44,219 bases of DNA, from IMG/VR virus record IMGVR_UViG_3300031241_000009, positions 1 to 44,219 of that record. One strand, given 5' to 3'. The notes beneath the pieces were generated by a model. It was given only the letters and a program-made list of their open reading frames with translations, had not been told where the DNA came from and did no database searches. The DNA comes from a virus. Shown here one piece after another: positions 1-44,219 of this stretch. A program made the translations under genes and the position numbers. The stretch's first letter is position 1; each line of letters begins with the position of its first letter.

Positions 1-127
1 CGGCGCTTCCGGGCGTAAATCACCAGGCTAACGGCCTCGCGTGACAGGTTTTCCGCGTGACGCTGCCGGCGTGACGACGCTGCGGCGCTTCCGGGCGTAA
101 ATCACCAGGCTAACGGCCTCGCGTGAC
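1..127. repeat. 82-bp tandem repeat, left end (1.5 copies)
   Basis: Positions 1-82 form a unit that begins again at 83 and runs 45 bases before diverging at 128. The unit contains three GTGAC motifs (41, 57, 71). Bases 1-82 are identical to the last 82 bases of the window. The array lies between the convergent ends of the plus-strand gene at 43179-44087 and the methyltransferase. It could be an assembly overlap of a circular molecule, a real tandem array at a packaging or replication site, or both. Confidence 0.9.
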
Positions 128-1062
128 GGCACGTGCAGTCACGCCGCCCGTTTCGGCGTGCCGGGCCCGGAGATTCGTGACGCATCGATGGCGTGACGAC
201 GCTGCGGCGGCCGTGATTCAGTCTGGCACGGTCACGGCCTCAATCAGCGGGGCCTGCGGCGTGTAGATTGCCCGGCCGGCCGTGACTGACCAGGCCATTT
301 TCGCGGCGATGAAGCGCCGCCGCCGCTCCATGCGTTTGCGGCATGCCGCCCCCGCGTGACTGGCCGGCGGTATGATTCCGCGTCCGCAGCGGCAGATGCA
401 GTCCGCGTGAGGGTCCGGGGGAGATCGACGTGACACCGCAGCGGCCAGTGACCGGCCGATCGAGAGGGGGACGCCGTTGCCGACGGCGCGGATTTTGGCC
501 TCGCGTGACCACCCAGCGAGCGTGACGGGCCCGCCGAGGCCCTGCCGCCGGCAGACCTCCGCGTAGGTCAGTGACGACGCAGCGGTCGCCGCGGTGAGGA
601 TCGCCGCGTGACGATGCCGGCGGCGCTCGCGTTGCGGGCGGATGATGTGACCGAGTTGCGAAAGAAACTGGATATGCCGCCGTCGGAGTTGCGTGCCGCC
701 GCATTCGCAATCCGCGATGTCCAGCCGCTGGTGCGAGTAGGCCGGATGCATGACGTTTGGAATCTGCGGCACGTTCTCGATGACGACCCATTCGGGGCGT
801 GATTCATCGATGACCCGCAGCAGCTCCGCCAGCATCCGCAGGCCGTGACCCGACGGCTTGCACCGGCGGGCCTTGGAGAAATCCTGGCAGGGCGGCCCGG
901 CGATGATCCCCGTGACTACGCTGCGGGGAACGTGGAAGTCTTCAATTCTGGAGTTGAACAGCGGATCGGGGCCGCGCACGACGCAGAATCCGGCCTCGCT
1001 GAAGGCGGTTCCGAGAAGATCAAGGCCGGGGAAAAGGGAAAGGACCAGCTCCATTTTGTGAC
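41..1062 (+). repeat. GTGAC-motif cluster with longer degenerate units
   Basis: The plus strand carries GTGAC at 41, 57, 71, 123, 177, 193, 282, 356, 430, 448, 505, 522, 571, 608, 647, 845, 912 and 1058, against only two complements (138, 231). Many sit in GCGTGAC. A longer form, GTGACNACGCWGCGG, is seen at 71, 193, 571 and 912, with a variant at 430. Most copies lie inside the methyltransferase gene and in different reading frames, so selection or spread acts on DNA rather than protein. A protein-binding or replication/packaging role is inference. Confidence 0.75.
218..1054 (-). CDS. C5 cytosine DNA methyltransferase
   Basis: The 278-residue product has the ordered motifs of C5 DNA methyltransferases. 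Motif I (SAM binding, LFPGLDLLGTAF) is at about 7-18. Motif IV, GPPCQDFSKA, is at 53-62 with catalytic Cys56. Motif VI (ENVP) is at 93-96, motif VIII (QLRRRHIQF) at 122-130 and motif X (GNGVPLSIGRSLA) at 192-204. The gap between VIII and X, where the target-recognition domain lies, is very short. The last 60 residues form a Cys-rich basic tail (Cys219, 221, 223, 238, then a run of Arg) resembling the zinc-finger-like tails of other phage orphan methyltransferases. No restriction partner is nearby, so protection of phage DNA or gene control is the likely role. The target sequence cannot be read from the protein. Confidence 0.9.
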   Translation of the reverse strand: MELVLSLFPGLDLLGTAFSEAGFCVVRGPDPLFNSRIEDFHVPRSVVTGIIAGPPCQDFSKARRCKPSGHGLRMLAELLRVIDESRPEWVVIENVPQIPNVMHPAYSHQRLDIADCECGGTQLRRRHIQFLSQLGHIIRPQRERRRHRHAAILTAATAASSLTYAEVCRRQGLGGPVTLAGWSREAKIRAVGNGVPLSIGRSLAAAVSRRSPPDPHADCICRCGRGIIPPASHAGAACRKRMERRRRFIAAKMAWSVTAGRAIYTPQAPLIEAVTVPD

Positions 1063-1085
1063 AGGAAGATGGGGGACAGGAAGAT
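1060..1085 (+). repeat. GACAGGAAG cassette, reverse to neighbouring genes
   Basis: Two tandem copies of GACAGGAAGAT separated by GGGG lie between the stop of the gene ending at 1085 and the methyltransferase start at 1054. The GGA-bearing strand is plus, opposite to both genes, so it would not be present in their mRNA. Confidence 0.8.
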
Positions 1086-1294
1086 TAAGGCGCTAGCTCT
1101 TCTAACGCCTTTCTCCCGGCGTCGGTGATCTGGCCCTGGTGGATGAATCCCTTGCGGACGAGCGCCGCGTAAGCACAACTCCAGGCCCCGGCCTGCGAAC
1201 GGTTGCGGGGAAAGTAGCGCCGCTCTTGGCCCTCGCTTTCCAGGCGATGGTTCTCCAGCAGTCGCCACTGCGGGATTGAAAGTTGCTTTCTCAT
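1085..1294 (-). CDS. Small winged-helix-like protein
   Basis: The product has 69 residues and no recognised family. Its C-terminal half contains ITDAGRKALEEL, a pattern typical of the wing/last helix of small winged-helix proteins, so DNA binding is possible. The gene lies between two reverse-oriented GACAGGAAG cassettes, and its stop codon abuts the downstream one. No clear Shine-Dalgarno precedes the ATG at 1294. Confidence 0.6.
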   Translation of the reverse strand: MRKQLSIPQWRLLENHRLESEGQERRYFPRNRSQAGAWSCAYAALVRKGFIHQGQITDAGRKALEELAP

Positions 1295-1299
1295 GATCT

Positions 1300-1325
1300 G
1301 ACAGGAAGATGGGGGACAGGAAGAT
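1300..1325 (+). repeat. GACAGGAAG cassette, reverse to neighbouring genes
   Basis: Same 26-base core as at 1060-1085, with GACAGGAAGAT, GGGG, GACAGGAAGAT on the plus strand. It fills the whole spacer between the gene ending at 1325 and the start codon at 1294. Confidence 0.8.
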
Positions 1326-1594
1326 TAGAGCTTCTTTGCCCAGTCCGGCTTTGTCAACTGCCAAAAGCGCCGTATGCGATTCCATTCGCGAATGGGGACG
1401 GTAACAAAGAACGATGCCGCTGGGTTTCGGTACTTTGGCATCGGCTCCGGATCAACAACGGGACTTCCATCATTCATCACATGCTGGAACCTTACGCATT
1501 TGGAAGTTACATCAAGAATAACTAACCTTTTTAGCCCGCCACGGTCGTACTTTTCGCGAATAAAGTAGCTCTGGCCCTTGACTGGTGGTTTCAT
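1325..1594 (-). CDS. Hypothetical protein
   Basis: An 89-residue protein of unknown family with a basic N-terminus and a C-terminal Trp-rich stretch (REWNRIRRFWQLTKPDW). Its start codon is the ATG of a half cassette, GGACAGGAAG-ATG, so the GGA lies only a few bases before the start. It follows the gene ending at 1607 by 12 bases and is probably co-transcribed with it. Confidence 0.6.
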   Translation of the reverse strand: MKPPVKGQSYFIREKYDRGGLKRLVILDVTSKCVRFQHVMNDGSPVVDPEPMPKYRNPAASFFVTVPIREWNRIRRFWQLTKPDWAKKL

Positions 1595-1604
1595 CTTCCT
1601 GTCC
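1592..1604 (-). repeat. Half GACAGGAAG cassette at a start codon
   Basis: A single GGACAGGAAG-ATG unit in coding orientation. The ATG is the start of the 1325-1594 gene and the GGA would act in its Shine-Dalgarno region. It also matches the core of the CsrA-binding consensus. Confidence 0.6.
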
Positions 1605-1606
1605 TT

Positions 1607-1765
1607 TCATTTTTCCGTCTGATTGGTCGCGTTTCTTGCTTTCAGCGCCTCGATCGCCAGTTCAATCCAGCGCAGCACGCGCTCGCAACTGAGGCTGATC
1701 GTGGGATGCGGTGATTTCTCGATCGCCCCGCGGATGGTCTCTAGCTCCTGGATGGTTTCGTTCAT
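1607..1765 (-). CDS. Small helical protein
   Basis: A 52-residue, probably all-helical protein of unknown function. The ATG at 1765 is chosen because it overlaps the TGA of the upstream ASCH-domain gene (ATGA), which points to translational coupling. A longer frame extends further upstream but only reads into that gene in another frame. Confidence 0.55.
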   Translation of the reverse strand: MNETIQELETIRGAIEKSPHPTISLSCERVLRWIELAIEALKARNATNQTEK

Positions 1766-2547
1766 TTGCAACTTTTTCCTGTCTGTGCGACTTGCTCGAA
1801 TGTCACAACCCAGACGTGCGGGTTCGAGGCCCACGGGTACTTTGCCCCGTTGATCTCATCCCAGAGCCGAATGAAGAGCGGCCGGCAGCCGACGTATCGC
1901 GTCGTCTGCAAATCGGCAAACTGCGGATGCGGCGCGGGAATGAATCCAGGACCAAAACCCTCTTTGACGGCGTCCTCTTCCGTGATCGCATGCAATGGCT
2001 CCAGGCGAATGTCGGTAATTTCCAGGACGATTCGGCAGGCCGATCGCGGCATGTGGATCGACGGCTTCCAGGGCGGATCGATCATCGAGTACCCGTCCTC
2101 GGCCAGCCACTGAAAATCCTGCTGGTCGGCGCGATACCAGACCTTTCGCGGCAGTTCGTTGCCGTCGTCGTCGTACTGGTCCAGATAGCCGCTGTCGGTC
2201 AACGGCCAGCCGCTGATGAAGCTCTCGCGCACCCAGAGGCGATCGCCGGGCTTGCCGTAGGGGCAGCGCAATTGAACGCAGCCGTTGACGTTCGGCGGAT
2301 AGCCGTCAGGCTTTTTCCAGCATTCGCGCACCGCCCACACCGGACCGGCAACGCGCCAGTAATCGAACTGGCCTTCCGGCGGAATCCAACTGTAGCCGTC
2401 GCCGGCCATCGCGCGCACAGCGGCGATCGATGGAGGCTGCGGCTTGACGACGCGCCTCGTCTGGGTCTTCAGGTTGCGCCGCAGTGCGCGAATCATGGGG
2501 CCGCTGAAAAGGATCGGCCGCTCCTTAATCGCCGTTGCCGTGCTCAT
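1762..2547 (-). CDS. ASCH/PUA-like domain phage protein
   Basis: The 261-residue product begins with the pattern KERPILFSGPMIRALRRNLKTQTRRVV and has CPYGKPGDRLWVRES, WKPSIHMPRSACRI, an E-E-D-A segment and the ending WVVTFEQV. This is the layout of the ASCH-domain proteins found in many phages and prophages. ASCH folds resemble PUA RNA-binding domains, so RNA binding or modification is plausible, though no phage role is established. GGGAGGAAAGCCAA precedes the ATG, and the start overlaps the stop of the upstream gene. Confidence 0.75.
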   Translation of the reverse strand: MSTATAIKERPILFSGPMIRALRRNLKTQTRRVVKPQPPSIAAVRAMAGDGYSWIPPEGQFDYWRVAGPVWAVRECWKKPDGYPPNVNGCVQLRCPYGKPGDRLWVRESFISGWPLTDSGYLDQYDDDGNELPRKVWYRADQQDFQWLAEDGYSMIDPPWKPSIHMPRSACRIVLEITDIRLEPLHAITEEDAVKEGFGPGFIPAPHPQFADLQTTRYVGCRPLFIRLWDEINGAKYPWASNPHVWVVTFEQVAQTGKSCK

Positions 2548-3701
2548 TTGGCTTTCCTCCCGGATTTCTGCGGTTCGTAGTATCGCACCTCGGCGCTCAG
2601 ATCGTGCAGCCGCATGGCCAGGGCGTAAAGGAACTTGCCGTCATGCCCGAAGCGCTGCAACAGCGGCTGGAGCATCGACTTCACGGTTTCATCGAAACGT
2701 CGCAGCGTTGCGTCTGCCTCGTGTGCGGGCTGTTCGCTGGCCACTTCCGCATACTCGCCCGTGATCGTCTCCGGCGCCACCCGCGGGGCCACGGCTTTGG
2801 GCGTCTCGTCTTCCGCAACTGCGGAGGATGCGACGTCGATGGTCACCGGTTTCGCCGTGCGGTTTGCGGCAGTCTTCGGACGCACTTTTTCCACGGCCGC
2901 CTTCACTTGCTGCCGCGTGATCTTGACGGAGCCCGCGCCGCTGGCCGCCTTCACCAGCTCCGCGGCGATCGCCTTGGCCTCTTTGGGCGTGGCGTCGGCC
3001 GGGATGTCGCGGTAGTGGCTCTCGCAGTCCAGCGTGATCTGCCGCGGCTGGAGCGTCGGCGCCATGAGGCGATAGAGCCGGGCGGCCTTCATGCAGTCGT
3101 AGACGAAGCTGTGGCCATATCCCTCGCTCTTGATCCACTGGTCGAAGGTCTCGCACTGGTCGCCGTAAGCCTCTTGCTCGCGGATCTTCTCGGCTTTCTC
3201 GCCCAGCTCGACGAAGCGCTGCATGCAGGTCTGATAGCAGCGGCGGAAGTCTTCCAGGAGCGCCTGGCACTCGCGGCCGTTGAGCATTTTCGTGCGCGTT
3301 GTGGTGGTCATAGTACCCTCCTTTTTGGCAGCCCGCTCGAAGTTCTCGTTCCACGCGTTCAGCGCGGTGATGATCCGCGCGAGCCATTGGCGCTTGTTGC
3401 CGCGCTCGCGGTCCGCGGCGTCGACCAGGCGGTTTGTGAGCGCCTCGACGGCATCCGACACGGCGTGCCAGCGTTCACGGCCGGCGGCGCTCTGGGCCCG
3501 TTCGAGGGAATTCCCCAAGATAGCCTCGGCATACCAGCCGGGCAGTCGCTCGCGGGAACGCGGATAGAGCCCCACGCATACCTTGGCCGACATCCGCGTT
3601 TCCGCCGGCATTGGGATCTCGATCGTCTCATAGCCCGACGTCGCCTGGCCGTCTTCGTTGAGCGTCATGAGCTGCGGCTTGCGGGTTGCGATTGCAGTCA
3701 T
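2544..3701 (-). CDS. ParB-like/HTH phage protein with internal start
   Basis: The frame encodes 385 residues. Residues 131-385 have a pattern seen in plasmid and phage ParB-like proteins: a helical segment (GRECQALLEDFRRCYQ), then an EAYG...TFDQWIKSEGYGHSFVYDCMKAARLYRLM helix-turn-helix-like region, and a region resembling the resolution part of the family (ESHYRDIP...PKEAKAIAAELVKAA). The first 130 residues look like a separate unrecognised domain. At 3311 an in-frame ATG follows AAGGAGGGTACT, a very strong ribosome-binding site, so a shorter 255-residue product is probably also made. The gene overlaps the ASCH gene by 4 bases. Confidence 0.65.
   Translation of the reverse strand: MTAIATRKPQLMTLNEDGQATSGYETIEIPMPAETRMSAKVCVGLYPRSRERLPGWYAEAILGNSLERAQSAAGRERWHAVSDAVEALTNRLVDAADRERGNKRQWLARIITALNAWNENFERAAKKEGTMTTTTRTKMLNGRECQALLEDFRRCYQTCMQRFVELGEKAEKIREQEAYGDQCETFDQWIKSEGYGHSFVYDCMKAARLYRLMAPTLQPRQITLDCESHYRDIPADATPKEAKAIAAELVKAASGAGSVKITRQQVKAAVEKVRPKTAANRTAKPVTIDVASSAVAEDETPKAVAPRVAPETITGEYAEVASEQPAHEADATLRRFDETVKSMLQPLLQRFGHDGKFLYALAMRLHDLSAEVRYYEPQKSGRKAK
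3311..3322 (-). promoter_or_regulatory. Strong internal ribosome-binding site, nested start
   Basis: AAGGAGG followed by five bases and ATG lies in frame inside the 2544-3701 gene, at codon 131. It is stronger than the initiation sites of most neighbours and coincides with the start of the recognisable domain. Confidence 0.65.
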
Positions 3702-3719
3702 CGAGCGGTTCCTTTTCGG

Positions 3720-5099
3720 TCAGTGGGTGCTTGCGGCGGCGAGCCGCTTGGCCTTGCGTTGCGAGGGCAGGTCGATGCCGCACTCCCGCGCCAGATCGCA
3801 GACGCGCTTGTTGAACCACTTGCCCCGCGGCCAGTGCGTCTGTCCGTTGCGGGTCTGGACTTCGCGGAGGTCCGCCAGTTCCTGCTCATAGGCCGCCATG
3901 CGGCCGAAGATCAAACCCGCATCTTCGCGGCCCGATTGCCCGTAGACCAACTTCAGGTCGGCGGCGAAACCGAAAAGCCACTCGCGGCAGTCGGGGTCGT
4001 TGACCAGGCCGCGGAAGCGGATCACCAGCCGCTCTTTCTGCCGCTGCATCGTGGTGGCGTCCGCGATCGCCTGGATGCACGCGGCCAGTTTGCCCTCGGC
4101 CGGTTCGGCGGCGGTCCGCTGGCGATCCGTGGCTGCGCGGCAACGGTCGATGTGCGCCTGCGTCGCGGCCAGCAGCGCGGCTTCGTCGGCTTCGGCCGGC
4201 GGCCTCGCGTGTGTCTTTGGGTTCATTGGTTTCATTAGGTCATTGGAAACCATTGGATAGGATTCTTCTTTAGAAGAATCCAAAGACGCGGGCGCGTGCG
4301 TAGTAGACTGCGTGTCGGGCGGTTTTTCGGCCGATTTTTGGGCGCGGGGAATTCCCCGCGTGTTTGGTGGCGAAAGTGCGGGGAATTCCCCGCGTGTTTC
4401 CGGGCTCGGGGAATTCCCCGCGTGTCGTTTTTCCGCAGAAATCGGGGGTTTTTGGAGCGCGGGGAATTCCCCGCGCGGTCCCGATGCGGCTTGGAGCGCG
4501 GGGAATTCCCCGCGCGATTCTGACCGAAAGCGCGGGGAATTCCCCGCGTGTCCGGGAGTGAAAATGACCGAGGCGTGGAGAGTTCCCGCTGGATCGGCTG
4601 TCTCCAGCGGGTTGTCTCCACGCCTCGCTTGGGGCGCGGCTCCATCGAACGCGGCAGGGCAATTTGGTTCCCCGGTTGCACCGGGGGCTTCGGATCCCTG
4701 GCCGACACGTCCTTGTGAGTCGCGCGGGGCGGGCGTCACTTCCGCCCCGGTATCAATGATAGCATCGTCGGAAAAATTTGGCAGCACGAGCTGCGGATCG
4801 GGCTGGGCGGTGGCGTGCCCCGCAAACGGGCGGTAGATGTCCACCTTGTAGCGTCCGCCGCGATCGCGATTGCATTCGCGGATGTGGAACAGGTCGTGGA
4901 TGGCATGCAGCTTCTTGATCTGCGCGCGAATGCTCGACGGGTCGCGACCCAGTTCCTTGGCCAGCCATTTGGCGGTGAAAACGTAGCCTTCGCAGGGCTT
5001 GCCGCCGGCGGCCTCCCATACCACGCCGAAGAGCATGGTCGCAGGGTGTCCGATCTTTGGATTCTTGCGCAAATAGCGGATGTCTTTCCAAACGTCCAA
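3720..5099 (-). CDS. Replication-initiator-like protein with embedded iterons
   Basis: About 459 residues from a proposed TTG at 5099, preceded by GCGAAGGATTGCATC; the first ATG of the frame is 22 codons later. Residues about 5-90 look like a winged helix typical of replication initiators (MLFGVVWEAAGG..., then KWLAKELGRDPSSIRAQIKKLH). A proline/charge-rich linker follows, encoded by six palindromic repeats read in all three frames (AGNSPR, RGEFPAL, RGIPRA). The C-terminal helical region ends in WPRGKWFNKRVCDLARECGIDLPSQRK. An initiator with origin repeats inside its own gene is the arrangement of lambda O. Origin recognition is inferred, not shown. Confidence 0.65.
   Translation of the reverse strand: MDVWKDIRYLRKNPKIGHPATMLFGVVWEAAGGKPCEGYVFTAKWLAKELGRDPSSIRAQIKKLHAIHDLFHIRECNRDRGGRYKVDIYRPFAGHATAQPDPQLVLPNFSDDAIIDTGAEVTPAPRDSQGRVGQGSEAPGATGEPNCPAAFDGAAPQARRGDNPLETADPAGTLHASVIFTPGHAGNSPRFRSESRGEFPALQAASGPRGEFPALQKPPISAEKRHAGNSPSPETRGEFPALSPPNTRGIPRAQKSAEKPPDTQSTTHAPASLDSSKEESYPMVSNDLMKPMNPKTHARPPAEADEAALLAATQAHIDRCRAATDRQRTAAEPAEGKLAACIQAIADATTMQRQKERLVIRFRGLVNDPDCREWLFGFAADLKLVYGQSGREDAGLIFGRMAAYEQELADLREVQTRNGQTHWPRGKWFNKRVCDLARECGIDLPSQRKAKRLAAASTH
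4343..4548. repeat. Six palindromic iterons, candidate replication origin
   Basis: Six copies of the palindrome CGCGGGGAATTCCCCGCG (18 bases, some with one terminal base changed) are centred at about 4351, 4385, 4413, 4466, 4505 and 4539. Spacings are 34, 28, 53, 39 and 34 bases. They are not multiples of three, so the copies fall in three different reading frames of the surrounding gene. This is DNA-level repetition and recalls initiator-binding iterons inside lambda O. Confidence 0.8.
4569..4627. repeat. 59-base inverted repeat beside the iterons
   Basis: The outer arms CGAGGCGTGGAGA (4569-4581) and its complement (4615-4627) pair over 13 bases. A 3-base symmetrical internal loop follows, then inner arms CCCGCTGGA (4585-4593) and TCCAGCGGG (4603-4611), with a 9-base loop. 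It lies 21 bases from the last palindromic iteron and inside the same gene. A cruciform or single-strand structure at the origin is a reasonable guess. Confidence 0.75.
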
Positions 5100-5116
5100 G
5101 ATGCAATCCTTCGCTG

Positions 5117-5365
5117 CTAAGCTTCCTTGATCTCTTTGATTACTTCGTTCATGGCGTCTTGCGCCGCGCGGACCAGCCGCTCGATCTGCGCCGCGGTGCA
5201 TTCGACGCCCCGATATCCGGTCGCCATCGCGGCGGCGGTGGCCAGTACGACGCCCACAAGGGCGCTCGCCTCGGCCTCGTTGTCTGCTGGATGGCGGCGG
5301 AGCAGGTCTGTAATCTCCCGACTCGCCAGCATCAGCTTTGTCTGATTGACTCGCGGCGCGTTCAT
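5117..5365 (-). CDS. Small Ala-rich helical protein
   Basis: An 82-residue protein of unknown function. It has a hydrophobic Ala-rich middle (ASALVGVVLATAAAMA) and an amphipathic C-terminal helix. The ATG at 5365 is the final codon of a forward GACAGGAAG cassette, and longer upstream reading belongs to the preceding gene in another frame. It ends 17 bases before the proposed TTG start of the replication gene. Confidence 0.6.
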   Translation of the reverse strand: MNAPRVNQTKLMLASREITDLLRRHPADNEAEASALVGVVLATAAAMATGYRGVECTAAQIERLVRAAQDAMNEVIKEIKEA

Positions 5366-5390
5366 CTTCCTGTCCTCGATCTTTCTGTCA
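5363..5390 (-). repeat. GACAGGAAG cassette supplying a start codon
   Basis: In coding orientation it reads GACAGAAAGATC, GAG, GACAGGAAG-ATG. The first unit has lost its GGA. The TGA of the upstream gene overlaps the first GACAG and the last ATG starts the gene at 5117-5365, so the cassette is the entire spacer. Confidence 0.75.
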
Positions 5391-5615
5391 AAACAAACTT
5401 CCTTGTGCCGCCGGCGTCTCACGTTCCGGCGCTTTCGTTTCACGTTCGGCCGCTTTCGTTTCACCGATGCCCGTCTGCCGCCGGTAGTGGCTCCAGACGA
5501 ATTGGCCGACTCCGTTCTCCACGATCGCGTCCAGTTCACTTCCAAACAGCGGGCCGACGCGCAGGACAGATAGCCCCGCGGCCTCGATCTCCGCTCGCAT
5601 TGTGGCTTCGTTCAT
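5388..5615 (-). CDS. Small protein with possible clamp-binding tail
   Basis: A 75-residue protein of unknown function. It contains a threefold ERETKA-type repeat (residues about 51-67) and ends in QGSLF. That pentapeptide resembles the bacterial beta-sliding-clamp-binding motif (Q-L-S/D-L-F), which could tether it to the replisome; this is inference. The ATG at 5615 overlaps the stop of the upstream gene (ATGA). Confidence 0.55.
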   Translation of the reverse strand: MNEATMRAEIEAAGLSVLRVGPLFGSELDAIVENGVGQFVWSHYRRQTGIGETKAAERETKAPERETPAAQGSLF

Positions 5616-5995
5616 CGTCCGTTTCCCTCCAGCAAAAGCTGCTGATGAGTAAGCCGCTTGGCGCGGACGATCGGCGGCCGCGGCTCCTCCGCCTGGCTCT
5701 CCGGGAAAATCTCTCCCACGTCGATCGGATCGCTTTGAGCGGCGCGGCTGCCGTTGCATCCGTCCCGCGGCCGTGGCCGGTCGAGATGCACGCAATCCGC
5801 GCCGACGGTCTTGAAGGACATTTCTTCGCGGTAACGCGGCCGCCAAAAGTCGCCGCTGAAGTCCGGCTCCACGATCTGGCAGCGCGCCAAGACCTGGAGC
5901 AGTTTGGCCAGCGTTTCGCCGTCCGGGACCGCGATCGCTGAAAGGCCGATGTTCACGATGTGAACCTGTGTCGCCGGGATTGTTCTTTTTGCCAT
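5612..5995 (-). CDS. Hypothetical protein
   Basis: A 127-residue protein without a recognised family. The N-terminal half (VHIVNIGLSAIAVPDGETLAKLL) looks like a compact alpha/beta domain and the C-terminus is basic. Its start is the last ATG of a two-unit GACAGGAAG cassette, and its end overlaps the next gene by 4 bases. Confidence 0.6.
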   Translation of the reverse strand: MAKRTIPATQVHIVNIGLSAIAVPDGETLAKLLQVLARCQIVEPDFSGDFWRPRYREEMSFKTVGADCVHLDRPRPRDGCNGSRAAQSDPIDVGEIFPESQAEEPRPPIVRAKRLTHQQLLLEGNGR

Positions 5996-6019
5996 CTTCC
6001 TGTCCTCATCTTCCTGTCA
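5993..6019 (-). repeat. GACAGGAAG cassette supplying a start codon
   Basis: In coding orientation two GACAGGAAGATG units separated by AG lead directly into the start codon of the 5612-5995 gene. The two GGA triplets are 14 bases apart, a spacing a CsrA dimer could plausibly bridge. Confidence 0.8.
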
Positions 6020-6029
6020 AACTAAAACC

Positions 6030-6206
6030 TCAAAACTTCAACTTGGTCCAAAGCCATACCAAAATCAGTGCCCCGGCAACGATCGCCGCGGCACGCCACC
6101 AATCCCGCTCTTTGACCAGGCTCTCCATGGATGCCGCGATCCTTTTCTTCTCTGCCGCCGCCAGGGCGGCCTCGGGCGTCTGTTTCTTTCGCGGTTTGCG
6201 TGCCAT
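6030..6206 (-). CDS. Small C-terminally anchored membrane protein
   Basis: A 58-residue protein with a basic N-terminus (MARKPRKKQ), an Ala/Glu/Lys helix and one C-terminal transmembrane segment (WWRAAAIVAGALILVWLW, about 36-53). It is probably inserted in the inner membrane, role unknown. Its ATG is the last codon of the hairpin-containing cassette at 6204-6250. Confidence 0.65.
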   Translation of the reverse strand: MARKPRKKQTPEAALAAAEKKRIAASMESLVKERDWWRAAAIVAGALILVWLWTKLKF

Positions 6207-6250
6207 CTTCCTGCCGACCCAGAGTACTGGGTGCCCCGATCTTCCTGTCA
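6204..6250 (-). repeat. GACAGGAAG cassette with internal hairpin
   Basis: In coding orientation it reads GACAGGAAGATCGGGGC, then a perfect hairpin ACCCAG-TACT-CTGGGT (plus-strand 6217-6232), then CGGCAGGAAG-ATG. The stop of the upstream gene overlaps the first unit and the last ATG starts the next gene. The copy at 9667-9711 has the same structure with one compensated base pair. Confidence 0.8.
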
Positions 6251-6514
6251 GTTCCACTGTGCTGCCCGCCGCATCTTGCACGCCGGGCAATCGCAGGGCT
6301 TGATCGTCACCTTGCCCAGCGGGACCATAATAAACTCCTGGTTGAGGCGGGCCTCCAGGTCGGCCTTGATCTTCTCCGCCAGCTTTCTGGCGGCCTCGAA
6401 GTCCGCGTCGAGATTGCTTGGTGTCGCCGGCGACACTAAGCTTGGCGGATCTTTCGGCGGCGGGCCGCTGATGAACCTCTTGATCGCCGCTTTCAGTTTT
6501 TCCAGTGCGTCCAT
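6248..6514 (-). CDS. Small protein with C-terminal Cys cluster
   Basis: An 88-residue protein. The N-terminal half is a helical segment (DALEKLKAAIKRFI) and a proline-rich link, followed by a helix (FEAARKLAEKIKADLEARL). The C-terminus has CDCPACKMRR, a possible half zinc knuckle. AGGAG six bases before the ATG at 6514 supports the start. Function unknown. Confidence 0.6.
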   Translation of the reverse strand: MDALEKLKAAIKRFISGPPPKDPPSLVSPATPSNLDADFEAARKLAEKIKADLEARLNQEFIMVPLGKVTIKPCDCPACKMRRAAQWN

Positions 6515-6525
6515 TCAAAACTCCT

Positions 6526-6552
6526 GACAGGAAAATGGGGGACAGGAACATA
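6526..6552 (+). repeat. GACAGGAAG-type cassette, reverse
   Basis: The plus strand reads GACAGGAAAATG, GGG, GACAGGAACAT, opposite to the genes around it. Its complement ends just before AGGAG, the ribosome-binding site of the 6248-6514 gene. The 90 bases from 6553 to 6642 show nothing recognisable. Confidence 0.7.
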
Positions 6553-6642
6553 GAAAACCGCCGGGGCGCAGACCGCCAGCCGAGCAAGGCAAAAACTGTG
6601 GCCAGCGCTGCGCCCCGGCGTCCGCCTCGTCTAGAGGTTCGA

Positions 6643-7875
6643 TCAGCTCGCAGCCCGCCGCTCTTGTTCGGCAAGCCAGGCGTCGAAACGCTCGTAGAGC
6701 CGCCTGGGCGGCGTGAGCGCGGCCGCGGCCGCCGCCTCTTGCTCCGGCCCCCAGCTCTCCGCATGCGTAGGCCGGTGCGGATAGACCGGCTCCGGCCAGG
6801 CGAATCCGGGCACGATCGGCAGCGTGAAGGGCTCCATCACCGCCGGCACGCGCTCCAGCGTGTCCAGGTAGTGCCGGAAGATCACGTCGCCGCCGTGGCC
6901 GCAGAGCAATTTCTCGACGTCCTGGTCCTTGGCCTTGACCCACGTGCTGAAGCGCTTCCTTAAGTCCTGCTGTGGCTTGTCGCCGTCGTCGATGCCGCAC
7001 TCCCGTACGAAGGCGTGCCACTTGTTCACCGACCAGCCCCAGCCGCTTACGCGGCAATGCCGGTTCGCCGCCCAGTCCCAGGCCGATTGACCGCGGAGGG
7101 CCTGCACGATCCCCAGGGCCTGCGAGTTCAGGTAGCTGATCCGCATGCCCGTCTTGCCCACAACGAGCACCCAATGCCCCTCCTGGTCCGCCCGCAAGGC
7201 CGTGAGGGCCTCGCTCAGCCGCGGCCCCCAGAGCAGTATGAGGGCCTGCGTGAGTACGACTTGCCGGGCGTGGGCCTGCGAGACGACAGAAGCCAGCACG
7301 GCCCGCCAGCGCTCCACCAGGGCGTCCATTTTGGGCACGATCGGCGGCAGCCGGTTGAATTTTTTCCTTTTCCGCCGCTCGATTTCCACCGGGACCTTGA
7401 GCCAGCGCAGCAGGTGTCCGCCTTGCGTGCAGTACTTGGCGATCGTCGTCGCGCTCCGCGGCCGGCCGCTGGAGAATTTGGGCGGCGGCCAGGAGAGGAA
7501 GGCCGAGACGCTCTGCCGCGTGATCTCCCGCGGGTACGCGCCCCGCTTGCGGCGGTAGGCCGGCGTCTCCCGCAGCCAGTCCAGCCAGCGGACACAGGTC
7601 TCGGAGTTGAGTTCCCTGAGCGGCGGGTCGCCCAGAAACTCCAGCAGCGACCAGGCGGTCTCGCGATAGCCGCGGATTGTGAGTTCCGCCGCGCCTTCCT
7701 GCCGCTGCCGCGCCAGGAAGGCGGCGATGCCCTCGCTGAGCATGGCATTTTCGGATGGCGGCTGCACTAGCCGCGGGGACTGGCCCGCGGACCCTTCGGT
7801 GGTGGGCTGGGAAATGAAAACTCCGTTGACGATCGACGTCCGTGCCGCTCCTATCTCCTCGTTGCGAAACAGCAT
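6643..7875 (-). CDS. int: Tyrosine recombinase (phage integrase)
   Basis: The 410-residue product has a SAM-like core-binding domain at about 45-165 (LARQRQEGAAELTIRGYRET...). The catalytic domain shows Arg219 in WGPRLSEALT, the beta-hairpin Lys241 in VVGKTG, Arg306 in QQDLRKR, His327 in LLCGHGGD and nucleophile Tyr336 in IFRHYLD, nine residues after the His. The usual His of the H-x-x-R box is Gln303. The first 45 and last 60 residues are extra and low in complexity. It probably integrates the phage at a host attachment site; the tRNA-like sequence at 12884-12955 is a candidate but is 5 kb away. Confidence 0.88.
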   Translation of the reverse strand: MLFRNEEIGAARTSIVNGVFISQPTTEGSAGQSPRLVQPPSENAMLSEGIAAFLARQRQEGAAELTIRGYRETAWSLLEFLGDPPLRELNSETCVRWLDWLRETPAYRRKRGAYPREITRQSVSAFLSWPPPKFSSGRPRSATTIAKYCTQGGHLLRWLKVPVEIERRKRKKFNRLPPIVPKMDALVERWRAVLASVVSQAHARQVVLTQALILLWGPRLSEALTALRADQEGHWVLVVGKTGMRISYLNSQALGIVQALRGQSAWDWAANRHCRVSGWGWSVNKWHAFVRECGIDDGDKPQQDLRKRFSTWVKAKDQDVEKLLCGHGGDVIFRHYLDTLERVPAVMEPFTLPIVPGFAWPEPVYPHRPTHAESWGPEQEAAAAAALTPPRRLYERFDAWLAEQERRAAS

Positions 7876-7905
7876 TGACTACCTCTAACGATAGGACACG
7901 ACTTT

Positions 7906-7947
7906 GCGGGCCGCGCAAGCCTGCGCACCATGCGCAGTGCGGCCCGC
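7906..7947. promoter_or_regulatory. Nested inverted repeat upstream of integrase
   Basis: The arms GCGGGCCGC (7906-7914) and GCGGCCCGC (7939-7947) enclose CTGCGCA-CCA-TGCGCAG (7921-7937). It lies 31 bases upstream of the integrase start. It could be an operator, an attachment-site arm or a terminator for the gene that ends at 7978. Confidence 0.6.
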
Positions 7948-7977
7948 TGGAGTTCCATTGTAATTCTGCGCGCGCGT

Positions 7978-8397
7978 TCATTCTTGCGGCCCCCGATTTT
8001 TGAGGAGCATCGCCCGTCCCTTACGATGCCGCTCGCTGTATTGCACCTGGTCGTAGTCGTAGCCCGCCGCGCATTGCAGACACAAGAATCGCAGCGGCCG
8101 CCCGCGGCGAATGGGGATCGCTTCGGCGCGGCGGATGGTCCAGGAGTCGGCCAGCACGATCGCCTCGCAGTCGCTGCATACGCGGGCCTGCGGATCGCCG
8201 CCGATGAGGTCGTGGCGGAACTCCTGCGGCAGCGCGCAGACGATGACGATCGCGTCCGCCGGCCAGTCCTTCAACGGCCGATTACCGTTGCCGTTTTGGG
8301 CCTGCTCCGCGGCGGGAACTTCAACCACCGGAGTACTGCTACTGTGTTCCGTTTGCCCTTCGGGCAAGCTTGGTAAGATGGGAGGTTGTAAATTCAT
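7978..8397 (-). CDS. Zinc-ribbon-like hypothetical protein
   Basis: A 139-residue protein with a disordered N-terminus (about 1-40) and two Cys pairs, CSDC and CLQC, some 35 residues apart, consistent with a treble-clef or zinc-ribbon fold. The C-terminus is basic. Family and role are unknown. Confidence 0.6.
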   Translation of the reverse strand: MNLQPPILPSLPEGQTEHSSSTPVVEVPAAEQAQNGNGNRPLKDWPADAIVIVCALPQEFRHDLIGGDPQARVCSDCEAIVLADSWTIRRAEAIPIRRGRPLRFLCLQCAAGYDYDQVQYSERHRKGRAMLLKNRGPQE

Positions 8398-8519
8398 GCT
8401 AGCTTACGTTGCCTCTCGTAACTCAAATTTGCTCTTCGCTGCGCCCTGGCGGGTCGTCGGGCGGCCGGCTCCAAGCCGGACGGATTTTCCCGAGTAACGT
8501 CCCTAACAATGGTACTGAC

Positions 8520-8789
8520 TTACTTGACGCACCATTCAAGGCCATTCCAAAAATAGCCTTCCAATTTCTTTAAAAAGGCAAAGACCCGGCCGCCGGGAAT
8601 TTCGGTCGCCTGGAAGTCTTCAACGAAATCAATATGCACGGTAACGCAAATGGCACCGAGCTGCTTGGCACGCTTCACGATACACGATGCGCAAAGTATC
8701 CCGTTTTCCGGGCAAATCATTTCCCATTGTCTACCGGTCAACACAGTGTCGAGTGGCATCTCTTCCGTGCTGCAATCTAGGCAGGTCAT
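8520..8789 (-). CDS. Small zinc-ribbon protein
   Basis: An 89-residue protein starting MTCLDC, with a second cluster CPENGILCASCI about 25 residues later. This two-cluster arrangement is common in small phage proteins of unknown role and probably binds one zinc. The gap 8398-8519 before it shows no further feature. Confidence 0.65.
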   Translation of the reverse strand: MTCLDCSTEEMPLDTVLTGRQWEMICPENGILCASCIVKRAKQLGAICVTVHIDFVEDFQATEIPGGRVFAFLKKLEGYFWNGLEWCVK

Positions 8790-8876
8790 CGGATTTTCCT
8801 TGTCTGGTGTTCCAAGTATGTCAGTACCCTAACAATTCCCTACGGCCCGCCAGGCCGCGGCGTCTGTCGTCAAAAG

Positions 8877-8908
8877 CTGAAAGGCTGAAAATCTGAAATG
8901 CTGAAATC
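8877..8908 (+). repeat. Tandem CTGAAANN octamers
   Basis: Four consecutive 8-base units beginning CTGAAA (8877, 8885, 8893, 8901) differ only in their last two bases. They lie in the gap between the genes ending at 8520-8789 and 8913-9356. This is one of several intergenic iterated-repeat families in the window. Confidence 0.75.
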
Positions 8909-8912
8909 GTGT

Positions 8913-9356
8913 TTAGCTTCGTGGTGCTTCAAAAGCGTTGCACGTCCGTCGGCCGTTGGTTCGTTCGCCCCGGAGCATGCAAAAGCGGTGGCCTGGTCCG
9001 CCGGTGTACTCCAGGCGCCAGCAGCAGCGAAGGCATTCCGCGCAGGTCATTCCGGCGGTCTCTTCGTCCCACGCGGCCAGGCGATAATCCCAGAGATTCA
9101 AAATGTCGTCGTCGCCGATCGGCAGCCCGGCCGAGGATTCGTCGCTCTTGGCGATCTCCTCCATTTCGGCCGCCAACTGCTCGAAGCGATTGGCGTACCC
9201 CTCGGCGATGTCGGCCATCTCCGAAATGTTGTGCCGCAGCGTCCCGGAGTAATGAACGTAGGAACACGAAGAACACTCGCTCCGAAGCTCGTCACACAGC
9301 GCGTCAAACTTTTTGGCGATCTGCTTTTCGCTGGCGCTGAGCGTTGTGATATTCAT
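8913..9356 (-). CDS. Cys-rich hypothetical protein
   Basis: A 147-residue protein. The N-terminal 90 residues are helical (ASEKQIAKKFDALC...NRFEQLAAEMEEIA). The C-terminal part has MTCAECLRCCWRLEY and CMLRGERTNGRRTCNAF, a likely zinc-binding module. Start at ATG 9356, just after a GACAGGAAAATA cassette end; an upstream in-frame ATG would lie inside the cassette. Confidence 0.6.
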   Translation of the reverse strand: MNITTLSASEKQIAKKFDALCDELRSECSSCSYVHYSGTLRHNISEMADIAEGYANRFEQLAAEMEEIAKSDESSAGLPIGDDDILNLWDYRLAAWDEETAGMTCAECLRCCWRLEYTGGPGHRFCMLRGERTNGRRTCNAFEAPRS

Positions 9357-9358
9357 TA

Positions 9359-9383
9359 TTTTCCTGTCCTCCATCTTCCTGTC
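9359..9383 (-). repeat. GACAGGAAG cassette before a start codon
   Basis: In coding orientation GACAGGAAGATG, GAG, GACAGGAAAA, followed by TAATG, whose ATG starts the 8913-9356 gene. The GGA here has near-optimal ribosome-binding distance. Confidence 0.75.
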
Positions 9384-9520
9384 TTTCAGCTTTTTCAATC
9401 TGCCCGCCGCCGAAGGATCCTCGACTCTCTGAAAATCGAAGGACGGCGAGCACGGCCACCCGTTGCACGCGCTGAAAACGGTTTGTATCCCTATGGGCTA
9501 AAGGGGTATACGCTCCCCTG

Positions 9521-9656
9521 CCCTGCCCTTGAATTCCTTGCCCATTTCGCCAGTTTTGCCTATTCCGATTATGCGGGGTATGTGACAAATGGGGCAAAAT
9601 TGGCAAACTCGCGGCCGGGAAGGGCAGGGCCGTACTCCTCACGCTCCGCCGTGAGG
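9521..9656. promoter_or_regulatory. Nested inverted repeats in a 330-bp gene-free gap
   Basis: The gap 9384-9716 has no convincing gene. It holds outer arms CCCTGCCCTT (9521-9530) and AAGGGCAGGG (9620-9629). Inner arms GCCAGTTTTGCC (9549-9560) and GGCAAAATTGGC (9593-9604) match in 11 of 12 bases and are nearly concentric with the outer ones. A separate hairpin CCTCACG-CTCCGC-CGTGAGG lies at 9637-9656. It may be an operator/terminator region or another intergenic repeat family. Confidence 0.5.
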
Positions 9657-9666
9657 CAGGATCGCA

Positions 9667-9711
9667 GACAGGAAGATCGGGGCACCCGGTACTCCGGGTC
9701 GCAGGAAGATG
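9667..9711 (+). repeat. Hairpin-type GACAGGAAG cassette, reverse
   Basis: The plus strand reads GACAGGAAGATCGGGGC, hairpin ACCCGG-TACT-CCGGGT (9684-9699), CGCAGGAAGATG. Compared with the copy at 6204-6250 the fifth base pair of the stem is G-C instead of A-T, and the loop TACT is unchanged. It lies 5 bases beyond the stop of the 9717-9908 gene and opposite to it. Confidence 0.8.
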
Positions 9712-9716
9712 ATCGG

Positions 9717-9908
9717 TCACCGCAGTGCCTCCTGGATTTGAAGGAAGATCTGCCGCCAGGTCTCGACGGTTGTGGCCTTGATGGCCGGCGGGTTCTCCTC
9801 GCAGTTCAATAGCACGGTTTCGATCAGCGTCCGCGCCTCGCGCAGCCTTTGTTCGGCCGTCGCCTGCTCTTTGGCTCGTTTCGCGCTGCTGACTCGTTTG
9901 GCCGTCAT
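9717..9908 (-). CDS. Small basic helical protein
   Basis: A 63-residue protein, basic at the N-terminus (MTAKRVSSAKRAKEQ), then a long helix and a conserved-looking TVETWRQIFLQIQEAL end. The ATG at 9908 overlaps the stop of the upstream gene (ATGA). Function unknown. Confidence 0.55.
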   Translation of the reverse strand: MTAKRVSSAKRAKEQATAEQRLREARTLIETVLLNCEENPPAIKATTVETWRQIFLQIQEALR

Positions 9909-10129
9909 GCTGGCACCGCGGGGCTTTCTTTGAGACTCTCGATGTAGCGATCGACGACGCGATTGTAGGACGCAAACACGTCCTGCCAATTCTTCCGCGC
10001 CTCTTGGACCGCCGCCAGTTCTGCCTCTCCGATCAGGTAGGCAAAACGCAGATCCTCGTACTGCCTTCCCAGCGCTTCCGCGGTTCGGCGGTAGCTCTTG
10101 ATGCGGGCTTCCGTTTTTGGGTCCCTCAT
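9905..10129 (-). CDS. Small helical protein downstream of csrA
   Basis: A 74-residue, largely coiled-coil-like protein (KTEARIKSYRRTAEALGRQYEDLR...). Two in-frame starts exist, 10129 and 10144, each preceded by ACAGGAA(A/G); 10129 is preferred because the five extra residues of the longer form are only cassette sequence. It follows csrA with the cassette as the whole spacer, so the pair is probably one operon. Function unknown. Confidence 0.6.
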   Translation of the reverse strand: MRDPKTEARIKSYRRTAEALGRQYEDLRFAYLIGEAELAAVQEARKNWQDVFASYNRVVDRYIESLKESPAVPA

Positions 10130-10154
10130 TTTCCTGTCCCCCATCTTCCTGTCA
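10127..10154 (-). repeat. GACAGGAAG cassette between csrA and next gene
   Basis: The csrA stop TGA is the first three bases of TGACAGGAAGATG. A second unit, GGGGACAGGAAA-ATG, gives the start codon of the downstream gene. The two GGA cores are 15 bases apart. The first ATG is also in frame. Confidence 0.8.
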
Positions 10155-10334
10155 GACTTCCGACGCCTCGGCCGCGATCCGCTCGGCGACCTCGGCCCGA
10201 TGCACGGGCACTTCCATCGGCGCGTCGATGCCCAGCCGCACGCGGCCCTCCTTGATCTCCAGGACCGTGATCGTCACGTCGCCGCGGTAGCCAATGTGGA
10301 TCACCTCTTCGAGCTTCCTTGATAGCACTAACAT
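10152..10334 (-). CDS. csrA: CsrA-family translational regulator
   Basis: The 60-residue product is full length for CsrA/RsmA. It begins MLVLSRKLEE, has VTITVLEIKEGRVRLGIDAP in the middle and PMEVPVHRAEV, which contains the conserved VHR whose Arg contacts the GGA of target RNAs. CsrA dimers bind GGA-containing sites, often overlapping the Shine-Dalgarno, and repress or activate translation. AAGGAGG with six bases to the ATG is a strong ribosome-binding site, unlike the GACAGGAAG starts of its neighbours. Homologues on phages, plasmids and integrative elements are known. Here the likely targets are the phage's own cassette-bearing mRNAs, host mRNAs, or both. Confidence 0.95.
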   Translation of the reverse strand: MLVLSRKLEEVIHIGYRGDVTITVLEIKEGRVRLGIDAPMEVPVHRAEVAERIAAEASEV

Positions 10335-10345
10335 GAAAAACCTCC

Positions 10346-10374
10346 TTGCATTGCCGTCCCGCCGTGGCTATATT
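10346..10374 (+). promoter_or_regulatory. Candidate plus-strand promoter divergent to csrA
   Basis: TTGCAT (10346-10351), a 17-base spacer and TATATT (10369-10374) make a good sigma70-type promoter pointing away from csrA. Its -35 lies close to the csrA ribosome-binding site. Confidence 0.5.
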
Positions 10375-10380
10375 GGCGCA

Positions 10381-10454
10381 AGAAGGCCGGCGGATTGACC
10401 TCCTTGCGCGTCTTCACTGGCCCCGGATGGCAGCACCAACTCCGGGGCCTTTTT
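10381..10454 (+). ncRNA. Candidate sRNA divergent from csrA
   Basis: A transcript from the promoter at 10346-10374 would run about 74 nt to an intrinsic terminator. It contains ACCTCCTTGC (10398-10407), an exact repeat of 10340-10349, and is therefore complementary to ten bases spanning the csrA Shine-Dalgarno. It also has two GGAT motifs (10392, 10425), one in a possible hairpin loop, so it could either pair with csrA mRNA or bind CsrA. No ORF of note is present. It is a prediction from promoter and terminator only. Confidence 0.5.
10419..10454 (+). terminator. Intrinsic terminator, plus strand
   Basis: Stem GGCCCCGGA (10419-10427) with TCCGGGGCC (10441-10449), a 13-base loop, and TTTTT directly after. 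It works only in the plus direction, although no plus-strand gene ends here. Confidence 0.75.
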
Positions 10455-10475
10455 CGTTTCTTGCGGTTAAAATCG

Positions 10476-11000
10476 CTAAACCCAGGTCTCGATCTGCCCG
10501 CGGTAATCATTGCAATGTTCCCCGGAATGACCCTGGGGGCGCACGCATACGTGCCCGCTGACCGAATTCGAGGCGAAGCAAAAACGAGTGCCCGGCGCGT
10601 GGTTCCTCTTTTCAGCGCGGTAAAATTCACGCTTCCTTCGGATCTGCTGTGCTTCTCCGGGATGCTTCTGCTCGTCAAGCCATCTAAGGACCTGGAAAAC
10701 GCGTTGCCGCGTTACGCCACCCAACCGGGCGGCTATTTCCTGCCAATTGTTCGCGCCGTCGATCGCCGCTTCGATGCGGGCGATGGTCGCGGCCCTTCGT
10801 TCTGCGGAGATTATCGCTTGTGGGCGGCGCGTACTTGCTGGTTCCTTCGGCTTGCGGGGTCTAGCCTGATATTTGGCCCGCGCTTTCCCGCGGTACCTTT
10901 CCGCTGCAACTGCGCGTCGGGCGGCAAGACACGCCGGGCAGGCGTGCTTTCCTTTCTCCGTTCGCTGATGGCCGCAGGAATAGCGTTCGGTCAGCTTCAT
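10476..11000 (-). CDS. Zinc-finger and HTH regulatory protein
   Basis: The 174-residue product has an N-terminal zinc module (CGHQRTEKGKHACPACLAAR, about 9-28) and a basic linker. A helix-turn-helix follows (NWQEIAARLGGVTRQRVFQVLRWL, about 85-108), then a C-terminal Cys/His cluster with C-V-R-P-Q-G-H-S-G-E-H-C. It is probably a DNA-binding regulator of early phage genes. It is first in the leftward unit that includes csrA, if that unit starts upstream of 11000. Confidence 0.7.
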   Translation of the reverse strand: MKLTERYSCGHQRTEKGKHACPACLAARRAVAAERYRGKARAKYQARPRKPKEPASTRRPQAIISAERRAATIARIEAAIDGANNWQEIAARLGGVTRQRVFQVLRWLDEQKHPGEAQQIRRKREFYRAEKRNHAPGTRFCFASNSVSGHVCVRPQGHSGEHCNDYRGQIETWV

Positions 11001-11276
11001 TGCTGGCTCGGTCTACGCGCCGCACGCGGCCCGGATAGTCGCGGTTTGTTCCCGCTGAGGTATAGACGGGTCCCCAAACGTGACTATCCGGACCAGCGGC
11101 GTTCTCATACCGAATGAGGGTTCGGTTTGGCCGGATCCGGTCCCGCGCGGGACCTAAACAGAAGCGGCCGTTGCAAGCTCGTTGAAGCTCACAACGGTCC
11201 CATTGTAACAGGTGTCACAGGTCGGTCAAGGGGGATATCCCAAGAATCTTGGACAGAAAAAAGGACCAGGAAAAGC
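11001..11276. promoter_or_regulatory. Palindrome-rich control region
   Basis: This 276-base gap carries arms CCGGATAGTC (11031-11040) and GACTATCCGG (11082-11091) and a hairpin ACCGAA-TGAGGG-TTCGGT (11109-11126). Two adjoining palindromes follow, CCGGATCCGG (11131-11140) and GGTCCCGCGCGGGACC (11139-11154). It lies between two regulators (zinc/HTH protein and XRE repressor), so operators are likely; no binding protein can be assigned. Confidence 0.55.
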
Positions 11277-11681
11277 TTAGTCGCAAACGGAATCGATAGG
11301 CGCGCCGAAGTGAGCTTCGAGCTTTTCCCGATGGGCCGGAATCGGCTTTCGTAGTCCGCCAACATAACGGTTGATTGAGGCCCGGCAAATTCCCGTTGCA
11401 GCGGCGACGCGGCTCTGGTTCTCGTCGCGTTCAAGCATCAATGTTTTGATGCGTTTGCCAATACGACGGGCCTCACTACAGCCGACGGAACTCGGTTTTC
11501 GGCGTTTAAGAAGTCCTGTGCTCACGCTGGCATTGTACCCATTCCCGCGCCCGTTTGTCAACGGATTTGCGGTTTTGCCGCCGGTTTTCCCGTTTTTCGC
11601 GAGGTGCCGGCGGACCTGCTCTTTTTCCGCGGCGTCGAGCCGTTCGTAGGCCGAAACGATTTCTTTAACCTTCTTGGTCAT
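11277..11681 (-). CDS. XRE/Cro-CI-type repressor
   Basis: A 134-residue protein whose C-terminal 65 residues are an XRE-type helix-turn-helix (IGKRIKTLMLERDENQSRVAAATGICRASINRYVGG). The N-terminal part (EIVSAYERLDAAEKEQVRRHL) is helical and may serve in dimerisation, joined by a Gly/Asn-rich linker. Its place, divergent from a plus-strand gene and beside palindromes, fits a lysogeny repressor or Cro-like switch. No peptidase domain is present, so it is not a LexA-type repressor. Confidence 0.75.
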   Translation of the reverse strand: MTKKVKEIVSAYERLDAAEKEQVRRHLAKNGKTGGKTANPLTNGRGNGYNASVSTGLLKRRKPSSVGCSEARRIGKRIKTLMLERDENQSRVAAATGICRASINRYVGGLRKPIPAHREKLEAHFGAPIDSVCD

Positions 11682-11733
11682 GGGTCTGCCGATAGAAGAG
11701 AGGTCAGGTAACGCATTTCACGGAGGTGTGCTT

Positions 11734-12054
11734 ATGTTCTATTGGTGGCCGGAGTTTGAACCGGGTTCTACGCTCCTGGATGTGTTGGAGCGTGCGATCG
11801 AGCGCAACGAGACGGCGGCCGCGAACTACTCGAAGCGTCTGGTCGAGTTCGGAGAGAGTAACGAGATCGTTGGTCAATCCGACAACCGGGAACGCGCGAT
11901 CGCCTGCTATGCGGCGGCCGACGTGCTGACGCGGGTGCGGTCGCTGCTGGCGCCGTCTAAACATCCGTCACCTCGCGAGCGATCAGCGGTTTCAGACGCG
12001 CCCATTCCTCGTGCGTCAGAGGCACCTTTTGTCCCGTTGAAAGCGTCAGGGTGA
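11734..12054 (+). CDS. Hypothetical protein
   Basis: A 106-residue protein of unknown family (MFYWWPEFEPGSTLLDVLERAIERNE...). GGAGG and ten bases precede the chosen ATG at 11734; an earlier in-frame ATG lacks this. It is divergent from the repressor, with only 52 bases between, so the two share a control region. Its last 98 bases overlap the opposite-strand gene 11957-12169, and that part of the protein is low in complexity. Confidence 0.6.
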   Translation: MFYWWPEFEPGSTLLDVLERAIERNETAAANYSKRLVEFGESNEIVGQSDNRERAIACYAAADVLTRVRSLLAPSKHPSPRERSAVSDAPIPRASEAPFVPLKASG

Positions 12055-12169
12055 CCCCTGAGCTACGGGGGTCAGGGTGGCCCACCTCGACGAAAACGAC
12101 CTGTTCGGGGTCGAAAAGCGTCTCGGCCGGGTCGTTTTCCGGCGATCGAATGCGCACGAATCTAGCCAT
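11957..12169 (-). CDS. Small beta-rich hypothetical protein
   Basis: A 70-residue protein with alternating strands (FVRIRSPEN...QVVFVEVGHP...VTLTLSTGQKVPLTHEEWARLKPLI), like small single-domain proteins seen in bacterial genomes. It converges on and overlaps the plus-strand gene 11734-12054, so one of them may be shorter than drawn. Function unknown. Confidence 0.55.
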   Translation of the reverse strand: MARFVRIRSPENDPAETLFDPEQVVFVEVGHPDPRSSGVTLTLSTGQKVPLTHEEWARLKPLIAREVTDV

Positions 12170-12221
12170 TTCTTCGCTTTCCCTAGTTTGAGGTTCTTAT
12201 GTCCAAACGGAGGGCCTGGTC

Positions 12222-12443
12222 ATGTTGATTACTTTGCAGGACGGCGGATTTTTCGTTGTCGGGCTCGTCGCCGGCCTGGTTGTCGGTCTGTCCTACTCGG
12301 CGGGTTTGTTTTGCAAGCTGATGAAGGCCGAATTTGACCGCGGCTACATTGCGCGTGGCGAGCAGGAAGCCGCCTTTCGGTCCGAGCAGGAAGAGGCTCT
12401 TCAAAATGCTTCGCATGTCAAATCCTCCGCACCGCAGCTCTGA
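12222..12443 (+). CDS. Small membrane protein
   Basis: A 73-residue protein with one N-terminal transmembrane helix (FFVVGLVAGLVVGLSYSAGLFC, about 10-31) and a charged cytoplasmic helix (RGEQEAAFRSEQEEAL). GGAGG precedes the ATG by eight bases. In a lysogeny region it could act in exclusion or immunity, but nothing in the sequence shows this. Confidence 0.6.
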   Translation: MLITLQDGGFFVVGLVAGLVVGLSYSAGLFCKLMKAEFDRGYIARGEQEAAFRSEQEEALQNASHVKSSAPQL

Positions 12444-12750
12444 GTTGCTCGTCAAGATTTTGAAGGAAGGGTTCGGCCGCGAAGGTTCGGTTGCATTCAT
12501 TGCATCTGGGGTTGCCCTTCTGCAGCCGTTCGATGGTGAAGTCTGATGCCTTTTCGCATTTCGGACATTTCAGCCGTACCGAACTCGACTTGTTGATTTC
12601 GACGCTGGTCACTCCCGCGAGCCCGAAGACGAGCTTCTGGTTGTCCAGGCTTCGCCAGATTTTCAGCCAGGCTTTCTTGGCAATCGTTCCCGGCAAGCCT
12701 GTCGTCGCGTTCCAGCATCGCCCGAAGAACGCTCGAAACCACTCATCCAT
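12418..12750 (-). CDS. Zinc-ribbon protein
   Basis: A 110-residue protein with a zinc ribbon, CPKCEKASDFTIERLQKGNPRCNEC, at about 62-86, and a Trp-rich N-terminus (MDEWFRAFFGRCW). GGAGG lies nine bases before the ATG. It overlaps the end of the plus-strand membrane-protein gene by 26 bases. Role unknown. Confidence 0.65.
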   Translation of the reverse strand: MDEWFRAFFGRCWNATTGLPGTIAKKAWLKIWRSLDNQKLVFGLAGVTSVEINKSSSVRLKCPKCEKASDFTIERLQKGNPRCNECNRTFAAEPFLQNLDEQLRAAVRRI

Positions 12751-12861
12751 CTCGAAGAGCCTCCGTTCTCCGTCAAATCATGGGTTTCCCCTCCAAGGGA
12801 CTTTTTTAGACGGCCGGCGCACGCAAACGCGCGGGGCCGTTCGTTTCGTTTTCGTGTGCGG

Positions 12862-12879
12862 GGGATTCCGAAGAATCCC
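12862..12879 (-). terminator. UUCG-capped hairpin after tRNA-like element
   Basis: On the minus strand GGGATTC-TTCG-GAATCCC forms a 7-bp stem with the very stable C(UUCG)G tetraloop. It starts a few bases after the tRNA-like sequence. No U tract follows, so it may be an RNA-processing or stability element rather than a full terminator. Confidence 0.45.
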
Positions 12880-12883
12880 GTTC

Positions 12884-12955
<72 letters not shown>

Positions 12956-13176
12956 AAACGGGTTGGTGCTCGGATAGCACGAATTGCGGGATCGTGGGAG
13001 CCCGCAAACAACTCTCCAATTATGGCGTCCCCGCCCCTTTGCGTCAACAGGGGGCAAAAAGGCCCCTAGAATTGCGCAGGAGCGAACGGACGGCGGGAGG
13101 TCCTGAGCATCGAGCCGGCGGCGGCGCGAGCGAGAGGCGCGAGCCTGGAAGGCCAAAAAGTGCTCTATACTTGGAT

Positions 13177-13389
13177 ATGCACCGCAAACCGCTTCCCGGC
13201 CAGCGCGGTCTCTTCGAGCCGCCGGACCTGGAAGAAATCATCGCCGACGTGCCCAACTGGCCCGATACCGCGTTGACGCGCGTCGGCCGCGTGATCGGCG
13301 TGCAGCTCATCAAGCACAAGCGTCCCGTCCCGCTCGCCCTGGACGTGGGCCTCAAGATGCACGGCCGCGGCTTGGCCGGCACTCGCTAG
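13177..13389 (+). CDS. Small hypothetical protein, possibly leaderless
   Basis: A 70-residue basic protein (MHRKPLPGQRGLFEPPDLEEIIADVPNWPDTALTRVGRV...) of unknown family. A -10-like TATACT (13166-13171) sits only five bases before the ATG, which suggests a leaderless mRNA; no Shine-Dalgarno is visible. The sequence from 12956 to 13165 shows nothing recognisable. An opposite-strand frame here looks like a shadow. Confidence 0.5.
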   Translation: MHRKPLPGQRGLFEPPDLEEIIADVPNWPDTALTRVGRVIGVQLIKHKRPVPLALDVGLKMHGRGLAGTR

Positions 13390-13422
13390 AATTGTCCGCA
13401 ATTGCGGACGAAGCGAGAGGCA

Positions 13423-13449
13423 GACAGGAAGATGGAGGACAGGAAGATG
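13423..13449 (+). repeat. GACAGGAAG cassette
   Basis: Plus-strand GACAGGAAGATG, GAG, GACAGGAAGATG between the convergent ends of the genes at 13177-13389 and 13465-13803. A palindrome TCCGCAATTGCGGA (13395-13408) and CACACGTGTG directly after it lie in the same gap. Here the cassette starts no gene. Confidence 0.75.
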
Positions 13450-13464
13450 CACACGTGTGCGCGC

Positions 13465-13803
13465 TTACCACTTCCCCAGTGGACAGTGCCCGATGGCGAG
13501 CTTGGACAGCCAACGCCCGTGGCGTTCGACCAGGCAGCCACACTTAGCACACGCTCCGCCGTCCAATTGCTGGAAGTGCTCGCAGCCGCGGCAGATGGCC
13601 ACGAGGAGGGCCTGCTCGGCGTCTGTACGCGGCTCGATCGGTGGCGCAACGCGCGCTGGCTTAGGGCGCTGCGCGTCGATCGCGTCGCTACAGATGTGAC
13701 AAAACCGGCTGCCGCGGGCTGTCGCTGCGAACCCGCAGCGGCTGCATCGGTGGTAATGAAACCCGTCAGTTAGCCGAACTACGGTATCGCAGTATGCGTC
13801 CAT
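13465..13803 (-). CDS. Double zinc-ribbon protein
   Basis: A 112-residue protein with two Cys4 modules: CSRCGFAATARGSRFCHIC and CRGCEHFQQLDGGACAKCGC. The ATG at 13803 is in the TGATG stop/start overlap with the upstream structural gene; a GTG one codon earlier is possible. It is the last gene of the long leftward late unit. Function unknown. Confidence 0.65.
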   Translation of the reverse strand: MDAYCDTVVRLTDGFHYHRCSRCGFAATARGSRFCHICSDAIDAQRPKPARVAPPIEPRTDAEQALLVAICRGCEHFQQLDGGACAKCGCLVERHGRWLSKLAIGHCPLGKW

Positions 13804-14963
13804 CACGTACCAGCACAGACGGCGTCAACTGTTACCGTCGATGTTGAGAAATCAAAGCTTCCGATTGTCCCGCTGCCTAGTGTAGTAACAGGTATCATTA
13901 GACCGCTCAGTGACGTGCAAGCATCAATGAGTGTGGTCCCTAAGTCACTGATGTATTCCGCGACCAGAAGAGCAGCAGTGTCAGTAATCTTTAGATGTAA
14001 TCTGTAATGGCCATCGTCCTCATGCGTGGTGTACGCATCGAGTTCGTACGGCTGTCCGAAACTGTAGCGGTTGTAAATGCAAGCCCTTATTCCTGGATCT
14101 AGAGATGGAGTTCCCGTGGTTTGAAAACCAAGCGAAAAGGTAACATCATTGAAGGTTCCCGGGGTACTGTCGCCGCCGACTCCTGCGAAGGTGATGTTAA
14201 TGTCTATTGGCATCGCACCCTTAAAGACGTTGTCGCACTGGGCGTCATCTATGACGATGCAGTCGTATAGCCCATCGCTGCCAGATGCTATCTGAGTGCA
14301 CCAAATCACGTTGCCAACGGAGAATACCCCGGTTGGCAGCGGTTGGAACTCGCAGTTCGCTGTCGTCGCGCCAGTGCCTAGCGCCAGGTAGCCGGGCGCC
14401 GCCAGCGCGAACGGGATGATGGCATTCGCCTGATCGTAGGCATTGCCGTCGGTGGTGGATGGATGGTAGACAGAGACATACGTGGCGTAGACGAAGATGT
14501 ACAGCGGCAGCGGGTCAAGATCAACGAGCGTCGTAGGGGTGAATCTGTACGCGCTGCCTGCGGCGATCGGAAAGCTAATGGACCCGCTGCTCAGCACGGC
14601 ATTGCAGAGCCAAGTCTTCTTCCCGGACCCCGCATCTGTGCCTGGGATGAACTCTAGGTACCCGGTAGTCGATGACGACGGAGTCGGACCCGGGTCCTCA
14701 AGCCATACGCGGTACGCCGTGCCGCTGGTGTATGGCACCTTCACGTGCAGCGCATACGGGAATTGCGTAGGCCTATGGACCGCCTCCAGTACGGCGTATT
14801 GGCTAGAGGTCTGGATCGAACCACCGGACTGCGTCCAACTACCAATGGCATGCGTGGTATCCCAAATCGTGGAGTCGATCACTCCTCCACTTACCGGATC
14901 CGCGAAGAAGAGATGGCAAGTCGGCGGCGGAGGCGTGCTGTGACAACATTTCCGGCTGCTCAT
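13803..14963 (-). CDS. Putative tail fibre/structural protein
   Basis: A 386-residue Ser/Thr/Gly-rich, beta-strand-rich protein. It starts like a LamG/concanavalin-type domain (LFFADPVSGGVIDSTIWDTT...SGGSIQTSSQYAVLEA) and repeats such beta patterns to its end. The position after the tail genes fits a virion surface or receptor-binding protein. No family is firmly recognised. It overlaps its upstream neighbour by 4 bases (ATGA). Confidence 0.55.
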   Translation of the reverse strand: MSSRKCCHSTPPPPTCHLFFADPVSGGVIDSTIWDTTHAIGSWTQSGGSIQTSSQYAVLEAVHRPTQFPYALHVKVPYTSGTAYRVWLEDPGPTPSSSTTGYLEFIPGTDAGSGKKTWLCNAVLSSGSISFPIAAGSAYRFTPTTLVDLDPLPLYIFVYATYVSVYHPSTTDGNAYDQANAIIPFALAAPGYLALGTGATTANCEFQPLPTGVFSVGNVIWCTQIASGSDGLYDCIVIDDAQCDNVFKGAMPIDINITFAGVGGDSTPGTFNDVTFSLGFQTTGTPSLDPGIRACIYNRYSFGQPYELDAYTTHEDDGHYRLHLKITDTAALLVAEYISDLGTTLIDACTSLSGLMIPVTTLGSGTIGSFDFSTSTVTVDAVCAGT

Positions 14964-15526
14964 GTGCAGCCTCCGCCCGGCGGGCAGTCGGCGTCGATCA
15001 CGAAGTACCCGCCGCTGCCGTCAGCCAGGCAGGTGCAGACCACGCCGCTGCAGACCTGCTGCGGCCAGTTGGTGATCGTCACTTCACGGCCGCCTTCGCA
15101 GGGATTTTGATTGTCGTCCAGCACCGTGCAGCTCGTCACCGTAAAGCTCAGCGATGCGGCCACGTTCGCCGGGGCCGTGACGCGGATCATTTGCGCCAGT
15201 TTCTGGCATTCCAAAAGTTCCAAGGCCCCGCGACGGGGATTGTAGCGGGCGCAGCCGATGGCCCCCCGCGCTCCGGAGCCGCTTCCCACGTCGTCAGAAC
15301 CCAGCGCGCGGACCACGCGGCCTGCCGGCGTCCAGACGGTGACCTGGCTGCCGCTGAGCCGCGTGCCGTCGATATCCAAAAGCCAGGCTATGGCCGACAT
15401 GCCCATCAATTGGTCGACCGTCGGCGGACTGCTGGGGGCGAGCGAACTTTGCAGCTCGATCGGCTGCACCTCGTCGCCGCGGTCGGTCGCCGGACGGCTG
15501 ATGTCGTCGGATTCGCGCGTGTACAT
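14960..15526 (-). CDS. Hypothetical structural protein
   Basis: A 188-residue protein from ATG 15526 (MYTRESDDISRP). It has a central segment GMSAIAWLLDIDGTRLSGSQVTVWTPAGRVVRAL and a Cys-rich C-terminus (CEGGREVTITNWPQQVCSGVVCTCLADG...CPPGGGCT). It lies between a hub-like protein and a fibre-like protein, so a minor tail protein is likely. Confidence 0.5.
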   Translation of the reverse strand: MYTRESDDISRPATDRGDEVQPIELQSSLAPSSPPTVDQLMGMSAIAWLLDIDGTRLSGSQVTVWTPAGRVVRALGSDDVGSGSGARGAIGCARYNPRRGALELLECQKLAQMIRVTAPANVAASLSFTVTSCTVLDDNQNPCEGGREVTITNWPQQVCSGVVCTCLADGSGGYFVIDADCPPGGGCT

Positions 15527-15528
15527 GG

Positions 15529-17601
15529 TCACTCCGAAGTGGCAAAACCGGTGCGGACGATGGTCTTGGGCACGCCGCCGCCCAGGGCATTCTGCCAGGT
15601 GATCTGCGTGATCGGCGCCTGCACCGTGGTGCTGTCGCCGCCGGCCTCGATCGTGGTCAGGATCTGCCCCAGCAGCCCACCCCAGGGACAAATGCCCGTG
15701 GCGACGATCTCGGCCCGGGCGCGGCTCGCCGCATAGCGGGCGATCGCCCCGGCGAGAACCATGCCCATCCGCGGGCGGTCGTCGCGGAGGATCTGCAAGC
15801 CCGCGGGCGAGGTCACCAGGCGGTCCGCATCCGTGGGATCAACGCCCAAGGCGGTACCGCCGGCCAAGAGCCACATCTCCGCGTCGTGGACCAGGATTTC
15901 CAGCGTGCCGTCGACGGCATCGCCGCCGGGCACGTCGTACTCCAGCGCCAAGCGGGCATCGGTCTCCCAGGCGAGCGTGGCCACCATTTCGCTGGCCGCC
16001 CAGCGCGGCTTATGCAGCGTGAGCGCGTCGGAGGGAAAAAGGCTGGCGGCCACCTCGTGGTTGGGATGGCAGTGCATGCGCAGGCCGAGGCCCTGCGGCG
16101 GCAGCGTCAAGTGAACGCCGCAGCGTTCCGCGACGCGGTACTTTTCCGTGCCGTTATGCAGATAGACCTGCGGCGGCAGGAACTGCGGCGCGTAGTCCGT
16201 ATCGCTGTTGCCGCTCAGCGGCACGGGCGGCCAGCTCGAGTAATCGACGTTGGTCTGCAACGGCAGCCAGCGGAGCGTCTTGCGGAGGAAATTCTGCCGC
16301 GCGGGCGGGTTGCCGCCGGGCTCCGTGCTGGCGTTGCCCTGCGCGTCCAGGCCGATCGCCAGCCCCACCGAGGCGAGGTCGAAGCTTTTCGGCGAGAGGT
16401 AGAGCAAGTAGACGTCGCGGTAACGCGGGTCGCGGCGGGCATAGTCTTTGGCCTGCGCCGAGCCGGGCGGATAGGTTTTGAGGCCGGCCGCGTCGCTCGG
16501 CACCGGTCCATGGCCGGCATCGTAGTCCGGCTGCAAGTTGAAACCCCAGCCGTAATCCAGCGCGCCCGGATTCCAGATGAATTCGGCGTCCGGCCCGCCC
16601 ACGCTGCCGCAGAGCACCACGCGCTTGCCCAGCACGCGGATCTTGGCGGCGCGATGATCGCTCGTCAGGGCGACGTGCGTCGAGAGGTTTGCCGGCGTCT
16701 GCCCGGCCTGCACGGTGACCGTGTTCGGGTTCTTGGGCAAGGTGACGTCGCCGGCGGCCACGCTCTCTCCCTGCAAAGCGAAGACGTTTAGCGTAAAGCT
16801 TTCCGTGTCCGCGTCGTACTCGACGGAGAAGTCCAGCCCCAGCTTAGGCGCGATCAGCCGTTTGAGCATGGCGTCGACGCTGATCGTGTCCGGCCATTCC
16901 TGACAGACTTTGAGGTCCTTCAGCGTGTCCGCCTGGCCGCCGAGCGTGAACGCCGGGCCGCCGCCCTCGGAGAAGTCGCAGAAACGCGCCAGCAGATACT
17001 CCACGTAATCGTAGGCGCTCCAAAGCTCGGTCCCGCCGTAGACGTAGGATTTGTCGTCCAGCCGCTCGCTGGAGCGGTTGCCCACGATCCAGGCCTGGCG
17101 GCCGAGGCGGTCATTCATCGGCGGCAGCCAGGTGCACCAATTGCCGCCCGGCGGCGGATCCTCGGCCGGCGGCGTCCAGAGCGACCGCGAAACCATCTGT
17201 TTCCTGAGCACCATCTGCGGGCCGTAGCACTGCCAGCGCTGCTGGCCGCTGGGGCCGCCGCCCTGCACGCCCTCGATCATTTTGCCTTGACCATAGACCC
17301 GTCCCACCCAGATGGTCTGCTGCTGATCGCCGTCGAAGATCTGCACGCGGACCCATTGCCCGTCGAGGTCCAAGGGCGCGACCTGCTGCTTGTCCGCGTC
17401 CCAAGGGTGCATCAAGTTTCCGAATTTCCAGACAAGCGTACACTGGTCCAGGTCGTGCGCCCCGGCGTTCCGCGTGCAGGACTCCAGATAGAGCCCCGGC
17501 ATGCTCTGCCAATCGTCGCTCCACTGCGCGCGGACCTGGACCAACGAGGGTAGCGTGGCGTAGGGGATGTCGGAGGCAGGACCTAAAACGGTGACGGGCA
17601 T
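15529..17601 (-). CDS. Large tail-tip/hub-like protein
   Basis: A 690-residue protein. The N-terminal 130 residues (VQVRAQWSDDWQSM...DLDQCTLVWKFG...WVRVQIFDGDQQQTIWVGRVYG) resemble the hub domains of phage tail tip/baseplate proteins, which bind the tail end. The remainder is mixed alpha/beta without a clear enzymatic motif. Start ATG at 17601, near an ATGAGCT-type repeat. The order, after tape measure and spike, fits a distal tail component. Confidence 0.55.
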   Translation of the reverse strand: MPVTVLGPASDIPYATLPSLVQVRAQWSDDWQSMPGLYLESCTRNAGAHDLDQCTLVWKFGNLMHPWDADKQQVAPLDLDGQWVRVQIFDGDQQQTIWVGRVYGQGKMIEGVQGGGPSGQQRWQCYGPQMVLRKQMVSRSLWTPPAEDPPPGGNWCTWLPPMNDRLGRQAWIVGNRSSERLDDKSYVYGGTELWSAYDYVEYLLARFCDFSEGGGPAFTLGGQADTLKDLKVCQEWPDTISVDAMLKRLIAPKLGLDFSVEYDADTESFTLNVFALQGESVAAGDVTLPKNPNTVTVQAGQTPANLSTHVALTSDHRAAKIRVLGKRVVLCGSVGGPDAEFIWNPGALDYGWGFNLQPDYDAGHGPVPSDAAGLKTYPPGSAQAKDYARRDPRYRDVYLLYLSPKSFDLASVGLAIGLDAQGNASTEPGGNPPARQNFLRKTLRWLPLQTNVDYSSWPPVPLSGNSDTDYAPQFLPPQVYLHNGTEKYRVAERCGVHLTLPPQGLGLRMHCHPNHEVAASLFPSDALTLHKPRWAASEMVATLAWETDARLALEYDVPGGDAVDGTLEILVHDAEMWLLAGGTALGVDPTDADRLVTSPAGLQILRDDRPRMGMVLAGAIARYAASRARAEIVATGICPWGGLLGQILTTIEAGGDSTTVQAPITQITWQNALGGGVPKTIVRTGFATSE

Positions 17602-17605
17602 GGAG

Positions 17606-18916
17606 CTATGAGCTTTGCTGATCGGGAAATGCTTCGGCGTCGATCGGTGCGGACGGTCCGCCGGCGGCGAGCGTGATCGAGGCGCTGAGGGGCGTGCTAT
17701 AGGTCCAGAAGGGCGTCTCGGTTGTGCCGTCGTTACGCCGCGTTCGCAGCGTGACGGCGACGACGCTGCCGGGGGTCTGGCTGGGCAGTGTGGCCGCCAG
17801 CACGGCCAGCGCGCCGGACGAATAGCGATAGGTGAGCACGCTCGGTGCGCCGCCATTGACCGTGTAGCTCAGATACCACTGGCTTGGCGGCGAACCGCTG
17901 CCGCGGGCGGCGACGGCCGTGACCTTCACCACGCCCGCCGCGGACTCCGCCAAATCCAAGGTCTGCGGCGGTGAAGGCGGGGCCGCCGCGGCGCTGCCGC
18001 CGCTTACGCTGAGCGTGAGATAACTTTCGCCGCGGGGGCCGATCGGCAGGAAGCCCGAATCGTAGATGCCGTTGAAATAGCTCACCGCCAGATACCACGT
18101 GCCGTCGGCGAACGTATCCGCCGGCGTGGCCGGCAGCGCCGGCGACGTGGCCCAGGGCGCCGAGCCGGGTACCGGCGGCGTATCCTGCGAACGGTAGAGG
18201 CGATAGCAGGCCGGCGCGAAGACGCGGAAAAGGCCGCGGCAACCGATCTCCGCGGCGATCGGCGCGGCGATCGACGCATGCAGGAGCACCGGGCAGGCCG
18301 CAGCGGCAGGTGCGCCGGCAAGCACGGTCCGCCGGAAATAGATCTCCAGCGTTTGGCCGGCCGGCAGCGGTCCGAGATCGATGCCCGTGGCCTGGCTCGT
18401 GGGCTGGCCGAAGTCGACGCCGTCCCAGGAGATTTCGATGCCCACGTTCGGCAGCAGTCCCGCGACGGCCGGATCGAGCCACACGGTCACGTCGCCGGCG
18501 TCCGCCGCGCCGGTATTGGCCAGCTCGATCGACCAGATCTGCACGTTGCCGGCGGCCGCCTCCGCGGCGGTCACGTCGCCGTAGACCAGCGGGCTGTCGT
18601 AGACCTCATCGAGCGTCACGGCGGCCTGCGCCGCCAGGGCCAGGTAGGCCGCATAGACCGAGACCAGCAGCCACTGCCGCGGGTCGCTGCCGGCGATAAG
18701 AAATGTGCCGCCGGCGGAGACGTTCACCGCCGTCCCCGCTGCACCGTCCGGCGGCGTCCAAGAGAGGTTTCCCGCGGCGTCGATCGCCAGCCGCCCCTGC
18801 CCCGGGCCGTTCAATGCGGCCACGGCGAGGACCTGCACGCCGGCCAGCGTGCCATCGGCCCGCAAGCTGGCGATCGGTATCCCGTCGTTTTGAAATTGCA
18901 GGTCGCTGGGGAGCAT
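17606..18916 (-). CDS. Putative minor tail protein
   Basis: A 436-residue Ala/Gly/Ser-rich protein with beta-sandwich-like segments, including FN3-like stretches (WYLSYTVNGGAPSVLTYRYSSGALAVL, VVAVTLRTRRNDGTTETPFWTYSTPLSA). Likely a structural component of the tail tip or fibre. No catalytic motif is visible. Confidence 0.5.
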   Translation of the reverse strand: MLPSDLQFQNDGIPIASLRADGTLAGVQVLAVAALNGPGQGRLAIDAAGNLSWTPPDGAAGTAVNVSAGGTFLIAGSDPRQWLLVSVYAAYLALAAQAAVTLDEVYDSPLVYGDVTAAEAAAGNVQIWSIELANTGAADAGDVTVWLDPAVAGLLPNVGIEISWDGVDFGQPTSQATGIDLGPLPAGQTLEIYFRRTVLAGAPAAAACPVLLHASIAAPIAAEIGCRGLFRVFAPACYRLYRSQDTPPVPGSAPWATSPALPATPADTFADGTWYLAVSYFNGIYDSGFLPIGPRGESYLTLSVSGGSAAAAPPSPPQTLDLAESAAGVVKVTAVAARGSGSPPSQWYLSYTVNGGAPSVLTYRYSSGALAVLAATLPSQTPGSVVAVTLRTRRNDGTTETPFWTYSTPLSASITLAAGGPSAPIDAEAFPDQQSS

Positions 18917-18928
18917 AGTGAACTAAAC

Positions 18929-19083
18929 GCGAAGGCCCGAAGAACACGAAGAAAGTTTTCAGGGAGACAGGACGTTCTTCAGGCTTTCTCGCTACCTGCT
19001 TGCCAAGCGTCTCGCCACGTACTGCGCCTTGGGTCCCGACTTTACAGATTTGTCTTCTCTTCGTGTTCTTTGTGCCTTGGTGT
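18929..19083. repeat. Inverted ACACGAAG-type repeat pair
   Basis: The gap between two tail genes begins with CGAAGAACACGAAGAAAG-like sequence and ends with its approximate complement (CTTCGTGTTCTTTGTGCC), about 100 bases apart. Similar pairs recur at 28946-29064 and 33365-33470. Confidence 0.65.
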
Positions 19084-19677
19084 TTAATTGAGGCTGATGG
19101 TGACTTTCCGCGTGCCGCTGTTCAGCGTGACGGACCAGGCGGGCGCGTCGGGCGTGCGGACGATTATTTCAGGCGAAATAACCTTGTGGCTGCCGGGGTT
19201 GCCGGCGGCGTCCAGGGCCGTGACCCGCCAGGCGTAGAGCGTGAGGTCCGCCAGCGGCTCCGTCCGCCAGGTATAGAGCCAGGTGGACGAATTTGCCGGC
19301 ACGCGGGCGATTTTAGTCCACCCGCCGCCGCCGATCCGCTGCTCGACCAGATACGAGGCCGCGGCGGCCGCCGTACTACGGAGCCACTGCAAGGTCCGCC
19401 GGGCCGGCGCGCAGCGGCTGATGAACGTTGTCCTGTCGAACTCCGGATCGCGAGTATCAAACACCTCGACGGTCAGGCGTTCGCCGGCCTCCGGCCGCAG
19501 CGTCAACCGGCCGCTGGTGGTGCGACCGTAGTACACGCCGTTGACCCACCAGTAGAACCACAGCGGCCCGCGGAGCCAGCTTTTGGCCGCGATCGTGGCC
19601 GTGCCGCCGACGGTCGCGGCGGAGAGCCACGGCCGGCGGCGGAACGGCGGCAGGAATGGCAACACACGAGCGATCAT
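19084..19677 (-). CDS. FN3-like minor tail protein
   Basis: A 197-residue protein from ATG 19677. The C-terminal half has FN3-type patterns (SYLVEQRIGGGGWTKIARVPANSSTWLYTW, LTLYAWRVTALDAAGNPG). The N-terminal basic/hydrophobic segment (MIARVLPFLPPFRRRPWLSAATV) is unusual. FN3 modules are common in tail proteins and mediate surface contact. Confidence 0.55.
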   Translation of the reverse strand: MIARVLPFLPPFRRRPWLSAATVGGTATIAAKSWLRGPLWFYWWVNGVYYGRTTSGRLTLRPEAGERLTVEVFDTRDPEFDRTTFISRCAPARRTLQWLRSTAAAAASYLVEQRIGGGGWTKIARVPANSSTWLYTWRTEPLADLTLYAWRVTALDAAGNPGSHKVISPEIIVRTPDAPAWSVTLNSGTRKVTISLN

Positions 19678-19686
19678 GGCTGTAAT

Positions 19687-19753
19687 GTCGAATGACGAAT
19701 GACGAATGACGAAGGCTTGAAATTCGTCATTTGTCATTCGTCATTTGGTCATT
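19687..19753. repeat. Inverted array of GACGAAT heptamers
   Basis: GAATGAC repeated three times, then GAAGGCTTGAAATTC, then CGTCATTTGTCATTCGTCATT. The two arms are complementary and can form a long hairpin. It fills the spacer between the genes ending at 19759 and starting at 19677. A half copy is at 35898-35920. Confidence 0.75.
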
Positions 19754-19758
19754 CCCGT

Positions 19759-20049
19759 TTACGGGACTCTCCCCTGCGTCTGCGTGGTGCCGTCGTCGCC
19801 GATGGTCTGCGTGCTGATGACCGTGGTCCCGTCGTCGGCATAGAGCTTGCGCGTGCTGCCGTCTTCCTTGGCCGCGGCAAAGAAGAGGCGGCCCAGCATC
19901 ACTTGCAGCTCGCGGTAGGTCCAATTTTGGAAACCGGCGTCCGGTGCGGGCGGCGCGGTGCTGACGGAATCCAGGTCCGTTGAGCCACCGCTTCCGCTGT
20001 CGTCGCAAATTTGATCGAGTGTCATGGCTGAAAGTTGATCGAGTGTCAT
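19759..20049 (-). CDS. Small structural protein with duplicated start
   Basis: A 96-residue protein whose C-terminal part (YRELQVMLGRLFFAAAKEDGSTRKLYADDGTTVISTQTIGDDG) resembles short phage structural proteins. The first 15 bases of the gene, encoding MTLDQ, are repeated exactly 24 bases later, giving two in-frame starts (20049, 20025). It follows the spike gene by two bases. Confidence 0.5.
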   Translation of the reverse strand: MTLDQLSAMTLDQICDDSGSGGSTDLDSVSTAPPAPDAGFQNWTYRELQVMLGRLFFAAAKEDGSTRKLYADDGTTVISTQTIGDDGTTQTQGRVP

Positions 20050-20051
20050 GG

Positions 20052-23000
20052 TTACGTCAGACTCGCGTTGTTGACGTTGCCGGCGGCGTCCGCCGTTCCC
20101 GTGGCCCCGTTGGTCACGTTCGCACCAATGCCTTTGTTCAGGCTGCAGTTCACGATATAGGCCGTTACAGCAGAGCCGGCATTAACCGATTTGCCGCTGC
20201 CGTTTCCGATCAGCGTCGAGTTGAGAACCTGCGCCCCAGCGCCGACGGTCAGTGCCGTCTTGTTGGTTCCGGTCACACGGAACGTGCAGTTTTCCATCTT
20301 GCCGGTAAAGATGCCGTCCCATGACGGAGCGCCGGGGGCGTCCACGGCCACGCGCGGCCAAGCCCAAGTGTCATAGTATGGCACGCCTTCCACGAAGCTC
20401 TGTGTGATGCGGGGCGTGTATTCCTGCAAGATGCAGCCGTTGAGGTAGCCCGTCGCCGGCGTCGAGGAGTTGCCGCCGAATGAACCTGCGCCGCCGATGC
20501 AATTCACGCATGTGCCGCTGAAGGTTCCATTTTCGCCGAATCCGTTCGTACTACATGAACAGCCATAGGCGTAACCGCTAAACGTGCCGCCAGCGCCGAA
20601 CGCCTTGTCCCACGCCGCACAGCCAATGAAGATACCGCAGGCCGTGCCGCCGTTTCCGGCAAACACGGTCCCGGTGGCAAAGCAGTTCACGAACAGGCCG
20701 CTGCACGTGCCGTTGGCAGCGAAAGCGGCGGCGCTGGCACGGCAGTTGAAAAACGCACCGCTGCACAAGTTGGTACCGAAGCACTGGCCTTCGCCCTCGC
20801 AATCGCGGAAGTACCCGGACGCGATGCCCGGTCCCGATGCGGAGTATTGGCTGCCAAAGCTCTGGGCCGCTCGTGCCTGTGTGGAATAGGTAATTGTGGC
20901 GTCGCCGGTGCCAGAAGCTTTCCGCATTGTCCCGCTGGTCACCGGCGGCATGTACCCTTGCAGCGTAACCGTTCCGCTGCCCGCGGAAATGCTCACAGCC
21001 TCGACCGTGTACGTCACTTGGGACACGTTGTCGATCGTATAAGTCGCTCCGACAGTCGGGGAAACGCTGACGCCCGATACAGTAAGCGTATGCAGACAGA
21101 ACGCACCGGAACCGTAACTGGTCGTCTTGGCGCGACAGCGGTCGAAGACACCGCTGGCGTAGGAATGTCCACCGTTGGCATAACCGGAACCGAACGCCAG
21201 TTCGTTGCCGCGGCAGTTCTCGAAGATGCCGCTGCCGTAAGTCCCGCCGAACACCGAGTCGCCACCCAAACAATCGCGGAAGTAGCCGGAGGCCCGCGAC
21301 TGACAGGGAGAATAGAAATCGCGGTTCATGCCGCCGAAGCTGGAATGTCCGGCAGTGCACTCGATGAACAACCCACTGGCGATGCCGGGGTATTCATAAC
21401 TCGCCGCGCCCCAGGCCAGATTGCCCGCCTTGCAGCGGCGGTAGATGCCGCTGTACTCCGCGCCCACGCGCATTGATGTGGCCTGTGTCTCGTCGCTGGA
21501 GTAGATGCTTACCGCCTCCAGTTCCGTCCGTCCAAACACGCGAATAGTGTACAGCGTCGTGCTGTCAGGGTAAGACATCAGGGCGGTGACGCCCTTCAGG
21601 CAGCCGTACCAAAAACTGCCGCTGAGACCGGATCCAGTATCCACTCCGGACGATGCGACATAGTCGCTGTTCCACACCAGCGAGAACGGGTCGAGCGAGT
21701 TGATTTCGCCAAAGTTCGGCCCGGCGAAACCGCTGGCATAGAAGGTCGCCATTCCGACAGCAGCAGTGCAAGCCGAGTCGCCATAGAAACCGATGTAAGT
21801 GTTCTGGGCGTTCGGGTAGGACGTGCCAGTGATGTCCGTTCCCGTACCCGATACGTGCGTCATGCTGATGCTTGTTCCGCCGGTACGGGTCGGCGCACCA
21901 AAACCTACGAACGTCGCCTCGCCGGAAGAGATGGAAGTGCACTTCCAGTTCACGCCGTTGTTGCTGTAGATCGAGCCCACGGCCGGCGGTGTGCCCGTGC
22001 TGACGGCGACGGCAAACACCGTGAAGGGTTTACCGTAGAGTGTCTTGCCGTCCGCAAGGGCCGAGGGGTTGATATGCAGGGTATTCTGGATCGCCTGCGA
22101 GGAAAGGATGCACTGATTTCCGTTGCTGGCGTTAGCCGCGTCAAGGTCTCCCGCAACCGCCTGGAAACCACCGACGAAGATCGTCTTGCCGTCGTCGCCG
22201 CCGGCCACAAAAGCACTGAAAGCGATCGTTGCGTCGGCACCGGAGAGCCCTGAGACCTTAGTCAAGTTTCCGCTGGAGGGTGGTGTCGCACGGCCGGCGG
22301 TGAACGTGATCGAGTAGGGTTGACTCGACCAGCTTGCGATGTCGGGCGTCATGGTGAATGTCTGGGCGCCAACATTCATGTTGGAAATCGTCGCCGTCTG
22401 TGGCGTACCGATGGTCACGTGGAACGTCGCCCCGTTCATGGCCGACGTCCAGGCGGTGCCGTGGCCGGTGACCACACCCAAGCCACCATTGCCGTCGCAG
22501 GTGCCTACGCTGTAGGGCTGCAAAATATCCGGCGCCTTGACGCTGATCGTGCCGGAGCCTGCGCTGACGTTGACCGCGATCACCGTGTACTGCACGCCAT
22601 TGGAGTCTTGGTAGACAGAGCCGACACTCGGCGCATTGGTCACGCCGGAGACGGTGAACTTAAAACCCTCGATCGGGTTGACGGGGAAATAGGCTGCCGG
22701 ATCGAGGCTCGTGCCGGTCTTGGCGTAGGCGCTGGCGGCGGCCGTGATCTTCAGCGTGAAATTCTTGATCCGCACGTCCTGCACCTGCTGCCGCAGCGTG
22801 CCGCAGCCCAGCGCCCGCTGGTTGGCGACGTTGGAAATGAAAACCACGTTGTCCGCATGCCCCATACCGATCAGGTCGATGCAATCCGTGTCCAACACCA
22901 TGCCGAGGTTCGGCGTGTTTCCGGTCGTCCCGTTGTCCAGGTTGCCGAAATCATAGGTCCCGGGCATAACGAGAACGGCAACACGGGACGCGGCGCTAGG

Positions 23001-23276
23001 ACTGAGGGTTTTGGCCTGCGCATAGGCGGCGGCGAGCTTGGCGGCATTGGCCGTCGCGGTGCCGTTGCCGTACACCACGACCGTGTTGTTCCCGTATTGA
23101 ACGGGGAGCTGCGCGCTGGCAAGCAGCGCATTGGCATCCAACGTCGCCAAACCGCTTGCCGTGCCTTTGAGCGACCGGATCGCGGCGAAGTTTGACAAAA
23201 CCTTGTCGAAGTCCGTGCTCTGGAGGTTGTTGCCTATGTAGATGCCATCACTCTGTTGCGTGAGTGTGCGTGTCAT
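20052..23276 (-). CDS. Beta-helix tail spike-like protein
   Basis: A 1074-residue protein from ATG 23276, supported by GGAGACACTC just before it. The N-terminal 200 residues include a segment like pectate-lyase folds (AVLVMPGTYDFGNLDNG...DLIGMGHADNVVFISN). The C-terminal half repeats a roughly 20-residue unit of the form SG-x-F-x-N-C-x-A...FG, with regular Cys, typical of a right-handed beta-helix. It is probably a trimeric spike for host attachment or polysaccharide binding. No catalytic residues can be assigned. Confidence 0.65.
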   Translation of the reverse strand: MTRTLTQQSDGIYIGNNLQSTDFDKVLSNFAAIRSLKGTASGLATLDANALLASAQLPVQYGNNTVVVYGNGTATANAAKLAAAYAQAKTLSPSAASRVAVLVMPGTYDFGNLDNGTTGNTPNLGMVLDTDCIDLIGMGHADNVVFISNVANQRALGCGTLRQQVQDVRIKNFTLKITAAASAYAKTGTSLDPAAYFPVNPIEGFKFTVSGVTNAPSVGSVYQDSNGVQYTVIAVNVSAGSGTISVKAPDILQPYSVGTCDGNGGLGVVTGHGTAWTSAMNGATFHVTIGTPQTATISNMNVGAQTFTMTPDIASWSSQPYSITFTAGRATPPSSGNLTKVSGLSGADATIAFSAFVAGGDDGKTIFVGGFQAVAGDLDAANASNGNQCILSSQAIQNTLHINPSALADGKTLYGKPFTVFAVAVSTGTPPAVGSIYSNNGVNWKCTSISSGEATFVGFGAPTRTGGTSISMTHVSGTGTDITGTSYPNAQNTYIGFYGDSACTAAVGMATFYASGFAGPNFGEINSLDPFSLVWNSDYVASSGVDTGSGLSGSFWYGCLKGVTALMSYPDSTTLYTIRVFGRTELEAVSIYSSDETQATSMRVGAEYSGIYRRCKAGNLAWGAASYEYPGIASGLFIECTAGHSSFGGMNRDFYSPCQSRASGYFRDCLGGDSVFGGTYGSGIFENCRGNELAFGSGYANGGHSYASGVFDRCRAKTTSYGSGAFCLHTLTVSGVSVSPTVGATYTIDNVSQVTYTVEAVSISAGSGTVTLQGYMPPVTSGTMRKASGTGDATITYSTQARAAQSFGSQYSASGPGIASGYFRDCEGEGQCFGTNLCSGAFFNCRASAAAFAANGTCSGLFVNCFATGTVFAGNGGTACGIFIGCAAWDKAFGAGGTFSGYAYGCSCSTNGFGENGTFSGTCVNCIGGAGSFGGNSSTPATGYLNGCILQEYTPRITQSFVEGVPYYDTWAWPRVAVDAPGAPSWDGIFTGKMENCTFRVTGTNKTALTVGAGAQVLNSTLIGNGSGKSVNAGSAVTAYIVNCSLNKGIGANVTNGATGTADAAGNVNNASLT

Positions 23277-23333
23277 GAGTGTCTCCACCAAGCCGGCAAT
23301 CGCGGCAGTAGGAAAATGTGAAAGTACAATGCG

Positions 23334-23693
23334 TTAAGCCCTGACAACCCCGCGGATCGGGATCTCGGCCCGCTGGTCAAAACCGTCGCCGAGCGCGGCC
23401 TCGATCTTGGCCAGCCCGACCTCGATAATCAGGCAGTTGGCGGTCGTCTCGCCATGGTCGTCGGTAATGCTCTGGATCGTGCCTTGCAGGCCGTCCAGGC
23501 TGGCCTTCCAGGCGTGTACGTTGTCATTCGTGTCGTAGCTCACGGCCAGGACCTCGAAAGGCTGGTCCTGCAGGCCCAGGTCCTGCGCGCCGTAGCCGTC
23601 GATGCCCGGCACGGTCCACACGGCCAGCCGCATCTTGGGCACGGGCAGCGTGCCGATCACGCGGAAGCAGTCTATGGATCCAATGGCCGGCAT
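23334..23693 (-). CDS. Putative distal tail protein
   Basis: A 119-residue beta-rich protein (RLAVWTVPGIDGYGAQDLGLQDQPFEVLAVSYDTND...). It sits directly after the tape measure gene, where lambda-type phages keep a minor tail protein. Role inferred from position only. Confidence 0.45.
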   Translation of the reverse strand: MPAIGSIDCFRVIGTLPVPKMRLAVWTVPGIDGYGAQDLGLQDQPFEVLAVSYDTNDNVHAWKASLDGLQGTIQSITDDHGETTANCLIIEVGLAKIEAALGDGFDQRAEIPIRGVVRA

Positions 23694-23696
23694 GGG

Positions 23697-25439
23697 CTAG
23701 TTCTCCGCGTTGGGCGGGGCCAGCGTGGGCCGCGGCCGCTGCTGGGCGGTATTCAGGTTTTGCGCCGCGTTGGCAAGCTCACTAACGGCGCGGTCGAATT
23801 TGTCGACGCCGGCCCCCTTCGCGTTTGCTCCAAAAACTTGCTCGCGGCCGCCTAACTGCTTGACCGCCGCAACCAAATGCGCCGAGTCCAGGTCAGTCTT
23901 ATCCTCGCGGAGGAAATACCTGGCCTGCGCCCGGTTGATGCCGGGGATACGGCCAAACGTGCCCTCAACCACATCCTGCATCACGGAAGTCGCGCCCTCA
24001 CCGTGGCTGATCATGTGGGCATGGGCACTGGCCAAAACCCCCTTCACGGCATTGGTTTCCGAACCGTATGCGGCGGCCTCCGCCTCTTCCTGCTGCGCCG
24101 CTCCAGTCCGCGCGAGCTTGGCGCCTATTGCCCGGGCGTCCGCGTCCGGCAACGCCAGCACGCGGCCCGCCAGGTCCTTGCCCGCCGCGGAGCCAATGCC
24201 CGCTTTGGCCTCGTTGAACTCGCCTTCATTCCGCAACAGGAGCTTGTAGCCCATCAGGCCCTCTTGCCGGCCGAAAAGTTTTTGCAGCGCCGCGTCGTCC
24301 AGGCCCAACGACTGCACCGCGTGCAGCTCGCCCATCAGGCCCTGCGCGCCGGACAGCTTGTGCCGCACGGCGGCCCGCACGGCCTTGGCGCTTTGGTCCA
24401 ATAAGTGGCCTTCCTCGTCGGTGGCCAGCTCGTTGCCGGCTTCGTCTTTTCCGCTCCGCAGCCTGGCCAAAGCCTTTTGCAGGCTCTTTTGCATCGTGCC
24501 CGCGATCGAGGCCTCGCCGGTGGCCTTGGATTGCACGGCCACGGCCGCCAGCAGCTCGTCGGCCGAGACGCCGGCGTCCTGGGCGTTCACGCCCGCGAGT
24601 GCGGCCGCCGGGCCCAGTTGCGCGATCTTCTGCGGCGAATGTTCTCCGGCGGCCAGCAGTTTGCTGGTGATGTCGCGGAGGCTGCCGGTCTGCTTTCGGC
24701 CCATCGACGTTTGCAGCGTCTGCGTGGCCCGCATCAGCGCCTCGGGATCCTGTACGACGCCCTGGCCGTAGAGGTCCGCGAAGACGTCCATCTGGTCCAC
24801 GGCGCCGGCCGAGGCCGCGGCGAAGGTCAAGGCGGCCGCCTGCTGCCGCGACATGCCGCTTTTGGCCGCCAGCCCTCGCGACTTGTCCAGCAACTTTTTG
24901 TACTGTTCGGGGTCGCCGCCGGCGACTTCCGCCAGGCTGCCTTCGGCCATCTCGGCGGTGCGGTCGGACTGCGCGCCGCGCTCCTTGGCCGCGTTGAGCT
25001 TGTCCATCGCATCGATCAGCAGCTGGGTGGCGCTCGTTACGCCCGTAATCGACGACGCAAACGACTGCATTTGCGATATGGCTTTGCTGCCGAAGGTCGC
25101 TTCCTGCTGCGAATGCACCTGCTTCAGCGCGGTGTTATAGCGATCGGCGGCCTGCGTCGTGGCGCGGCCGTGCGTCTCCACGTCGATCGCCCCCTGCTGA
25201 TACAGCTTGTCGATCTTTTCGAGCTGCTGCTGGTATTCTTCCAGCGGCGTGCGCGTCTCCTGGAAGATCCGCTGCGCCTCGCGACCCATCTGCTGCTGCG
25301 TGCGATCGAGTTCCTTGGCCGCGTCCGCCGCCTTCTTGATCGCCGACTCGTTAAGGCCGAATTCGCGCGAGAGCCGGGCCACGGCCTGCAGGGCCTGGGC
25401 CTCGTCTGCAGTCAGTCGATAGGCGATGTCTCCGGCCAT
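23697..25439 (-). CDS. Tape measure protein
   Basis: A 580-residue, Ala/Gln/Lys-rich helical protein. It has a long N-terminal coiled coil (REFGLNESAIKKAADAAKELDRTQQQMGREAQRIFQ) and a central repetitive region with the LAAKSGMSRQQAAALTFAAASAG pattern seen in tape measure proteins of siphoviruses. Its length would imply a short tail, roughly 85-90 nm by the usual 0.15 nm per residue. It is next to the chaperone with frameshift. The start ATG directly follows an iterated repeat that separates the two genes. Confidence 0.8.
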   Translation of the reverse strand: MAGDIAYRLTADEAQALQAVARLSREFGLNESAIKKAADAAKELDRTQQQMGREAQRIFQETRTPLEEYQQQLEKIDKLYQQGAIDVETHGRATTQAADRYNTALKQVHSQQEATFGSKAISQMQSFASSITGVTSATQLLIDAMDKLNAAKERGAQSDRTAEMAEGSLAEVAGGDPEQYKKLLDKSRGLAAKSGMSRQQAAALTFAAASAGAVDQMDVFADLYGQGVVQDPEALMRATQTLQTSMGRKQTGSLRDITSKLLAAGEHSPQKIAQLGPAAALAGVNAQDAGVSADELLAAVAVQSKATGEASIAGTMQKSLQKALARLRSGKDEAGNELATDEEGHLLDQSAKAVRAAVRHKLSGAQGLMGELHAVQSLGLDDAALQKLFGRQEGLMGYKLLLRNEGEFNEAKAGIGSAAGKDLAGRVLALPDADARAIGAKLARTGAAQQEEAEAAAYGSETNAVKGVLASAHAHMISHGEGATSVMQDVVEGTFGRIPGINRAQARYFLREDKTDLDSAHLVAAVKQLGGREQVFGANAKGAGVDKFDRAVSELANAAQNLNTAQQRPRPTLAPPNAEN

Positions 25440-25534
25440 TGAGCTATGAGTAGTGAGCTATGAGTAGTGAGCTATGAGCCAAAAGCTATGAGCCAAAAGC
25501 TCAAAGCTCATTGCTCACGGCTCAAAGCCTTTCC
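25440..25534. repeat. Iterated GAGCTATGA repeat
   Basis: GAGCTATGAGTAGT and GAGCCAAAA units repeat five or more times, followed by partly complementary AAAGCTCATTGCTCACGGCTC. It separates the tape measure gene from the chaperone and contains the stop of the frameshifted chaperone. Fragments of this family are at 17600-17621 and 35453-35487. Confidence 0.7.
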
Positions 25535-25640
25535 AGCAGCCACAGGTCCGCCAGCGTGGGGCGGTATGCGGGCAAAAGCCCCCGCGCCCAACGCGCGACG
25601 GTCATCCAGCGCAGGCTGGCTACTTCGTTTTTTTTTGCAG
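25522..25640 (-). CDS. -1 frameshift extension of tail chaperone
   Basis: The upstream gene ends ...CAA AAA AAA ACG AAG TAG, with nine A residues (25628-25636). A -1 slip in this run gives 35 further codons (NEVASLRWMTVARWARGLLP...LWLLERL) to a TGA at 25522. The extension looks like protein and lies exactly between chaperone and tape measure, as in lambda G/GT. An independent start at the internal ATG (25605) cannot be excluded. Confidence 0.65.
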
Positions 25641-26354
25641 TTCGCCCGCCAGACGGACCAAGGTCGGCCAGTCAATGAGCGAGTCCAGGACCTTCCGCGG
25701 GGCCTCGGTGTCCAGCAATCCCAACAGGGACACTTCCACCGCGCTCACGCGGTAATTGGCCGCCAAGCATTCCACGGCCGCGGCGGCCGCATTCTGGAAA
25801 TCGAAGGTCACGTCGTCGCCGGCGATGGCATCCGGCGAGGCGCTGCCGGCGCGGGCCTGCCAGTACTGGCCGGCCAACTGCCAGAGCCGGGCGTAGCGCG
25901 GCACTACCGGACCATGCTCCCATTCGCGGTCGCTTTGCGGCGCCAGCACGATCGAGCGCGGCAGCGTGTGGTACCAGACCAGCCGACCGTCCTCGGCGGC
26001 TTGGCCCCGGGCCACCGGGCAGAGCCAGGTGCGACCGTCTCCCAGCTCCACCAGGTGCCCGGGGAGCGTTTTCTTGCGCGCGAGGTCCTCCCCGCGCGGC
26101 TCCTCGCCGTTGATTGTTCCGATCCAATACGCCGGCCGGCCGGCGGCGTCGACCAAATGCCAGGTCTGCTCCGCGGGGCGGTATTTTACTTTTGTGGGAT
26201 CAATGCGATCGGCCGCCGCTAACAAAGTGCCGTTCTGGCCGTCCGGCCCGCGGAGGACCGCCTGCTGATGCTGGCCGCCGTCCAACCGCGACGCGAGGTG
26301 TTTTTCGATCGCCGGCGCAAAGCTTTCGGCAGCGTAGTAGAGGAAGGTCGCCAT
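25620..26354 (-). CDS. Tail assembly chaperone (G-like)
   Basis: A 244-residue protein (MATFLYYAAESFAPAIEKHLASRL...). It precedes the tape measure and follows the major tail protein, and it ends in a slippery A9 run, which together identify the chaperone. The body includes a domain with YWIGTINGEEPRGEDLARKK and a C-terminal helical part (DTEAPRKVLDSLIDWPTLVRLAGELQ). It is longer than lambda G. The frameshifted form would have about 277 residues. Confidence 0.7.
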   Translation of the reverse strand: MATFLYYAAESFAPAIEKHLASRLDGGQHQQAVLRGPDGQNGTLLAAADRIDPTKVKYRPAEQTWHLVDAAGRPAYWIGTINGEEPRGEDLARKKTLPGHLVELGDGRTWLCPVARGQAAEDGRLVWYHTLPRSIVLAPQSDREWEHGPVVPRYARLWQLAGQYWQARAGSASPDAIAGDDVTFDFQNAAAAAVECLAANYRVSAVEVSLLGLLDTEAPRKVLDSLIDWPTLVRLAGELQKKTK

Positions 26355-26389
26355 AGTCGCTTGTTTCGCTTTATCCGCAACTGCGGAAG

Positions 26390-27262
26390 TTACGCGCCGA
26401 TGTACGTGATCGGCGCATTGGTGCCGTCCCACACCACGTGGCCCATCAGGCCCACGCTGGCCGCGCCTTGGCCGCTGACGGCAAAGGGCGTCTCTTGCAG
26501 ACCCAAGCACGTGCCGCTCAGGGTCACACTCTTGGAGCCGAAGATGCCGCCGTTGGCGCGGTTGCGGAGCACGATCGAGAACGCGCCGCTGGCGCCGTTC
26601 AGCCCGCTCCCAAGCAGATCGCCCTGCCGCGAGCTGGTGAGGCTGATCGTGGGCAGGATCGAGCGGATAGCGGCAATCTCGTCGAGGATGTTGCTGCTAT
26701 GCCCTTCGGTCCGCGTGCCGAGGCCGAAATTGACGCTGATCTGCGTGTGCTGCGGGATCGTGACGCCGGCGATCTCCGCCGAGGCGAGCGTGTAGAGATC
26801 GGCCTGCGTGATCGCCGGCAGCGCCGCCGACGTGGAGAGCGTCCAGGGTTGCGTCGCGCCGTCGGCTGAAACCGGGTGCGCCTGGTAATTGATCGAGGCG
26901 TTGCCCTGGTGGCTGCATTGCAGCGACTGCGGCACGAGCACGCCCAGCGCGGTGCTGAGACTCACGTGGTTGGCCGTGTCGATCGTGCCGCCGGCGAGGA
27001 CCCGCGAGCCATACAAAATCAGGTTCTTCGTCGCCAGGCTCGCGCCCAGCGGGCCGCAGGCGTTCAAGGCGGCCTGGATGTCCTCGCAGGTGAACTGCAC
27101 CGAGGGCTTCTGCGCGAGGATCGCCATGATGCGGGCGTAGACCTCGCCGGAAGTCGGTTCGCCGCGGACCTGGCTCCCCAGCGCCGAGCCGATGTTCGTA
27201 ATGCCGCCCAGGATGGACGTGCCGACTTTGACCGGGCCGTTGGTATGCAGAATGAAGGTCAT
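26390..27262 (-). CDS. Major tail tube protein
   Basis: A 290-residue protein that starts MTFILHTNGPVKVGTSI, beta-rich and Ser/Thr/Gly-rich, with an ending GLMGHVVWDGTNAPITYIGA. AGGAG and six bases precede the ATG at 27262. Its place just upstream of the chaperone fits the tail tube subunit of siphoviruses. The gap 26355-26389 holds a palindrome TCCGCAACTGCGGA. Confidence 0.65.
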   Translation of the reverse strand: MTFILHTNGPVKVGTSILGGITNIGSALGSQVRGEPTSGEVYARIMAILAQKPSVQFTCEDIQAALNACGPLGASLATKNLILYGSRVLAGGTIDTANHVSLSTALGVLVPQSLQCSHQGNASINYQAHPVSADGATQPWTLSTSAALPAITQADLYTLASAEIAGVTIPQHTQISVNFGLGTRTEGHSSNILDEIAAIRSILPTISLTSSRQGDLLGSGLNGASGAFSIVLRNRANGGIFGSKSVTLSGTCLGLQETPFAVSGQGAASVGLMGHVVWDGTNAPITYIGA

Positions 27263-27276
27263 GGATCGCTCCTGAT

Positions 27277-27349
27277 TTAGCCACGGATGGAACACAGATG
27301 AAACACGGATTGAAATTCAGTGTTTAATCAGCGTTCAATCCGTGGCTAA
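27277..27349. repeat. Inverted TTAGCCACGGAT repeat
   Basis: Perfect 12-base arms TTAGCCACGGAT (27277-27288) and ATCCGTGGCTAA (27338-27349) flank ACACAGATGAAACACGGAT-like sequence. It occupies the spacer between the tail tube gene and the next upstream gene. Confidence 0.75.
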
Positions 27350-27888
27350 GAAATGTTGCTTTGCTCGGCCGTCGTGTGCTGGTAAAACAGGCGGACCATG
27401 GCTGCTTCGTGGATCTTGCCTAACGCATCGCGTTCGCTGTTGGCGACGCGGAGGAGCTCCTCGCGAAGGTCGATCGGCGGTTCGCCGGCGTGCGGACCGA
27501 GTTTCTTGGGCCGCGGCTTGTATTGGTTCAGGTGGACGACGCCCGGCAACGCCACGCGGCAGCCGTTGCTGGTGGCGTAGATCGTCGAGCGGCGCGCGCC
27601 CTCGCGGGTGCGGCCGCTGAGGACCATCGCCAGCGTATGGTGGAATTTCTTCTGTTTGCGGCCGGTGTATGAGCGCCAAAAGTCTTTGCCGCCGGCGTCT
27701 TCGCCTGCGCGGGGGGCATATTCATACCGCGTCTTGCCTTCGCCGGCGAAATGCTTCTGGACGAACTGGTCGAACAGGTGCATGCCGCAGGCCCGCCAGG
27801 CCTCCTTGAGCAGCGCCCGGAAATCCCGTTGCGCGACCCACGGGTAAGGCGAGGCCCCGGCGTGGTAGCGGACGTCGACGTGCAGCAT
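27346..27888 (-). CDS. Putative neck/tail completion protein
   Basis: A 180-residue basic protein (HVDVRYHAGASPYPWVAQRDFRALLKEAWRACGMHLFDQFVQKHFAG...). A His/Lys/Arg-rich middle may bind nucleic acid or head-tail partners. The order suggests a head-tail joining or tail completion protein. Family not recognised. Confidence 0.5.
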   Translation of the reverse strand: MLHVDVRYHAGASPYPWVAQRDFRALLKEAWRACGMHLFDQFVQKHFAGEGKTRYEYAPRAGEDAGGKDFWRSYTGRKQKKFHHTLAMVLSGRTREGARRSTIYATSNGCRVALPGVVHLNQYKPRPKKLGPHAGEPPIDLREELLRVANSERDALGKIHEAAMVRLFYQHTTAEQSNIS

Positions 27889-27898
27889 GGTTCGCGGG

Positions 27899-28333
27899 TT
27901 ATGCGGAGAGGCTGGTCCGCGCGTGGATGTCGGTGGCCGTCAGGGCGCTGGAATTGCCGCCGGCCGTGTTCAAGGCCGTGACCACCATCGACAGCGCGTT
28001 GGTAGTGCCCAAGGGGTTTGCCCCGCTGGAACTATCCCATTCGTAGGGCACGCCGGCCGTGAGGTTGATGGTGGTGATCAGGCTGCCGCCGCCGGCGGTG
28101 GCCGAATAGAACTTGACCGTGGCGTCCAGCGAGTCGCTGAGCAGATAGAGCATCTGCAAAGCGGCGTAAAACAGCACGCCGATGCCGTCATTGATGGTCA
28201 CGGGCGAACCGTAGTTGACCGTGGTCTCCAGCGGCGGGTTCTGCATGCCGCTGATCTTGTAGCTGGCGTTCACCGGGGTCATGCCCGGCTGGGCAACGGT
28301 TTTCGTGATGGTCGTGACGACGGCGTTTGACAT
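27899..28333 (-). CDS. Putative structural protein
   Basis: A 144-residue Ser/Thr/Ala-rich, beta-rich protein (MSNAVVTTITKTVAQPGMTPVNASYKISGMQNPPLETTVNYG...). Likely a tail or neck component by location. No family recognised. Confidence 0.5.
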   Translation of the reverse strand: MSNAVVTTITKTVAQPGMTPVNASYKISGMQNPPLETTVNYGSPVTINDGIGVLFYAALQMLYLLSDSLDATVKFYSATAGGGSLITTINLTAGVPYEWDSSSGANPLGTTNALSMVVTALNTAGGNSSALTATDIHARTSLSA

Positions 28334-28342
28334 GATGGTTCC

Positions 28343-28936
28343 TTAATCCGGCCCCCAGGCGAGTTCCAGGAGCGTCCAGTAGTACTGCCCGACGCCGCCC
28401 AGCTCTTCGAAGCGTTCACGGCTCGGTCCGGCGGCGACGGCGATCTCGGCGATATCCAGGTTTCCCGGCTGGCCGGCGTTGTTCGCCAGCCCGAGGATGA
28501 TCTGCCCGACCTGGTTCAAGACCGTGCGGTCCGCCTGCTCCGGGTTCGTGTCCGCGCCCGCCGGGGCGGCGACTTCCAATTCGATGAACAGCTTGCCGCG
28601 GTCCTGGAAGCCGTAGCGGCTCTCGCGCGTCAGGCGGTAGCCGGCCGTGGGCGCGGTGTAGACCAGGCAAAACGGCCGCAGTTGGTCTTCCCACTGCGCG
28701 GGCGTGTATTCTTGCGTTGCGTTGCCTTCGGGCACGCTCGGCGCCGGCGGGGCGCTAGCCAGGTAAACGCGGGCCGAGGCCTCCGCGGGCGTGGTCACAC
28801 CCATCAGGGACTGAAAATTGCCCAAGGCCGCCAGCATGCCGCGGAGCGTCTCCAGCGCGGTGGAGAGCGGCCCCAGCGGATCGCCGATCGGTTCGCGGGT
28901 GAAGGGCGACGGCAGGCCGTGCAGCGGATCGGGCAT
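28343..28936 (-). CDS. Putative tail terminator-region protein
   Basis: A 197-residue protein. Its C-terminal part (KLFIELEVAAPAGADTNPEQADRTVLNQVGQIILGLANNAG...YYWTLLELAWG) has the alpha/beta look of small tail terminator proteins, and the gene order fits. The N-terminal 60 residues are proline-rich. Confidence 0.45.
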   Translation of the reverse strand: MPDPLHGLPSPFTREPIGDPLGPLSTALETLRGMLAALGNFQSLMGVTTPAEASARVYLASAPPAPSVPEGNATQEYTPAQWEDQLRPFCLVYTAPTAGYRLTRESRYGFQDRGKLFIELEVAAPAGADTNPEQADRTVLNQVGQIILGLANNAGQPGNLDIAEIAVAAGPSRERFEELGGVGQYYWTLLELAWGPD

Positions 28937-28945
28937 GGTCAGTTC

Positions 28946-29064
28946 ACCACGAAGGCGCGAAGGACACTAAGGCGGAAGAGCTATCAGACGAAGGCTGCAC
29001 CATACGGTGACCTTTTCGCTCTCCCGGCAGTTCCGGCCTCCCTTCGTGCCCTTCGTGTCTTCGT
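28946..29064. repeat. Inverted ACACGAAG-type repeat pair
   Basis: Left arm ACCACGAAGGCGCGAAGGACAC, right arm CCTTCGTGCCCTTCGTGTCTTCGTGG. Same family as 18929-19083 and 33365-33470. It fills the spacer between the genes ending at 28343-28936 and 29067-29330. Confidence 0.7.
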
Positions 29065-29066
29065 GG

Positions 29067-29330
29067 TTATTTGCAGCGCTGCCAAAACGTGCAGGCTATG
29101 GTCACCAAGGCCGCCCAGGCGGCGCCCATGCCGAGGCGGATCCGCTCCTGGAACTTGCGGAGTTCCTGGACGCTGAGATTCAGCCCCGGTACGCGGTCGT
29201 CGCCGGCGATGCCGTGGATGGCCACGTGGTGTTCGCGGCCCTGGTCTTCCATGAGCTCCAAGCGCCGTTTCACGTCGTCGTGATAATCGCGGATCGCCTG
29301 GCGGAGTTCTTGGTATTGATGGTCGGTCAT
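29067..29330 (-). CDS. Small membrane protein, holin candidate
   Basis: An 87-residue protein with a charged N-terminal helix (TDHQYQELRQAIRDYHDDVKRRLELMED) and one C-terminal transmembrane segment (LGMGAAWAALVTIACTFW). It overlaps the upstream membrane-protein gene by 4 bases. The pair could be holin/antiholin, but it sits among head-tail genes and no family is recognised. Confidence 0.5.
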   Translation of the reverse strand: MTDHQYQELRQAIRDYHDDVKRRLELMEDQGREHHVAIHGIAGDDRVPGLNLSVQELRKFQERIRLGMGAAWAALVTIACTFWQRCK

Positions 29331-29638
29331 GGGGTCTTCTCCGAAAGGTTGCCGTGGCGTGCGGCGGCGCGGGTCAGCACGCCCATTGCGGCGAGCGTGA
29401 TCGGCAGCGCGGCCCGCAGCCAGGCGTGCGCAGCCAGCACTTCGGCGGGCACGGCAGTCAAGGCGGCCATCGCCGTCAGGGCCAAGGCGTTCCAGGCGTG
29501 GCTGTCGGCGATCGCCGCCACGGCATGCAAGGCGGCCAGCCGCCACGCGCGGCGCACGCCCCGCCAGCTTTGCGGCTGGCGGTGCTTGTGCGGCATGGGG
29601 AAATGCGGCGGCGGTATGGCCGGATGTTTGCGTGTCAT
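29327..29638 (-). CDS. Small membrane protein, holin candidate
   Basis: A 103-residue protein with a His/Pro/Arg-rich N-terminus and two or three hydrophobic helices (LAALHAVAAIADSHAWNALALTAMAALTAVPAEVLAAHAWLRAALPITLAAMGVL). Coupled by ATGA overlap to the next gene. A holin-like topology is possible; evidence is topology only. Confidence 0.5.
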   Translation of the reverse strand: MTRKHPAIPPPHFPMPHKHRQPQSWRGVRRAWRLAALHAVAAIADSHAWNALALTAMAALTAVPAEVLAAHAWLRAALPITLAAMGVLTRAAARHGNLSEKTP

Positions 29639-29640
29639 GC

Positions 29641-30018
29641 TTACTTTCTGCGGAAGCCTTGCCGCGTCTTTTCGCGGGTCGCCAGGCGATGCGCCTCGCA
29701 GTGCGTCCAGTTCACGGTCTGGCTGACGATGGCCTCGATCGTGTACAGTTGCCCGGCGATCGTCAGTTGGTCGTGCAACTGCACGCTCGCCAGGCAGGTG
29801 CCTCCGCCGGCAGCCGCGGCGGTCCGCGGCAGATGCAAGGTACGGACGTAACGGCTCTTCTCGCCGTCCTGCTCCACAAAGACCCGCGTCTGCTCCTGGC
29901 CGATGATGGCCACCGCCGTCACACTGGGCTGTACGCCGTCGGGCGTCCAGTCCAGCGTGTCGGCCAGCTCATCGCTGAGCTGCGCCGCGGAATCGGCGAA
30001 ATGGCTGTCAAGCTGCAT
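29641..30018 (-). CDS. Head-tail joining protein
   Basis: A 125-residue protein (MQLDSHFADSAAQLSDELADTLDWTPDGVQPSVTAV...IAGQLYTIEAIVSQTVNWTHCEAHRL). The pattern of an N-terminal helix and a beta domain with IAGQLYTIEAI is typical of short head-tail joining proteins. It follows the major capsid gene directly. Confidence 0.55.
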   Translation of the reverse strand: MQLDSHFADSAAQLSDELADTLDWTPDGVQPSVTAVAIIGQEQTRVFVEQDGEKSRYVRTLHLPRTAAAAGGGTCLASVQLHDQLTIAGQLYTIEAIVSQTVNWTHCEAHRLATREKTRQGFRRK

Positions 30019-30021
30019 GAC

Positions 30022-31026
30022 TTACGCCGGCGTGCCGCTGGTGACCCCGGTGAGGAGGTAACCCGCTTCGGGGTGGAAGATCTTGATCTGCCGATCGTTG
30101 CGGGCGCGGATCGTGCCGCCGCGGCGGTTCTCTTCGCGGTACTCCTCGACGATCACGCCGGGGGTCTCGTCCTCGCCGCCGGGGATCTCGGCGTTCTCCG
30201 CGGTCCACATGAAGGTCCGGCCGATGCACGGCTCCGGCGCTTCAACATCGTCGGTCTCGCCGACGTGGCAGACCATGGCCATCGTCGGGTCCCAGATGCG
30301 GGCCGGCGTGGCGGTGGCGCCTTCGCCGGCGGTATTCTTCATGCCGCGGCCGACGAGGATCTGGTCGAGCATCAACAGCTCGCAGAGGGCGGGAATCCGC
30401 TTCACGTACGCCTTCGGGTCATCATGGCCGCTGAATTTCAAAAGATCCTGGATTTGATGCGTGCGGCAGAGCTTGATGAGCGCCCAGGAGCTGAGGATCA
30501 TCGAGTTGGGCTCGCTGCCGCAGGCGAGCAGCACCTGCTCACGGGCCTTGTCGATGTCCTCCAGCGGCGTGGCCGTGGCGGGCGTGTCCCAGGCGACGGC
30601 TGCCGCCGCGTTGCTGAACGTGCCCGTGTTGAACACGGCGCTGGCCACATCGTTCTCGAAGGCCATCAGCACGCGGTTCACGGCGCGCATGGTGGCGAAG
30701 TTTTCCAGCTTGATGACGTTGGCATAGATTGCCAACTGCCGGTCGTCGACCGGCTCCTCCGCACCGTAGTCCTGCGTCACGTAGGACTCCTGGTCGAAGA
30801 GGAAGTTGCCGCGCTTGTAGCCGCTGAACGGCGCGCGCATCAAGTCCTCAATGGGCGTCAAGAGGCTGGCGATCTTGACGCGCAAGAACCCGGCGGCCTG
30901 CATCGCCACGGGCGCGGGCGGCAGGACCTTCAGGCCGATGAACTTCTTTTGGTTGGCCAGCAGACTGATGTCTGCGTAAGAAAACGAGAGGTCGAACCGC
31001 GTGATGGCGGTACGGGGAGCGGACAT
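30022..31026 (-). CDS. Major capsid protein
   Basis: A 334-residue protein. It begins MSAPRTAITRFDLSFSYADISLLANQKKFIGLKVLPPAPV, with a later KRIPALCELLMLDQILVGRGMKN segment and a C-terminal GGEDETPGVIVEEYREENRRGGTIRARNDRQIKIFHPEAGYLL. This fits HK97-fold capsid proteins of the lambda E-like type, and the gene is downstream of protease and decoration protein. GGAG precedes the ATG at 31026. Confidence 0.8.
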   Translation of the reverse strand: MSAPRTAITRFDLSFSYADISLLANQKKFIGLKVLPPAPVAMQAAGFLRVKIASLLTPIEDLMRAPFSGYKRGNFLFDQESYVTQDYGAEEPVDDRQLAIYANVIKLENFATMRAVNRVLMAFENDVASAVFNTGTFSNAAAAVAWDTPATATPLEDIDKAREQVLLACGSEPNSMILSSWALIKLCRTHQIQDLLKFSGHDDPKAYVKRIPALCELLMLDQILVGRGMKNTAGEGATATPARIWDPTMAMVCHVGETDDVEAPEPCIGRTFMWTAENAEIPGGEDETPGVIVEEYREENRRGGTIRARNDRQIKIFHPEAGYLLTGVTSGTPA

Positions 31027-31114
31027 TGCTTATTCTCCGTGAAGTGGGCGGCAGCGGAGAATTTGGTTTGATGCGGTGGGCGGCGGCGGAAAGGAGAGGT
31101 TTTTACTCTAGGGG

Positions 31115-31155
31115 GCGTTCCCTCCCCGTCCGCTGCCAGCGCGGGGAGGGAACGC
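31115..31155. promoter_or_regulatory. Strong hairpin in the capsid gene leader
   Basis: The 14-base arms GCGTTCCCTCCCCG (31115-31128) and CGGGGAGGGAACGC (31142-31155) pair perfectly with a 13-base loop. It lies in the 186-base gap between the decoration and capsid genes. No U tract follows on either strand. It may be a processing or mRNA-stability element that raises capsid expression. Confidence 0.6.
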
Positions 31156-31212
31156 AGGGTCCCCAGTTTGGTTTCTTGCTTGAAGCGCGTCGAGCGTGTC
31201 AAGCGTTTCGAT

Positions 31213-32121
31213 TTAGCCCTTGACGCTCAAGAGCATGGTGACCGAGGAGATCTCGGCCGTGGCGCCGGTGGTGCCTCCGGTGTCGTTGACCGCGGCGGTC
31301 AAGAGGATGTCCAGCGTGTCGCCGGGGTTCAGGGCGGTCGGGGTGACCACGCAGTCGTAGTTGGCGAAACTGGTGGTCAGCGCGGCGGCGGCCGTGGTGA
31401 CCAGGTTCGCGCTGTCGCCGCCGGCGCCATCGGCCTTGTAGGCGGCGGCCACGATGGTGGCGCTGACCGTGGCAGCCACGGTGACCTTGGCGCGGACGCG
31501 GATCGTTACCGCCTGGCCCGCCACGTATTCCTTGGGCAACTCGAAGAGGAAGCGGGCCGCGTCCGACTTGCTGGCGCCACTGGCCGCTTCGCCCAAAACC
31601 AGCGGCGTGTTGGTGCCGCAGGTGCCCGGCGTGAGGCCCATGTCGCCGGCCGGCGTTCCGGCCGAGGCCCCCAGGCCCACGAGCGTGGCGTGCGTCTTCA
31701 AGGCGGTGAGGGGAACCGGGTACGGCGCGTTGTTTTCCTGGGTCAACTGCGTGCGGGCGACCGTGCCGCTGGTCGTGGTCCGCGCGGGCAGGTACTCGAA
31801 GATCGAGCCGTCGCCGCCGGCGGCGGTCAAGGCGGTGCCGCGCAAGAGCGTGCCGCTGTCGGAGAGCTTGCCGTTGGCCGCGGCGTAGACCTGGGCGTAC
31901 TGCGCGATGATCTTCGAGGCGATGCCCTGCCGGCTGGCCTGGTCGTCGATGGGAATGACCGACGTGACGACGTCGGTGCTGATGACGTTCTGCTCCAGCA
32001 CGCCGATCTCGTCGTCGGTCGAGCCGGCCAGCGCCAAATAGCCGCCGGAGAGCATCACCCGCAGAAACGGGTTGAACGTGGTGTTGACGGGCAACGTGAT
32101 GTTGCCGATTTGCTTACGCAT
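31213..32121 (-). CDS. Capsid decoration protein
   Basis: A 302-residue protein. The N-terminus contains GYLALAGSTDDEIGVLEQNVI, resembling the head decoration domain of several phages. The C-terminal 170 residues are Ala/Thr/Val-rich beta structure (VTIRVRAKVTVAATVSATIVAAAYK...) that could be an added surface domain. GGAG precedes the ATG at 32121. Located between protease/scaffold and capsid as in lambda D. Confidence 0.65.
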   Translation of the reverse strand: MRKQIGNITLPVNTTFNPFLRVMLSGGYLALAGSTDDEIGVLEQNVISTDVVTSVIPIDDQASRQGIASKIIAQYAQVYAAANGKLSDSGTLLRGTALTAAGGDGSIFEYLPARTTTSGTVARTQLTQENNAPYPVPLTALKTHATLVGLGASAGTPAGDMGLTPGTCGTNTPLVLGEAASGASKSDAARFLFELPKEYVAGQAVTIRVRAKVTVAATVSATIVAAAYKADGAGGDSANLVTTAAAALTTSFANYDCVVTPTALNPGDTLDILLTAAVNDTGGTTGATAEISSVTMLLSVKG

Positions 32122-32184
32122 GGGGGGAACTCCGAAAAGTGTGGATTGGTGGGGTGGCGGCAGCGGAAAGGTCCGGTCGATCGC

Positions 32185-32727
32185 CTAGCGCTTCGCCGGC
32201 CGCGGCATGAGGTCGTACTTCTCGGCGATCAGCCGCTTGCCGAGCATGGTCGGATTGCTGGCCGCCAGCCAGGCCTGGTGCAGCCCCGGATCCTTGTTGG
32301 CCACGACCATCACCGCCTCGCGGCGATTGGCGGCGCGGCCCATCTTGACGCGGTTCTTGATCACCGCGGCGACCGCCGATTCGAAGTGCTCCTTGATCTC
32401 GCTGGCGTCGAGGTCCTCTATGTCTTCGTCGCAGGGATTGGCGTCCTCGACTTCGTCCTCGGCCTCTTCCTCCTTGGCCGGCTTCTTCTTGGCGTTCTTC
32501 GGCGGCTTGACGCCCGGCTTGTTGCTGGCGGCCTTGCCGGCGGCGACGGCCGCGGTCAGCTCGGCGATCTTCGCCTGCTGCGCGGTCATCCAGGCGCTGG
32601 CGGCCTGCTCGACGGTGGCCTCGGTTTCCAATTGCGCGCAGATGAACTTCTCATCCGCGCCGGGGCAGGCGGCCTTGATCTCCTTGAGCGTCGCGGCCTT
32701 GGGGGTTTCCTTGGTGGGTTCCGACAT
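32185..32727 (-). CDS. Nested scaffold protein
   Basis: 180 residues (MSEPTKETPKAATLKEIKAACPGADE...) from the internal ATG at 32727 of the protease gene, in the same frame. CCAGGAGTCCGAAA-ATG gives a good ribosome-binding site. This mirrors the protease/scaffold nesting of lambda-type heads. Expression is inferred. Confidence 0.65.
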   Translation of the reverse strand: MSEPTKETPKAATLKEIKAACPGADEKFICAQLETEATVEQAASAWMTAQQAKIAELTAAVAAGKAASNKPGVKPPKNAKKKPAKEEEAEDEVEDANPCDEDIEDLDASEIKEHFESAVAAVIKNRVKMGRAANRREAVMVVANKDPGLHQAWLAASNPTMLGKRLIAEKYDLMPRPAKR

Positions 32728-33354
32728 TTTCGGACTCCTGGGGGCTGGGGGTGGTGCGGCGCTGGCAACGAGGCCGGCCGGTGTTTTCTGGAATTGGTTC
32801 GGTTTGAGGCTGGCGGCGATCGACACGGCGGGAAGGAGATCGGTGCAGAACCCGCGCTCTTTGCAGGCTGGCCCGTCCATCCACGTCTCGTCGTCCATCC
32901 AGGCGGCGATCTCTTCCGGCCTGCGCCCGGTCCGCGCGGCGTAGATGCCCACCAGGCTCTGCTTGACCTGGTCCAGGACCTCGGCCGTCTTCCGCAGCTC
33001 CTCGGCGTCGCCGGCCGCCCATTGCGCCGGGTTGTGGATCATCATGTAGGCGTTTTCCGGCATCTCGATCGTGTCGCCGGCCATGGCGATCACGCTGGCC
33101 ATCGACGCCGCGATGCCTTCCACGCGGGTCACGATCTTGGCCGGATGCGCGTTGAGCATCGCCAGGACTGCCATGCCCTCCCACACCGATCCGCCGGGCG
33201 AATTGATGCGGACCGTGATCTCCTTGACGTCGCCCAAGGCGCTCAACTGGCGGTTGAACTCCTTCGCGCCGACGCCGAAAAAGGCGTCGATCTCGTCGTA
33301 GAGGCAGATCTCGGCCTTGCCGTCGCCGGAGTTGGTGATCGTGGAGCGTGGCAT
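32185..33354 (-). CDS. ClpP-like prohead protease with fused scaffold
   Basis: A 389-residue protein. Residues about 10-175 are a ClpP/SppA-type serine protease: RINSPGGSVWEGM at about 49, catalytic Ser84 in GIAASMAS, His107 in MIHNP, and an acidic pair near 155. The C-terminal 180 residues are helical and charged, with a Lys/Glu-rich linker, as in scaffolds. An in-frame ATG at 32727, preceded by AGGAG and seven bases, would give the scaffold alone, as in lambda C/Nu3. Confidence 0.8.
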   Translation of the reverse strand: MPRSTITNSGDGKAEICLYDEIDAFFGVGAKEFNRQLSALGDVKEITVRINSPGGSVWEGMAVLAMLNAHPAKIVTRVEGIAASMASVIAMAGDTIEMPENAYMMIHNPAQWAAGDAEELRKTAEVLDQVKQSLVGIYAARTGRRPEEIAAWMDDETWMDGPACKERGFCTDLLPAVSIAASLKPNQFQKTPAGLVASAAPPPAPRSPKMSEPTKETPKAATLKEIKAACPGADEKFICAQLETEATVEQAASAWMTAQQAKIAELTAAVAAGKAASNKPGVKPPKNAKKKPAKEEEAEDEVEDANPCDEDIEDLDASEIKEHFESAVAAVIKNRVKMGRAANRREAVMVVANKDPGLHQAWLAASNPTMLGKRLIAEKYDLMPRPAKR

Positions 33355-33364
33355 ACTCGAAACT

Positions 33365-33470
33365 CTCTAAACACGAAGTCACGAAGGGCACGAAGCGTGA
33401 GGATCCTTTAGAAGAGATGCGATTACGCGCGTGTCCCCTTCGTGTCCTTCGTGTCTGCGTGTTTAACTTG
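33365..33470. repeat. Inverted ACACGAAG-type repeat pair
   Basis: Left arm AAACACGAAGTCACGAAGGG, right arm CCCCTTCGTGTCCTTCGTGT followed by CTGCGTGTTTAA. It separates the portal and protease genes. Third member of this family in the window. Confidence 0.75.
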
Positions 33471-33473
33471 GTC

Positions 33474-35117
33474 TCACGTCTTGCTGCCGGCGGCTCCGGC
33501 CGCGGCCGTTGAATCGTCGCTGCTCTGCGGGCCTTCCTGGCCCATCAGGCGGAAGGTCATGCCCTCCGGGAACGGCCGGCTCATCAGCTCGCGGTAGTGC
33601 ACGGGCTGGCCGTCGTCGGCAAATTTCTTATTGATCTTGGCGGCCAGCCTCTTGGCGCGGCAGATGACGCGATAGTTCTCGCTCAAAATCTCGCCGTCGA
33701 CCTCGTCGATGTCCACGCCGTTGCGGGCCATGATCCGCCGCCGGCTGTTCAGTCCGCCGGCGGCCTCGGTCGTGTCGGCCTGCACGTCCTGCAGCGGCTG
33801 GATGTAGGGCCACGTGGGCGGGTGCCAGTCGTTGGCGAAGATCGCCGGGCCCAGCCGGGCGAACGCGCCGCGCAACACGCGGTCCTCCGCCATAGCACAG
33901 CGCACCCGCCAGCGCCATACCGGGCGGTGGAAGTGCTGCGCCAGCCACTTCTGGAAATCACGGAAGCGGATCTTGGCCTGGTCCATCGCACCCCGCCAGC
34001 CGCTGAAGTTCGTGTTGGACGGGTCCAACAGGAAAACGCACAGCGGCAGATCGAGGTTGATGGAGATGAACGTCAGCACGAGGCTCGCGTGCTGGAAAAA
34101 CTCTTGGTTCGGGATGGCCGGCGAAAAGCCTTCGATCTTCTCGCCCGGGATATCGCTGTAAATGTCCTGGCCGGGCTGTGTCGGGTTGACGCCGCGCTGC
34201 ATGCCCACGGGCGGCCAGGTGAGCGCCCCTTGCGCCGCGGCGGCGTTCGCGCCCGTGCCCAACGGGGGCGCGACTTCTGGCGCCAGCGTGTGCAGGAACG
34301 TGTAGCAGCTCGCCGCCTGGGCTTTGACGAGCTGGGCAAACGCCAGGTCGTCCATCATGCCGCAGGTATCGGCCGGGGCTGCCAACGCGGTGACCCCGCG
34401 GGTCATGCTCAGGCGGTCGGGGCGGTACAGGTGCAGGACGTTGGGCCACTCCAGCCCGGCGAACTCCGGATCCGGGTCGCGGCTGTAGGCTGAGTATTTG
34501 GTGACGTCCGAAACCAGGCGGACGCTCTGGTGGATCTCCCAATCGCGATTGGTGATCCAGTATTCGCTCGGCCGGCCGTCGTCATCGGCCACGATGCCGT
34601 GCACGCAGTGCGTCTTGCGGTTTCGCAGGGCGTTGACCGGCGTGCGGCAACGGTGGTTCTCCAGACACCAAAGCTGATCGTTCTTGGTCGGCAAGGCGAA
34701 CACGTCGCCGTCGACGACCGTATGCTGCAGCATCAGCTTTTCCAGGTCCCAAAAGGTATGCGTTCCGTCGCGGCTGCAGGCCCGCGGGTCGTCGGCCCAG
34801 GCGTTCCAGCGCTGTTTCAGGTCGCGATTGAGCTTGCGATCGCCGGTCTTGGGGGCGGGGATAAAGCCGCCCTGGATGATGTTGGCCACCATGCGGCGCA
34901 CCGCCTGGCCCAAAACCACGTTGTTCCGCATCAGCTCCCGCGCCAGCTCGACCATCTGGAAGTAGGCGGTCTGGATGCGGATATGCCAATCGGCGCCCGT
35001 CCCCTGGGGGATGATGCCGATGCGCGTGCGGCGGTAGATCGAGGGCCGCGCGGCGTCGTAATCGTTCCGCATGCCGAAAAACGATTCGGCCAGGTTGCGG
35101 CGCTCTTTCAGTCGCAT
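33474..35117 (-). CDS. Portal protein (lambda B-like)
   Basis: A 547-residue protein. Features include the N-terminal MRNDYDAARPSIYRRTRIG, ELMRNNVVLGQAVRRMVANIIQGGFIPAP, and QHTVVDGDVFALPTKNDQLWCLE. The middle has RPDRLSMTRGVTALAAPADTCGMMDDLAFAQLVKAQ, the hallmark of lambda-type portal proteins. The portal forms the dodecameric DNA gate of the capsid and docks the terminase. Length is typical. Confidence 0.88.
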   Translation of the reverse strand: MRLKERRNLAESFFGMRNDYDAARPSIYRRTRIGIIPQGTGADWHIRIQTAYFQMVELARELMRNNVVLGQAVRRMVANIIQGGFIPAPKTGDRKLNRDLKQRWNAWADDPRACSRDGTHTFWDLEKLMLQHTVVDGDVFALPTKNDQLWCLENHRCRTPVNALRNRKTHCVHGIVADDDGRPSEYWITNRDWEIHQSVRLVSDVTKYSAYSRDPDPEFAGLEWPNVLHLYRPDRLSMTRGVTALAAPADTCGMMDDLAFAQLVKAQAASCYTFLHTLAPEVAPPLGTGANAAAAQGALTWPPVGMQRGVNPTQPGQDIYSDIPGEKIEGFSPAIPNQEFFQHASLVLTFISINLDLPLCVFLLDPSNTNFSGWRGAMDQAKIRFRDFQKWLAQHFHRPVWRWRVRCAMAEDRVLRGAFARLGPAIFANDWHPPTWPYIQPLQDVQADTTEAAGGLNSRRRIMARNGVDIDEVDGEILSENYRVICRAKRLAAKINKKFADDGQPVHYRELMSRPFPEGMTFRLMGQEGPQSSDDSTAAAGAAGSKT

Positions 35118-35119
35118 GA

Positions 35120-35449
35120 TCAGCCGTAGTACGGTCCCGGATAGGTGGGCAGGAACGGTTCGCCGCGGGTAAAGACCCGCGTGATCGGTCCGGCGGCATG
35201 GTTCGAATTGGCATACAGCCAGCGCTGGCAGTCGGCGATCTGCCGCTCGATCACCGCCGGGTCAATCTGCACTTCCTCGGCCCGGTTGCCATGTCCGACC
35301 TGCTTGGGGATGCGGATCAGCAGTTGCCGGCAGGCGGCCAGGAACGTCTGGGCTTCCTGCACGCTGCCGTCGATGTCGTAGGAGGCGTTGTCGTAGTACG
35401 CGGCCTTGACTTCGGCGAGCGTGCTGGTGGAACTGATCGAGACGGACAT
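35120..35449 (-). CDS. Small gpW-position protein
   Basis: A 109-residue protein (MSVSISSTSTLAEVKAAYYDNASYDIDGSVQEAQTFLAACRQLLIRIPKQV...). It lies between terminase-side genes and portal, where lambda has gpW, and its helical N-terminal half is compatible with that role. Homology is not clear. Confidence 0.5.
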   Translation of the reverse strand: MSVSISSTSTLAEVKAAYYDNASYDIDGSVQEAQTFLAACRQLLIRIPKQVGHGNRAEEVQIDPAVIERQIADCQRWLYANSNHAAGPITRVFTRGEPFLPTYPGPYYG

Positions 35450-35452
35450 TAC

Positions 35453-35577
35453 ATGGCAGGGAGCGGGGAGCTGTGAGCAATGAGCTTATAGTCAACAAAT
35501 GCTCGCGGAACGCACTGCGGCAAGGAAATCCGGACCATCCGGCCGCGGATCAAGCGGATCGTCCGGGCGGCCAGGAT
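35453..35577. repeat. GAGC-type repeat and palindromes in spacer
   Basis: 35453-35487 has GGAGCGGGGAGCTGTGAGCAATGAGC, a fragment of the family seen at 25440-25534. The rest of the spacer up to 35577 has arms CCGGAC and GTCCGG around GGCCGCGGATC. No gene is seen. Confidence 0.5.
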
Positions 35578-35910
35578 TCAACGGGCAGGCCGGCCCTTGG
35601 TCGCGGCCTTGGCCGCGGCCAAGGCATTTGGGAGCGAGAGTTGAAAACTGCTCTTCAGCCGTTCATGGGGACCTGGCTGCGTTTTTCGCGGCAGTTTCTC
35701 GATCCGCTCCAGAAGGCTCAAGGCGCGGCGCGCCTGGGACTCGCTGACGTAGCCGCCGTCCTGCTTTGCGCGGCCCATGTCCAGGGAAAACTTTCGGTCC
35801 CTGTAGTGAATGGTGTCGGAGTAGCGGAAGCCGTTGCGGGCGATGTCGAACCAAACCGCGGCATCGATCTCGTTGAAGCGCTCCAGCGCGGTTGTTTCGT
35901 CATTCGTCAT
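35578..35910 (-). CDS. Hypothetical protein
   Basis: A 110-residue protein (MTNDETTALERFNEIDAAVWFDIARNGFRYSDTIHYRDRKFSLD...). The central part looks like a compact alpha/beta domain and the C-terminus is basic. The start codon and first residues (MTNDE) are encoded by the GACGAAT repeat, in a different frame from the end of the upstream gene. Confidence 0.55.
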   Translation of the reverse strand: MTNDETTALERFNEIDAAVWFDIARNGFRYSDTIHYRDRKFSLDMGRAKQDGGYVSESQARRALSLLERIEKLPRKTQPGPHERLKSSFQLSLPNALAAAKAATKGRPAR

Positions 35911-35920
35911 TTGTCATTCG
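35898..35920. repeat. Half GACGAAT repeat at a gene junction
   Basis: CGTCATTCGTCATTTGTCATTCG on the plus strand. On the minus strand it encodes the last residues (MTNDE, then TGA) of one gene and, shifted by seven bases, the first residues (MTNDE) of the next. Confidence 0.7.
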
Positions 35921-36256
35921 GGCTTCCTCGGCGACCGCCGGTTCGATATGCGCGGCCAGGTCGCGGAGCATCGCGGCGGTCGGGCCGGCCGGCAGCGTGG
36001 TGATGTAATCGACGCGGCCGCCGGGGCTGGCAATCACCAGGCAGTAGCACGAGCCGGCGGGCATGATGTTCTGCGTCATCTGGCCGGCGGTGTCCAGATA
36101 CTGCTGGATCTCCACCGCATTCATCTCCTGCATCGTGCGGCGGCGCCTTACCGGCTGCTGGTGGGCATGCGTCTGGCGGCGCTCGCCGGGGAGAAGCTGG
36201 CCGGGTCGCTTCATGGGCAACGCGGCTTTCAGGAATGGATCTTGGTCGCTATTCAT
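35900..36256 (-). CDS. Hypothetical protein
   Basis: A 118-residue protein. The first 45 residues are basic and Pro/Arg-rich (KRPGQLLPGERRQTHAHQQPVRRRRT), the rest a small domain (QQYLDTAGQMTQNIMPAGSCYCLVIASPGGRVDYITTLP). GGAG precedes the ATG at 36256. Its end overlaps the next gene by 11 bases inside a repeat. Confidence 0.55.
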   Translation of the reverse strand: MNSDQDPFLKAALPMKRPGQLLPGERRQTHAHQQPVRRRRTMQEMNAVEIQQYLDTAGQMTQNIMPAGSCYCLVIASPGGRVDYITTLPAGPTAAMLRDLAAHIEPAVAEEARMTNDE

Positions 36257-36258
36257 GT

Positions 36259-36783
36259 TTACTCCAGTGTGGTCGCCAGCCGCTCGAAAAGCCAGCGCAC
36301 GACGTCGGCGCGGCTGTTGCCGACGTGGCGGTTGTTAGCCAGCCGCGCGTTGCTGAGGTTCAGCGCCTTTTGCACGCGACGGAAGGCGGCTGATGCCCCG
36401 CGGTCCAAACGCACGTCGAGGTGCATCTCGCGCTCCAAATAGCCTTCGGGTTCATCGTCCGAAACGGGAACGGTGATGGCCACGGCGCGCCAGTGTTCCG
36501 GTTTTGCGGGCGGTTTTGCGGCCGGGCGGGCTGCCGGGCGCGGCGGCTGCGCGGTCCGCGGCGCGGGCGGCTCGGCGATCTGCGGCGGCTCCTGCACCGC
36601 AGGCGGCGCCGTGTTTTCTTCCGGCGGGGCGTCGCTGAGCGCGGCCAGCCAGGCCCGCGGGTCCTCGCAGGTGCGTGCCTGCGCGATGATCACGTCGATC
36701 GATTTGCCCGTCGTCGCCGTGGTGATGCCCAGTTCCTGGCAATACTTTCGCAGGGCCTTCACACTGGTCGTGTCTTCAGACAT
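36259..36783 (-). CDS. Hypothetical protein with Pro/Ala linker
   Basis: A 174-residue protein: N-terminal helical domain (DTTSVKALRKYCQELGITTATTGKSIDVIIAQARTCEDPRAWLAAL), a long Pro/Ala linker, and a C-terminal domain (VVRWLFERLATTLE at the end). AAGGAACCTC precedes the ATG at 36783. Unknown role; located beside the terminase. Confidence 0.55.
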   Translation of the reverse strand: MSEDTTSVKALRKYCQELGITTATTGKSIDVIIAQARTCEDPRAWLAALSDAPPEENTAPPAVQEPPQIAEPPAPRTAQPPRPAARPAAKPPAKPEHWRAVAITVPVSDDEPEGYLEREMHLDVRLDRGASAAFRRVQKALNLSNARLANNRHVGNSRADVVRWLFERLATTLE

Positions 36784-37129
36784 GAGGTTCCTTTTCGTCG
36801 AAAAGTTCGTTGACGTTCTCGATCCGATATCGGCCGTCGCGCTCGCGAATAGCGATGGCATACGTCGGTTTGCAGACGACCCGCTCGAGTTCCGCATACG
36901 GGCGCACGGGCGGAAAGTCGCGATTCCAAACTGTGAAACAAAAGCACCGCGATCCTGGAGCGTGAAACGCGTTTTGGATGATGGATCCGGGAGGCAAGAT
37001 CGGCCGGCAAGAAATGGAAAAGTACTCCGGACCCTCGCGCAGGTCGCGCGTCCCCATCCCAATCGCATTGCGCTCGGAAAACTGAAATATCTTCAGGCGA
37101 TTCTCGTCGCCGGCGGGTAGAGGGATCAC
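36776..37129 (-). CDS. Hypothetical protein
   Basis: A 117-residue protein. The GTG at 37129, preceded by AAAGGA and six bases, is preferred over an ATG 36 bases further upstream that lies inside the terminase gene. The product has AFHAPGSRCFCFTVWNRDFPPVRPYAELERVVCKPTYAIAIRERDGRYRIENVNELF, a beta-rich domain. It overlaps the next gene by 8 bases. Confidence 0.55.
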   Translation of the reverse strand: MIPLPAGDENRLKIFQFSERNAIGMGTRDLREGPEYFSISCRPILPPGSIIQNAFHAPGSRCFCFTVWNRDFPPVRPYAELERVVCKPTYAIAIRERDGRYRIENVNELFDEKEPHV

Positions 37130-37130
37130 G

Positions 37131-39200
37131 TCACGTCCTTTCACTGGCCAAAAATGGCCGGCCATCGGCTGCCACCAGCGGGAACCGTGGCGGCCGCGGC
37201 TCGCGGGGCGCGGGGGGCGTAGGCGGAGGCGGCGGCTTGATCAGCCGCACACCCAGAAAATTCCCGATCGTGCAGACGTTGTAGAGATTGTCCAGGTGGT
37301 GGTTCTTGCGCGAATGCCGGACCCACTTTTTCACGAGTCCCACGCCTTGGATGAACTCCTCGACCTGCTTTTCAGCAGTCAGCATCTTGACCAGGCTGAT
37401 ATGCTCATTGCGATCGGTGGAGTGGTAAAATGTGATCGCCCCAGGCTGCGGCGTGCCGTCGGCATCCAGGATCGGCGTGGCCAGACGGCGATGCGCCCAG
37501 CTTTTCCAGTAGTCGGCGTTGACTTCCACGATCCAAGCGCCTTTTTCGGCGTCCCAAACAATGTGATAGTCCTCGCCGATGAAGCGAATCTTCTTGTTGC
37601 CCTTGCCGGGAGTGGCGTAACGTCCGCTGTATTGCGGACCGATCCCAAATCCCATGGCCGCCTTGTAGCGCGGTCCCGATTCTTTGACAAAGGGAATGAT
37701 GCCCTGGTCCTTGTAGCGGGCGTCAATCCAGACTTGTTCCGGGATCTTGCGTTCGTCTGACGCCTCGACAACAAAGCCCGGCTCGACGACCTCGTCGCGA
37801 AAATCGCGGAGGGCCAAGAGAATCGCGCGGGCGATGTCCATCGAGTCGCCGGGGACCTCAAACTTGCCGTAATCGACGACGTGACCGCGGGCGTCGGGGC
37901 GCCAGGCCATCAGCAGCCAGTAGCTCACCCGCTTGCCGATATCGATATGCATTACTAGCGACTGCGTGTCGGCGGGCACGATGCCCTTGCCCGGGTCCTG
38001 CATGCGTTGCGAGAGCTTGGCGGTGTCCAGCGGCGTTTCGTCGATCGCTGAGGGCACGTGCGGAATGACCCACACGAACTGCACCAGCTCGCGTTCGGCG
38101 GCCTCGCTGTCCTCGGCGCGGACCGCCTTCCACTCCTTCAGGCCGATCGTGCCGCAGTCCCAGAAGAGATTGTTGAACGCGCTCCAGCGGAAGCCGAGCG
38201 TCAACGTGTCCGGCAGCGGGCCACTGACGTTGCCCGCGGCGTCGATCGACTGGCCGCGGTGCAGGAGCACGGCGCGTTCGTTCATCCGTCGCCGCTCCAT
38301 TTCGCTCAGCGGATGCTGGCAGGCGGGACAAACAAAATGTGCCAGCCGCATAGCCTCCATTTCGCTCGTAGCTTGCTGCCAGCCGCGGAAATGTTCGCGC
38401 TCGGGAGTGACGTGTTGTCCGCAATGCGGACAAGGGCAGGCGAGTTTCGAGGCCGTGCCCTTGGTGTATTCCTGCCAGATGCGGCCGGCGGCGATGGAGA
38501 CGGTGCATTCGCCGTACATCTGCCGGTTGAGGACCGACCAGGCATTGGAACGGGCCTCCATCTGCGAAACGGGATCGGTCTCCCGGCTCGCTTCGCCCGC
38601 CTGGTCCATCTTGTCCATCTCGGTCATCGCCACGACGCGGGCGGTATAGCTCGAGCGCTTTTCGTCGCCGCCGCCGGCGGACATGAACTTCAGTTCCGCA
38701 CCGTGGCGGAACTTGATGGCCTCCAGATTGCCCACGCCGTCGCGGCTGCCGGGACCGGATGCCGGCAGCAAGGACCGCAGTCGCGGCGAGGCGACGATGA
38801 CGGGCTTGATCTCCTTGTCCCACTTGGCGTGGTTCAGCTCTTGCGTCGGCGCGCCGGAGATCGTCGTCTCGCCGATCTCGAAAAGGTGGTAGCAGACCGG
38901 CACAACGAAGCAGATCAGCGATTTGCCGGACTGCACACAGCCGACGGCACAGATCCGCGGCCAGCGGCCGCTGTCCATCGCGTCCAAGAGAATGCCCTGA
39001 AACGGCTGGCTGTCGTCGCGCCAGAGCTGGCCGCGCAACGGCCCTTCGTCGATTACGAGCTCCTGCTCACACCACTGGCGGCGGCTGCGGATCTCGCGCG
39101 TCTGCGCCGTCGTCAGGCAGTCGCGGATTTCCGTCGCCGTCGTTTGTTCGATCAGGCTCAGGGCCATCAGAAAACAGAGAATCCACGTCACGGGTCGCAT
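37131..39200 (-). CDS. Terminase large subunit (GpA family)
   Basis: A 689-residue protein with the organisation of lambda gpA. The ATPase has GCVQSGKS (87-94, Walker A-like) and VVAMTEMDKMD (189-199, Walker B). A zinc-binding insertion follows, CPCPHCG (255-261) with CPAC (291-294). The C-terminal nuclease half includes MHIDIGKRVSYWLLMAW and ends in a Pro/Arg-rich tail. It packages and probably cuts the DNA. The first 134 bases overlap the small-subunit gene; an alternative start is M12. Confidence 0.9.
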   Translation of the reverse strand: MRPVTWILCFLMALSLIEQTTATEIRDCLTTAQTREIRSRRQWCEQELVIDEGPLRGQLWRDDSQPFQGILLDAMDSGRWPRICAVGCVQSGKSLICFVVPVCYHLFEIGETTISGAPTQELNHAKWDKEIKPVIVASPRLRSLLPASGPGSRDGVGNLEAIKFRHGAELKFMSAGGGDEKRSSYTARVVAMTEMDKMDQAGEASRETDPVSQMEARSNAWSVLNRQMYGECTVSIAAGRIWQEYTKGTASKLACPCPHCGQHVTPEREHFRGWQQATSEMEAMRLAHFVCPACQHPLSEMERRRMNERAVLLHRGQSIDAAGNVSGPLPDTLTLGFRWSAFNNLFWDCGTIGLKEWKAVRAEDSEAAERELVQFVWVIPHVPSAIDETPLDTAKLSQRMQDPGKGIVPADTQSLVMHIDIGKRVSYWLLMAWRPDARGHVVDYGKFEVPGDSMDIARAILLALRDFRDEVVEPGFVVEASDERKIPEQVWIDARYKDQGIIPFVKESGPRYKAAMGFGIGPQYSGRYATPGKGNKKIRFIGEDYHIVWDAEKGAWIVEVNADYWKSWAHRRLATPILDADGTPQPGAITFYHSTDRNEHISLVKMLTAEKQVEEFIQGVGLVKKWVRHSRKNHHLDNLYNVCTIGNFLGVRLIKPPPPPTPPAPREPRPPRFPLVAADGRPFLASERT

Positions 39201-39705
39201 CCTGTAGTGCTCGGTTCAAGATTCGCAGTGCCGCCGCGCCGAACTGTCGCTGCAGCGTTTCGCCGGCCGCATGCAGCACGGCAGCCACGCGGAGCCAGCA
39301 CTGGTGGGACTTCTCGCGACTGACCAAACTGCCTTCGCGCTCGTGGCGTTCCAGCCGCAAAAGCAGCGTCCGCTCCTCGCGGTAACGCTCGGCCCAATCC
39401 GAATCGCCCAACGGCAGGTCGTCTTCCGGCCCGAGGCGGCGGGCGTTGCGGGCCAGGAAGTCATGCAGCCACCGCGCGACGGCTGCCAGGTCGATCAGGC
39501 TGCCGAGGATCGGGATCCCGTAGCGGCTGGCCTGCTCGTCAAGGACTTTGTGCTGCCGGCCGCTGAGTTGCACCCAATGCTTCTTGGGGATGCTGGCGTA
39601 ATGTTGCCAGCGGGCCGTCTCGTCGGCTTTCTTCAGCGCGGCCTTGTCGCCGGCGCCGGCCTTTTTGGCGCTGGTGCCAGCCTCGCCGCGGTCACGCTTT
39701 GGCAT
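39067..39705 (-). CDS. Terminase small subunit
   Basis: A 212-residue protein. A basic N-terminus is followed by PKKHWVQLSGRQHKVLDEQASRYGIP, a Nu1-like DNA-recognition segment, and a charged helical region (RYREERTLLLRLERHEREGSLVSREKSHQCWLRVAAVLHAAGETLQRQFG) typical of small terminases. It directly precedes and overlaps the large subunit. It should recognise the packaging site. Confidence 0.75.
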   Translation of the reverse strand: MPKRDRGEAGTSAKKAGAGDKAALKKADETARWQHYASIPKKHWVQLSGRQHKVLDEQASRYGIPILGSLIDLAAVARWLHDFLARNARRLGPEDDLPLGDSDWAERYREERTLLLRLERHEREGSLVSREKSHQCWLRVAAVLHAAGETLQRQFGAAALRILNRALQDATRDVDSLFSDGPEPDRTNDGDGNPRLPDDGADARDPQPPPVV

Positions 39706-39714
39706 CGCGCTTAC

Positions 39715-40353
39715 TTACTTACGATTGTCCGTTCTGCGTATAAAAAAACGCGCCAACAAACGGCGGTTAGCCCGTTCCTGCCTGTCGGAAAGGACCCTAC
39801 CCGGATTGTGTATAACCCATTGTTGGGGCAGGCGAAGGCCGGCCGCCTCGGCTCGAAGTGGCCGCGAGGCCAGTGCCTGAGTGCGTGGCGTTTGCTTGGG
39901 TTGATTGATGAACTCGCGAATCTGATCTGCCGAATGCTCGCCGACAAGCCAGGCCCGTGGCGACCTTGGACCGTCGCTGCCGCCTTCGCACAATACGAGC
40001 TGCGGCACACTATGCGGTGAAGCCGGGTCGAAGAGCTTGGCTGCCAGATCCTTTTGAAGGTCGATGTCCACGAAGCGGATGTCCACACCATCCAGGCTTT
40101 CCAGCGTGCCTTCAATGTGGCTGCATGGCCCACACCATTTGGCCGTCAGCACGGCCACGCAAGGCTTCTCGCTGGCGATGGCAGTCGTTTGGACGGCGTC
40201 TGCGGGCGTCTGCTCTTCGGCGTAAACTGGCCCTTCCTCCCACGCCACGCATTGGCTGCCGTGGCAAATGCTGCTGGCCATCACCACCGCCAGCGCGCCC
40301 AGCGCCAACATCATTCCCACGGCGATCATGCCTTCGATTCTTTCGCGTTTCAT
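39715..40353 (-). CDS. Exported thioredoxin-like protein
   Basis: A 212-residue protein with an N-terminal signal or anchor (MIAVGMMLALGALAVVMAS, about 9-27). A thioredoxin domain has the active site WCGPC (73-77) and a cis-Pro in HSVPQLVLCE. The C-terminal 60 residues are an extra basic tail. It could manage disulphides of the Cys-rich spike and neighbours, or of the adjacent protease, outside the cytoplasm. It starts 1 base before the stop of the protease gene. Confidence 0.75.
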   Translation of the reverse strand: MKRERIEGMIAVGMMLALGALAVVMASSICHGSQCVAWEEGPVYAEEQTPADAVQTTAIASEKPCVAVLTAKWCGPCSHIEGTLESLDGVDIRFVDIDLQKDLAAKLFDPASPHSVPQLVLCEGGSDGPRSPRAWLVGEHSADQIREFINQPKQTPRTQALASRPLRAEAAGLRLPQQWVIHNPGRVLSDRQERANRRLLARFFIRRTDNRK

Positions 40354-41127
40354 CTAAGTCTCCGAATAGATTGCGGAGCGAACACAGTACGCATCGGCGT
40401 AGGTGTTGCTCACCAGGTTGAGTGGATAGTAGGCGCAGCCGCCTTGCCCGAAGCTCGATCCCCAGGACTTCGTTGCGAAGTGCAGCCACCATTGCCCGGA
40501 AAAATAGTCCAGTCCGCAGGCCAGCACGCAATGCCCGCCGCGGAGCCTGCCGGCCGGCCGTGGCACGCAGAGCCTGCCTTGGATTTCCTCCAATGCCGTG
40601 AAATTCGAGTAGACCTGCAAGCCAAACGGCGTGGGAAAGCGGCATTGAACGGCCGTGGCGATTGACGCTTGATCGGGACAATCAAAACTCTGGTCCACGC
40701 GATAGCGCGGCGATTCGTTGTCCCACGCCTGGCCGCTGGGCGGCGTGAGGGTGAAGTTCGGGCACGTCGCCAGCTTGCAGGTGCCGTGTTCGTGCAGCGC
40801 CGCCAGCGAGTCGCCGATGTTTGCGCCTTTGTCGCGGCCGCCGCAGATCTGCGCGTAGATGGCCCACTTCGAGAGCGGCACATTTGCGAGTCCGGCAATC
40901 ATGCGAGCCGTCTCCAGCGCATTGCCGCTTTGGAAGCCGACGCATGCGCCGTGGTTCCCCTGCAGGCCCGGATCGGGTACCAGCCAGGCGAAATCGCACG
41001 GTTCCCAGCGTGAAGCGTCCAAGAGCGTGATCGCCTCTCCGAGGCACGGCCGGACCGAGCCGACGGGCGCGGTGCGATCGTGGCATGCGAGGGCGAATTC
41101 CTGGCCGTCGTGTTCGATGTATTCCAT
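40354..41127 (-). CDS. Papain-like (C1) cysteine protease
   Basis: A 257-residue protein from ATG 41127. The order matches C1 peptidases: oxyanion Gln56 and Cys62 in LQGNHGACVGF, His199 in LRGGHCVLACGLDY, and KSWGSSFGQGGC near 220-230. In papain the last motif begins with Asn before Ser-Trp-Gly; here it is Lys220, so the catalytic Asn is lost or replaced. It has eleven Cys. It may act as a lysis or anti-host protease, or lack activity. Confidence 0.75.
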   Translation of the reverse strand: MEYIEHDGQEFALACHDRTAPVGSVRPCLGEAITLLDASRWEPCDFAWLVPDPGLQGNHGACVGFQSGNALETARMIAGLANVPLSKWAIYAQICGGRDKGANIGDSLAALHEHGTCKLATCPNFTLTPPSGQAWDNESPRYRVDQSFDCPDQASIATAVQCRFPTPFGLQVYSNFTALEEIQGRLCVPRPAGRLRGGHCVLACGLDYFSGQWWLHFATKSWGSSFGQGGCAYYPLNLVSNTYADAYCVRSAIYSET

Positions 41128-41194
41128 GGTTAAAAGCAAGCGATGCGTGGGATGGCGGGCCGCCGCAGGGACGATCCGGCCCTGGGGCGGCGCG

Positions 41195-41581
41195 CTATCC
41201 CGCTGATTTCAGAAGCGAAAGCAGGTCCTTGGCCGCAGCGGGCAGCGCGCAAACGTGCGGCTTGCCGGCGCCTGCGCGAAGCACAAGCGCCGGCAGCCGG
41301 CAATTAACGGCCGCCTGCAAAGCAAATTGCACGTCCTTGCTGTCCGGACCGCTTTCGGCGCGATCGACGACGCGCCATTGAATATGCTTTTGCGCGACGT
41401 ACTCCAGAACGTCGCGGTCCGTCAACACCGCACCGATCTGCGGCGTGCGATGGGCAGAGTCTTCCACGACGATTGCCATCAGCATGCCCGCCTGCGTGCC
41501 GCGCGGTTCCACGGGCACAAAGCGCAAGCAGACGCCGGTGATGAAGAGCAGAATGAGAACAACGGCAGCAACGCGTTTCAT
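41195..41581 (-). CDS. Small exported hypothetical protein
   Basis: A 128-residue protein with an N-terminal signal/transmembrane segment (VAAVVLILLFITGVCLRFV). The body has DVQFALQAAVNCRLPALVLRAGAGKPHVCALPAAAKDLLSLL, a little like a thioredoxin fold without CxxC. It stands beside the protease and thioredoxin-like genes, so it may act with them at the cell surface. Confidence 0.55.
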   Translation of the reverse strand: MKRVAAVVLILLFITGVCLRFVPVEPRGTQAGMLMAIVVEDSAHRTPQIGAVLTDRDVLEYVAQKHIQWRVVDRAESGPDSKDVQFALQAAVNCRLPALVLRAGAGKPHVCALPAAAKDLLSLLKSAG

Positions 41582-41618
41582 GGCATCTAGCGCGAGATTG
41601 GGGAGTGGGGAGAGGGAA

Positions 41619-42482
41619 CTACGCCTTGGCCGCGGCGGCCGCAACGGGCGTGGGCCACTGCGTGCAGACGCTGCGGAGGAAGTCGCAGGCCTTCACGGCG
41701 TCGGCGTTGTCGGCCACGGCCGGCGTATGCCGCACCAGCGTCAGCGCGCCGTAGGCGGCAATTTGCTCGGTGGTGTCCACGGCCACGCTGATGGCGGCGC
41801 CGGCAGCCGGGGCTTTGGCGGTAATCAGGCCGCCGGCGTAGTGCCAGGCGATCCAGGCGAGCGCCAGACCCGCCACAACCAGCAAGATGATGTTGCCGGC
41901 GGTTTGCCAGTCGAAGTTCATGGGAGTCTCCAGGGTTGGTTCCGATTCGGAAAAGTCGCCCACTGCGGCGACGCTGAAATTCCACCAATGCGAGCCGCCC
42001 GGATGCGCCCAGAGGCCGATAGCGGCCCGCTGTGCGGCCCGCTGCGCGGCCTGCTGTTCGCGGCTCGATCCCGTCTCGCATGTCGCCAGACCGGCCTGCA
42101 ATTGCGCCAGGGCCAAATCCTTGCCCGTTTCGCCGAAGACGCTGCCGACAATCGGTTTGCCCAGCAGGCCTTGCTTCAAGCTTTCCACGCGGACGCTGCC
42201 GCCGGCCAGCTTAATGAGGTTGTTGCGGCTCTCGACGCCCAGCGCGTCGTTTAATCCTGGCGCGGAGATGCCCGCCAGGAAGAGCGGCCGCGTCTGCCGT
42301 TTGAATGCGCCCTCTTTGACGTTGATCGTGGCGCCGTTGGCCACGCCGGCGACGGCGAAAGTCTGTTCGATCTGCCGCTGTGCGCGGTGCGTGAGTTTCC
42401 AGCAGCAAACAAAGCCCGCGGCGAAGATCGCGATCGCGATCGCCGCGTACAGTCCGACTTTGGAAAACAATAACGCGAGCAT
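41619..42482 (-). CDS. Membrane-anchored SNase-fold protein
   Basis: A 287-residue protein. It has an N-terminal transmembrane segment (VGLYAAIAIAIFAAGFVCCW) and a staphylococcal-nuclease-like domain at about 45-160 (GATINV...LFLAGISAPG...GGSVRVES...AQRAAIGLW). The residues that form the SNase active site (D-x-D, R before L-x-G, D and E in G-I-D-A-P-E) are replaced, so it is probably inactive. At 41921 an in-frame ATG preceded by GGAGACTCCC starts a 100-residue part with another transmembrane helix. Either one fused or two nested products are made. Confidence 0.65.
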   Translation of the reverse strand: MLALLFSKVGLYAAIAIAIFAAGFVCCWKLTHRAQRQIEQTFAVAGVANGATINVKEGAFKRQTRPLFLAGISAPGLNDALGVESRNNLIKLAGGSVRVESLKQGLLGKPIVGSVFGETGKDLALAQLQAGLATCETGSSREQQAAQRAAQRAAIGLWAHPGGSHWWNFSVAAVGDFSESEPTLETPMNFDWQTAGNIILLVVAGLALAWIAWHYAGGLITAKAPAAGAAISVAVDTTEQIAAYGALTLVRHTPAVADNADAVKACDFLRSVCTQWPTPVAAAAAKA

Positions 42483-42490
42483 GAATTTCA

Positions 42491-42567
42491 GGGCCGCGGC
42501 GGGATTCGAACCCGCAACGTCACCCAGCATGGCAGCCAGGCCGTTCTACCGTTTGAACTACGCGGCT
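42491..42567 (-). tRNA. tRNA-Gly(GCC)-like
   Basis: The T arm GCGGG-TTCGAAT-CCCGC, D arm GTTC...GAAC and six of seven acceptor pairs are good. The expected tRNA-Gly anticodon loop CTGCCAT is present, but the stem CCTGG faces GCTGGG and pairs only with wobbles and an 8-base loop, and the first acceptor pair is A-C. It may be a decayed or unusual tRNA. The gene ending at 41619 starts 9 bases downstream. Confidence 0.6.
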
Positions 42568-42579
42568 TCCCCTCGAGGT

Positions 42580-42771
42580 TCATTCGTCGGTGGTTGGCGA
42601 ACCGACGCCGTGGCGCTTTTTGATGCGGTTGATTTCGCGATAGCAGAACCGCACTGTCTCTTGCAGTTCCAGGAGCCGCCGCAGATCTTCGGCCGCGGCG
42701 TCCTTTTGCGGTTCGCAGTTTTTCGGCGTCCCCCTGGGCGGTGCTTTGGGCGCGGAGGTGTTTCCCCACAT
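42580..42771 (-). CDS. Small helical protein
   Basis: A 63-residue protein (MWGNTSAPKAPPRGTPKNCEPQKDAAAEDLRRLLELQETVRFCYREINRIKKR...). The ATG at 42771 is preceded by GGAG and eight bases; an upstream in-frame ATG at 42828 is an alternative. Likely the first gene of the leftward late unit. Function unknown. Confidence 0.5.
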   Translation of the reverse strand: MWGNTSAPKAPPRGTPKNCEPQKDAAAEDLRRLLELQETVRFCYREINRIKKRHGVGSPTTDE

Positions 42772-43125
42772 GGATGGATCTCCAAAAATATGATCAACGG
42801 CTGCGGCAGAGAGTGCGGGCTGATGCATCGGCAGAGTAATCTCCGCACTGGCCGCCACGAACCGGTGAGAGACAGTGGCCGGCCAGCGCGGCATGCCGGC
42901 GGTGCGGTGCAGACACAACCGGCGACTCGAGTACGGTTTTATCGATCAAGCGGCTTGATCCGGCTAAGGCAGGCCGCACACTTTTCGCTAGTGTGCAACT
43001 TTACCTCAGGCGCATGCCCTGTCAAATCCTTCTGCGCAGAAATCAGGCAATCTCTGCTCAGTCGCGCGGCGGATGTTGCCGAAAAGCAACACTACTTCCT
43101 TAGCACGAAGTGGGAACGGTCTAGT
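42772..43125. promoter_or_regulatory. Divergent control region with hairpins
   Basis: This 407-base gene-free stretch (to 43178) separates the leftward late unit from the plus-strand gene. It contains GATCAAG-CGG-CTTGATC (42943-42959), GCACACT-TTTCGCT-AGTGTGC (42972-42992), TTCTGCGCAGAA (43029-43040) and TGTTGC-CGAAAA-GCAACA (43072-43089). No promoter can be called with confidence. Both the late promoter and the promoter of the plus gene should lie here. Confidence 0.55.
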
Positions 43126-43160
43126 AAGGCCGCATGGTTCACCCAGCATGCGGCCTTTTT
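43126..43160 (+). terminator. Intrinsic terminator in the leader of the plus gene
   Basis: AAGGCCGCA (43126-43134), 14-base loop, TGCGGCCTT then a run of T to 43160. It stands only 18 bases before the start codon at 43179, so it would stop transcription before the gene unless relieved. Confidence 0.8.
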
Positions 43161-43178
43161 CATTGGAGGGGGCCGTAA

Positions 43179-44087
43179 ATGTCTTTTAGCGATTCTGCGG
43201 TTATTTCCGGGCTACAATCCATGCACCTTGGGGCGCGGCAGCCGTCCGCGGCCGCGGTCAACCAACCTCCATCAGCGGCGTCGTCCGAATCGGCCGTCTC
43301 CGCGGCGGCTGGCGCGCCCCAGGTAGGTTCCTCTTGCCGAGAGGGACGGAGCGAAGCGAGCGTCGACCCGATCGTCCGCACCGCGCCGGAGAAGTACGGC
43401 CGGGCTATCGCGCCGGAAGCGACAGCGAAGGAAGCGGTAATCCCCGTCAAGGCCCATGTCCGGGGCAAAGCCAGCGAGGCGGAAGCGCCGGAGAAGAAGC
43501 CGGTGACGCTGGAGGCGATCGTCGCCGAATACCGCCGCTTCCAGCGTGCCGAAACGAAGCGGCATATCTTCCTGGGCTGGATGGTCGAAAGGTGGCTCGG
43601 CTGCCAGCCGGAGCGCAGCGAAGCCGAGCAATTGCCGCGCGCGGCAGCGATGATCGTGATTGCCGCCCGCATCGAGCGCGAGGGCCTGGCGGCGACCGCC
43701 CGGCCGCACCGCGATTTGAAGTGCCATCACGCCGCGCAGCTTTTGGGCGGCGAGGTGGAATCGCTGGCGATCGGTGCGATCTATCGCTTCCTGCCGCTCG
43801 TTCAGCCCGCCGGCGACGCCTGGCGGCTGTTGCCCGGTCGCGAGGACCAGGCCCGCGGATTATGGGCACGGATGCTCAAGGAAAAGCTCTCGGCGGACGC
43901 CGTGCGGAGCGCGGTTGAAAAGCTTTTGCCGCGCGCGGCAAAACTCTTGTGCCAATCGCCCAGCCGCCCGGCGCAAACGGTTTTCCGCATCCTGCCGACG
44001 CTCTCGGCGGAGGAACTGGCGGCAGTGATCCGGGCGGCGAAAGAGGCCCGGTCGAAGGCCCGGCAAGCCCCAGCGATCGCCGGCTAG
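43179..44087 (+). CDS. Hypothetical plus-strand protein
   Basis: A 302-residue protein. The first 105 residues are low in complexity (Ala/Ser/Glu-rich). Residues about 107-180 have TLEAIVAEYRRFQRAETKRHIFLGWMVERWLG and RHRDLK-like basic helices, and the C-terminal part is helical (LPTLSAEELAAVIRAAKEARSKAR). GGAGGGGG lies six bases before the ATG. The layout vaguely recalls partition or replication accessory proteins, but no family is recognised. It ends beside the 82-bp repeat. Confidence 0.6.
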   Translation: MSFSDSAVISGLQSMHLGARQPSAAAVNQPPSAASSESAVSAAAGAPQVGSSCREGRSEASVDPIVRTAPEKYGRAIAPEATAKEAVIPVKAHVRGKASEAEAPEKKPVTLEAIVAEYRRFQRAETKRHIFLGWMVERWLGCQPERSEAEQLPRAAAMIVIAARIEREGLAATARPHRDLKCHHAAQLLGGEVESLAIGAIYRFLPLVQPAGDAWRLLPGREDQARGLWARMLKEKLSADAVRSAVEKLLPRAAKLLCQSPSRPAQTVFRILPTLSAEELAAVIRAAKEARSKARQAPAIAG

Positions 44088-44093
44088 CATCCC

Positions 44094-44219
44094 GCGTGAC
44101 AGGTTTTCCGCGTGACGCTGCCGGCGTGACGACGCTGCGGCGCTTCCGGGCGTAAATCACCAGGCTAACGGCCTCGCGTGACAGGTTTTCCGCGTGACGC
44201 TGCCGGCGTGACGACGCTG
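44094..44219. repeat. 82-bp tandem repeat, right end (1.5 copies)
   Basis: Positions 44138-44219 are a full unit identical to 1-82. Positions 44094-44137 are the last 44 bases of a preceding unit. The array starts 7 bases after the stop codon of the plus-strand gene that ends at 44087. If the molecule is circular and the two 82-base copies are one and the same, the real array has one full unit flanked by two partial ones. Confidence 0.9.

Follow-up and report, generated by a model that had tools for sequence, protein, structure and literature searches.

A candidate antisense small RNA gene opposite the ribosome-binding site of a phage csrA gene

Analysis of a 44,219-base virus record (IMGVR_UViG_3300031241_000009; its whole length is referred to here as the window) identified a short promoter-to-terminator unit on the plus strand, opposite the start of the phage csrA gene. 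The unit is very probably a genuine transcription unit maintained by selection. Its best explanation, which we favour with moderate confidence on the basis of sequence and modelling, is an antisense small RNA that would block csrA translation through the Shine–Dalgarno (SD) sequence. As two other phages retain the same promoter-to-terminator unit, it probably represents genuine antisense control of the phage csrA.

The record carries tailed-phage head, portal, terminase and tape-measure genes, and is probably a complete genome, as it has a direct terminal repeat of 127 bp (1-127 and 44093-44219). A palindrome around GGGGAATTCCCC occurs six times at 4343-4548, with a spacing of ~30-50 nt, inside a long ORF (3720-5201); these copies look like replication-origin iterons inside an initiator gene. 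Rfam gave tRNA matches on the minus strand at 12884-12955 and 42491-42567, and only the latter was seen by ARAGORN, with an odd anticodon.

The csrA gene (10152..10334, minus strand) encodes a product of 60 aa that matches PF02599 with an E-value of 3e-21 and a score of 75.5 bits (cut-off 27). Among cellular genomes, the two nearest CsrA relatives identified were planctomycete, with 60-64% identity, which is weak evidence as a pointer to the host. A search for relatives of the neighbouring 174-aa protein found none. Copies of GACAGGAAGATGGGGGACAGGAAGAT are scattered in both orientations (1060-1085, 1300-1325, 5364-5389, 6526-6551, 9358-9383, 10128-10153 and 13423-13448), one of them just after csrA. 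The csrA ribosome-binding site, GCAAGGAGGU, is present at 10340..10349 on the minus strand and is the predicted target of the small RNA.

The plus-strand promoter is of the sigma70 type (10346..10374), with a -35 box TTGCAT at 10346-10351, a 17-nt spacer and a -10 box TATATT at 10369-10374; its -35 box shares positions with the csrA SD of the opposite strand. The intrinsic terminator (10419..10454) consists of GGCCCCGGA and TCCGGGGCC separated by 13 nt (10419-10449), followed by TTTTT at 10450-10454. Promoter and terminator are separated by 44 bases, and the stretch of ~74 nt that they delimit contains no gene. From these elements we infer a small RNA of ~74 nt (10381..10454, plus strand), with its start near 10381. 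A sequence-only reading of this DNA had proposed a promoter and a terminator bracketing a gene-free unit of this size, and both were confirmed at the positions it gave. It had further proposed that the RNA would be complementary to the csrA ribosome-binding site. This was borne out: ACCTCCTTGC is present exactly twice in the window, at 10340-10349, where it is the antisense of the csrA SD, and at 10398-10407, within the RNA. A DNA inverted repeat, GCGCAAGAAGG / CCTCCTTGCGC, spans 10376..10409 and reads on the minus strand as a csrA leader hairpin.

The pattern TTGNNN-17-TANANT was matched once on both strands of the 44 kb, and shuffled sequences also yielded ~1 match; taken by itself, the promoter is therefore not significant. 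Stems of at least 8 perfect bp with a T run were present at only two places in the 44 kb, both on the plus strand (10419 and 43126), and the majority of shuffles yielded none. The second of these (43126-43180) is the only other strong plus-strand terminator, and is located just before a conserved plus-strand ORF (43179-44087). Neither plus-strand element of the unit was listed by a consensus scan for promoters and terminators, because the cut-offs of that scan differ. No Rfam family matched the unit at the gathering score, and at E-values of up to 5 the sole match was weak, irrelevant and elsewhere. Comparison of the unit region with annotated phages gave no match.

The unit was present in two further viruses. 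The first, G007 (IMGVR_UViG_3300035696_001570), has a terminase (TerL) 75% identical to that of the window, and carries csrA with a matching upstream region. The second, L151 (IMGVR_UViG_3300010379_001097), carries a third unit in front of its csrA and was identified by a pattern scan. The scan required two copies of CCTCCTTGC, and the identity of the two copies in L151 is therefore partly built in; promoter spacing and terminator were not among the requirements. L151 has a TerL 23% identical to that of the window and different structural genes, with mainly early genes in common, and it carries an integrase; searches of the window and of G007 found neither a tyrosine nor a serine recombinase.

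TTGC and TANANT are held at a 17-nt spacing in all three viruses, with unrelated spacer letters (4/17, 7/17 and 7/17 alike, by hand count on an alignment of the three). The -10 box was kept as TATATT, TATAGT and TAAATT, the conserved letters being those important for a plus-strand reading. A corresponding -10 box is missing from the minus strand, where the hairpin is not followed by a T run either. The terminator stem was altered on both arms between the viruses (GGCCCCGGA/TCCGGGGCC, CGCCCGGGC/GCCCGGGTG and CGCCCGA/TCGGGCG). Within the transcript, CCTCCTTGCGC (10399-10409 in the window) is the one long invariant stretch, identical in all three viruses. The unit as a whole exceeds chance expectation because it is conserved entire in two divergent viruses. 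A functionless coincidence of promoter-like and terminator-like sequence would fit the weak -35 box and the ~1 promoter pattern expected per window; it is nevertheless very improbable, as three divergent viruses kept the spacing fixed while the terminator stem changed.

A protein-profile scan for viral csrA gave 66 loci, and the unit was absent from the ~60 viral csrA loci read, G007 and L151 aside. A search for host or prophage copies covered 199 genomes sampled from the phylum of G001; with model R1 it yielded only two weak matches, both of which read as coding sequence with no csrA and were put down to chance. Most further loci from the repeat-pattern scans were discarded as chance or coding repeats, and the palindrome matches L004-L006 were assessed by model score alone.

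The RNAs of the three viruses were folded from starts 5 to 8 nt past the -10 box. The window RNA is predicted to form two stem-loops, an anti-SD hairpin (10382..10415, plus strand) and the terminator. The predicted first stems were GAAGGC/GUCUUC (in the window), GAAGGC/GCUUUC and GAGGC/GCUUC, and all enclose the anti-SD CCUCCUUGC (10399..10407, plus strand in the window), which is located in a weakly paired loop and was on average half or more unpaired in the predicted folds of all three RNAs. As the alignment was fitted by hand, consensus covariation counts for little. When the RNAs were cofolded with the csrA start, CCUCCUUGC paired with GCAAGGAGG, the csrA SD, in all three viruses, with gains over the separate folds of 14.6, 5.4 and 12.7 kcal/mol. 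A base flanking this helix covaries, being A:U in the window and U:A in G007, and is unpaired in L151.

SD-bearing starts, of which many belong to spurious ORFs, were ranked by energy gain; the csrA start was placed 2/196 in the window, 15/188 in G007 and 16/128 in L151. It is among the better targets but was not top-ranked in any virus, so the anti-SD:SD pairing is not unique; the anti-SD also resembles the 3′ end of 16S rRNA, and any strong SD would suit it. In this GC-rich genome, targets could not be ranked by the unconstrained duplex energies of the loop arm. Support for the earlier proposal of a small RNA gene able to repress csrA via its SD comes from the predicted pairing and from three viruses having kept promoter, terminator and anti-SD.

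The proposal that the RNA sequesters CsrA fared differently. Two GGAU motifs are present in the window RNA, as had been noted (GGAT at ~10392 and ~10425), one in a loop region and the second within the terminator stem. The G007 RNA lacks GGA altogether and the L151 RNA has a single one, so the idea of a CsrA sponge is unsupported. Known CsrA sponges have several GGAs in loops. The phage RNA resembles CsrB/RsmZ in being a small RNA linked to CsrA, but it differs in lacking an array of GGA loops, and several conserved loop GGA motifs were not found. A CsrB/RsmZ-like sequestering role is accordingly very unlikely.

A strong promoter on the csrA strand, TTGACC-16-TACAAT (11202..11229, minus strand), is conserved, and the csrA transcript probably begins there. 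Matching promoters were present in G007 (TTGACG-17-GATAAT) and L151 (TTGACG-17-TATAAT), ~290 nt upstream in both, compared with ~860 nt in the window. The promoter is located downstream of a probable HTH regulator gene (11277..11681, minus strand; weak HTH matches), and HTH_3 scored above the cut-off at the corresponding place in G007 and L151. Directly after the promoter, a strong hairpin was observed (11130-11229), with U-rich sequence 3′ of it in G007 and L151; possible readings are an attenuator, a terminator serving the HTH gene and another small RNA. Transcription of csrA probably proceeds from this upstream promoter and across the plus-strand unit, and the small RNA would therefore also be antisense to the csrA leader, a point missed by the sequence-only reading.

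In the SD-antisense mechanism that we favour, the partly exposed CCUCCUUGC would pair with GCAAGGAGG at the csrA start and exclude ribosomes, and a csrA transcript initiated past the HTH gene would additionally provide a leader with which the RNA could form a long duplex. CsrA would be kept low while the small RNA promoter is active, and would be released when csrA-strand transcription takes over. Further considerations count against this mechanism: only three sequences are available, a full antisense duplex would tie the anti-SD to the leader copy and not to the SD, and the inverted repeat has a GCGC in its 5′ arm that is located upstream of the predicted start, where the small RNA does not explain it.

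The unit could instead act mainly by transcriptional interference and by a leader duplex cleaved by RNase III, in the manner of CopA, with the anti-SD secondary. Transcription from the csrA-strand promoter upstream would read through the unit, and the whole RNA is complementary to a leader made from there; the invariance of CCTCCTTGCGC within the transcript is, however, left unexplained, and we regard this alternative as unlikely. Still less probable is that the conserved element is part of the csrA message, as a leader hairpin with a decoy SD in competition with the genuine SD or as a second CsrA site for autoregulation. A second copy of GCGCAAGGAGG precedes the SD in each of the three leaders and forms a hairpin on the csrA strand, the GCGC arm would be accounted for, and in the window fold blocking of the decoy left the SD fully closed. 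The same blocking failed to close the SD in G007 and L151, and the plus-strand promoter and terminator would be unaccounted for. The decoy switch was rejected, as SD closure was seen in the window only. An upstream ORF using the second GCAAGGAGG as its SD was likewise discarded, as no properly spaced start codon was seen by eye in the three leaders.

At the sequence level, the unit has one hallmark of a cis-encoded antisense small RNA, namely its own promoter and terminator opposite the target gene. Plasmid leader antisense RNAs of the CopA/CopT type have two stem-loops, are 75-90 nt long and are antisense to the leader of the gene they control. The phage RNA is predicted to share the two stem-loops and probably the leader-antisense position, but has an extra SD-complementary segment, no leader peptide was found and there is no replication gene. 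Among phage RNAs, lambda OOP overlaps the 3′ end of cII, and P22 sar is located between ant and arc. The present RNA is similar in being a short, terminator-ended phage RNA opposite a regulatory gene, and differs in that its target is csrA and its conserved part is a second anti-SD copy outside the overlap. Phage antisense RNAs are reviewed in PMC5415839, and OOP is treated in PMC5869508. Phage-encoded csrA genes are described in PMC7366521, and PMC11879866 reports that knockdown of a phage csrA homologue lowers plaques; csrA is likewise on the phage in these cases, and keyword searches of these two papers revealed no antisense partner of csrA. The literature searches made likewise turned up no paper describing an RNA antisense to a phage csrA.

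A relaxed scan identified a comparable arrangement in an unrelated phage, L253, in which TTGTAA-17-TACAAT is antisense to the integrase SD, with a second copy of CCTCCTTG (the anti-SD repeat) and a terminator with six T; this unit spans the integrase start (8096-8164, minus strand), and the likeness of design counts in favour of the antisense reading. Of four more integrase loci inspected by eye, three (Faecalibacterium phage Roos, Flavonifractor phage Castelnaud and MT836934) have sequence resembling a promoter in the antisense direction, together with a T-run hairpin resembling a terminator, and no obvious anti-SD copy. Such antisense units over integrase starts were noted in unrelated temperate phages (L253, and L289, L290 and L292 upstream of int). 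It is possible, though we put this only tentatively, that there is an unnamed class of antisense RNAs in several temperate lineages, with a promoter overlying the ribosome-binding site of some key gene adjacent to the repressor (integrase or csrA) and the anti-SD sometimes repeated. If so, one short RNA would gate a decision gene and, in this lineage, a global host regulator. Phage-borne csrA genes are widespread, and a dedicated antisense RNA would mean a phage-timed takeover of the host post-transcriptional network, with a simple testable handle.
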